From assembly GCA_031266995.1 (NCBI GenBank), contig JAIRZY010000078.1:1-33144 (forward strand): a stretch of DNA of 33,144 nt, in the 5' to 3' direction. This DNA comes from Tannerella sp. (GTDB taxonomy: Bacteria > Bacteroidota > Bacteroidia > Bacteroidales > Tannerellaceae). The notes under the pieces are model-generated. The model saw only the letters and a program-made list of their open reading frames with translations. It had not been told where the DNA came from and searched no databases. Position numbers and translations under genes: made by a program. Position 1 is the stretch's first letter. Every line of letters begins with the position of its first letter. This document shows positions 1-33,144 of the stretch, in pieces.

Positions 1-6
1 CTCAAT

Positions 7-36
7 TTTTATGTTCGGAAATATATCGTATCTTTG
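7..36 (+). promoter_or_regulatory. Bacteroidota-type promoter upstream of tamB
   Basis: TATCTTTG at 29-36 matches the TAnnTTTG -7 consensus. A T-rich stretch about 20 bp upstream is only a weak -33 match. The implied transcription start leaves a leader of roughly 50-70 nt before tamB. The real upstream neighbour lies outside the window. Confidence 0.6.
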
Positions 37-114
37 TGGAGATTCATATTGGTCAAAAATTTGTTTTTTAGCAAGTTGTAAATAAATTTTCATAACATGC
101 AAAAAGAGCGAAGC

Positions 115-3100
115 ATGAAGGGAAAATGGAAAAAAGGGATAAAGCGGCTGCTGCTGGCGGGCATAATAGTGGTCGGCGCCGTACTGCTGGCGATCGCAAC
201 CCTGTACGTCCCGGCCGTACAGGATTTTGCCGTAAAGGAAGCATCGCGCCGCCTTTCCGCCGCCACCGGCCTGGATATCCACATTGACAGACTGCGCCTG
301 TCGTTTCCGCTCAATCTGCACGTGCAGAACGTTCTCGTGACGGATGCGGCGCATGACACGCTGCTGCTTTTCACCCGGCTGGAGGCCGCCATACAGCCGC
401 TCCCCCTGCTGAAGTACGAAATTGTCCCCGCGGACGACATTCGCCTCGAAAACGCGCGTTTCGACACCGGGACGCTGATCGAGGGCATGGCGATACGTGG
501 CGACTTGGACCGTCTTATACTGAACGTAAACCACATCCGCCTCCCCGACGAAACACTGCATCTGGACAGCCTGCTTCTCGAAGGTGCGGACGTGACACTT
601 CGCATTGATTCGACGCTGCCGCCTGACGACGAACCCGAAGTGCCCGTAAACTGGCAGTTTTTCCTCGACAGGATTCATCTGCGGCACATCGCGTTCCACT
701 GCCGGATGCCGTCCGACAGTATCCGCGCGGATTCGTTTTTCGAAGACGTCATGATTGCGGACGGAAATCTGGACCTGGGAGCGCAGCGATATGCCGTTCT
801 CCAGTGCCTCGTGTCGGGGGCGAGCGCCGGTTTCGACCGCGACGGCACGCCGGCAGGAAAGGGATTCGACCCCTCGCACGTTGCGCTTTCGGATCTGAAC
901 GTCGGGGCCGACTCGCTCCTGTATTTTGGCAGGACGATGCATGTCAACATTCGCCACTTTTCAGTCCGCGAGCAGTCCGGGCTGGAAATCATGTCGATGG
1001 ACGGCAGTCTGCAGAGCGATTCGACGACACTCTCCGTCCCCCGCTGGTCGCTGCGGACGCGCGGCTCGACGCTGTCGGCGCAGCTCTCCCTGCCCTGGCA
1101 AGCCCTGTCGGCGAATCCGCAGGACAACCTCCGCGCACTGCTCACGGCGTCGCTGGACAGGCGCGACATCTCGATTCTTGCAGGCAACGCTTTCGACGCG
1201 CCCGGACAGCGCTGGCCCGACACGCTGATCCTGTGCCGGACCACGCTGGAGGGGAATATGGAACGGTTAAACATCAGCAAACTATACAGCGAGCTGCCGG
1301 GCGTATTCAAAGTAGAAGCGGCGGGCGTCATCGAAAAAATGTCAGACCCGGCGGCGCGTTCGGGAAACATGCATCTGACGGTATCCACTTACGACGCGAA
1401 CGTCTTCCGCGCCCTTACGCAGAACGTGTACGACGGGAAATTCCGCCTGCCCGACAACATGCAGCTCGAAATGAAAACGGCGCTGAATCGCGGAGAATAC
1501 CGGCTCGAAATGTCGCTGGCCGAACAGCAGGGCAAAGTCCGTCTGGACGGTCGCTACCACGCCGCCCACCAGACCTATTCCGTCGCGATGAAAATCGACA
1601 GCCTCGAACCGGTTCATTTCCTGCCATACGACTCAGTGACGTGGCTGGCGGCATCTCTGCATGCCGAAGGGATGGGGACGAATCCGTTTGCCGCCTCGAC
1701 GTGGACACAGTTCGACGGCGAGCTACCCGAAATTCGCTACAAAGACGCCGTGCTGACAGGCCTGTCGTTCGACGGCTCGCTGAAAGACAACCACATGCAG
1801 GCAGCCCTGCGCAGCGCCCATCCGTATGCGCAGGCCGACGTTTCGCTGGACGGTTCGCTCCGCGAAAAGGACATTTCGGGCATTTTGATTGTAAATGTCG
1901 ACTCGCTGGATCTGTATGGTCTGCAACTGGCCGAACAGCCGTTTAGCCACTCGTTTCAGATTTTTTCGGAATTTGAAACAGACCTGGCAAAGCGGCACCG
2001 GTTCGACATCACGCTTGGTAACTGGGAGATGCTCATGCGACGGCGACGGATGAATCCCAAGACGCTGACGCTGCACGTCGACAGCCGTGAAGACCGCTCG
2101 CTCGTCTCCTTCCACGTGGGCGATTTGAGCGTCATGCTTCAGGGCAATACCGATCTGGGCACGCTTGCGGAAGACTTCAGCGTGCTGTCGGCCGACGCCG
2201 TACACCAGTTCGAGACGGACACGACGCTCGACCTGTCGCGGCTACGCCCCCTGTTTCCCGCAATGACGCTGAACGTGGAAGCGCAGCGCGACAATCCCGT
2301 CTATAATTATTTGCAGGAGAACAGTATATTTTTCGACCGCTTCGCCCTCGACGCCTCGCTGTCGCCCGAAAACGGGCTGCAAATGGACGCCTCGCTCTAC
2401 AACATCATTCGCGACACGACGAAAATCGACACCGTGCGCCTGCAAATCCGTCAGGATTCCACCGCGCTGCAATACACGGGTGAAGTGGTCAAGAACAAAT
2501 TTCGCAACCAGGAACCGTATCGGGCCAGCCTCACCGGCAAACTGCAGGACAATATGGCAGATGCGGAAGTCACGTATCGCAACAGGCTAAACGAAACCGG
2601 ACTGCACGCAGGCATCAGCGCCCGGAAAATGTCGTCGGGCGTGAAACTGCAACTGTTTCCCGAACGTCCCGTCATCGCCTATCTGCCTTTTCGGGTAAAT
2701 GCGGATAATTACATACATATAAAGACTCTGTCCGACATTTCGGCAAACCTGCGGCTGGAGGGTGAAAACGACGCGTCGGTGTGGCTGCATTCGCAGGAAG
2801 AAAACGGCGCCATGCAGGAACTGTCGCTCGAAGTCAACCAGATAAACCTGAAGCAGATATCCGAAAGCACCGGAAATCTGCCGCTCATGCAGGGCATTGC
2901 AAACTTTTCGATGCGATACGTGCCGATGAGCGACACCTACATGCTCGTGGCGGACGCCGGCGTCGACAACCTGATCTATCAGGACAGCAGGATTGGCGAA
3001 CTGCTGCTGAACGGCGTTTATCTGCCTGTGGAGGGAGGAAAGCACCGGGTCGACATGCACTTTTTTCATGACCGCGACGAGCTGTCCCGGTTTTCGCTGC

Positions 3101-4764
3101 TCTATCAGCCTTCGCGACAGGCCGGTGGCCGCATAGACGGCGTGTGGGACATAAACGGTTTTCCCCTGTCAATGCTGAATCCGGTTCTGGGAAGCAACAC
3201 CATGCGGCTGAACGGCGCGCTGCACGGGAACGCGCAAATATCGGGTACCGACGAGGCACCGGTCATCAACGGCTTCATGCAACTGGACACGGCCGCAGCC
3301 TACATCACGGCGGCAGGCACGCAAGTCCGCTTCGACGGGCAAAAGGTAAATATCGAAGACAGTAAGATTCTGTTTAACAAATATAACCTGTTTACGTCGG
3401 GCAATAATCCGTTCATAATCGACGGCTCGGTCGACATAAGCAATCCAGGGAAAAGCGAAGCCGACCTGACGCTGACGGCGCGTGACATGCAACTGCTGAA
3501 TGTGCCGAAAAACAGCGAAAGCATCGTCTACGGCCGGCTGTCCGTCGACCTCAACTCGACGGTAAAAGGCCCTTTGAACACGCTCAAAATGAGAGGAGAC
3601 CTCCACATGCTGGGCAGTACGAACATGAGCTATATCATGAAAGAGTCGCCCCTTGCGACATCCGACCGCATGGCCGACCTGGTCACCTTCTCCTATTTCC
3701 GCGACACCATCCCGCGCAGTACCTGGCTGCTCGAGAACCGCATGCCGCGCGAATTTGCCTCGGTAAGCGGGCTGGACATGCTGCTCACCGTCCGCATCGA
3801 CCCCGCGGTGAAGCTGAAGGTCGATCTCGACGAGACAGGAAACGACCGGGTCGAAATGAAAGGCGGTGGCGACCTGTCGCTGCAATACACGCCCCACGGT
3901 GAAATGCTGCTGAACGGCCGCTATACCTTCTCGGGCGGACTGATCAAGTACAACATGCCGATCATATCCAATAAAACGCTGAATATAAAAGAAAACAGCT
4001 ATGTGGAATGGACCGGAGACCTCTTCGACCCGTACCTCAGCCTGAAAGCGACCGAACGTATCCGCTCGTCGGTCAGCACCGACGGACAGAGGTCGCATAT
4101 CGTCAACTTCGAGGCCGGCATCGCGCTGCGGCAGAGGATAGAAGACCTCAGTCTGCAGTTTACGCTGGATGCGCTCGACGACGTCGCCGTGCAAAACCAG
4201 CTCGTCGCAATGGGGACGGAAGAGCGCAGCAAGCAGGCCGTAAGTCTGCTGCTGACGGGCATGTATCTGGCGGGCGACGGAGCAGACCGCACAAAGCTGG
4301 ACATGAACTCGGCGCTGAACACCTTCCTGCAGAGCGAAATCAACCACATCACGGGGAGCCTGCTGAAAGACGTCGATTTCAACTTCGGGATGGAGCGGTT
4401 TGACGACGCGTCGGGTTTCGGCCAGCGCACGGACTATTCGTTCCGCTTCTCGAAACGGTTCTACAACGACCGCTTCAACATCATTCTGGGCGGGCAGGTT
4501 TCGACCGGCGATGCGCTCGACGATAATAGCAGCATGTTTATCAACGACGCGTCCATCGAGTACCGTCTGGACACGGAGGGAAGCCGTTATGCCAAACTTT
4601 TCTACAACCGGCAGTACGACAGTTTGCTGGAAGGCGAAATCTCGAAATACGGCCTCGGCGTCGTCTTTCGCAGGAAGATGAGGCGGCTGGGAGACCTGTT
4701 CGTCTTCCGCAGGAAAAAAATAGAGACAGTTACTGAAAATGAAGTGCATGAGAACGGCAAGTAA
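115..4764 (+). CDS. tamB: Translocation/assembly module protein TamB (DUF490 family)
   Basis: Very large inner-membrane-anchored periplasmic protein of the AsmA/TamB superfamily, thought to form a hydrophobic groove that carries phospholipid, or helps barrel assembly, between the two membranes. Visible: a basic N-terminus (MKGKWKKGIKRLLLAG) followed by one hydrophobic anchor ending near LYVPAVQDF, then over 1,400 residues of beta-rich sequence. The conserved TamB C-terminal domain is recognisable from motifs such as FSGGLIKYNMPIISNK, then LSLQFTLDA and LNTFLQSEINHITGSLL. The track opens at 97. I prefer the ATG at 115, because M-K-x-x-W-K-K directly before the anchor is how relatives usually begin; 97 remains possible. 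The next gene encodes its outer-membrane partner TamL. Length, about 1,550 residues, is usual for Bacteroidota. Family assignment is firm; the transported substrate is inference. Confidence 0.93.
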   Translation: MKGKWKKGIKRLLLAGIIVVGAVLLAIATLYVPAVQDFAVKEASRRLSAATGLDIHIDRLRLSFPLNLHVQNVLVTDAAHDTLLLFTRLEAAIQPLPLLKYEIVPADDIRLENARFDTGTLIEGMAIRGDLDRLILNVNHIRLPDETLHLDSLLLEGADVTLRIDSTLPPDDEPEVPVNWQFFLDRIHLRHIAFHCRMPSDSIRADSFFEDVMIADGNLDLGAQRYAVLQCLVSGASAGFDRDGTPAGKGFDPSHVALSDLNVGADSLLYFGRTMHVNIRHFSVREQSGLEIMSMDGSLQSDSTTLSVPRWSLRTRGSTLSAQLSLPWQALSANPQDNLRALLTASLDRRDISILAGNAFDAPGQRWPDTLILCRTTLEGNMERLNISKLYSELPGVFKVEAAGVIEKMSDPAARSGNMHLTVSTYDANVFRALTQNVYDGKFRLPDNMQLEMKTALNRGEYRLEMSLAEQQGKVRLDGRYHAAHQTYSVAMKIDSLEPVHFLPYDSVTWLAASLHAEGMGTNPFAASTWTQFDGELPEIRYKDAVLTGLSFDGSLKDNHMQAALRSAHPYAQADVSLDGSLREKDISGILIVNVDSLDLYGLQLAEQPFSHSFQIFSEFETDLAKRHRFDITLGNWEMLMRRRRMNPKTLTLHVDSREDRSLVSFHVGDLSVMLQGNTDLGTLAEDFSVLSADAVHQFETDTTLDLSRLRPLFPAMTLNVEAQRDNPVYNYLQENSIFFDRFALDASLSPENGLQMDASLYNIIRDTTKIDTVRLQIRQDSTALQYTGEVVKNKFRNQEPYRASLTGKLQDNMADAEVTYRNRLNETGLHAGISARKMSSGVKLQLFPERPVIAYLPFRVNADNYIHIKTLSDISANLRLEGENDASVWLHSQEENGAMQELSLEVNQINLKQISESTGNLPLMQGIANFSMRYVPMSDTYMLVADAGVDNLIYQDSRIGELLLNGVYLPVEGGKHRVDMHFFHDRDELSRFSLLYQPSRQAGGRIDGVWDINGFPLSMLNPVLGSNTMRLNGALHGNAQISGTDEAPVINGFMQLDTAAAYITAAGTQVRFDGQKVNIEDSKILFNKYNLFTSGNNPFIIDGSVDISNPGKSEADLTLTARDMQLLNVPKNSESIVYGRLSVDLNSTVKGPLNTLKMRGDLHMLGSTNMSYIMKESPLATSDRMADLVTFSYFRDTIPRSTWLLENRMPREFASVSGLDMLLTVRIDPAVKLKVDLDETGNDRVEMKGGGDLSLQYTPHGEMLLNGRYTFSGGLIKYNMPIISNKTLNIKENSYVEWTGDLFDPYLSLKATERIRSSVSTDGQRSHIVNFEAGIALRQRIEDLSLQFTLDALDDVAVQNQLVAMGTEERSKQAVSLLLTGMYLAGDGADRTKLDMNSALNTFLQSEINHITGSLLKDVDFNFGMERFDDASGFGQRTDYSFRFSKRFYNDRFNIILGGQVSTGDALDDNSSMFINDASIEYRLDTEGSRYAKLFYNRQYDSLLEGEISKYGLGVVFRRKMRRLGDLFVFRRKKIETVTENEVHENGK

Positions 4765-4849
4765 ATCATATAATCCGGCAGTCGCTCCGGCCTGCGCCGG
4801 TGCCTTGCGGCATGTCTACAGGCGGGTAAATTCAGGATTCGGGATTCTG

Positions 4850-7141
4850 GTGAAAAGTTCATTATTCCTCTCCATCCTGTTTTTCGCCTCCTGCTCCACG
4901 ACGAAAAAACTGCCTGCCTACGAACAGCTTTATACCGGCATTCAGCGCATTGAAGTGACCGACGCCAGGGCATACGGCGACGACGAGGTGATGACCGAAA
5001 TCGAGGCCGCACTCGCCTGCCCGCCAAACAATGCCTTTTTCGGCAGTTCGTCCCTGCGCATCCCGTTCCCGCTCGGGCTGTGGATGTACAACGCCCTCGT
5101 CGACAAAAAAGGCGGACTCAATCGCTGGATGTTCAAAACGTTTGCGGCCCGGCCGGTGCTCGTCTCGACCGTGAATCCGGAAATAAGGGCGAAGATTGCG
5201 CAGCAGTTGCTGCACGAATACGGCTACTTCAACGGCACGGCCTCCTGTCAGGTGATTCCACACGCGGGCGATTCGGCAAAAGCGAAAATACGCTACGAAC
5301 TGACGATGAACGAGCCATATACATACGATTCCATCGAATACCGCCGAATGCAGCACCGCGCCGATACGCTCCTCAAGCTTTCCGAGTCGGACCGCCTGCT
5401 GCGAAAGGGCGACCGCTTCGAAGTCAACATGCTGGAAGCCGAAAGGCGGCGCATTGCCTCGCTGATGCGCAATAATGGATACTACTACTTCCGCCCCGAA
5501 TACATCATCTGCGAAGCCGACAGCACCCTCGCGCCGCAACGCGTAAGCCTGCGCGTGCAGTTGAAGAGCGACCTTTCGCCTGCGACGCTGAGACCGTGGA
5601 AGATAGGGACGACCTCGGTGCACCTGTTCGGCTACGGCAACGAGGCGCCCACCGACTCGATGCAATACGAAGACATGAAAATTTACTACGAAGGGCGGCT
5701 TCGAATCAATCCGAAGGAACTGTATAACCGTTTCAAATTCAAATCCGGCGACCTTTATTCGCAGGCGCGGCAGGCACGGACGCAGTCGGAGCTGAATCGC
5801 CTCGGCATTTTCAGATACACGGAAATGCAGTACACGCCGGGCAGCGACTCCTGGCGATGCGACACGCTGAATGTGAACATGAATGCAGCCTGGGACCTGC
5901 CCCTGAACGGCGAGCTGGAGGTCAACCTCACCGCCAACAGCAACCGGCGCGTCGGGCCGGGCGCCGTCTTTTCGCTGACGAAAAACAACCTGTTCAGGCG
6001 AGGCGAAGTGCTGAACGTCAGCCTGAACGGCAGCCACGAATGGTTCCTCGACCGGATGAAGAACGAGTCGGGTTCGCTGCGCGACAACTACGAATACGGC
6101 GTCACCGGCACGCTGACCTTTCCGCGCGTACTGCTTCCCCGCTTCTTCAGGCGCGAGTACGACTTTCCGGCCTTCACCACGCTGCGGCTGTACACCAATC
6201 GCCTGAACCGTGCCGATTTCTTCCGTATCCTGTCGCTCGGCGGCAATGCCACCTACGATTTCGTCCCCGACCCCATCCGGACACATTCGTTTACGCCCTT
6301 CAGCCTGACCTTTACACAACTGGAGAAGACGACCGCCCGTTTCGACGAAATTGCCGCCGGCAACAGCGCCCTGTTTCAGAGCCTCAGGAACCAGTTCATC
6401 CCCTCCATCAGCTACACTTACACGCTGGACAATCTCCCCGTCCGCCGCGGCCGGCATACGACGTGGTGGCAACTGTCCGTGACCGAGTCCGGGAATCTCC
6501 TTTCGGGCCTCTACGCCCTTGCCGGGACCGGGTTCAACGAACATAAAGAACTGCTGGGCAATCCCTTCTCGCAGTTCCTGAAACTGACGACCGAGCTGCG
6601 CTACAACCACGCCATGAATCGCAGCAACCGGCTGGCCGGCCGGCTGGCCGGGGGCATCATCTACAGCTACGGCAATTCCGGCTTTGCGCCCTACAGCGAG
6701 CAGTTTTACGTAGGAGGCGCCAACAGCGTACGCGCCTTCACCATCCGCACGATTGGCCCGGGGCGCTTCAAGGGCGAAGACAGTGGCTTTGCCAACCTCG
6801 ACCACGTCGGCGACCTCAGGCTCGAAGGCAACATCGAATACCGTTTCAGCCTCTCCGGCGACCTCGAGGGAGCGCTGTTTCTGGATGCCGGCAACGTATG
6901 GCTGCTCCACGACGACACGGGCAACAATCGCCCCGGCGGAAAATTTGAATTGCGACACCTGCTGAACGACATTGCGCTGGGCACGGGCGGAGGCCTGCGC
7001 TACAACCTCGACGTGCTGGTCATTCGCCTCGACGTCGGCGTCGCACTCCACGTGCCTTACAACACGGGGAAAAGCGGCTATTTCAACAAAACACGACACG
7101 AAGGCCTCGGATTTCACATCGCCGTCGGATACCCCTTCTGA
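4850..7141 (+). CDS. tamL: TamL, BamA/TamA-family outer-membrane lipoprotein
   Basis: Omp85-superfamily protein, the outer-membrane partner of TamB; in Bacteroidota this TamA relative is a lipoprotein. Seen: a short lipoprotein signal (SLFLSILFFASC, Cys in a good lipobox), POTRA-like N-terminal half, and a C-terminal barrel with the conserved ANSVRAF motif (the VRGF/Y region of Omp85 loop 6) and a terminal aromatic, GYPF. The track starts at 4739 inside tamB, but that adds 37 residues with no signal-peptide character. The GTG at 4850 gives M-K-S-S-L-F-L..., a textbook lipoprotein start. The 86 bp between tamB and this start also contain the ATTCAGGATTCGGGATTC type of sequence seen in other gaps. 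ATG starts at 4739 or 4748 cannot be excluded. It is very likely cotranscribed with tamB. Confidence 0.9.
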   Translation: MKSSLFLSILFFASCSTTKKLPAYEQLYTGIQRIEVTDARAYGDDEVMTEIEAALACPPNNAFFGSSSLRIPFPLGLWMYNALVDKKGGLNRWMFKTFAARPVLVSTVNPEIRAKIAQQLLHEYGYFNGTASCQVIPHAGDSAKAKIRYELTMNEPYTYDSIEYRRMQHRADTLLKLSESDRLLRKGDRFEVNMLEAERRRIASLMRNNGYYYFRPEYIICEADSTLAPQRVSLRVQLKSDLSPATLRPWKIGTTSVHLFGYGNEAPTDSMQYEDMKIYYEGRLRINPKELYNRFKFKSGDLYSQARQARTQSELNRLGIFRYTEMQYTPGSDSWRCDTLNVNMNAAWDLPLNGELEVNLTANSNRRVGPGAVFSLTKNNLFRRGEVLNVSLNGSHEWFLDRMKNESGSLRDNYEYGVTGTLTFPRVLLPRFFRREYDFPAFTTLRLYTNRLNRADFFRILSLGGNATYDFVPDPIRTHSFTPFSLTFTQLEKTTARFDEIAAGNSALFQSLRNQFIPSISYTYTLDNLPVRRGRHTTWWQLSVTESGNLLSGLYALAGTGFNEHKELLGNPFSQFLKLTTELRYNHAMNRSNRLAGRLAGGIIYSYGNSGFAPYSEQFYVGGANSVRAFTIRTIGPGRFKGEDSGFANLDHVGDLRLEGNIEYRFSLSGDLEGALFLDAGNVWLLHDDTGNNRPGGKFELRHLLNDIALGTGGGLRYNLDVLVIRLDVGVALHVPYNTGKSGYFNKTRHEGLGFHIAVGYPF

Positions 7142-7259
7142 GGGTGGCGCATCGCAAAACGTCGCACCGGGAATTTCTGCCAAAATAAGCATTTATCTTT
7201 AAATCAAACGCTTAATACGCGAGCCTTTTCCCCCGTCATGCCCAAAAGCGCCGATCTGA

Positions 7260-7474
7260 CGCACGGGATTTTTTTCATTCCGTGCGGAACGCTTTTCATC
7301 CCGTGCGGGATTTTTTCCATCCCGTACGGAACGCTTTTCATCCCGTGCAGGATTTTTTTCATCCCGTGCGGAACACTTTTCATTCCGTGCAGATTTTTTT
7401 TCATCCCGTGCGGAACGCTTTTCATTCCGTGCAGGATTTTTTTCATCCCGCACGGAACGGATTTCATCCCGTTC
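7260..7474. repeat. Intergenic tandem array, exact 21-bp period (array A)
   Basis: Ten units at exactly 21-bp spacing: the core CAT(C/T)CCG begins at 7276, 7297, 7318, 7339, 7360, 7381, 7402, 7423, 7444 and 7465. Two flavours alternate, one with a T-run (GGATTTTTTTCAT) and one with GAACGCTTTTCAT, giving a 42-bp higher-order repeat. At the joints lie short palindromes such as ATCCCGTGCGGGAT and TTCCGTGCGGAA. The array fills the middle of a 585-bp gap (7142-7726) between tamL and the topoisomerase gene. The rest of that gap shows nothing recognisable apart from the promoter at 7682. Several ORFs cross the array on both strands only because 21 is a multiple of three. Confidence 0.9.
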
Positions 7475-7681
7475 GTCAGCTCGCCGCAATTCCCCGGCAA
7501 GCGGGCTTCAGCATACGGAAAGCAAACCGTACACGGCCTGCCCTCCGGCGCCTTTCCCGCCGGCGCCTGCAGCCCCTTCCCGTATGCATAGAATCCATGC
7601 GCCGGCATAAAACTTTATTCCCCAAATCCGGCGGCTTGAAACGCCCCACACCCCTTCCGACTGTTTCTTCCCATTTTTTTG

Positions 7682-7690
7682 TACCTTTGC
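7682..7690 (+). promoter_or_regulatory. -7 element of the topoisomerase operon promoter
   Basis: TACCTTTGC is a perfect TAnnTTTG element 37 bp before the ATG at 7727. No convincing -33 TTTG is seen at the right distance. Its position overlaps the upstream start proposed by the track (7679), which argues that translation begins at 7727. Confidence 0.65.
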
Positions 7691-7726
7691 CGGCGCGCAG
7701 AAACAGCGCTCTTAATAAAAAATGTG

Positions 7727-10426
7727 ATGACACCGGAAGAAACAAACGAACAGTACGAAATATTTCCGTCGGAAAACGCCGCCCCGTCCGCACCGGAAGA
7801 AGCAGAAGAGCGCGAGCCTGAAGTATCCTCACGCTCAGGTTATAAAGTGCCCGTCACCGGCGCCGACGCGATTCACCATCTCCCCGGCATGTATCAGAGC
7901 TGGTTTCTGGATTACGCCTCATACGTGATCCTCGAACGCGCCGTGCCCCACATCAACGACGGGCTGAAGCCCGTGCAGCGGCGCATCCTCCACTCAATGA
8001 AGCGGCTGGACGACGGACGATACAACAAGGTCGCAAACATCATCGGCCACACGATGCAGTTTCATCCGCACGGCGACGCGTCCATCGGCGACGCGCTGGT
8101 GCAGCTCGGACAGAAAGACCTCCTCGTCGACTGCCAGGGCAACTGGGGCAATATCCTGACGGGCGACGGCGCCGCCGCACCGCGCTACATCGAAGCGCGC
8201 CTGTCGAAATTCGCACTCGAAACGCTTTTCAACCCCAAAACGACCACCTGGAAACTGTCGTACGACGGCCGTAACCGCGAGCCGGTATGCCTCCCGGTCA
8301 AATTCCCGCTTCTCCTCGCCCAGGGCGTCGAAGGCATCGCCGTCGGACTGTCGTCCAAAATCCTTCCACACAACTTCAACGAGCTGATCGACGCATCCAT
8401 AGCCTATCTGAAAGGCGAACAGTTCACACTCTATCCCGACTTTCAGACCGGCGGATACATCGACGTCTCGCGATACAACGACGGCGAACGCGGCGGCGCC
8501 GTCAAAGTACGCGCCAAAATAAACAAGCTGGACAGCAAGACGCTTGTCATAAACGAAATACCGTTCGGACGCACCACGACCTCGCTCATCGACTCCATCC
8601 TCAAGGCCAACGACAAGGGCAAAATAAAAATCCGCAAAATAGACGACAATACGGCCCTGAACGTAGAAATCCTCGTCCATCTGGCGCCGGGCGTCTCGTC
8701 GGACAAGACGATCGACGCCCTGTACGCCTTCTCGGACTGCGAAATCAGCATCTCGCCCAACTGCTGCATCATCGAAGACAATAAACCATACTTCCTGAGC
8801 GCTGGCCAGATACTTCGCCATTCGACCGATCAGACGCTCCACCTGCTGCGCACAGAACTGGAAATCAGTAATGCAGAACAGGAAGAAGCACTGTTTTTCG
8901 CTTCGCTGGAACGCATCTTCATCGAAGAGCGCATCTACAAGGACCCGGAATTTGAAGCCGCGCGAAACATGGACAGAGCCGTAGCCCACGTCATGTCGCG
9001 CCTGAAACCTTTCGAACCGAAACTGATTCGCGAAATAACCGGCGACGACATCCTCAAACTGATGGAAATCAAGATGGCGCGAATCCTCAAATTCAACGCC
9101 GACAAGAGCGACGAACTCATCGCCCGGATAAAAAAAGACATCGAAGAGATAAAGCACCACCTCGAGCACATCGTCGAATACACCATCGACTGGTTCCTGA
9201 TGCTGAAAGAAAAATACGGCGCCGCCTGTCCGCGCCGCACCGAAATCCGCAGTTTCGACACAATCGAAGCCAGCAAAGTCATCGAAGCGAACGAAAAACT
9301 GTACATCAACAGAGAAGAAGGATTCATCGGAACAAGCCTGAAAAAGGACGAATTCGTATGCAACTGTTCTAATATAGACGACATTATACTCTTTTATCGC
9401 GACGGGACGTACAAAGTCATCCGCGTGAGCGAAAAAGTATTTGTCGGAAAGCACGTGATCTATGTAAACGTCTTCAAACGAAACGACAACCGCACCATCT
9501 ACAACATCGTATACCGCGACGGCAAGGCAGGATGCAATTTCATAAAACGCTTTGCCGTCACCGGAGTGACACGCGACAAGGAATACACCGTTGCGAAGGG
9601 TGCGCCCAACTCGCGCATCATGTATTTCAGCGCCAACCCGAACGGCGAGGCCGAAACCGTCAAAGTGATACTGAAGCCGAAGCTCCGCCAGAAAACGCTC
9701 GTCTTCGAAAAAGACTTCAGCGAGATAATCATAAAAGGACGCTCGTCGATAGGCAATATTCTGACAAAGGCGGAGATACACAAAATATCGCTCAAGCAGA
9801 AAGGCACGTCCACGCTTGGCGGGCGCATGGTGTGGTTCGACCACGACGTGCTGCGCCTCAACTACGACGGACGCGGCGAGGAACTCGGCGAGTTTCAGAG
9901 CGACGACCTGATTCTGGTCATTCTGCGAAACGGCGAGTTCTACACAACCGGCTTCGACCTCAGCAATCACTACGAAGACAACATACTGATAATCGAAAAG
10001 TTCGATATTCGCAAAATATGGGCGGCGCTGCTTTTTGATGCCGACCAGAAATATCCTTACCTTAAGCGCTTTACTCTGGAAGCAGGAAATAAAAAGCAGA
10101 GTTTTATGGGAGAGAATCAGAAAAGTTTGCTATATTTGCTCACGGACGAGGCGTATCCCCGCATCGAAGTAGTGTTCGGCGGCAACGACAGTTTCCGGGA
10201 ACCGCTTATTATCGACGCGGAAGAGTTTATCGGCGTAAAGAGTTTCAGAGCGAAAGGGAAGCGCGTCACGACCTGCGAAGTGGCAACCGTAAATGAGCTG
10301 GAACCCATACGTGTTCACGAAGCGCCGCTGCCCGATGATACTGAAACCACTCCGCAAACGGTAGAAACCGACGACGAAAGCGACGGGGAACGACCGTTCG
10401 GACAAATGAATCTTTTTAATGATTAG
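7727..10426 (+). CDS. parC: DNA topoisomerase IV subunit A (ParC / GyrA-like)
   Basis: Breakage-reunion subunit of a type IIA topoisomerase, which cuts and reseals both DNA strands to decatenate chromosomes. Using the ATG at 7727 the protein is 899 residues. An acidic N-terminal tail of about 40 residues precedes the catalytic domain (DYASYVILERAVPHINDGLKP). The quinolone-pocket helix reads HPHGDASIGDALVQL near residue 113, with Ala where E. coli GyrA has Ser83. The active-site Tyr lies in AAAPRYIEARLS (Tyr154). The C-terminal third is beta-pinwheel-like and ends in an acidic tail. The track start at 7679 lies in the promoter, so it was rejected. ParC is favoured over GyrA from the overall Bacteroidota pattern, but the distinction was not tested by alignment, and no parE or gyrB is in the window. 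It is the first gene of a five-gene run with gaps of 1-11 bp. Confidence 0.9.
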   Translation: MTPEETNEQYEIFPSENAAPSAPEEAEEREPEVSSRSGYKVPVTGADAIHHLPGMYQSWFLDYASYVILERAVPHINDGLKPVQRRILHSMKRLDDGRYNKVANIIGHTMQFHPHGDASIGDALVQLGQKDLLVDCQGNWGNILTGDGAAAPRYIEARLSKFALETLFNPKTTTWKLSYDGRNREPVCLPVKFPLLLAQGVEGIAVGLSSKILPHNFNELIDASIAYLKGEQFTLYPDFQTGGYIDVSRYNDGERGGAVKVRAKINKLDSKTLVINEIPFGRTTTSLIDSILKANDKGKIKIRKIDDNTALNVEILVHLAPGVSSDKTIDALYAFSDCEISISPNCCIIEDNKPYFLSAGQILRHSTDQTLHLLRTELEISNAEQEEALFFASLERIFIEERIYKDPEFEAARNMDRAVAHVMSRLKPFEPKLIREITGDDILKLMEIKMARILKFNADKSDELIARIKKDIEEIKHHLEHIVEYTIDWFLMLKEKYGAACPRRTEIRSFDTIEASKVIEANEKLYINREEGFIGTSLKKDEFVCNCSNIDDIILFYRDGTYKVIRVSEKVFVGKHVIYVNVFKRNDNRTIYNIVYRDGKAGCNFIKRFAVTGVTRDKEYTVAKGAPNSRIMYFSANPNGEAETVKVILKPKLRQKTLVFEKDFSEIIIKGRSSIGNILTKAEIHKISLKQKGTSTLGGRMVWFDHDVLRLNYDGRGEELGEFQSDDLILVILRNGEFYTTGFDLSNHYEDNILIIEKFDIRKIWAALLFDADQKYPYLKRFTLEAGNKKQSFMGENQKSLLYLLTDEAYPRIEVVFGGNDSFREPLIIDAEEFIGVKSFRAKGKRVTTCEVATVNELEPIRVHEAPLPDDTETTPQTVETDDESDGERPFGQMNLFND

Positions 10427-10429
10427 GTT

Positions 10430-11287
10430 ATGAGAACTAAATTTTTAATGATATGTATTTTTTGCCTGATACTTCAGTCCCTCACCGCACAAACGGACAG
10501 TCGGGACGAGATCCCGTTTTCCGTCAACGAAGGTACGCTGGTCGGCATCGGGCATTATAATATAAAAAACAACTATCTGTCTGACAATATCAGATATACG
10601 GGCTGGGGCGTGCAACTGCTGAACGAGCGGATGCGAAACACGTCGCTTTTCGACCGCCGCCTCTCGTCGCAGCAGATACTGTACGCCGACCTGTCTTCGA
10701 CGTTCAATCCGGCGAAAACCATCAGCGAGCTTTCGGCATTTGCCGAATATTCATACGGTTATCATTACCGTTTCTACCCGTCACCGGGGTTGAAACTGCT
10801 GGCCGGGAGTTCGGTGCACGGATTACTGGGCTTCCTGTATAACACGCAGAGCAGCAACAACCCTTTTGCACTGAACGTCGATGTCGACCTGAATCTTTCG
10901 GCGGCGGCCATCTATTCGCTTCACGTGAATCAGTATCCGCTTACGTTTCGCTATCAGGTGGATATCCCTTTTGCAGGCGCCGCGTTCGCGCCCGGCTACG
11001 AGCAGTCGTACTACGAGATTTTCGGGCTGGGCAACTATGACGGCATCATTCATTTCACGTCGTTTCATAATAAATTCGCGATGCGCAACTACGCGACGCT
11101 CGATTTCCCGGCAGGAAACCTCACAATTCGCATCGGCTATCTCAATAAACTGTATTATACGGAGATAAACAAGATAGAGGTGCATCACGTGTCGCACAGT
11201 ATAATGATTGGCATTGCGAAAGAATTTATTTCGTTCGGCGGAAAACGGTTAAAGAATAAACATTTATATCAAAGCGCCTTTTATTAA
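10430..11287 (+). CDS. DUF3316-like secreted, probably outer-membrane protein
   Basis: Unknown function. A short signal peptide is visible (MRTKFLMICIFCLILQSLTAQ, cleavage probably after TAQ), followed by alternating beta-rich sequence typical of a small barrel or surface protein. The block YEQSYYEIFGLGNYDGIIHF followed by TSFHN resembles what I recall of the Bacteroidales DUF3316 family, whose members are also about 280 residues. It starts 3 bp after the topoisomerase stop and ends 1 bp before the protease gene, so it is almost certainly translated from the same mRNA. The DUF assignment is from memory and was not searched. Confidence 0.7.
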   Translation: MRTKFLMICIFCLILQSLTAQTDSRDEIPFSVNEGTLVGIGHYNIKNNYLSDNIRYTGWGVQLLNERMRNTSLFDRRLSSQQILYADLSSTFNPAKTISELSAFAEYSYGYHYRFYPSPGLKLLAGSSVHGLLGFLYNTQSSNNPFALNVDVDLNLSAAAIYSLHVNQYPLTFRYQVDIPFAGAAFAPGYEQSYYEIFGLGNYDGIIHFTSFHNKFAMRNYATLDFPAGNLTIRIGYLNKLYYTEINKIEVHHVSHSIMIGIAKEFISFGGKRLKNKHLYQSAFY

Positions 11288-11288
11288 G

Positions 11289-12347
11289 ATGAAAACGGGG
11301 AATAAAAATTTTTTACAGCACATTTTTTCTTACTTTCCGGGCGGCAGGCTTCCTGTCTTCCTGACGCTCACCGTGCTGCTTTTGCTGGCGACAGGTTGCG
11401 AAAAGGCAGATGTCTACACGATGAATCCGAAAGCCAATTTCGACGCCCTGTGGCGAATCATCGACGAGCATTACTGCTTTTTCGAATACAAAAATGTGGA
11501 CTGGAACGAAGTGTACAGGAAGTATGACAGCCAACTGTCCGATACGCTGAACAAATACGAACTGTTCGATTTGCTGGGCAACATGCTTGCCGAACTGAAA
11601 GACGGGCATACCAATCTGATGTCGTCGTTCGACGTGGCACGATACTGGGCGTGGTACGAAAACTACCCGCGCAACTTCAACGAAGACATCCACAAGCTTT
11701 ATCTCGGCCAGAACTACAGGATTGCCGGGGGCATAAAATATCAGTTGCTTGCCGACGACAAGATAGGATACATGTTTTACGAAAGTTTCTCAAGTTCCGT
11801 AAGCGATTCGGGGCTGAACGAGGTTTTCATGCATTTCAAGGACTGCAAGGGGCTGATTATCGACGTGCGCGAAAACGGCGGAGGTTCGCTGGGCTATTCC
11901 GACCGTATCGCCTCCCGTTTTCTGGACAGGGACACCGTCGTGGGATATATCATCCACAAAACGGGGCCGGGACATAACGATTTCTCAAAGCTCTATCCCA
12001 TTGAACTGACGCCTTCCAAGTACACGCGATGGCTTCGTCCCGTGGTCGTGCTGACCAACCGCCACAGCTACAGTGCGACGAACGATTTTGTGAACAAGAT
12101 GCGCAATTTTCCGCAGGTCACCATCATGGGCGACCGGACGGGCGGCGGCGGCGGCCTGCCGTTCAACTCGGAGCTGCCCAACGGCTGGCGCGTGCGGTTT
12201 TCGGCATCGCCCCTGCTCGACATCGACAAGCAGTGTGCCGAAGACGGCATTGAGCCGGACGTGAAGGTGGCGCTGCAGTCTGCGGACGTCGACAAAGGAA
12301 AAGACACGCTCATCGAATCGGCCATTGCCTTTTTACTAAAGGATTAA
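11289..12347 (+). CDS. S41-family peptidase, lipoprotein
   Basis: Serine protease of the C-terminal-processing/tricorn-like S41 family, probably anchored in the envelope. The N-terminus has a hydrophobic segment and lipobox LLLATGC (Cys37), so a lipoprotein is expected. The catalytic core is seen in the ENGGGS turn (GLIIDVRENGGGSLGYS) and in NRHSYSATND, with the nucleophile probably Ser262, followed by GDRTGGGGGLPF. The FGKG lysine motif of classical CtpA is absent, which fits the tricorn-like branch that uses a different catalytic set. There is no clear PDZ domain. It is 352 residues long and lies 1 bp after the DUF3316-like gene and 11 bp before mtaB. Substrate unknown. Confidence 0.87.
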   Translation: MKTGNKNFLQHIFSYFPGGRLPVFLTLTVLLLLATGCEKADVYTMNPKANFDALWRIIDEHYCFFEYKNVDWNEVYRKYDSQLSDTLNKYELFDLLGNMLAELKDGHTNLMSSFDVARYWAWYENYPRNFNEDIHKLYLGQNYRIAGGIKYQLLADDKIGYMFYESFSSSVSDSGLNEVFMHFKDCKGLIIDVRENGGGSLGYSDRIASRFLDRDTVVGYIIHKTGPGHNDFSKLYPIELTPSKYTRWLRPVVVLTNRHSYSATNDFVNKMRNFPQVTIMGDRTGGGGGLPFNSELPNGWRVRFSASPLLDIDKQCAEDGIEPDVKVALQSADVDKGKDTLIESAIAFLLKD

Positions 12348-12358
12348 TCCGGCAGGCC

Positions 12359-13675
12359 ATGACGGATTCGAGTATCTTTGAAAACAAGATTGCCGCATAT
12401 TACACGCTGGGCTGCAAACTCAATTTTGCAGAAACATCCACCATCGGAAAAGAGCTTGCGCAGCACGGCATCCGCAAGGCGCGCGCCGGCGAGGCGGCCG
12501 ACATCTGCGTGATCAATACCTGCTCCGTCACCGAACTGGCCGACCGGAAGTGCCGCCAACTGATACGCCGCATCCACAGGCTCCATCCAAAAGCATTCAT
12601 CGTCGCCACCGGCTGCTACGCCCAGCTCGACCCGGAGGCCGTGTCGCGCATCGACGGCGTAGACCTGGTGCTCGGCAACGTGCAGAAGGCGCATATCATG
12701 CAGTATCTGAACAGGACGGACGCGTCGACCGTCGTGACCTCGCCGGCGCGGGATATGCGGGCCTTCGCGCCCTCCTGCTCGGCCGGCGACCGCACGCGCC
12801 ATTTCCTCAAGGTACAGGACGGGTGCGACTACTGCTGCACGTACTGCACCATCCCCTTCGCCCGCGGCCGCAGCCGCAACGGCAGCATCGGCGAGATGGT
12901 CGCGCAGGCCGCGCAGGTCGCGCGCGAAGGCGGGAAAGAGATTGTGCTGACGGGGGTCAACATCGGCGACTTCGGGAAAAGTACGGGCGAAACGTTCGCC
13001 GGGCTGCTTCGCGCGCTGGACGGCGTGGACGGCATCGAGCGCTACCGCATCTCGTCCGTCGAGCCGAATCTTATTACGGACGAGATAATCGCTTTCGTGG
13101 CGCAGAGCAGGCGGTTCGCGCCGCACTTCCACATCCCGCTGCAGAGCGGATGCGACGAGACGCTGCGGCTGATGCGCCGGCGGTATGACACGGCGCTGTT
13201 TCGTCGAAGGGTAGAGAAAATAAAGGAGCTGATGCCCGACGCGTTTATCGGCGCGGACGTCATCGTCGGCACGCGGGGCGAGACGGAGGCGTGTTTCGAG
13301 GCGAGCCATGCCTTTGTCGAGCAGTTGCCCGTCTCGCAGTTGCACGTTTTCCACTATTCGGAACGCCCGGGCACGCAGGCGCTCAAGATCGAACCGGCCG
13401 TGCCGCCGGACGTCAGGCATCTGCGCAGCAAGCGCCTGCTTGAACTTTCCGCCCTGAAGTGGAAGCGGTTCTGCGACGCGCAGTACGGACGGGCGGCGGA
13501 AGCGCTGTTCGAACACACGCGCCGGGGAAACAGGATGTACGGATTCACGGCCAATTACGTCAGGGTGGAGGCGGCGTATGCGGCGGACGCCGTGAACCGC
13601 CTCACGCGCGTGCGGCTGGGCGGATGGAACGGCGACGGCACGGCGCTTGCGTGTACTTTTGCGGAGGAGGGGTAG
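12359..13675 (+). CDS. mtaB: tRNA t6A37 methylthiotransferase MtaB
   Basis: Radical-SAM enzyme that converts t6A at position 37 of ANN-decoding tRNAs to ms2t6A. The N-terminal methylthiotransferase domain carries three cluster cysteines in YTLGCKLN (Cys19), VINTCSVTE and VATGCYAQ. The radical-SAM CX3CX2C motif is in DGCDYCCTYCTIPFARG, followed by the conserved EIVLTGVNIGDFG. The C-terminal part (HTRRGNRMYGFTANYVRVE) resembles the MtaB/MiaB tail. At 438 residues it is normal for MtaB. The sequence YTLGCKLN with ELADRKCRQ favours MtaB over MiaB or RimO. The start follows the protease stop by 11 bp. The following acyltransferase starts 3 bp after its stop. Confidence 0.93.
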   Translation: MTDSSIFENKIAAYYTLGCKLNFAETSTIGKELAQHGIRKARAGEAADICVINTCSVTELADRKCRQLIRRIHRLHPKAFIVATGCYAQLDPEAVSRIDGVDLVLGNVQKAHIMQYLNRTDASTVVTSPARDMRAFAPSCSAGDRTRHFLKVQDGCDYCCTYCTIPFARGRSRNGSIGEMVAQAAQVAREGGKEIVLTGVNIGDFGKSTGETFAGLLRALDGVDGIERYRISSVEPNLITDEIIAFVAQSRRFAPHFHIPLQSGCDETLRLMRRRYDTALFRRRVEKIKELMPDAFIGADVIVGTRGETEACFEASHAFVEQLPVSQLHVFHYSERPGTQALKIEPAVPPDVRHLRSKRLLELSALKWKRFCDAQYGRAAEALFEHTRRGNRMYGFTANYVRVEAAYAADAVNRLTRVRLGGWNGDGTALACTFAEEG

Positions 13676-13678
13676 GCG

Positions 13679-14563
13679 ATGGCGGACGATATTATATACG
13701 CAATACTCTACCTCTGGGTGAAAGCGCACGCGCTGCTGCCGATGCGCGTCCTCTACGTGCTGTCGGACGTGCTTTATTTCCTCGTCTACAGGGTCGTGAG
13801 ATACAGGCGCCGGGTGGTGCGCGACAACATGCGGTACGCGTTCCCGGAAAAGACCGAACGCGAACGCCGCCGGATGGAGCGGCGGTTCTACCGCCATTTT
13901 GCCGACTACATCGTGGAGACCGTCAAGCTGGCCGGCATTTCGCACGCCGAACTGCTCCGCCGTGCGCACCTCAACAATCCCGAGGCCGTAAAGCCGCTCT
14001 TCGCCCGCGGGCAGACCTGCGCGCTCATGCTGCTGGGACACTACGGCAACTGGGAATGGCTGACCGGCTTCGCGGGTTGCTTCGGGATGGAGCTGCAGCT
14101 TTATCACATCTACAAGCCGCTTTCCGGCAAAGCGTTCGACCGCCTGCTCGTCTACATGCGGACGCGCTTCGGGTCGGCCGGGATGAAGAAGCACGAAGTC
14201 GTGCGCGACGTGATTCGCCTCAAACGGGAGAAAACGCCGTCGATGATCGTTTTCGTTGCCGACCAGACGCCCGCCGGGACCAGTATTCGCTACCGTACGA
14301 CGTTTCTCAATCAGGACTCGGCCATGTTTACCGGCGCCGAGCGGCTCGCCGTCAAGCTCGACCTGCCCGTGATCTTTGCCGACGTGAGGCAGGTCAGGCG
14401 GGGATACTACACCGTAGACTTCATCCCCGTCGCCGACCGCCCGCGCGAGATGCCCGAATTTGCCATCACCGAAAAATACACGCGCCTGATGGAGCGCAGC
14501 ATCCTCCGCGAACCGGCCTGCTGGTTCTGGACACACAGGCGCTGGAAGTATACGCGCGGCTGA
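13679..14563 (+). CDS. LpxL/HtrB-family lysophospholipid/lipid A acyltransferase
   Basis: Membrane-associated acyltransferase of the LpxL/LpxM superfamily, likely adding a secondary acyl chain to lipid A (or acylating a related lipid) at the inner membrane. The N-terminus is hydrophobic with a membrane segment around VLYVLSDVLYFLVYRVV. The catalytic HX4E motif is LLGHYGNWEW (His121, Glu126), and VFVADQTPAG corresponds to the conserved DQ region of the family. At 294 residues it is a typical length. It begins 3 bp after mtaB, the last gene of the parC run. Bacteroidota usually carry one such gene, which is why a lipid A role is likely, but the acyl donor and acceptor are inference. Confidence 0.87.
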   Translation: MADDIIYAILYLWVKAHALLPMRVLYVLSDVLYFLVYRVVRYRRRVVRDNMRYAFPEKTERERRRMERRFYRHFADYIVETVKLAGISHAELLRRAHLNNPEAVKPLFARGQTCALMLLGHYGNWEWLTGFAGCFGMELQLYHIYKPLSGKAFDRLLVYMRTRFGSAGMKKHEVVRDVIRLKREKTPSMIVFVADQTPAGTSIRYRTTFLNQDSAMFTGAERLAVKLDLPVIFADVRQVRRGYYTVDFIPVADRPREMPEFAITEKYTRLMERSILREPACWFWTHRRWKYTRG

Positions 14564-14610
14564 CGGGAAAGAAATTCAAAGATTCAAAAATTCAAAGATT
14601 CGGAGTATCT

Positions 14611-14654
14611 CCTCTGTGTTTCTCCGTGTAACTTTTCTTTTTCTTACACAGAGG
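14611..14654. repeat. Inverted repeat downstream of the acyltransferase
   Basis: CCTCTGTGT (14611-14619) and ACACAGAGG (14646-14654) form a 9-bp stem around a 26-nt T-rich loop that also holds CTCCGTGTAAC. The same words recur in the longer palindrome at 15010-15086. It is preceded by an ATTCAAAGATTC simple repeat (14574-14601). It could help end transcription, but no T-run follows the stem. Confidence 0.6.
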
Positions 14655-14665
14655 ATGAAAACTCA

Positions 14666-14952
14666 GGAACAGGCTCCGGCTCTGAACGGATACGCTGTAT
14701 CCGGTCGGAATCGGTTCCGGTTCTGAAAAGATACGCTGTATCTGATCGGAATCGGTTCCGGTTCTGAAAAGATACGGCGTATCCGGTCGGAATCGACTCC
14801 GGTTCTGAAAAGATACGCTGTATCTGATCGGAATCGGCTCCGGTTCTGAAAAGTTACGACAGAACTGATCGGAATCGGCTCCGGTTCTGAAAAGTTCTGA
14901 CGGAACTGATCGGAATTGACTCCGGTTCTGAAAAGTTCTGACGGAACTGCCC
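14666..14952. repeat. Intergenic 41-bp tandem array with variable hairpins (array B)
   Basis: Seven consecutive 41-bp units start at 14666, 14707, 14748, 14789, 14830, 14871 and 14912. Each begins GGAATCGG(C/T)TCCGG, an imperfect palindrome, then TTCTGAAAAG, then a second hairpin. That hairpin is GATAC-GCT-GTATC in the early units and AGTTC-TGACG-GAACT in the last two. The outer base pair changes from A-T to G-C in both arms in unit 1, and unit 5 keeps a shorter AGTT/AACT stem. The array lies in a 710-bp gap (14564-15273) between convergent genes and contains no convincing ORF. Confidence 0.92.
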
Positions 14953-15009
14953 GGAATCTTAAAGATTCAAAGATTCGGGGAACATGGAGATATGCAATAG
15001 ACAAATATA

Positions 15010-15102
15010 AACACAGAGGCACGGAGAGCACGGAGAATACACTGCGTTCGCAGTGTTTTTCTTTGTGTCCTCTGTGTCTCCGTGTTAATAACCTGTTTTT
15101 TT
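15010..15102 (+). terminator. Long imperfect palindrome followed by a T-run
   Basis: AACACAGAGGCACGGAG on the left is mirrored by CTCTGTGTCTCCGTGTT on the right (15010-15086), around a perfect inner hairpin CACTGCG-TT-CGCAGTG. A T7 run follows at 15096-15102, so it could stop transcription leaving the parC operon. I recall similar CACAGAGG/CACGGAG palindromes as dispersed repeats in other genomes. Whether this one is a terminator or such a repeat is not settled by sequence alone. Confidence 0.5.
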
Positions 15103-15144
15103 ATATCACACAAAACCGTTCAGTATAAAGTATAAAACATATCC

Positions 15145-15224
15145 GGCGGAACTGCCCGGAATCGGCTCCGGTTCTGAAAAGTTACGGCGTATCTGCCCGG
15201 AACAGGCTCCGTCCGGCCTGAAAA
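15145..15224. repeat. Second, short copy of the 41-bp repeat (array B')
   Basis: One full unit (15158-15198) with flanking partial units repeats the array B sequence about 190 bp further on, in the same orientation. Its hairpin arms are mixed (AGTTAC on the left, GTATCT on the right), as if recombined from the two forms in array B. ATCTTTGAATCTTTGAATTC simple repeats follow up to leuB. Confidence 0.85.
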
Positions 15225-15273
15225 AAATCTTTGAATCTTTGAATTCCGGAATCTTTAAATTCTGTTTGCCCGT

Positions 15274-16359
15274 TCAGGACCCGGTTTTTTCCGAAAGGAT
15301 ATATTCCGCAATCCGGTCGCCGACGTCGGAGGTGGAGTGTGCCGTGCCGCCGTCGGGCGCAATATCGCCCGTGACGATGCCGCTGCTCATCGACGCGTCG
15401 ACGGCCCGGCGCACGAGGGCGCCCTCGTCCGTCAGGCGGAAGGCGTATTCGAACATCAGCGCGGCGGAAAGGATCGCCGCCAGCGGATTGGCGATGTTCC
15501 GCCCGGCGGCCTGCGGATAGGAGCCGTGGACGGGTTCGAACACCGACGTGTGTATCCCGACGGAGGCCGAGGGCAACATGCCGAGCGAGCCGGTGATGAC
15601 GGACGCCTCGTCGGTCAGGATGTCGCCGAACATGTTTTCCGTCACCAGCACGTCGAAGCTCCCCGGCCACTGTATGAGGCGCATCGCGGCATTGTCGACA
15701 AACATGTATTCCGTCTCCACGCCGGGATATTCCCTCTCGATCGCCTGCGCCACCTGGCGCCAGAGCCGCGAGGTGGCCAGGACGTTGGCCTTGTCGACCA
15801 CCGTCAGCTTGCGGCGGCGCGCCGCGGCGTATCCGTATGCCAGGCGGAGGATGCGCTCGATCTCGTCGCGCGAATACACGCACGTGTCATACGCCGTCTG
15901 CCCGTCTTCGCTCCGTCCCTGCGGACGTCCGAAGTATATCCCGCCCGTCAGCTCGCGGATGCACATCAGGTCGACGCCCGCGATCAGTCCGGAGCGAAGC
16001 GGCGAGCGATCGAGCAGCGAGGGAAACGCCGTCACGGGGCGTATGTTGGCATACAGCCCCAGCCGCCGGCGCATAGCCAGCAGGCCCTGCTCGGGGCGCA
16101 CCGTGGCCGAGGGGTCGCTGTCGTACTCCGGCGCGCCGATGGCGCCGAAGAGCACGGCGTCGCTCTGCATGCACAGCTCGTGCGTCGCCTCGGGATACGG
16201 GCTGCCCGTCGCCTCGATGGCGCACGCCCCGACCGGCGCCTCGCGCCACGCCAGCTCGTGACCGCAGCGGCGGCAGACGGCCTTCACCGCCTTCATCGCC
16301 TGCGCCGTCACCTCAGGCCCGATGCCGTCGCCCGGCAGGACGGCTATGTTCAGCTTCAT
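15274..16359 (-). CDS. leuB: 3-isopropylmalate dehydrogenase LeuB
   Basis: NAD-dependent oxidative decarboxylase that turns 3-isopropylmalate into 2-oxoisocaproate, the third stage of leucine synthesis. Motifs: LPGDGIGPEV at the N-terminus, the catalytic lysine region VDKANVLATSRLW, NMFGDILTDEAS with metal-binding aspartates, and EPVHGSYPQAAGRNIANP near the NAD site. At 361 residues it has the usual length. It is the last gene of the minus-strand leu operon and starts 5 bp after mgsA. It may also oxidise the citramalate-derived intermediate if the synthase paralogue upstream makes citramalate. Confidence 0.95.
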   Translation of the reverse strand: MKLNIAVLPGDGIGPEVTAQAMKAVKAVCRRCGHELAWREAPVGACAIEATGSPYPEATHELCMQSDAVLFGAIGAPEYDSDPSATVRPEQGLLAMRRRLGLYANIRPVTAFPSLLDRSPLRSGLIAGVDLMCIRELTGGIYFGRPQGRSEDGQTAYDTCVYSRDEIERILRLAYGYAAARRRKLTVVDKANVLATSRLWRQVAQAIEREYPGVETEYMFVDNAAMRLIQWPGSFDVLVTENMFGDILTDEASVITGSLGMLPSASVGIHTSVFEPVHGSYPQAAGRNIANPLAAILSAALMFEYAFRLTDEGALVRRAVDASMSSGIVTGDIAPDGGTAHSTSDVGDRIAEYILSEKTGS

Positions 16360-16364
16360 GTGTC

Positions 16365-16817
16365 CTATCTTTTAAAATATACATACTTGGGTTCCATGGG
16401 GACGTACGAGTCGTCGTCCCACAGGGCGCTGGTCAGCATCAGGTCGGCGCTGTAGCGGTTGCAGGCGATGGGGATGTTGTGCACCCTGCACTGCCGGAGC
16501 AGCATCTGAATGTCGGCCTCGTGCGGCTGTGGATTGAGGTCGTCGATCAGGAAAATGGCCAGATTGATCTCCTTGCGCACCACCATGGCGGCAATCTCGG
16601 CATCGCCTCCGAGCGGGCCCGAGTGCATGCAGGTGATGTCGGTCTCTATGCCCTTGTCGTGGAAGGCGCCGGCGATCAGTCCTCCCGTAGTCCCGGTACA
16701 TATAAGATGATGATGCGAGAGAAACTCGGCGTTGTGGAGCGCCCATTCCACCATGTCCGCCTTACGCCTGTCGTGCGCTACCAGCGCGATTGCTAATTTT
16801 TTGTTCATAATGTTCAT
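16365..16817 (-). CDS. mgsA: Methylglyoxal synthase MgsA
   Basis: Converts dihydroxyacetone phosphate to methylglyoxal and phosphate, a bypass of lower glycolysis that frees phosphate. Recognised by IALVAHDRRKADM at the N-terminus, ATP-grasp-free phosphate-site TGTTGGL, and SGPLGGD with the catalytic Asp72. Further along are Asp92 or Asp93 and His99 in DDLNPQPHEADIQ, in the same register as E. coli Asp71, Asp91 and His98. It is 150 residues, a normal size. A second ATG three codons in (16808) is an equally good start. It sits inside the leu operon, 64 bp after the synthase paralogue and 5 bp before leuB, which is not an arrangement I would predict from pathway logic. Confidence 0.94.
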   Translation of the reverse strand: MNIMNKKLAIALVAHDRRKADMVEWALHNAEFLSHHHLICTGTTGGLIAGAFHDKGIETDITCMHSGPLGGDAEIAAMVVRKEINLAIFLIDDLNPQPHEADIQMLLRQCRVHNIPIACNRYSADLMLTSALWDDDSYVPMEPKYVYFKR

Positions 16818-16881
16818 CAGTTAATATGGTTTCTTCCGGCGCCGGGGTTCCGTATGCCTCTCCCCGGCCGCGCCGTGTAAT

Positions 16882-18393
16882 TTATCGTTCTATCCTGTTC
16901 AGCATCTTCACGGTCGCCTTGATGGCCGCCTCCATCTGGTCGGCATCCAGTCCGCGCGTCTTAAACTCCGCACCTTCGTGACGCCAGCTGATGATGGTCT
17001 GCACGAAGGCATCCGTGCGCCCGCCGGGCGGGATCGAGACGGCATAGTTCGTCAGCATCGGAAAAGGACGCCCCAGAGACTTGTAAATCTTGCGGAGCGC
17101 GCGCACGAAGGCGTCATACTGCCCGTCGCCCGTTGCCGTTTCCTCGTAGGCCGTGCCGTGGATTTCAATCTTCAGCGTCGCCACCGGCCTTAATCCCTGC
17201 GTCAAAGATAGGGAATAATTCAATATCCTGATATTATTCTCCGGCGTATCCTGCTGCAGCACGTCGGAAACGATATAGGGCAAGTCCTCCTGAGTGACGA
17301 TCTCCTTCTTGTCGCCCAGCTCGATGACGCGCTCGGTGACCTTGCGCATGTCGTCTTCCGTCAGTTCGATTCCGAGCATTTCGAGGTTCATGCGTATATT
17401 GGCCCGTCCGGACGTCTTGCCGAGGGCATATTCGCGCATGCGCCCGAAGCGTTCGGGTATCAGGTCGTTGCAGTAGAGGCTGTTTTTGCTGTCGCCGTCG
17501 GCATGTACGCCCGCGCACTGCGTGAACACGTGCTCGCCGACGATCGGGCTGTTGGGCGCGACGTGTACGCCCGAATAGGCTTCGATCGTCTTGCTGACGC
17601 GGGTGATGCGGTCTTCGTTGACGGACGTCCGCATCTTCAACTGGTCGTGTATCACGGCCACGACACTGCTCAGCGGAGCATTGCCGGCGCGTTCGCCCAG
17701 CCCGTTGACCGTCGCGTGTATGCCGCGGATACCGGCACGGATGGCGGCATACGCGTTTGCCACCGCCAGGCCGTAGTCGTTGTGCGCGTGGAAGTCAAAA
17801 TGCACGCCCGGATAGCGCGCCGTCATGTCGCGGCAGTACGCATACGCCTTTTCCGGATTCAGCACGCCCAGCGTGTCGGGCAGCATGATGCGCTTCAGCG
17901 GCAGCCTGACCAGCGCGTCCGTGAGCCGGTACACGTATTCGGGCGACTGCTGCATGCCGTTCGACCAGTCTTCGAGGTAGACGTTGACGGCGATGCCCAT
18001 CTGCCCGGCCATTTCCGTTTCGCGGACGATGTCGGCGATGTGCTGCTCCGGCGTCTTGCGGAGCTGTTCGGTCAGATGCCTGTACGAACCTTTACAGAGC
18101 AGGTTCACCACCTGGCAGCCGGCAGAGCTGATCCACCGCAGCGACTCGCCGCCGTCGATAAAGCCCAAAACCTCCACGCGCGGCAGGCAGCCGGCCTGCG
18201 ACGCCCACTGCGCAATCTTCTTCACCGAATCGAACTCGCCTTTCGAGACGCGGGCAGAGCCTGTCTCGATGCGGTCTACATTCAGCTCGTTGAGCAGCAG
18301 GCGGGCGATAGCCTTTTTTTCCTGCCTCGAGAAGGAGACACCGTTGGTCTGCTCGCCGTCGCGCAGGGTAGTATCTAAAAGTTCTATCATCAT
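16882..18393 (-). CDS. 2-isopropylmalate/(R)-citramalate synthase paralogue
   Basis: A second member of the LeuA/CimA family in this operon, condensing acetyl-CoA with a 2-oxo acid. Seen: TLRDGEQTNGVSFS (metal and catalytic region), DFHAHNDYGLAVANAYAA (HxH metal ligands), NGLGERAGNAPLSSV, and a C-terminal regulatory (LeuA-dimer-like) domain from about residue 375. It is 503 residues. Because a canonical leuA lies at the head of the operon, this copy is more likely a citramalate synthase using pyruvate, which would allow isoleucine synthesis through LeuCD and LeuB. That specificity is inference; a homocitrate synthase or a second isopropylmalate synthase is possible. It starts 13 bp after the leuD stop. 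Confidence 0.85.
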   Translation of the reverse strand: MMIELLDTTLRDGEQTNGVSFSRQEKKAIARLLLNELNVDRIETGSARVSKGEFDSVKKIAQWASQAGCLPRVEVLGFIDGGESLRWISSAGCQVVNLLCKGSYRHLTEQLRKTPEQHIADIVRETEMAGQMGIAVNVYLEDWSNGMQQSPEYVYRLTDALVRLPLKRIMLPDTLGVLNPEKAYAYCRDMTARYPGVHFDFHAHNDYGLAVANAYAAIRAGIRGIHATVNGLGERAGNAPLSSVVAVIHDQLKMRTSVNEDRITRVSKTIEAYSGVHVAPNSPIVGEHVFTQCAGVHADGDSKNSLYCNDLIPERFGRMREYALGKTSGRANIRMNLEMLGIELTEDDMRKVTERVIELGDKKEIVTQEDLPYIVSDVLQQDTPENNIRILNYSLSLTQGLRPVATLKIEIHGTAYEETATGDGQYDAFVRALRKIYKSLGRPFPMLTNYAVSIPPGGRTDAFVQTIISWRHEGAEFKTRGLDADQMEAAIKATVKMLNRIER

Positions 18394-18406
18394 GAATCTT
18401 CAAATC

Positions 18407-19000
18407 TTAAACTTTACACATGCCCGCTTCGTACGCTTCGATTTTATCTTTCCGGCTCAGCAGGTAGTCAATGTTGTCCAGCCCCTGCAGGAGGCAGTCG
18501 CGCTTGCGGGCGTTGATTTCGAACGTTTCCGAACGGCCGTCGGCGTTGCAGGTAATCCGCCGGTTTTCGAGGTCGACCGTGAGCGTTGTTGCCGGGTCAT
18601 TTGCGACGGCGGCAAAGACGCCGGCCAGAAACGCGGGCGAAACGACGACCGGCAGGACGCCGTTGTTCAGCGCATTGCCCTTGAAGATGTCGGCAAAGAA
18701 ACTGCTCACGACCACGCGGAAACCATATCCGGCAATCGCCCAGGCGGCATGTTCGCGGCTCGACCCGCTGCCGAAATTCTTCCCCGCGACGAGAATCGCA
18801 CCCTTATATCGACCCTGATTGAGGACGAAGCCGGGATTCGGATTCCCTTCCCTGTCGTATCGCCAGTCGTAAAACAGATTGTCGCCGAAGCCCTCGCGTG
18901 TGGTGGCCTTCAGGAAGCGTGCCGGTATGATCTGATCCGTATCCACATTCTCCAGCGGGAGAGGCACGCAGGTGGATGTTAATGTAATAAATTTGTCCAT
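18407..19000 (-). CDS. leuD: 3-isopropylmalate dehydratase small subunit LeuD
   Basis: Swivelling-domain subunit of isopropylmalate isomerase, partner of LeuC. The N-terminus [18 protein letters not shown] and the core [17 protein letters not shown] are diagnostic. At 197 residues it is a full-length LeuD. The gene is intact and precedes the synthase paralogue by 13 bp. Unusually, it is separated from leuC by 519 bp occupied by an inserted, decayed four-helix-bundle cassette, with no clear TAnnTTTG promoter in the gap. Its expression may therefore depend on read-through from leuC. Confidence 0.95.
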
Positions 19001-19008
19001 AAATAATC

Positions 19009-19515
19009 AATTAGACAATTAGCAAATTAGTAAATGCGAGAATTAGCAAATGAGAGAATGTGGAAATACAAAAAACTCTCTTTATTTGCTCATTGCCCAA
19101 TTTGCTCATTGTATTCATTCTCTTTTTGTTTTTGCTGTACTTATTATTTTGTTAATAATACATTTCAATTCCTTTACTCTATCCGGCAGTTTATCGTCAA
19201 AATTATAACTCTCCGAATATTTACATAGCAAGAGTCAATATTCTGTTTCATCCGCTTCCTTTGCCGCAATTTTAAACTTGTGCATAAATCAAGCTTACTT
19301 TCACTGTTTTGAGCTTCCCAAATATTAGCACCAATAGAAATTCCACTCTTTTGCAGTTGTTTGGAAACAACATATTTTTGAGCTTTTCCAGCGACTCCGT
19401 ATATTGAATGATGTCCAAAGCAAATTTGAAACTCAAGTCGACCACCTTATTGCCCGTTTCATCCATAATAACCTCCATTCTATCTCATTCTCTCATTTGC
19501 TAATTGTCTAATTTG
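19009..19515. mobile_element. Inserted cassette with inverted-repeat ends between leuC and leuD
   Basis: AATTAGCAAATGAGAGAATG at 19041-19060 has a perfect inverted copy at 19486-19505. AATTAG/GCAAATTAG simple repeats extend both ends to the borders of leuD and leuC. The interior is visibly AT-rich compared with the GC-rich leu genes and holds only a broken four-helix-bundle gene. No transposase is present, so this is not a classical insertion sequence. The 23S intervening-sequence protein family is known as stray elements in rRNA and elsewhere; mobility here is inferred from the position and the ends. Confidence 0.6.
19115..19478 (-). pseudogene. Decayed four-helix-bundle (23S intervening-sequence protein) gene
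   Basis: Reading the minus strand across three frames reconstructs a typical member of the four-helix-bundle/IVP family. Frame 1 gives KVVDLSFKFALDIIQYTESL. After a 1-nt loss near 19384, frame 2 gives YVVSKQLQKSGISIGANI, then WEAQNSESKLD. After another 1-nt loss in a T-run near 19294, frame 3 gives FMHKFKIAAKEADETEY. There TGA stands where the family has the Trp codon TGG, and the reading continues LLLCKYSESYNFDDKLPDRV to a natural TGA at 19115. So there are two frameshifts and one nonsense change. The 68-residue ORF in the track (19272-19478) is only the first fragment. The family role is unclear. Confidence 0.85.
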
Positions 19516-19519
19516 CTAA

Positions 19520-20914
19520 TTACCCCATTATCCTGGGATCGGTAATCTTTCCCGTGACGGCGGCAGCGGCAGCGACCAGAGGCCCGGCCAGCAACGTTCG
19601 TGCGCCGGGACCCTGGCGTCCTTCAAAATTGCGGTTCGAAGTCGAGACCGCATACCTGCCGGCCGGCACCTTGTCGTCATTCATCGCCAGACACGCCGAG
19701 CAGCCCGGCTGACGCAGTTCAAACCCGGCCTCGGCCAGTATCCGGTCGATACCCCCGGCGCGAATCTGTTTTTCCACCGCCCAACTGCCGGGCACGAGCC
19801 ACGCCGTCACGCCCGCCGCTTTCTTTTTCCCCTTGACAACAGAGGCAAACGCGCGAAAATCCTCGATACGGCCGTTCGTGCAACTGCCCAGAAACACGTA
19901 GTCGACGGGCTTTCCGGCAATCGGTTCGCCGGCTTTGAAGCCCATGTAGTCGAGCGCTTTCCGGAAAGATGCGCGACCTGCCGCGTCGATGCTTTCGAGC
20001 GTCGGGATGGTCTCGCCGATGCCGATGCCCATGCCCGGATTCGTGCCGTAGGTGATCATCGGCTCGATGTCTTCGGCGCGAAAGGAAACTTCGCGGTCGA
20101 ACACGGCGCCATCGTCCGTGCGAAGCGTACACCAGTATGCCACTGCCCGGTTCCAGTCGTCGCCTTTGGGTGCAAACTCGGCATCTTTCAGGTAAGCGAA
20201 CGTCACGTCGTCCGGTGCAATCATGCCGCCGCGCGCGCCCATCTCGATGGAGAGGTTGCAGAGCGTGAGGCGTTCGTCCATGGTCATACGGCGGATGGTT
20301 TCGCCGGCGTATTCGACGAAGTAGCCTGTTGCACCGCCGGTGGTCATCTGCCGGATGAGGTAGAGGGCGACGTCCTTGGCCGTTACGCCCGGTTTCAGAC
20401 GGCCGTCGACGGTGATGCGCATGGTTTCGGGCTTCTGCTGCAGGAGACATTGCGTAGCGAGGGTCATTTCGACTTCGCTCGTGCCGATGCCGAAGGCGAT
20501 GGCGCCCATCGCGCCGTGGGTAGAGGTATGGCTGTCACCGCAGACGATGGTCATGCCCGGCTGCGTCAGGCCGTTTTCGGGGCCGACGACGTGGATGATG
20601 CCGTTTTTCGGATGCAGCAGACCGTAGTGCGTCAGGCCGAAATCGGCGGCATTCTTTTTCAGCGTGTCGACCTGATTACGCGACACGGCGTCTTCGATGG
20701 GTCTGTCCTGTTCCAGCGTGGGTATGTTGTGGTCGGGCATGCAGGTGATCTGCTGCGGGCGGAAGGGTTTCAGCCCGCGCGTGCGCAGTCCGGCGAAAGC
20801 CTGCGGGCTTGTTACTTCGTGGCAGTAGAGGCGGTCGATGTACAACTGGACGGTGCCGTCCGGCAACGTGTCTACCACGTGTTTTCTCCAGATTTTTTCA
20901 AATAGAGTCTTCAT
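19520..20914 (-). CDS. leuC: 3-isopropylmalate dehydratase large subunit LeuC
   Basis: Aconitase-family subunit that holds the [4Fe-4S] cluster and isomerises 2- to 3-isopropylmalate together with LeuD. Motifs: [21 protein letters not shown] in the N-terminal half, the first cluster cysteine in [13 protein letters not shown], and the other two in [11 protein letters not shown]. At 464 residues it is the normal bacterial size. It starts 27 bp after the leuA stop and appears intact to its natural stop at 19520, right at the edge of the inserted cassette. Cotranscription with leuA is likely. Confidence 0.96.
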
Positions 20915-20941
20915 TTTCTCATGCGTTTTATTTACCGTATT

Positions 20942-22438
20942 TCATTTTGCAAATTTATTAATTGCATCGACAAAAGCCTCTACAGAAGCGGCAATAATAT
21001 CGGTGTTTGCCGAAAACCCGTAGTAGATATTGCCTTCGTACTCCACCTGGATGTGCACCTTCCCTATGTCGTCGCTTCCCTTGTTGATGGCCTGGATGAG
21101 AAATTCCTGAATCGTCATCTGGCGGTGGATGATGCTTTTGACGGCTTTGATGGCGGCATCGACCGGCCCGTTGCCCGATGCGGCCGATTCGAACCGCTCA
21201 CCGGCAATGTCGAGGCAGACGCTCGCCACGGGCTGCAGGCCGATGCCCGAAGTTACCTGCAGGTATTGCAGCTTGATGCGCTGCGACGAAGTGCGGTCTT
21301 TTCCGACCAGCAGCAGGATGTCGTCATCGCGGATATCTTTTTTCCCGTCGGCCAGCTTCAGGAAGTCTTCGTATACTTTATCCAGTTTTTCGGGTTCCAG
21401 CTTGACGCCGAGCAGGTTCAGGCGGTGCTTGAGGGCGGCGCGGCCGCTGCGGGCCGTCAGGACGATGGCGTTGTCGTCCAGTCCGATATCTTTCGGGTCG
21501 ATGATTTCGTAGCTTTCGCGGTTTTTCAGCACACCGTCCTGGTGTATGCCGGAGGAGTGTGCGAAGGCGTTGCGGCCGACGATGGCCTTGTTTGGCTGTA
21601 CGGGCATGTTCATCAGGCTTGATACCATGCGGCTGATGCCGTATATCTTGGTCGTGTTGATGTTCGTGTCGATGCCCGGCTCGCGGTGGCTCTTGAAGAT
21701 CATTGCGACTTCTTCGAGGGAGGTATTGCCGGCACGCTCGCCGATGCCGTTGACGGTGACTTCGACCTGCCGCGCGCCGCTGAGGACACCCTGAACTGTG
21801 TTGGCGGTGGCCATGCCGAGGTCGTTGTGGCAGTGGGTGGAGATGACGGCCTTGTGGATTCCGTCGACATGCTCGACGAGGTAGCGGATTTTGGCGGCAT
21901 ACTCGGCGGGCAGGCAGTAGCCAGTCGTGTCGGGGATGTTGACGGTCGTGGCGCCGGAACGGATCACGACTTCGACGACGCGCGCGAGGTATTCGTTGTC
22001 CGTCCGCCCGGCGTCTTCGCAGTAGAACTCGACGTCATCGACGTACTGCTTTGCATAGCGCGTGGCGGCAACGGCGCGTTCGAGGATTTCTTCGCGGCTG
22101 GAGTTGAATTTGTAGCGGATATGGTAGTCGGACGTGCCGATGCCCGTGTGGATACGCTTGCGTTTGGCGTGCCGGAGCGCTTCGAAGGCTACGTCGATGT
22201 CTTTCTCCACTGCACGGGTCAGGGCACAAATCGTCGGCCACGTGACGGCCTTCGATATCTCAATTACGCTGTTGAAATCGCCCGGACTTGAGACGGGAAA
22301 ACCAGCTTCGATTACATCGACGCCCAGTTCCTCGAGTGCTTCGGCTACCTGTATCTTCTCTACTGTGTTCAACTGGCAGCCGGGCACCTGCTCGCCGTCG
22401 CGCAGCGTTGTATCAAAAATGAATAATCTTTCTGACAT
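20942..22438 (-). CDS. leuA: 2-isopropylmalate synthase LeuA
   Basis: First committed enzyme of leucine synthesis, condensing acetyl-CoA and 2-oxoisovalerate. Seen: [16 protein letters not shown] at the N-terminus, [18 protein letters not shown] with the metal-binding Hx[18 protein letters not shown], and [11 protein letters not shown]-terminal allosteric domain from about residue 370 normally mediates leucine feedback. It is 498 residues. It heads the operon leuA-leuC-leuD-synthase paralogue-mgsA-leuB. No TAnnTTTG promoter is visible in the 108 bp upstream; that stretch instead holds an attenuator-like hairpin. Transcription may enter from the promoter of the small gene upstream (23093). Confidence 0.95.
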
Positions 22439-22464
22439 GGTTTGCTTTTGTTTTTTTGTTCAAT

Positions 22465-22512
22465 AAAAAACCTTCCTCACGCAGGGAAGTGAGGAAGGTC
22501 TTTATGATTCAT
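22465..22512 (-). promoter_or_regulatory. Hairpin plus T-run before leuA: terminator or attenuator
   Basis: On the minus strand ACCTTCCTCAC pairs with GTGAGGAAGGT (22499-22489 with 22480-22470), an 11-bp stem with an 8-nt loop followed by TTTTTT. It looks like a strong intrinsic terminator 26 bp before the leuA start. A 12-codon minus-strand ORF (22512-22477, MNHKDLPHFPA) runs through the left arm and ends in the right arm, as a leader peptide would. It has only one Leu codon, so leucine sensing is doubtful. The simpler reading is a terminator for the gene at 22547. Confidence 0.7.
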
Positions 22513-22546
22513 TCCGTATCGTATGCTTCTCTCATCGGCCGGCGGG

Positions 22547-23071
22547 TCAGATTCCTTCCAGTTTGCTTTTCTGTATCGGATAGGCGTGCATACACCGGTC
22601 TTTAAGCCCGTAGACGACGAAGGGTGCGTCAAGCGCTTCTTTTTTGAAGTCGGCCTGTACGAATACAAACAGTCCTTTTGCTTCGTCCGTCATGCTGATG
22701 GAAATCTGGTCATGTTCTCCGTCATTGTCGTCGAGCGTTTGACAGTATGAACGCATATCTTGAAAGTATGTCTGCGTACTGCTTTCGTAACGGATGGCAC
22801 CGAGAGGGATTTCGCGCGCCGTGGCCTCCAGGTCCGCGATCTCGGCATCGCTCAACGCGCCCTTTGTCGAGAAGGCGTAGATTGCGTAATAAGAAGACTC
22901 GTGACTGGCGCGCGCCAGGGTATAAAGCGGGGCTATGCCCTTTACAGTTGAGGCGTTCCAGATTGCCAGAGATTTTTTATCGTTTCCACCAAATCCAAAA
23001 AATCCTCTGCCGTGCAGGTTTTTCCATCCGTCGACGGAGTTCAGTTTTTGTTCAATGATTTTTAGTTCCAT
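22547..23071 (-). CDS. Hypothetical protein, 174 residues
   Basis: I do not recognise this protein. It has no signal peptide and no membrane segment, and looks like a soluble cytoplasmic protein. A Gly/Phe-rich patch, GRGFFGFGGNDKK, lies near the N-terminus, followed by a mixed alpha/beta sequence with scattered aromatic residues. It has a near-ideal Bacteroidota promoter (23093-23125) 22 bp before the start. It is followed by the hairpin upstream of leuA in the same direction. Either it is a single-gene unit ended by that hairpin, or it is the first gene of the leu transcript with the hairpin as attenuator. The absence of another promoter before leuA makes the second reading possible. Confidence 0.75.
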   Translation of the reverse strand: MELKIIEQKLNSVDGWKNLHGRGFFGFGGNDKKSLAIWNASTVKGIAPLYTLARASHESSYYAIYAFSTKGALSDAEIADLEATAREIPLGAIRYESSTQTYFQDMRSYCQTLDDNDGEHDQISISMTDEAKGLFVFVQADFKKEALDAPFVVYGLKDRCMHAYPIQKSKLEGI

Positions 23072-23092
23072 ATTATTATTGTTTTTTGTGCG

Positions 23093-23125
23093 GCAAAGAT
23101 ACGGACTGTTTTTTGAATCCGCAAA
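23093..23125 (-). promoter_or_regulatory. Bacteroidota promoter of the 22547-23071 gene
   Basis: Minus-strand TATCTTTGC (23101-23093) is a perfect -7 element, and TTTG (23125-23122) lies exactly 20 bp upstream as the -33 element. It is the best promoter in the leu region. Confidence 0.8.
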
Positions 23126-23245
23126 AAATTTGTGCTTTTTTTTCTACTTTCCTTTCGAACCGAAAGATTTTCGCGCATTGCCGTTTTTATCTTTCATGAT
23201 CCGTGGGAGGAGAAACGATGGCTTCGAGGCGTCGCACTGTTCCTG

Positions 23246-23596
23246 TTAAAACGGATGTTTTTTATAATATGCCTGCCGCATGAAATAGTCTGCCGCAAGC
23301 AGCAGCAACGCGAGCGCGCCCGTCAGCAGGCAGGGGACGGGGATGGACAGCGCGGGAAAAACGGCGATGGGCAGCGAAATTTTCAGGTAGATGAACGATG
23401 ACGCGGCCAGCCCGGCAATGGCCGCCAGCGCAGCGAGGATGAGGAGCATCTGCAGCCGCTCGCTGCGCCTGCGCACCCGCTCACGTTCCTGCATGATGCG
23501 TTGCATCATCCTGGCCTGAAAGCCGTCCGGGAGCGCTTCTTCTTCCACCATGCGGTCGAATACTGTTCTGAACGGGTCTGTTTCTTTCTTTTCCAT
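23246..23596 (-). CDS. Small two-helix membrane protein paired with the ECF sigma factor
   Basis: A 116-residue protein with a charged, probably helical cytoplasmic N-terminus (LPDGFQARMMQRIMQERERV) and two hydrophobic segments, about residues 50-70 and 80-106, ending RQAYYKKHPF. It starts 22 bp after the stop of the sigma factor gene and must be cotranscribed with it. Position and topology suggest a membrane anti-sigma factor or modulator. However, the zinc-binding HX3CX2C motif of many anti-sigma proteins is absent, and no named family was recognised, so the role is inference from context. Confidence 0.75.
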   Translation of the reverse strand: MEKKETDPFRTVFDRMVEEEALPDGFQARMMQRIMQERERVRRRSERLQMLLILAALAAIAGLAASSFIYLKISLPIAVFPALSIPVPCLLTGALALLLLAADYFMRQAYYKKHPF

Positions 23597-23618
23597 AGCG
23601 TTTTTATTTTGTTCGTTT

Positions 23619-24170
23619 TCACATGCCGCCGGTCATCAGCGCCAGCAGCTTTTTCCTTATCCTGTGCAGTCGCGTCTTCACGTTCGGCAGGCTCAGGTGC
23701 GTAATGGCGCTGATTTCGTCTACCGTCTGTTCCTGCATGTAGAAGAGCATGATCAACGCCCTGTCGCCTGTCGGGAGCTGCGCCAGCGCTTTCTGGAGGC
23801 GTTCCAAGCGTTCTTCGCCGCTCAACAGGGACATCATGCTTTCGGCGTCGTCGTCCGTCGTGTCGGCAATCGAGGCCTCGTCTATCGGCAGCCACTCCAC
23901 CCGCTGTTTCCGCACGGCCGAGATCGCCGTGTTGCAGGCTATCCGGTAGAGCCAGGTTGAGAAACTGCTGTTTCCGCGAAAGGTGTGCAGCGAGCGGTAT
24001 GCTTTCATAAACACGTCCTGCGTCAGCTCCTCGGCGTCTTCCCTGTTTTCTACCATCCTTACTATCAGCGAAAATACGGGCTTGCCATACCGGTCTGCCA
24101 GTGTGGAAAAATATTCCGTTCTGCCTTCCAGTATTTTTTCTATACAGTAGCCGTCAGTTGCCGATTCCAT
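23619..24170 (-). CDS. ECF-type RNA polymerase sigma factor
   Basis: Sigma-70 family, extracytoplasmic-function group, which directs RNA polymerase to a specific promoter set. Region 2 spans about residues 20-90, with NREDAEELTQDVFMKAYRSL and FSTWLYRIACNTAIS. Region 4 spans about 125-178, with LPTGDRALIMLFYMQEQTVDEIS and the helix-turn-helix LSLPNVKTRLHRIRKKL. A short acidic linker (TTDDDAESM) separates them. It is 183 residues, the usual ECF size. The gene is divergent from the coiled-coil gene at 24392, with promoters in between, and is followed by the small membrane protein that may control it. Target genes cannot be read from this window. Confidence 0.92.
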   Translation of the reverse strand: MESATDGYCIEKILEGRTEYFSTLADRYGKPVFSLIVRMVENREDAEELTQDVFMKAYRSLHTFRGNSSFSTWLYRIACNTAISAVRKQRVEWLPIDEASIADTTDDDAESMMSLLSGEERLERLQKALAQLPTGDRALIMLFYMQEQTVDEISAITHLSLPNVKTRLHRIRKKLLALMTGGM

Positions 24171-24237
24171 CCGATATGATTGATCTTATTTTTCCATTGG
24201 ACGCAATTCGGGCACACAGGTTACAACTGCGAACGGA

Positions 24238-24245
24238 CAAAAGTA
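24238..24245 (-). promoter_or_regulatory. -7 element upstream of the sigma factor gene
   Basis: Minus-strand TACTTTTG (24245-24238) fits TAnnTTTG, about 67 bp before the start codon. No good -33 TTTG is seen at 19-21 bp. Confidence 0.5.
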
Positions 24246-24337
24246 CGAATTTTCCTGAAAAGAGAAGCAGTAAGAACATGCTTTGCGCAGTATATTCATC
24301 ATCGGAAGATAAAATTGTACGGAAAAAACAGTTTTTG

Positions 24338-24369
24338 TTGCTGCAATTTAAAATAAACCGTATCTTTGC
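24338..24369 (+). promoter_or_regulatory. Promoter of the coiled-coil membrane gene
   Basis: TATCTTTGC at 24361-24369 is a perfect -7 element. TTG at 24338-24340 lies 20 bp upstream. The start codon at 24392 follows 22 bp later, so the leader is very short. Confidence 0.7.
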
Positions 24370-24391
24370 GGGAGAATAAGAATATGGTATA

Positions 24392-24826
24392 ATGAGTGCA
24401 GAACAGATTACATTGATAAGCGTTGCAGTTACAGTAGTAATAGCCGTCGGTGGTGGACTGTGGGCCATGATTAAGTACCTTAGCGAATTTAGAAAAGAGT
24501 TCAGAGAGGAAATAAGGATTCTCAGGAGCGAAATGCAGTTGATGAGGAGTGAACTTAAAGAAGAAATTCAGTCGGTCAGAGAAGAACTCAAAGGAGAAAT
24601 CCAGTCAGTCAGAGAAGAACTCAAAGGAGAAATTCAGTCGGTTAGAGAAGAACTCAAGGGAGAGATCCATTCGGTCAGAGAAGAACTGAAATCGGAAAAC
24701 ATGCGTCTGGAAAACAGAATTACGCATATCGACCAGAAGCTGGATTTCATCGGATATGGGTACGATTTCACGCAAAACCCGCCTAAAAAACTGCGTACCA
24801 GACGCCTTGTGAAAACAGAAGAATAA
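24392..24826 (+). CDS. Membrane-anchored coiled-coil protein with 11-residue repeats
   Basis: A 144-residue protein with one N-terminal membrane helix (about residues 6-28, ITLISVAVTVVIAVGGGLWA). A long charged coiled coil follows (about 32-115), with four near-identical 11-residue repeats of the form EELKGEIQSVR at residues 54-97. A short basic tail ends the protein (PKKLRTRRLV). Hendecads pack as three helical turns, so the repeats form a regular rod beneath or beyond the membrane. It could be a small scaffold or sensor spacer, but no family or function is recognised. It lies divergent from the ECF sigma gene, sharing about 220 bp of control region. Codon and base use look more AT-rich than in the flanking enzymes. 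Confidence 0.8.
   Translation: MSAEQITLISVAVTVVIAVGGGLWAMIKYLSEFRKEFREEIRILRSEMQLMRSELKEEIQSVREELKGEIQSVREELKGEIQSVREELKGEIHSVREELKSENMRLENRITHIDQKLDFIGYGYDFTQNPPKKLRTRRLVKTEE
24551..24682 (+). repeat. Four in-frame 33-bp repeats inside the coiled-coil gene
   Basis: Units of 33 bp start with GAACT(C/T)AA at 24551, 24584, 24617 and 24650; a fifth starts at 24683 and diverges. DNA identity between units is high, including at silent sites. This points to recent duplication by slippage or unequal exchange. Confidence 0.9.
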
Positions 24827-24993
24827 TTTCCTCCATAACATATTTTTATTTTGCGGCACGACAAAAACAAAAATTCCGTTTTGCCCACGTTCTTCGTGCT
24901 GCATAAAATTCAAGACTCAAAGATTCTCAGATGTTTTAAGCATGAAAGGATGCTGTGCTGATGTGTATCCATTCACGGCAAAAGCAGTTGTAA

Positions 24994-25020
24994 CCTTTTC
25001 GGACGAAGTGCGTCAAAAGG
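24994..25020 (+). other. Hairpin in the leader of the 25059 gene
   Basis: CCTTTT (24994-24999) and AAAAGG (25015-25020), with inner GAC/GTC, make a short hairpin about 40 bp before the start. The 232-bp gap 24827-25058 otherwise holds an imperfect promoter-like TTTTATTTTGC at about 24845 and a CTCAAAGATTCTC simple-repeat fragment. Function unknown. Confidence 0.35.
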
Positions 25021-25058
25021 GCAAAACGAATAAAAGTATTCATTAAAAACAAACAATT

Positions 25059-25481
25059 ATGAATTTAGAATCTATTGTAGTGGCTATAATCGTATGGATC
25101 TGTGTTTCCGGATTCTACAGCCTCGTTGAGCTTTACGCGCGCCGTCGTGAACGGATAGCGATTATTGAGAAATTCGGGGATAAATTCGACCCTTCGCTGC
25201 TGTATGGCAAGTCGTCCGGCTTTTCGGGGTTGGATCTGGGCAAATCATTCAGCGCACTGAAAGCCGGCTGCCTGCTATTGGGGCTTGGCCTGGGACTGCT
25301 GGTCGGATTGCTGATCAGCACTGCGCTGATTTCAAAAGGCTACGACGTCGATAACTGGCAAAATCGCAACATGCTGTTCAGCGTAGCCTATTCGTCGTCG
25401 GTACTGCTGTTTGGAGGCGCAGGACTGATTGCCGCTTTCGTGATCGAAAACAAAATGAGAAACAAAGAAAAACAGGAGTAA
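25059..25481 (+). CDS. Small multi-pass membrane protein, DUF6249-like
   Basis: A 140-residue protein with three predicted membrane helices: about residues 4-22, 68-93 and 105-130. A cytoplasmic segment after the first reads ARRRERIAIIEKFGDKFDPSLLYG. The R-R-R-E-R-x-A-x-I-E-K pattern followed by DPSLL resembles what I recall of DUF6249 proteins in Bacteroidales, some of which lie near ECF sigma genes. The function is not known to me. It ends 21 bp before a strong terminator. Cotranscription with the coiled-coil gene 232 bp upstream is possible but unproven. Confidence 0.72.
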   Translation: MNLESIVVAIIVWICVSGFYSLVELYARRRERIAIIEKFGDKFDPSLLYGKSSGFSGLDLGKSFSALKAGCLLLGLGLGLLVGLLISTALISKGYDVDNWQNRNMLFSVAYSSSVLLFGGAGLIAAFVIENKMRNKEKQE

Positions 25482-25502
25482 GCTTTTTCTGTAGTTTGAG
25501 TG

Positions 25503-25546
25503 ATGAGGGTGAGTTGCCGGAGCAGCTCATTCTCATTGTTTTTTTT
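25503..25546 (+). terminator. Strong intrinsic terminator overlapping the GH3 gene end
   Basis: ATGAGGGTGAG (25503-25513) pairs with CTCATTCTCAT (25526-25536), including two G-U pairs. The stem continues inward through TTGC/GCAG to a CGGA tetraloop, about 15 pairs in total. TTGTTTTTTTT follows. It terminates the plus-strand gene at 25059. Its 3' arm and T-run lie inside the last codons of the convergent GH3 gene. Confidence 0.85.
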
Positions 25547-27056
25547 CGTTCAGCGCCAGCAGTTCGTCAATGATTTCGCGGTTGTTGCTGAGGCGCGGCA
25601 CTTTGTGCTGTCCGCCCAGTTTGCCTTTCATCTTCAGCCATTCGAAAAATACGCCTTCGCGCGCCGTAGTGACTTCGGGGGCCTGCAGCGACATGTCTCT
25701 GTAGCGTTTCGCTTCGTAGTCGGAGTTCAGCGTTTGCAGCGCGCGGTCCAGTATCCGTTCGAACTCGCGTATAGATGCGGGCGCCCGGTCAAATTCGATG
25801 AGCCACTGGTGGCGCCCCTTCGCCCGGTCAAGCTGAAACAGGGCTGCCGCCGTATACGCATTCACCTCCGCCCCCGTTTCGCGACATGCGATACGGATGG
25901 CTTTCTCGGCGTTGTCGACAACCAGCTCTTCGCCGAAGGCATTAATGAAATGGGTCGTACGCCCGGAAATCACGAACTTGTGCGGAAAGAGAGACGTGAA
26001 GCGAATCGTGTCGCCAATCATGTATCGCCACAGTCCGCCGCTCGTGGAGATCACTACGGCGTAGTTTTCGCCCGTCTTCACGTCTTCGAGCGGCACGACC
26101 GTCGGGCTGTCCGTCTGACCCGATTCGTTTACGGGTATAAATTCGTAGAAGATGCCGTAGTCGAGCATCAGCAGCAGGGCGGGGTCGGCAGGGTCGTCCT
26201 GTATGCCGAAAAAGCCCTCGGAGGCATTGTATGTTTCCATATAGCGCATTTTGTCCGAAGGAATCAGCATCTCGTACGACATCCGGTAAGGCTCGAAGCT
26301 GATGCCGCCGTGAAAGAACACCTCCAGATTCGGCCACACCTCCGTCAGCGTTTCCCGGCCGGCCTTTTTCAGCACGGCCTTGATGAGCACCAGTATCCAG
26401 GAGGGGATGCCCGACAGGCTGCCGACATTCCTGTTCCACGTATGCTCGACGATGGCGCTGATTTTCGCCTCCCATTCATCCATCAGTATGATCCGTTTCG
26501 CGGGAATGCGCGCGAGGTTGACGTAGGCGGGAATTTGCTGCAGCAGGACGGCCGAGAGGTCGCCGCAGTGGGCATGGCGGTTAAGCGGCGACGGGCTGTG
26601 GCTGCCGCCCAGTATCAGACTTTTCTTCGTGAAAAAGCGGCTGTCGGGATGATTTCGCAGGTATAGCCCGATGGTGTCGAAACCGCCGAGGTAATGACAC
26701 GTGTCAAGGATTTCGGACGTGACGGGGATGAACTTGCTTTTGTCGTTGGTCGTGCCGCTGCTTTTGGCAAACCATTTCGTGGTCGAGGGCCACAGGATAT
26801 TCCTTTCGCCGTTTATCATCCGCTCGATCCACGACTTGAGCGTATCGTAGGACTGCAGGGGGACGCGCTGCACGAACGTGGCGCAGTCGCGGATGCTGCG
26901 GTAGTCGTACTGTTGCCCCCACTCCGTCTTTTCGGCGGACCGGAGCAGCCGGAACAGTTGCTCGCGCTGGAAATCAACTGTATATTTCCCATACGATTCC
27001 ACAACTCGCTGTCTCCGGCGGTAAAAGTACGATACGCTTTTCGTTATAATATCCAT
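25533..27056 (-). CDS. GH3-family acyl-adenylate-forming enzyme
   Basis: Member of the GH3 family (ANL adenylating superfamily), known from plant auxin-amido synthetases and widespread but uncharacterised in Bacteroidota. The nucleotide-binding loop is KSSGTTNDKSKFIPVT (residues 99-108 for the core). Other conserved parts are YNASEGFFGIQ, STSGGLWRYMIGDTIRF and ISGRTTHFINAFGEEL. The protein is 507 residues with the ATG at 27056. The track start at 27125 lies upstream of a -7 promoter element (27086-27078), so its extra 23 residues are probably not translated. Bacterial substrates are unknown; amide or ester formation on a carboxylic acid is the expected chemistry. Confidence 0.9.
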   Translation of the reverse strand: MDIITKSVSYFYRRRQRVVESYGKYTVDFQREQLFRLLRSAEKTEWGQQYDYRSIRDCATFVQRVPLQSYDTLKSWIERMINGERNILWPSTTKWFAKSSGTTNDKSKFIPVTSEILDTCHYLGGFDTIGLYLRNHPDSRFFTKKSLILGGSHSPSPLNRHAHCGDLSAVLLQQIPAYVNLARIPAKRIILMDEWEAKISAIVEHTWNRNVGSLSGIPSWILVLIKAVLKKAGRETLTEVWPNLEVFFHGGISFEPYRMSYEMLIPSDKMRYMETYNASEGFFGIQDDPADPALLLMLDYGIFYEFIPVNESGQTDSPTVVPLEDVKTGENYAVVISTSGGLWRYMIGDTIRFTSLFPHKFVISGRTTHFINAFGEELVVDNAEKAIRIACRETGAEVNAYTAAALFQLDRAKGRHQWLIEFDRAPASIREFERILDRALQTLNSDYEAKRYRDMSLQAPEVTTAREGVFFEWLKMKGKLGGQHKVPRLSNNREIIDELLALNEKKQ

Positions 27057-27077
27057 CGCATTCAGGCTTAGACAGCC

Positions 27078-27086
27078 GCAAATGTA
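27078..27086 (-). promoter_or_regulatory. -7 element of the GH3 gene promoter
   Basis: Minus-strand TACATTTGC (27086-27078) matches TAnnTTTG, 21 bp before the chosen GH3 start at 27056. The -33 element is not clear. The divergent promoter of the LysM gene lies about 100 bp away. Confidence 0.6.
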
Positions 27087-27176
27087 CATGAAAAAAATGA
27101 AACATTCTATTTTTTCACCTCTCAACGGATGCTTTCAAAATTCCGGACCCTTTTCCATTATTCGTGTGCCGGACGC

Positions 27177-27206
27177 TTGTTTTCTCGCAAACAAACACTA
27201 TTTTTG
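27177..27206 (+). promoter_or_regulatory. Promoter of the LysM/ligand-binding gene
   Basis: TATTTTTG at 27199-27206 is the -7 element. TTG at 27177-27179 lies 19 bp upstream. It places transcription start a few bases before the ATG at 27226 and rules against the track start at 27082. Confidence 0.7.
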
Positions 27207-27225
27207 TCCATTAAATTTTACGGCT

Positions 27226-29022
27226 ATGAAAAATTATGGTTTTTATTTCATCGTATTGGCGCTGTGTGCGAGCGTGCAGGTATCGCTTCCACAGCGTGCC
27301 GGCGCGCAGGAATCGATCACGTCCGTGCGGCAGGATGAACGCATATTCTACCACACCGTCGAACGCGGGCAGACGGTCTATTCCATCGGTTTAATGTACG
27401 GAGTGAGCGAAGACGACATTTTCCGCCTGAACCCGTCGAGCCGCAGGGGCATCAGGGCCGGCGAACAGCTCAGGATTCCGCAGAACGGGCAGACGGACGG
27501 ACGGGAAGAAGGAGACGACGAGATATACGTATATCATACGATTCGGACGGGCGAGACGCTGTACGGCGTCTCGCGCGAGTACGGTCTCTCGACCGGAGAC
27601 CTTTCGGAGGCCAACCGCGGGCTTACGCCCGAGACGTTTGCCGCGGGGAAGACGATACGCATCCCGTCGATGAAGATCCATTCGCTGCCCGTGACGCAGA
27701 CGAAGGTCGTCGTCAAGGAATTAAAATACAAAATAAAGCGGCGGGAGACGATGTACAGCATTTGCCGCAAGTTCGACGTGACCAGCGAAGACCTCCTCGC
27801 CCACAATCCGCAACTGAAATCGGGACTGAAGGCCGGTATGGAGCTGATCATCCCCGTCAGGACGGAAGAGGTCGTGACCGAAGCGCCGGTGCAGAAGGAG
27901 CTTGACATCGCGGAGCTGACCAGCTACCGGCGCCAGATAGAGCGGACGAACGTCGCCCGGCTCGCCCTGCTGCTACCCTTCCTCGCCCCCGGCTCTCAGA
28001 CGCCGCTCGACGCGCGGGTGATCGAGTTCTACGAAGGCTTCCTGATCGCGGTCGACAGCGTGCGCAACAGCGGCATGTCCGTCGAACTCTATGTCTACAA
28101 CATCGGCAACGATGCCGCCACGACGGCCACGGCGCTCGAAAACATCGAGGCCCCGCATCTGGACCTGATCGTGGGCGGCATGACGGACATTCAGATCGAG
28201 CTGATCGCCGACTTTGCGCGCGATCACGACACAAAATACGTCGTCCCCTTCTCGTCGAGATGTGAGCGCCTGACGCTGGACAATCCCTGCATCTTTCAGG
28301 TCAACGCCGCGACGCAGAACCTGTATTCCTACCTCACGCCGCGCATCCACGCCCTGTTTCCGCGACACCGCATCATCCTGCTCGACACCGGCGACGGCGA
28401 CCCGAAGACGCAGCTCTTCAACGTCATCAGGGCCGACCTGAACGACAGTTCCATCCCGTTTACGGAAGTGACCTACCGCGAGAAAACGTTTCAGGCCGAC
28501 ATGCTGGCCGCGATGAGCAACACCGCCCCCAGCCTGGTCATCCCCCTCTCAGGCTCGCTCGACGCGCTGCTCAAAATCAAGAGCACGCTGAGGAGCATTG
28601 TCGAGACGCGGCCGGAATACGCGGTGACGCTCTTCGGACATCCCGAATGGCAGAACTATACGAAGGACTGCCTCGACGATTTCTATGCGCTCGACACGTA
28701 CTTCTACACCCAGTCGTACATGAACGCCATGACGCCCGAAGCCAAATGGTTTGCCGGCAGATACCGCGATTCGTACAACAAGCCCCTGCCCGCGACCTCG
28801 CCCAGATATGCCGTGCTGGGCTACGACCTGGGGATGTATTTCCTCACCGCCCTGCGCGCCTACGGGAGCGCGTTCGACAGCTATGTCGCGCAGCACGCCT
28901 ACCGCAGCATACAGTCCGGATTCCGCTTCGGGAGGGTGAACAACTGGGGCGGATTCTTCAACACGAACCTCTACATCGTACACTACAACGGGAAGGACTA
29001 TTCCATCCTGCGCGAAGAATGA
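27226..29022 (+). CDS. Periplasmic protein with three LysM domains and a type-1 ligand-binding fold
   Basis: Predicted secreted protein of 598 residues. A signal peptide (MKNYGFYFIVLALCASVQVS, cleavage near AGAQ) is followed by three LysM peptidoglycan-binding repeats at about 41-85 (HTVERGQTVYSIGLMYGV), 102-147 (HTIRTGETLYGVSREYGL) and 167-210 (YKIKRRETMYSICRKFDV). From about residue 243 (VARLALLLPFLAPG) a long domain resembles the periplasmic-binding-protein type-1 fold (FYEGFLIAVDSVRNSG, DLIVGGMTDIQIELIA, RYAVLGYDLGMYFLTAL). The layout recalls LpoA-like regulators of cell-wall synthases, but that role is inference. The ATG at 27226 was chosen because it begins the signal peptide and follows a promoter. 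Its stop overlaps the start of the barrel gene. Confidence 0.88.
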   Translation: MKNYGFYFIVLALCASVQVSLPQRAGAQESITSVRQDERIFYHTVERGQTVYSIGLMYGVSEDDIFRLNPSSRRGIRAGEQLRIPQNGQTDGREEGDDEIYVYHTIRTGETLYGVSREYGLSTGDLSEANRGLTPETFAAGKTIRIPSMKIHSLPVTQTKVVVKELKYKIKRRETMYSICRKFDVTSEDLLAHNPQLKSGLKAGMELIIPVRTEEVVTEAPVQKELDIAELTSYRRQIERTNVARLALLLPFLAPGSQTPLDARVIEFYEGFLIAVDSVRNSGMSVELYVYNIGNDAATTATALENIEAPHLDLIVGGMTDIQIELIADFARDHDTKYVVPFSSRCERLTLDNPCIFQVNAATQNLYSYLTPRIHALFPRHRIILLDTGDGDPKTQLFNVIRADLNDSSIPFTEVTYREKTFQADMLAAMSNTAPSLVIPLSGSLDALLKIKSTLRSIVETRPEYAVTLFGHPEWQNYTKDCLDDFYALDTYFYTQSYMNAMTPEAKWFAGRYRDSYNKPLPATSPRYAVLGYDLGMYFLTALRAYGSAFDSYVAQHAYRSIQSGFRFGRVNNWGGFFNTNLYIVHYNGKDYSILREE

Positions 29023-29723
29023 TGACGACGGTGATGAAACGCACGGCGACGGCCTCCATCCTGAGCCTCCTCCTCGCGACCGCTGCCCCGGCGGCGCGTG
29101 CGCAGGGCGGCGGCGCGTTCCGTCACGAATGGGCGGCGGGCGTATCGGGCGGCATGAACTATGCCTCGGTCTCGTTCTCGCCCAAAGTGCAGCAGAGCAT
29201 GTATGCCGGCTATACGGGCGGCCTGACGCTGCGGTGGATCACGGAAAAGAACCTCGGCCTGCAACTGGAGGCCAACGTCAAGCAGCAGGGATGGAAGGAA
29301 AATTTTGAAAACGCGGACGACGGGCAGGACTATTCGGCCTTCCACTACCGGCGGCGGATGAACTATGTCGACATCCCGTTTCTGACCCACGTCTATTTCG
29401 GCAGCGGGCGGATGAATTTCTTCGTCAACCTGGGGCCGCAGATCGGCTTCCTGCTCGGCGAAAAGACGGAAGAGAACCTGGGCGGCGTCGAACCGCAGCG
29501 GATGAACGCCCAGCACGCCATGCCGGCCGCGAAGTCGTTTGAGTGGGGCCTCGGCGGCGGGCCGGGCGTGGAACTGCGCACCGGCGCCGGATACTTCCTG
29601 CTCGAGGGGCGGTTCTACTACGCCCTGAGCGACTTCTACGACACGCGACGCAGGGATGCGTTCGGCAAGGCTTCGGCGCAGGTCATTTCGGTGAGGCTGT
29701 CCTATCTGATACCGTTTCGCTGA
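29019..29723 (+). CDS. Outer-membrane beta-barrel protein, PorT-like family
   Basis: Small barrel of about 234 residues. It has a signal peptide (ASILSLLLATAAPAARAQ), then alternating strands (WAAGVSGGMNYASVSFSP, LQLEANVKQQGWKENF, MNYVDIPFLTHVYFG, FFVNLGPQIGFLLGEK) and a C-terminal strand ending VRLSYLIPFR. This matches the porin/PorT outer-membrane family of Bacteroidota. PorT itself is a type IX secretion component in some members, but no other secretion gene is here, so only the family is claimed. The ATG at 29019 overlaps the preceding stop by four bases (ATGA), suggesting translational coupling; 29022 is the alternative. The track extends the frame back to 28647 inside the LysM gene, which is rejected. 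Confidence 0.83.
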   Translation: MMTTVMKRTATASILSLLLATAAPAARAQGGGAFRHEWAAGVSGGMNYASVSFSPKVQQSMYAGYTGGLTLRWITEKNLGLQLEANVKQQGWKENFENADDGQDYSAFHYRRRMNYVDIPFLTHVYFGSGRMNFFVNLGPQIGFLLGEKTEENLGGVEPQRMNAQHAMPAAKSFEWGLGGGPGVELRTGAGYFLLEGRFYYALSDFYDTRRRDAFGKASAQVISVRLSYLIPFR

Positions 29724-29729
29724 GAGATG

Positions 29730-29768
29730 TTGAAATTCAACATTCAATATTCAACATTCAATATTTAA
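29730..29768. repeat. ATTCAACATTCAATATT simple repeat
   Basis: Just after the barrel gene, ATTCAACATTCAATATT is repeated twice with small changes. Related ATTCAA(A)GATTC runs occur at 14574-14601, 14956-14976, 15226-15262 and 24908-24926. Confidence 0.6.
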
Positions 29769-29789
29769 AGACCGTTCTCCGGTTTTCGT

Positions 29790-29984
29790 GCGACACGTTT
29801 CGCAAAACGCGGGAAACGTTTCGCAGAAAATGCGACACGTGTCGCAAAACACGGGAAACGTTTCGCAGAAAATGCGACACGTGTCGCAAAACGCGGGAAA
29901 CGTTTCGCAGAAAATGCGACACATGTCGCAAAACGCGGGAAACGTTTCGCAGAACGTGCGACGCATGTCGCAAAACGCGGGAAG
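29790..29984. repeat. Intergenic 42-bp palindrome array (array C)
   Basis: Units start at 29790, 29832, 29874, 29916 and 29958, the last one truncated. Each has two palindromes 21 bp apart centre to centre: GCGACACGTGTCGC (perfect in units 2 and 3; GCGACA/TGTCGC arms in unit 4) and GAAACGTTTC. The array fills the first half of a 434-bp gap (29724-30157). The second half is plain AT-rich sequence up to the next gene, with no promoter I can defend. ORFs through the array on both strands are artefacts of the period. Confidence 0.92.
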
Positions 29985-30157
29985 CACCTTCCTTATATTA
30001 CACAAAACAGCGCTGCACAAAGTTTAAATTTCCTGTAACAAATCCGTCCCTTCCGCGTCTATCAGAATGAAGGCGGATGCACGGGACTTTTTCGCGGGCA
30101 CACAAATCCTCAAGTTTTTAAATTTTGGAATCTGTAAATCATTAATCTTTTGAATCT

Positions 30158-32491
30158 GTGAAAAGAATCTTCAGACAAATCATTCCGGTCATGGCGCTGC
30201 TGGCGGCCGGCGCGTGGCAGGCAGCGGCGCAGGGCATCGGGATCAGGGGCACGGTGAAGGACGCGGCGAGCGGGGCCGTCCTGGAGTTTGCGACCGTCGT
30301 ACTGCAAACGCCCGATTCGGCCTTCGTGGCGGGTGCGACGACGGGACGCGACGGCGGCTTTGCGCTCGAACGGATGGCGGCGGGCGACTACCGGCTGGCC
30401 GTCTCGAGCGTCGGGTACGAAACGCGCCGGATCGAACTCACGGGCCTGTCGCGCGACATGCGGCTGGACGACATACGGCTGACGGAGGCGGAGGTCTCGC
30501 TCGACGGCGTGACGGTGACGGCCTCGAACACGAGCAGCCGTATCGACCGCAAGATCGTCGTCCCCACCGAGCGGCACGTAAGTGCGTCGACGAACGGCAT
30601 CGACCTGCTGCAGCAGTTGATGCTTCCGCGCGTCGTCGTCAACCCGCTCTTCAGCGAAGTATCCGTTGCCGGCGGCGGCGAGCTGCAGCTTCGCATCAAC
30701 GGCGTCAAGGTCGAACGCGAAGACATCATCGCCCTGCGGCCGGCCGACATCATACGCATTGAGTTTCACGACAATCCCGGGCTGCGCTACGGGAATGCCG
30801 AAGTCGTGCTCGACTACATCGTGCACCGCCCCGAAACGGGTGGCGACTTCGGCGTGAACCTGAGCGACGGACTGATGGCCGCGTGGGGCAACAATTACCT
30901 GAACGGGAGGGTGAACCACCGCCGGTCGGAGTTTTCGCTCAACTACGGCATCAGCCACCGCGACTTCTATCAGATGTGGCGCGACAACGAGGAGACGTTC
31001 GTCCTCGCCGACGGCACGGTGCTGCACCGCCGCGAACGGGGCGAGCCGGGGCACGGCGAGATGTACTGGCAAAACCTGAACGGGAAATACAACTATCAGG
31101 ACGAACGGAAGATGTTCAACGCCACCTTCCGCCTCTACGCCGACCGCGAGCCGCACATGGACTATCACGGCATGCTCTACAACGTCGACGACCCGTCGGA
31201 CGCCGTCGACATGACCGACCGCACGGCCAGCCACGAGAGCCGCCCGGCGCTCGACCTCTACTATCAGCACAGCCTGCCGCGCGACCAGACGCTGGTCTTC
31301 AACGCCGTGGGCACGTATAACCGCACGGGCAGCACGCGCCTCTACCGTGAGAGCCGCGACGGCGCGACGCTGACCGACGTCGACAACCGCGTCGACGGCA
31401 ACAAGTATTCGTTCATCGGCGAAGGCATCTACGAAAAGAAGCTCGGCGAGCGCCGCCTGAGCGCCGGGATACGCCACTCGCAGTCGGCGTCGGACAACAC
31501 CTATGCCGGCCGGCAGCGCTTCGAGACGCGCATGGGGCAGATGGAAACGTTCCTCTACGGCGAATTCAAAGGCAGGATCAGGACGCTGGACTACACGCTC
31601 GGCGCCGGCGTCACCCGCTCGCGCTTCGAGCAGGAAGGCGAGGAGGGCTATCAGTATTACACCTTCAATCCGCGCATCGTGCTCTACCGCCCGCTGCCGG
31701 GCAATTCGTCCATACGCCTGCAGAGCGAGATCAGCAATGCCTCGCCCTCGCTCTCGAACCTGAGCGCCGTCGAGCAGGCCGTCGACTCGCTGCAGGTTCA
31801 GCGCGGCAATCCCGGCCTGCAGCCCTACCTGCGCTACCGCACGCAGCTCACCGGCGAATACCGCCGTGGCATCATCTACCTCAACCTGCTGGGAGTGCAC
31901 GAATATCATCCGCGCGCCATCATGGAAGAAAAATTCCACGGCGAGGACGGCAAGATCGTCCAGACGTGGAACAACCAGAAGCGCTGGCAGCGGCTCAGCA
32001 CCGGCCTCACTCTGCGCATCGGGCCGGTGCGCGACGTGCTCGAACTCTACCTCTCAAGCCAGCTCAACTACTACATCAGCGAAGGCCACAGCTACCTGCA
32101 CCGCTACACCAACCTCTATAACGACGCGGGCGTCAACCTCACCGTCAAGCGCTTCTTTGCCAACGCCGGCATGGAAACAAGCTGGGACCGCTTCCACGGC
32201 GAAACGCTCTATGGTGGCGAAAACATCCACTACGTCATGGCGGGCTACAAACACGGGACCCTGTCCGTCACGGCAGGCATGTTCAACCCCTTCGCCGACA
32301 ACTACCGGCAGCAGACCGAGAACCGCTCGCAGTATGCCTCCTACCGGAGAGTGAACTACATCAACGAATCTTCGCGCATGCTGCTCGTCCGCCTGAGCTA
32401 CAACTTCTCGTTCGGACGCAAGTTCGACTCTGCCCAGAAACGTCTCAACAATGCCGACGACGACTCGGGCGTAATGAGTGTCGGGAAATAA
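30158..32491 (+). CDS. TonB-dependent-receptor-like outer-membrane protein
   Basis: Outer-membrane protein of 777 residues. A signal peptide (MKRIFRQIIPVMALLAAGAW, cleavage near AAAQ) precedes a carboxypeptidase-regulatory-like beta-sandwich at about 28-105 (IRGTVKDAASGAVLEFATVVL, GYETRRIELTG). A plug-like segment (GIDLLQQLMLP, GELQLRINGVKVEREDI, RIEFHDNPGLRYG) leads to a long barrel ending in LVRLSYNFSFGRKFDSAQ. It fits the outer-membrane-barrel family with a regulatory N-terminus that is common in Bacteroidota. There is no SusD partner, so it is not a polysaccharide-utilisation pair here. It starts with GTG at 30158, which gives the best signal peptide. Substrate unknown. Confidence 0.86.
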   Translation: MKRIFRQIIPVMALLAAGAWQAAAQGIGIRGTVKDAASGAVLEFATVVLQTPDSAFVAGATTGRDGGFALERMAAGDYRLAVSSVGYETRRIELTGLSRDMRLDDIRLTEAEVSLDGVTVTASNTSSRIDRKIVVPTERHVSASTNGIDLLQQLMLPRVVVNPLFSEVSVAGGGELQLRINGVKVEREDIIALRPADIIRIEFHDNPGLRYGNAEVVLDYIVHRPETGGDFGVNLSDGLMAAWGNNYLNGRVNHRRSEFSLNYGISHRDFYQMWRDNEETFVLADGTVLHRRERGEPGHGEMYWQNLNGKYNYQDERKMFNATFRLYADREPHMDYHGMLYNVDDPSDAVDMTDRTASHESRPALDLYYQHSLPRDQTLVFNAVGTYNRTGSTRLYRESRDGATLTDVDNRVDGNKYSFIGEGIYEKKLGERRLSAGIRHSQSASDNTYAGRQRFETRMGQMETFLYGEFKGRIRTLDYTLGAGVTRSRFEQEGEEGYQYYTFNPRIVLYRPLPGNSSIRLQSEISNASPSLSNLSAVEQAVDSLQVQRGNPGLQPYLRYRTQLTGEYRRGIIYLNLLGVHEYHPRAIMEEKFHGEDGKIVQTWNNQKRWQRLSTGLTLRIGPVRDVLELYLSSQLNYYISEGHSYLHRYTNLYNDAGVNLTVKRFFANAGMETSWDRFHGETLYGGENIHYVMAGYKHGTLSVTAGMFNPFADNYRQQTENRSQYASYRRVNYINESSRMLLVRLSYNFSFGRKFDSAQKRLNNADDDSGVMSVGK

Positions 32492-32606
32492 TACGCTGCG
32501 AACCCTTATTTTTCGGAAGCGCCCTTAGTAGCCCGGGAAGCATCCTTCCCTCGCGTCCCATTATTATATCTGTACAATAATAAGGAGAATAAGGGTTCGT
32601 AGCGTA
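32492..32606. repeat. Long inverted repeat after the receptor gene
   Basis: TACGCTGCGAACCCTTATT (32492-32510) is mirrored by AATAAGGGTTCGTAGCGTA (32588-32606), 19 bp with a single G-U-type mismatch. The interior contains smaller hairpins (GGGAAGCATCCTTCCC, and ATTATT/AATAAT). It begins right at the receptor stop codon, so it would fold at the 3' end of that mRNA. No T-run follows, and it runs directly into array D. Confidence 0.8.
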
Positions 32607-32924
32607 GAGACGCGATGCCGCGAGCGGGAAGGTTACATATACTGTATGTAAGTCTGCCGCCGCGGGCGGGAAGGTTACATATACAGTATGCAAGTCCGCC
32701 GCCGCGAGCGAGAAGGTTACATATACAGTATGCAAGTCCGCCGCCGCGAGCGGGAAGGTTACATATACAGTATGCAAGTCTGCCGCCGCGAGCGGGAAGG
32801 TTACATATACAGTATGCAAGTCCGCCGCCGCGGGCGAGAAGGTTACATATACTGTATGCAAGTCTGCCGCCGCGAGCGGGAAGGTTGCCTATGCAATAGG
32901 CAAGTCCGCCGATCGCGTCTCTAC
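32604..32924. repeat. 42-bp hairpin array bounded by 13-bp inverted repeats (array D)
   Basis: Seven units start at 32617 (39 bp), 32656, 32698, 32740, 32782, 32824 and 32866 (42 bp each), with GCCGCCGCGAGCGGGAAGG followed by a hairpin. The hairpin is TTACATA/TATGTAA in unit 1 and TTGCCTA/TAGGCAA in unit 7, both perfect. Units 2-6 have TTACATA/TATGCAA, one mismatch on the plus strand and a G-U pair on the minus strand. The array is enclosed by GTAGAGACGCGAT (32604-32616) and its exact reverse complement (32912-32924). It lies between the receptor gene and the SRP RNA promoter. Confidence 0.92.
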
Positions 32925-33017
32925 AATCCCGTACCGGGTTGAACTGCTGACGCAGTTCTCTGCGTGTGGTGAAGATTCATAAAAGAACGTCAGTGCCGAA
33001 TTTTAGGCGCCGGAATC

Positions 33018-33049
33018 TTTGGCCGCATGAAAATAATGACTACCTTTGC
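33018..33049 (+). promoter_or_regulatory. Promoter of the SRP RNA gene
   Basis: TTTG at 33018-33021 and TACCTTTGC at 33041-33049 are separated by 19 bp, a textbook Bacteroidota promoter. Transcription would start at about 33053-33055. Confidence 0.85.
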
Positions 33050-33052
33050 CCC

Positions 33053-33144
33053 GGGTAAGTCCTATACGGCCAGCTCCCTCGGAATCCCCCAGGGCTTGAT
33101 CGCAGCAAGGGTACTTGGTTGTAGCGGCGCGATATAGTCAGCTT
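33053..33144 (+). ncRNA. ffs: Bacterial signal recognition particle RNA (4.5S-type), 3' end at window edge
   Basis: RNA of the signal recognition particle, which binds Ffh and targets membrane proteins to the translocon. Seen: the apical-domain signature CCCCCAGG...GCAGCAAGGGTA, and the distal strand GGTTGTAGCGGC, corresponding to GATGTAGCTGGC in E. coli 4.5S RNA. Closing helices pair CCTATA near the 5' end with TATAG near the 3' end, and AAG with CTT. It follows a perfect promoter. The tip reads GC-TTGATC-GC rather than CC-GGAA-GG, so the usual GGAA tetraloop is not present. The last bases and the terminator probably lie beyond the window. Confidence 0.85.

Follow-up and report, generated by a model that had tools for sequence, protein, structure and literature searches.

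Bacterial genomes are generally thought to be poor in noncoding satellites. The nearest known kind to the class of repeat arrays described here is the minisatellite MITE BrickBuilt of Porphyromonas gingivalis, which has a 23-nt unit with predicted stem-loops and occurs as 19 elements in 2.35 Mb, with one sequence family per genome and no reported matches outside P. gingivalis (Klein et al., 2015; PMC4596501). A bacterial and archaeal survey found that few species exceed four satellites per Mb and described noncoding families spread by transposition as rare (Subirana and Messeguer, 2019; PMC6749651). Template switching creates and maintains hairpins and is an established source of paired changes in their arms (PMC8794818). 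Clustered intergenic palindromes are also characteristic of REP/BIME loci.

The locus of interest (array B) lies in a 33,144-bp stretch of DNA from the gut bacterium Tannerella sp. (the window, meaning the whole stretch that was analysed) and comprises seven tandem 41-bp units, the last truncated, at 14677–14963 (unit starts at 14677, 14718, 14759, 14800, 14841, 14882, and 14923, each period being exactly 41 bp). It is flanked by a gene for a lipid A biosynthesis acyltransferase (PF03279; 13679–14563, forward strand) and by a convergent gene of the isopropylmalate/isocitrate dehydrogenase family, probably leuB (PF00180; 15274–16359, reverse strand). The repeats are intergenic, noncoding, direct and without intervening spacers, and the 41-bp period is not divisible by three. 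A CRISPR array is ruled out, as the 41-mers are contiguous and there are no unique spacers. Beyond the truncated unit, other repeats (14964–15133), comprising ATTCAAAGATTC repeats and a CACAGAGGCACGGAG...CTCTGTGTCTCCGTG inverted-repeat element, break up the array, which continues after roughly 170 bp at about 15134–15211, with a core GTTACGGCGTATC at 15181–15193 that has a mismatched outer pair. Nested CACAGAGGCACGGAG...CTCTGTGTCTCCGTG elements occur at 14602–14660 and 15002–15097, the latter region splitting array B, and are abundant genome-wide. Downstream, the leucine biosynthesis cluster (15274–22438) includes an ORF that by eye resembles methylglyoxal synthase (16365–16817), as well as short repeats of 16-bp period (AATTAGCAAATGAGAG, ATTCTCTAATTTGCTA) at 19025–19059 and 19487–19521, one at either end of the stretch that separates the leuD-like from the leuC-like ORF.

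Array B and its relatives resemble BrickBuilt in being intergenic, noncoding, spacerless tandem repeats with predicted stem-loops and many genomic copies, in a member of the same bacterial order, and in that some copies lie inside elements with terminal inverted repeats (here, sister arrays with the 41-bp unit). They differ in having a 41- or 42-bp unit, two palindromes half a period apart and many unrelated palindrome sequences; array density in one congener is also far higher, and array B itself lacks terminal repeats. Compared with REP/BIME loci, the period and the sequence diversity are different and the Y1 (TnpA-REP) transposase is absent: a search of the window's genome (93% complete) gave no Y1_Tnp match, and a REP/RAYT origin is rejected.

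Each unit of array B contains a hairpin core. The cores of units 1–4 (14689–14701, 14730–14742, 14771–14783, and 14812–14824) are GATACGCTGTATC in units 1, 2, and 4 and GATACGGCGTATC in unit 3, and those of units 6 and 7 (14894–14906 and 14935–14947) are GTTCTGACGGAAC, so that the swap from GATAC/GTATC arms (units 1–4) to AGTTC/GAACT arms (units 6 and 7) reported in the preliminary description is confirmed for both forms. The outer pair was said to switch in both arms together; it is G-C in unit 1 and A-T in units 2 and 4–7, and in unit 3 it is a broken A.C, so that the arms do not switch jointly in every case, not even within array B. The spacer between hairpins was described as nearly constant, and there is indeed a single reading, TTCTGAAAAG, in all units other than unit 1 (CTCTGAACGG), but this ‘constant’ part of the unit harbours a second dyad, GAATCGGCTCCGGTTC; the centre of this dyad lies half a period (20.5 bp) away from the hairpin, and it recurs every 41 bp (as GAATCGGTTCCGGTTC at 14749–14764 in unit 2, for example). 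The best odd dyad of array B is matched in 35 of 42 cells, a value reached by 13 of 5000 column shuffles, and two-unit pieces fold far more stably than shuffled sequences on both the forward (z of -6.1 and -5.9) and the reverse strand (z of -4.3 and -3.1). An Rfam search of array B returned only sub-threshold matches, to miRNA families.

Unit 5, which had been taken for a local intermediate between the two forms, is not one. Its core GTTACGACAGAAC (14853–14865) is a chimera, GTTACG-A-CAGAAC, with the left arm of the GTTACGACGTAAC palindrome and the right arm of the GTTCTGACAGAAC palindrome, and the entire unit is identical, letter for letter over 41 bp, to units at three other loci (contigs C44, C185, and C205). 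The units nearest to unit 6 are on C126, C55, C205, and C44, and those nearest to unit 7 on C55 and C44. Units 1–4 belong to a GATAC subfamily that is also present on C103 and C256, unit 3 being two changes from a C103 unit. Given these matches elsewhere, the hairpin change within array B is the junction of two pre-existing subfamilies, and the proposal of module exchange is well supported. Mixing occurs in other arrays too: on C256 GTTACGACGTAAC adjoins GATACGGCGTATC, and an array on C90 mixes GAAAC and GAATC forms, including one mismatched mixture.

Across the window's genome (2.94 Mb in 284 contigs), the 41-bp frame is represented by about 89 units, 75 of them distinct, at about 20 loci. 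The orientation of the genes beside these arrays was left out of account, because a greedy ORF picker had selected antisense frames in this G+C-rich genome. A second group within this frame carries GAAAC/GTTTC or GAATC/GATTC hairpins. There are six perfect-palindrome arm states (GATACGGCGTATC, GTTACGACGTAAC, GTTCTGACAGAAC, GTTCCGACGGAAC, GAAACAATGTTTC, and GAATCAATGATTC), alongside arm chimeras. Within the 41-bp family the arms covary beyond chance, as the preliminary description had supposed: among 44 distinct units there are 73 cells with two-sided changes, whereas shuffles yield 34.0 ± 4.6. The covariation score rises from 0.171 in shuffles to 0.333 in the real units, and sliding the dyad register by 1–3 columns lowers it greatly. 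The individual pairs behave differently. The outer pair, over 70 distinct rotated units genome-wide, is A-T in 53, G.T in 9, A.C in 6, and G-C in 2. Among 52 locus-level cores, permutation predicts 26–28 matches at each of pairs 2 and 3, where 50 and 52, respectively, are observed; the observed and permuted counts are 34 and 17 for pair 4 and 50 and 27 for pair 6. The inner pair 5 is matched in 31 cores, compared with 31.9 by permutation, which is chance. The commonest group-1 core is GTTACG-A-CAGAAC (14 units at 8 loci), in which two inner pairs are broken. In the second dyad of the family, departures from pairing are almost all G.T as read on the written strand; these few independent changes hint at pairing at the RNA level in that dyad.

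The half-period arrangement of array B is common to the class. Shared-9-mer clustering of all units over-merged arrays, and palindrome statistics were accordingly computed on 64 nonredundant consensus units of 39–46 bp. The best palindrome score is 5.81, compared with 4.17 ± 0.10 in shuffles; 35 of the 64 units contain two palindromes (11.7 ± 3.0 in shuffles), and in 22 of those 35 a distance of 20, 20.5, or 21 bp separates the two centres. Three sister arrays within the window have a period of 42 bp. That at 7266–7472 (2 × 21 bp) has palindromes centred on 7283.5, 7304.5, and 7325.5, a spacing of exactly 21 bp, and successive palindromes differ in their arms (TTCCGTGCGGAA, ATCCCGTGCGGGAT, and CCGTACGG); it shows another paired swap, TTCCG/CGGAA followed by ATCCCG/CGGGAT at a distance of 21 bp. 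The array at 29789–29983 alternates a 16-bp perfect palindrome, TGCGACACGTGTCGCA, with GAAACGTTTC every 21.0 bp, and that at 32617–32911 has palindromes TTACATATACTGTATGTAA and CCGCCGCGGGCGG at a 21.0-bp distance. When dyads are picked on outer pairs alone, matching falls to chance (22–33%) at the one or two pairs closest to the centre and is 56–61% at the next pairs, which is expected of hairpin loops of 3–4 nt. The 41-bp family is an exception, in that its innermost dyad pair is matched as well (G-C or A-T).

Nearly all long arrays found by Tandem Repeats Finder in the window's genome have a period of 21, 41, or 42 bp. Because this sample had been chosen by matches, contigs were also picked regardless of matches, and 9 of the 14 arrays in 195 kb of these have a period of 21 or 42 bp. 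The same periods occur in four congeners (G004, G010, G014, and G016); no such arrays were found in small samples of three others (G009, G017, and G018), and, shorter arrays aside, no 41- or 42-bp array was found in five genomes of other families. A complete congener genome (G032; a single 3.01-Mb contig) was sampled as 20 evenly spaced stretches totalling 400 kb, which hold 60 arrays (about 150 per Mb), the longest exceeding 1 kb; 45 of them have a period of 41 or 42 bp, and the arrays cover 4.3% of the sample. The surveyed prokaryotic satellites similarly include dispersed tandem repeats with units longer than 30 nt, Leptospira interrogans being an example, but differ from the 60 arrays per 400 kb and the narrow period distribution seen here, a comparison in which the detection criteria differ (PMC6749651). 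Some 42-bp arrays may be coding, while the 41-bp arrays are unlikely to be. A literature search on tandem repeats in termite-gut Bacteroidales found nothing specific.

Several arrays of the 41-bp unit, and also arrays with quite different palindromes, are enclosed by inverted ends of the form CCCRAAATGTCCATT. Of the 41 genomes of the genus, 7 contain these ends. Exact 5-bp flanking duplications accompany 11 of 20 elements of the genus (3.9 expected), and no target duplication of another length was found at these 20. The end pattern was found in a collection of 84,980 species twice in the MAG Tannerella sp. Gx485_bin220, whose 134-bp elements contain a short palindrome train, and on one Oscillospiraceae contig; the latter, from MAG RGIG8730 of an unrelated phylum, is one exact element-end match that could reflect chance or transfer. 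The genus name used here is based on that one named Tannerella MAG, together with kinship labels from the genome search. The same ends flank a frameshifted IS1380-type transposase gene (PF13701) in congener G040, a decayed element, and a 251-aa transposase piece from G007 is assigned to IS1380 by NCBIfam NF033539 (E 1.7e-45; 155 bits, against a full-length cut-off of 180). The sister elements match the decayed element in their CCCRAAATGTCCATT ends and 5-bp target duplications; they differ from an IS1380 element in that the interior of the small elements is a palindrome train and not IS-derived. No transposase of the IS1380 family is detectable in the window's genome. Another family of miniature elements, whose ends resemble GGTTAATTCTTTTTTTGAGGTGCTATTATACT, adjoins 41-bp arrays of the GAAAC/GAATC group (contigs C31, C105, C61, and C21 of the same genome), and in congener G041 CCCRAAATGTCCATT ends surround a roughly 23-bp repeat that contains the palindrome CTTTGTCCGAACGAACAAAG; the BrickBuilt unit is likewise 23 nt. 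The ends of both miniature-element families are absent around array B in the window, and most arrays in the complete congener have no flanking terminal repeats; we therefore regard the satellite as independent of the element.

Relatedness among units inflates the covariation counts of the 41-bp family, so a wider test was needed. Across 125 arrays, dyad column pairs were compared with control column pairs of the same array at equal distance, a matched double change being one in which both columns are altered by the same mutation type, which keeps the Watson–Crick pair; each mutation type was counted once per column pair. Of the double changes in dyads, 65 are matched and 39 are not, compared with 35.4 and 51.4 in the scaled controls, giving a dyad/control ratio for matched doubles of 1.83 (95% CI 1.38–2.29, bootstrap over arrays). 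The ratio is 1.85 without the 41-bp family, and the paired change is therefore both real and general. At the same time, about two thirds of the within-array arm changes break a pair: hairpin arms in the complete congener show 39 matched doubles, 84 G.T singles, and 247 pair-breaking cells, and those in the window's genome 49 matched doubles, 130 G.T singles, 328 pair-breaking cells, and 7 doubles to G.T. Arms that vary independently and break pairing, which the preliminary description had set against its own proposal, are thus largely what single changes consist of, and paired changes are still in significant excess. There is no array-wise bias of G.T over A.C over 63 arrays (chi-squared 49.7 on 63 df), which speaks against one transcribed strand; selection at the RNA level through wobble asymmetry is rejected. 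Dyad columns have 531 types of single change and other columns 801; the lower variation in dyad columns fits purifying selection too, and the comparison is biased by the consensus-based choice of dyads. Loops show 10 exact inversions and 11 other changes of equal size, which is only suggestive of a template-switch signature.

We consider that array B is a noncoding hairpin minisatellite, evolving by duplication, exchange and template switching, and a member of a genus-specific 41/42-bp class (probability about 0.55). The unit of this class would tend toward two short palindromes about 20.5–21 bp apart. In single-stranded DNA exposed at replication, units could fold into hairpins, with slippage duplicating or deleting units, recombination shuffling them between arrays, and intrastrand template switching making the arms match; in some species the arrays would also have spread within IS1380-derived miniature elements. 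The ‘swap’ in array B would then be a GATAC-type run meeting a GTT...AAC-type run, both drawn from a genome-wide pool of modules, with unit 5 carrying a chimeric module that already existed. The arrays share with template-switch (quasipalindrome) mutations the concerted change of two arms, short loops and, more tentatively, loop inversion, and differ in that the published mutations concern individual hairpins of rRNA and coding genes and not paced arrays (PMC8794818; PMC8604942). An account by inheritance alone, in which a few founder units fixed the paired states, duplication spread them and nothing maintains the covariation, would agree with the mere six palindrome states of the 41-bp family and with identical 41-mers at several loci, but it is quite improbable, since many unrelated arrays show an excess of paired doubles, which persists once the 41-bp family is removed, and matched changes therefore keep arising.

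Compensatory change under selection, which would keep functional hairpins paired (as DNA cruciforms, as RNA stabiliser or terminator hairpins, or as dyad sites for dimeric proteins), is possible but on balance doubtful. Covariation well above that of shuffles and slid registers, the lesser variation of dyad columns, and the return of palindromes and half-period spacing in unrelated sequences would all be accommodated by it. Strict selection on pairing is not supported: pair 5 is at its permutation level, the group-1 core with the widest distribution is a chimera with broken pairs, and some two thirds of arm changes undo a pair. G.T and A.C show no strand asymmetry over arrays, there is no Rfam family, and palindromes differ from array to array, so that no single sequence-specific protein fits. 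The data fit weak selection on pairing or none. Slippage or template switching alone, on the other hand, does not account for the constant 41–42-bp period and the 20.5–21-bp pitch, which would correspond to about two helical turns. A factor that acts on hairpins of any sequence every two helical turns, such as a nucleoid protein, a hairpin nuclease, or a recombinase, might set this pitch and would be compatible with the hairpin-minisatellite explanation. Two observations point in that direction: 45 of the complete congener's 60 sampled arrays, and most of those in the window's genome, repeat every 41 or 42 bp, and dyad spacings cluster at 20–21 bp (21.0 bp in the other three arrays of the window); we nevertheless regard such a factor as unlikely, since no candidate was identified and the three congeners without such arrays, albeit in small samples, argue against it.

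With noncoding satellites making up about 4% of the sampled complete genome, this lineage runs against the view of bacterial genomes as holding few satellites. The arrays offer a natural experiment, with many independent hairpin arrays in which selection can be tested against hairpin-driven copying errors as the source of paired changes, and they caution against taking covariation among tandem repeats alone as evidence of a functional RNA. The arrays share a strict period and hairpin pitch although their sequences differ, and they invite the question of what holds the repeat length near four helical turns. As a tentative suggestion, the Tannerella-like lineage might possess a genome-wide satellite class defined by hairpin geometry and not by sequence, with freely swappable modules placed about two helical turns apart in 41–42-bp units and a factor, recognising pitch and not sequence, that multiplies the arrays or holds them in register.

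Follow-up and report, generated by a model that had tools for sequence, protein, structure and literature searches.

Paired arm changes in a palindromic 42-bp minisatellite of a Tannerella genome

Array D and its surroundings

The DNA analysed here (the window, 33,144 nucleotides) is contig C175 of a 2.94-Mb draft genome of Tannerella sp., which is fragmented into 284 contigs and has a completeness of 92.77 and a contamination of 7.04. Near its right-hand end a minisatellite, array D, is placed between a gene for an outer-membrane protein, which ends at 32491, and the gene encoding the small SRP RNA (Table 1), whose match to RF04183 is the basis for placing this DNA in Bacteroidales. The array starts 126 bp past the upstream stop codon. 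A separate long inverted repeat lies immediately 3' of that stop codon, with its right arm adjoining the left of two half-palindromes that enclose D, and is partly included in a flank found at other copies of the same palindrome (locus L050). On the far side of D, the motif TTTG-N19-TACCTTTG at 33018-33048 overlaps the predicted start of the SRP RNA and has the form expected for a Bacteroidales promoter.

Table 1. Features at the array D locus (window coordinates)
Feature	Position	Strand	Details
Outer-membrane protein gene (upstream)	30158..32491	+	CarboxypepD_reg and OMP_b-brl_3 domains (Pfam)
Separate long inverted repeat	32492..32606	.	19-nt arms 32492-32510 / 32588-32606, 95% complementary
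Left half-palindrome	32604..32616	+	GTAGAGACGCGAT; reads GTAGAGACGCGATGC when GC at 32617-32618 is included
Array D	32617..32911	.	seven 42-bp units, each with two dyads; TRF, 7.0 copies
Stem 1, unit 1	32633..32651	.	TTACATATACTGTATGTAA
Stems 1, units 2-6	32675..32861	.	starts 32675, 32717, 32759, 32801, 32843; A-C at pair 3, T-G at pair 8 (plus strand)
Stem 1, unit 7	32885..32903	.	TTGCCTATGCAATAGGCAA
Right half-palindrome	32912..32924	-	ATCGCGTCTCTAC, exact reverse complement of the left half
Small SRP RNA gene, Bacteroidales (downstream)	33046..33144	+	Rfam RF04183, 108 bits; truncated by window end

Within each unit, stem 1 is built around TTRCMTA..TAKGYAA and stem 2 is GC-rich and degenerate. 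A preliminary description had reported an array closed by exact inverted 13-mers, and TRF and the coordinates of the two 13-mers confirm this. The paired arm changes reported between units 1 and 7 are also there: TTACATATACTGTATGTAA and TTGCCTATGCAATAGGCAA differ in both arms with pairing retained. The A-C mismatch described for the middle units was found where expected, at pair 3 of units 2-6, but the minus-strand advantage drawn from it was not, a T-G pair at the eighth position (plus strand) of units 1-6 having been overlooked. On either strand, units 2-6 therefore contain one mismatch of the G-U type and one of the A-C type, which leaves neither strand with an advantage.

Array D contains only four distinct stems and thus cannot by itself show above-chance covariation. 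In addition, its unit 7 is of the TTGCCTA subfamily, the predominant one in arrays C85 and C33 and in part of C237; as this subfamily is common elsewhere, D by itself records no independent double change. We also considered whether the array might be coding, 42 being divisible by 3 and long frames being open, but rejected this on the periods of sister arrays, which are 20, 23, 40, 41 and 44 bp. The open frames that run through arrays are taken as by-products.

Covariation, strand preference and inverted cores

BLAST searches with array D identified related 42-bp units at no fewer than 12 other loci of its own genome and a D-type array in one of 24 relatives, the congener G012. The orthologous loci of the relatives carry no array, with unrelated intergenic DNA present in the closest ones. 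Across the related arrays the frame GG-[stem 1]-GTC-[stem 2] is retained while stem 1 varies, its variants including TTACATA..TATGTAA, TTGCCTA..TAGGCAA, TTTCCAATGCCATTGGAAA, TTGTACA..TGTACAA and others.

Paired change is widely taken to prove a functional RNA stem. The arrays supply, within a single genome, a large number of closely related hairpins on which a mutational origin of paired change can be tested. Units were collected at a threshold of at least 6 of 8 pairs. In 67 distinct stems from related arrays, pairing was present in 94.2% of cells, compared with 77.1% (sd 1.1) after shuffling, and the covariation score was 0.445, compared with 0.146 (sd 0.015) after shuffling and no more than 0.153 in slid registers; units of the same array are closely related and the shuffle ignores ancestry, making slid registers the safer control. 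Both-sided change was seen at six of the eight pairs; the two outer ones (TT..AA), like the GG..GTC frame, are almost invariant. The hairpin-forming unit with genuine paired change that was first proposed from D is therefore upheld on many arrays, above both controls.

Does this paired change reflect hairpins that act in RNA? Such hairpins would lie in a transcript made at the 3' end of the upstream gene, or in an antisense one, with stems selected as terminators, mRNA stabilisers or processing sites. The strong covariation across stems points this way, as does the folding of 32485-32930, which is far better than that of shuffled sequences on both strands (z about -7), and so does the short distance from the stop codon to D; RNA roles for REPs have also been proposed in the literature (PMC3733652). 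A selected one-strand transcript should, however, show G-U intermediates on that strand, and the mismatches among distinct stems number 26 G-T versus 24 A-C, a balance that gives neither strand preference. Hairpin energies tell the same story, the mean difference between the two strands of 81 stems being -0.02 kcal/mol (Wilcoxon p 0.89). Covariation with one-strand G-U tolerance, the mark of a structured RNA, was thus not found, and the earlier claim that the stem is better kept in a minus-strand RNA finds no support in wobble polarity or folding energy; a minus-strand RNA was rejected on these two grounds. Further points against an RNA role are that arrays are found between tandem, convergent and divergent genes alike and that the array is missing at orthologous loci. 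When the window was searched with Rfam at gathering thresholds, the SRP RNA was the only match, placing the array in no described RNA family. We consider an RNA function unlikely as the source of the pattern. The array may passively affect the 3' ends of upstream mRNA, but the observations can be explained without this.

An alternative is offered by template switching in inverted repeats, for which arm homogenisation combined with spacer inversion is the reported signature (PMC8604942, PMC8794818). This pattern is present here. Cores set in the near-invariant GG-[core]-GTC frame form six exact reverse-complement pairs, where column shuffles yield 2.1 on average (p 0.001) and randomised inner bases 0.17 (p 0.0005). 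They include D unit 1, as array C101 has the reverse complement of TTACATATACTGTATGTAA for one of its unit stems, and also D unit 7, where TTGCCTATGCAATAGGCAA is the reverse complement of stem TTGCCTATTGCATAGGCAA in arrays C237, C33 and C190. Same-phase loop inversions within single arrays were found in five arrays that differ in sequence, one of which belongs to another species, against one event in the reversal control; this count leaves aside 1-base loops, where inversion equals complement. The template-switching papers (PMC8794818, PMC8604942, PMC7202029) link arm homogenisation and spacer inversion to short inverted repeats of the same kind, treating such quasipalindrome sites individually, whereas in the present genome this footprint is repeated across tandem arrays.

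Template switching yields paired change mutationally and the loop inversions are consistent with it, so that, contrary to the earlier claim, paired change alone does not imply selection. Although the numbers are small, a mutational, DNA-level origin is favoured on the strength of the balanced mismatch polarity and equal strand energies, both as expected of a DNA process, and of the inverted cores and loops. The matched arm changes are real, yet they look like what DNA copying inside palindromes would produce and not like proof that an RNA hairpin functions.

How might such copying proceed? During replication, a palindromic unit in single-stranded form would fold back and the nascent strand would switch template to the other arm, so that one arm is rewritten to complement the other exactly and an apparent compensatory change results, sometimes with inversion of the loop. 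Copy number would change, and variants spread, through slippage or through unequal exchange among units, and array fragments with adjoining pieces of palindrome may occasionally be copied into new intergenic sites. We infer template switching from the pattern that it leaves in the sequence, and exchange with oppositely oriented arrays elsewhere could also invert cores. The near-invariant TT..AA pairs and GG..GTC frame hint at some constraint beyond mutation.

Taken together, we place at slightly better than even the probability that D is a DNA-level palindromic minisatellite, centred in one copy of a GTAG...CTAC palindrome, with its arms homogenised by template switching and its copy number altered by slippage or recombination. 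The patchy distribution of the arrays (none at the orthologous loci, one relative in 24) counts for this explanation; the fragmented state of the draft genome counts against it.

The closing 13-mers and the question of a mobile unit

The 13-mers that close D, GTAGAGACGCGAT and ATCGCGTCTCTAC, are the two halves of the 28-bp palindrome GTAGAGACGCGATGCATCGCGTCTCTAC. The preliminary description had read these ends as suggesting a unit that could be inserted whole and had itself named their occurrence away from arrays as evidence to the contrary. Such occurrences abound: genome-wide there are 68 forward and 71 reverse copies of GTAGAGACGCGAT (about 140 half-sites), mostly in uninterrupted palindromes, and 0 copies of the reversed pattern used as a control in the same genome. 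The left half is usually followed directly by GC and ATCGCGTCTCTAC, and at the loci read in this genome nearly all half pairs are separated by GC only. A few enclose 48-159 bp containing a second palindrome, and D is the sole pair at these loci to enclose an array. An empty-site comparison, made on paralogous palindromes within the same genome, showed the right flank of D to be common to nine other palindrome copies and the left flank to two, all of them uninterrupted, which also counts for the DNA-level explanation.

Much the same was seen further afield. When 84,980 species, each represented by one genome, were scanned for the pattern, the palindrome was found in more than 100 stretches, many from Bacteroidota, with others from Candidatus Parabeggiatoa, Fibrimonadales and elsewhere. 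The scan matches listed, together with a few additional loci, contain 123 uninterrupted copies and no copy that encloses a 42-bp array. The exact 15-mer palindrome half is absent from the congeners G010 and G014, both of which have array-rich stretches among those read. The array occupies one copy of a dispersed palindrome, and the palindrome does not define the array: because GTAGAGACGCGAT forms one half of a palindrome that is dispersed, mostly uninterrupted and absent in array-rich congeners, the 13-mers do not mark out an array transposon. The palindrome is itself amplified in tandem at L264 4190-4332, L073 2716-2808 and L050 1-507, with periods of 54, 31 and 228 bp, respectively, and long repeats with a 99-bp period, probably coding (ankyrin-like), lie near palindrome copies at L055, L058, L067 and L078.

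The closest described elements to array D are BrickBuilt and MITE464/PgRS of Porphyromonas gingivalis, which are intergenic stem-loop minisatellites with 23- or 41-nt units and short inverted-repeat bounds, present at about 10-20 loci per genome and limited to strains or species (PMC4596501). D resembles them in being an intergenic stem-loop minisatellite of a Bacteroidales genome bounded by inverted repeats, and P. gingivalis minisatellites, with 22-, 23- and 41-bp units, fall in the same size class as the arrays described here. D differs in the sequence of its unit and ends and in lacking the leader and tail segments of BrickBuilt. BrickBuilt has ends that correspond to IS5-family ISPg elements and have not been reported in the absence of repeats; those of D are an independent dispersed palindrome. 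Unlike the P. gingivalis elements, many unrelated unit families coexist in the genome of D.

These parallels raise the possibility that D is a true MITE, in which a transposase moved the array together with its terminal inverted repeats, the route suggested for BrickBuilt. As in BrickBuilt, exact inverted ends enclose the minisatellite, and the left junction GAGACGCGATGCCGCG plus first unit is common to D and C237, whose outer flanks differ. C237 is the only other array to share a junction, however, and it lacks the right end; most D-type arrays are without such ends, and the ends themselves mostly occur without an array, so that the definition of a MITE fails for D. Further, the copies surveyed in other species enclose no 42-bp array among the matches listed, no target-site duplication is evident next to D and no Y1 transposase was found in the genome. 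A true MITE is thus highly improbable. Of the earlier suggestion that the bounded ends mark an insertable unit, what survives is the junction shared with C237, in which arm and array may have been copied together at least once, or an identical junction may have formed twice. Other related arrays also have sequence in common: C85 has the same first units as C33, and it shares with C190 a flank in which a copy of the palindrome lies.

The 28-bp palindrome also invites comparison with the GTAG REPs (PMC3733652). It is a short, dispersed, extragenic palindrome that falls in the 20-40 bp range and starts with GTAG, in both solitary and clustered copies, and CGTC-type repeats adjoin some arrays here. 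It differs from GTAG REPs tagged at one end in being symmetric (GTAG...CTAC) in most copies, with the tag degenerate at one end in some. A 2013 survey recorded GTAG repeats in Proteobacteria, Cyanobacteria, Chloroflexi and PVC, with Bacteroidetes not listed (PMC3733652). In contrast to GTAG REPs accompanied by a RAYT, the genome of D has no detectable RAYT: PF01797 (RAYT, Y1 transposase) gave no match there at E<=0.001, on which ground a RAYT/REP mobile unit was rejected for the array. PF01797 does match in 8 of 25 genomes of the genus, making past loss of a RAYT possible. A CGTC-type repeat, CGTCATTGCGAGCGAAGCGAAGC, lies at or near the right ends of C237 (L035 near 3829) and C55 (L038 near 2616). 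CRISPR arrays share with D short, regularly spaced repeats with dyads; unlike them, D has no unique spacers and its units are contiguous.

A possible genome-wide array class with 21/42-bp periods

Array D is one of many tandem arrays. In a 383-kb sample, comprising the window and 40 contigs picked by number while avoiding those listed for palindrome or array hits, we counted 35 arrays of at least 60 bp, an approximate density of 9.1 per 100 kb that extrapolates to about 250 arrays per genome. Leaving out a few coding-like periods, there is an apparent clustering in which most periods are 20-21, 40-42 or 60-63 bp, with a smaller group at 23 bp. The sampled arrays have for the most part unrelated sequences; of about 29 units with a short period, 17 are more strongly palindromic than their shuffled counterparts (p<=0.05). 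Most sampled arrays appear to be intergenic, beside genes in all orientations, and the ORFs that overlap many of them are probably by-products of stop-free repeats.

Relatives differ in this respect. Among the congener stretches read, those of G010 have a similar array density, those of G014 have some arrays and those of G003 none; the stretches read from two order-level relatives have 0 and 1.2 arrays per 100 kb. Palindromic 40-43-bp arrays are also found in Tannerellaceae contigs and in Candidatus Parabeggiatoa. In the latter, a distant bacterium in which the GTAG palindrome is present too, the arrays at L144, L160 and L181 have GTTACCCACC...GGTGGGCAAC-like arms and the same architecture.

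Template switching alone is insufficient to explain why arrays of unrelated sequence cluster at 21/42-bp periods. One explanation would be that the dyads are sites for a dimeric DNA-binding or nucleoid protein, a spacing of 21 or 42 bp (2 or 4 helical turns) putting the sites on one face and the contact of one subunit with each half-site making the arms co-vary. The dominance of 20-21, 40-42 and 60-63 bp periods fits this proposal, as does conservation of the outer TT..AA of stem 1. The cores are wholly different between arrays, however, which would require a single protein of very loose specificity; in addition, stem 2 of D is degenerate and no candidate protein was identified. We regard such binding sites as distinctly unlikely to account for the arrays.

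Broader in scope, and tentative, is the proposal that the arrays form a genome-wide class of intergenic palindromic minisatellites, unrelated in sequence but with unit lengths kept near 21 or 42 bp, equal to two or four turns of the helix. Such a class would amount to a DNA-structural system, patchy in gut Bacteroidales and perhaps in other bacteria, that relies on shared machinery for generating or binding the arrays, with D an instance that landed in a REP-like palindrome; we hold it to be possible, at well under even probability. In searches of the literature, no account of a palindromic minisatellite class with 21/42-bp periods was found. A common period over unrelated sequences, at this density of arrays, raises the testable question of what sets unit length, and the clustering near two and four helical turns is the most interesting lead to come from the analysis.

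Smaller repeats are also dispersed in the genome, among them 7-8-bp GATTCAA/ATTCAAAG microsatellites (for example at L048 2715, L056 2553 and L058 161). The window itself contains three further arrays, at 7266-7472 (42/21 bp), 14672-14935 (41 bp) and 29789-29983 (42/21 bp), the units of which are unrelated in sequence and partly palindromic; the last of these has a relative at L082 2362-2551.
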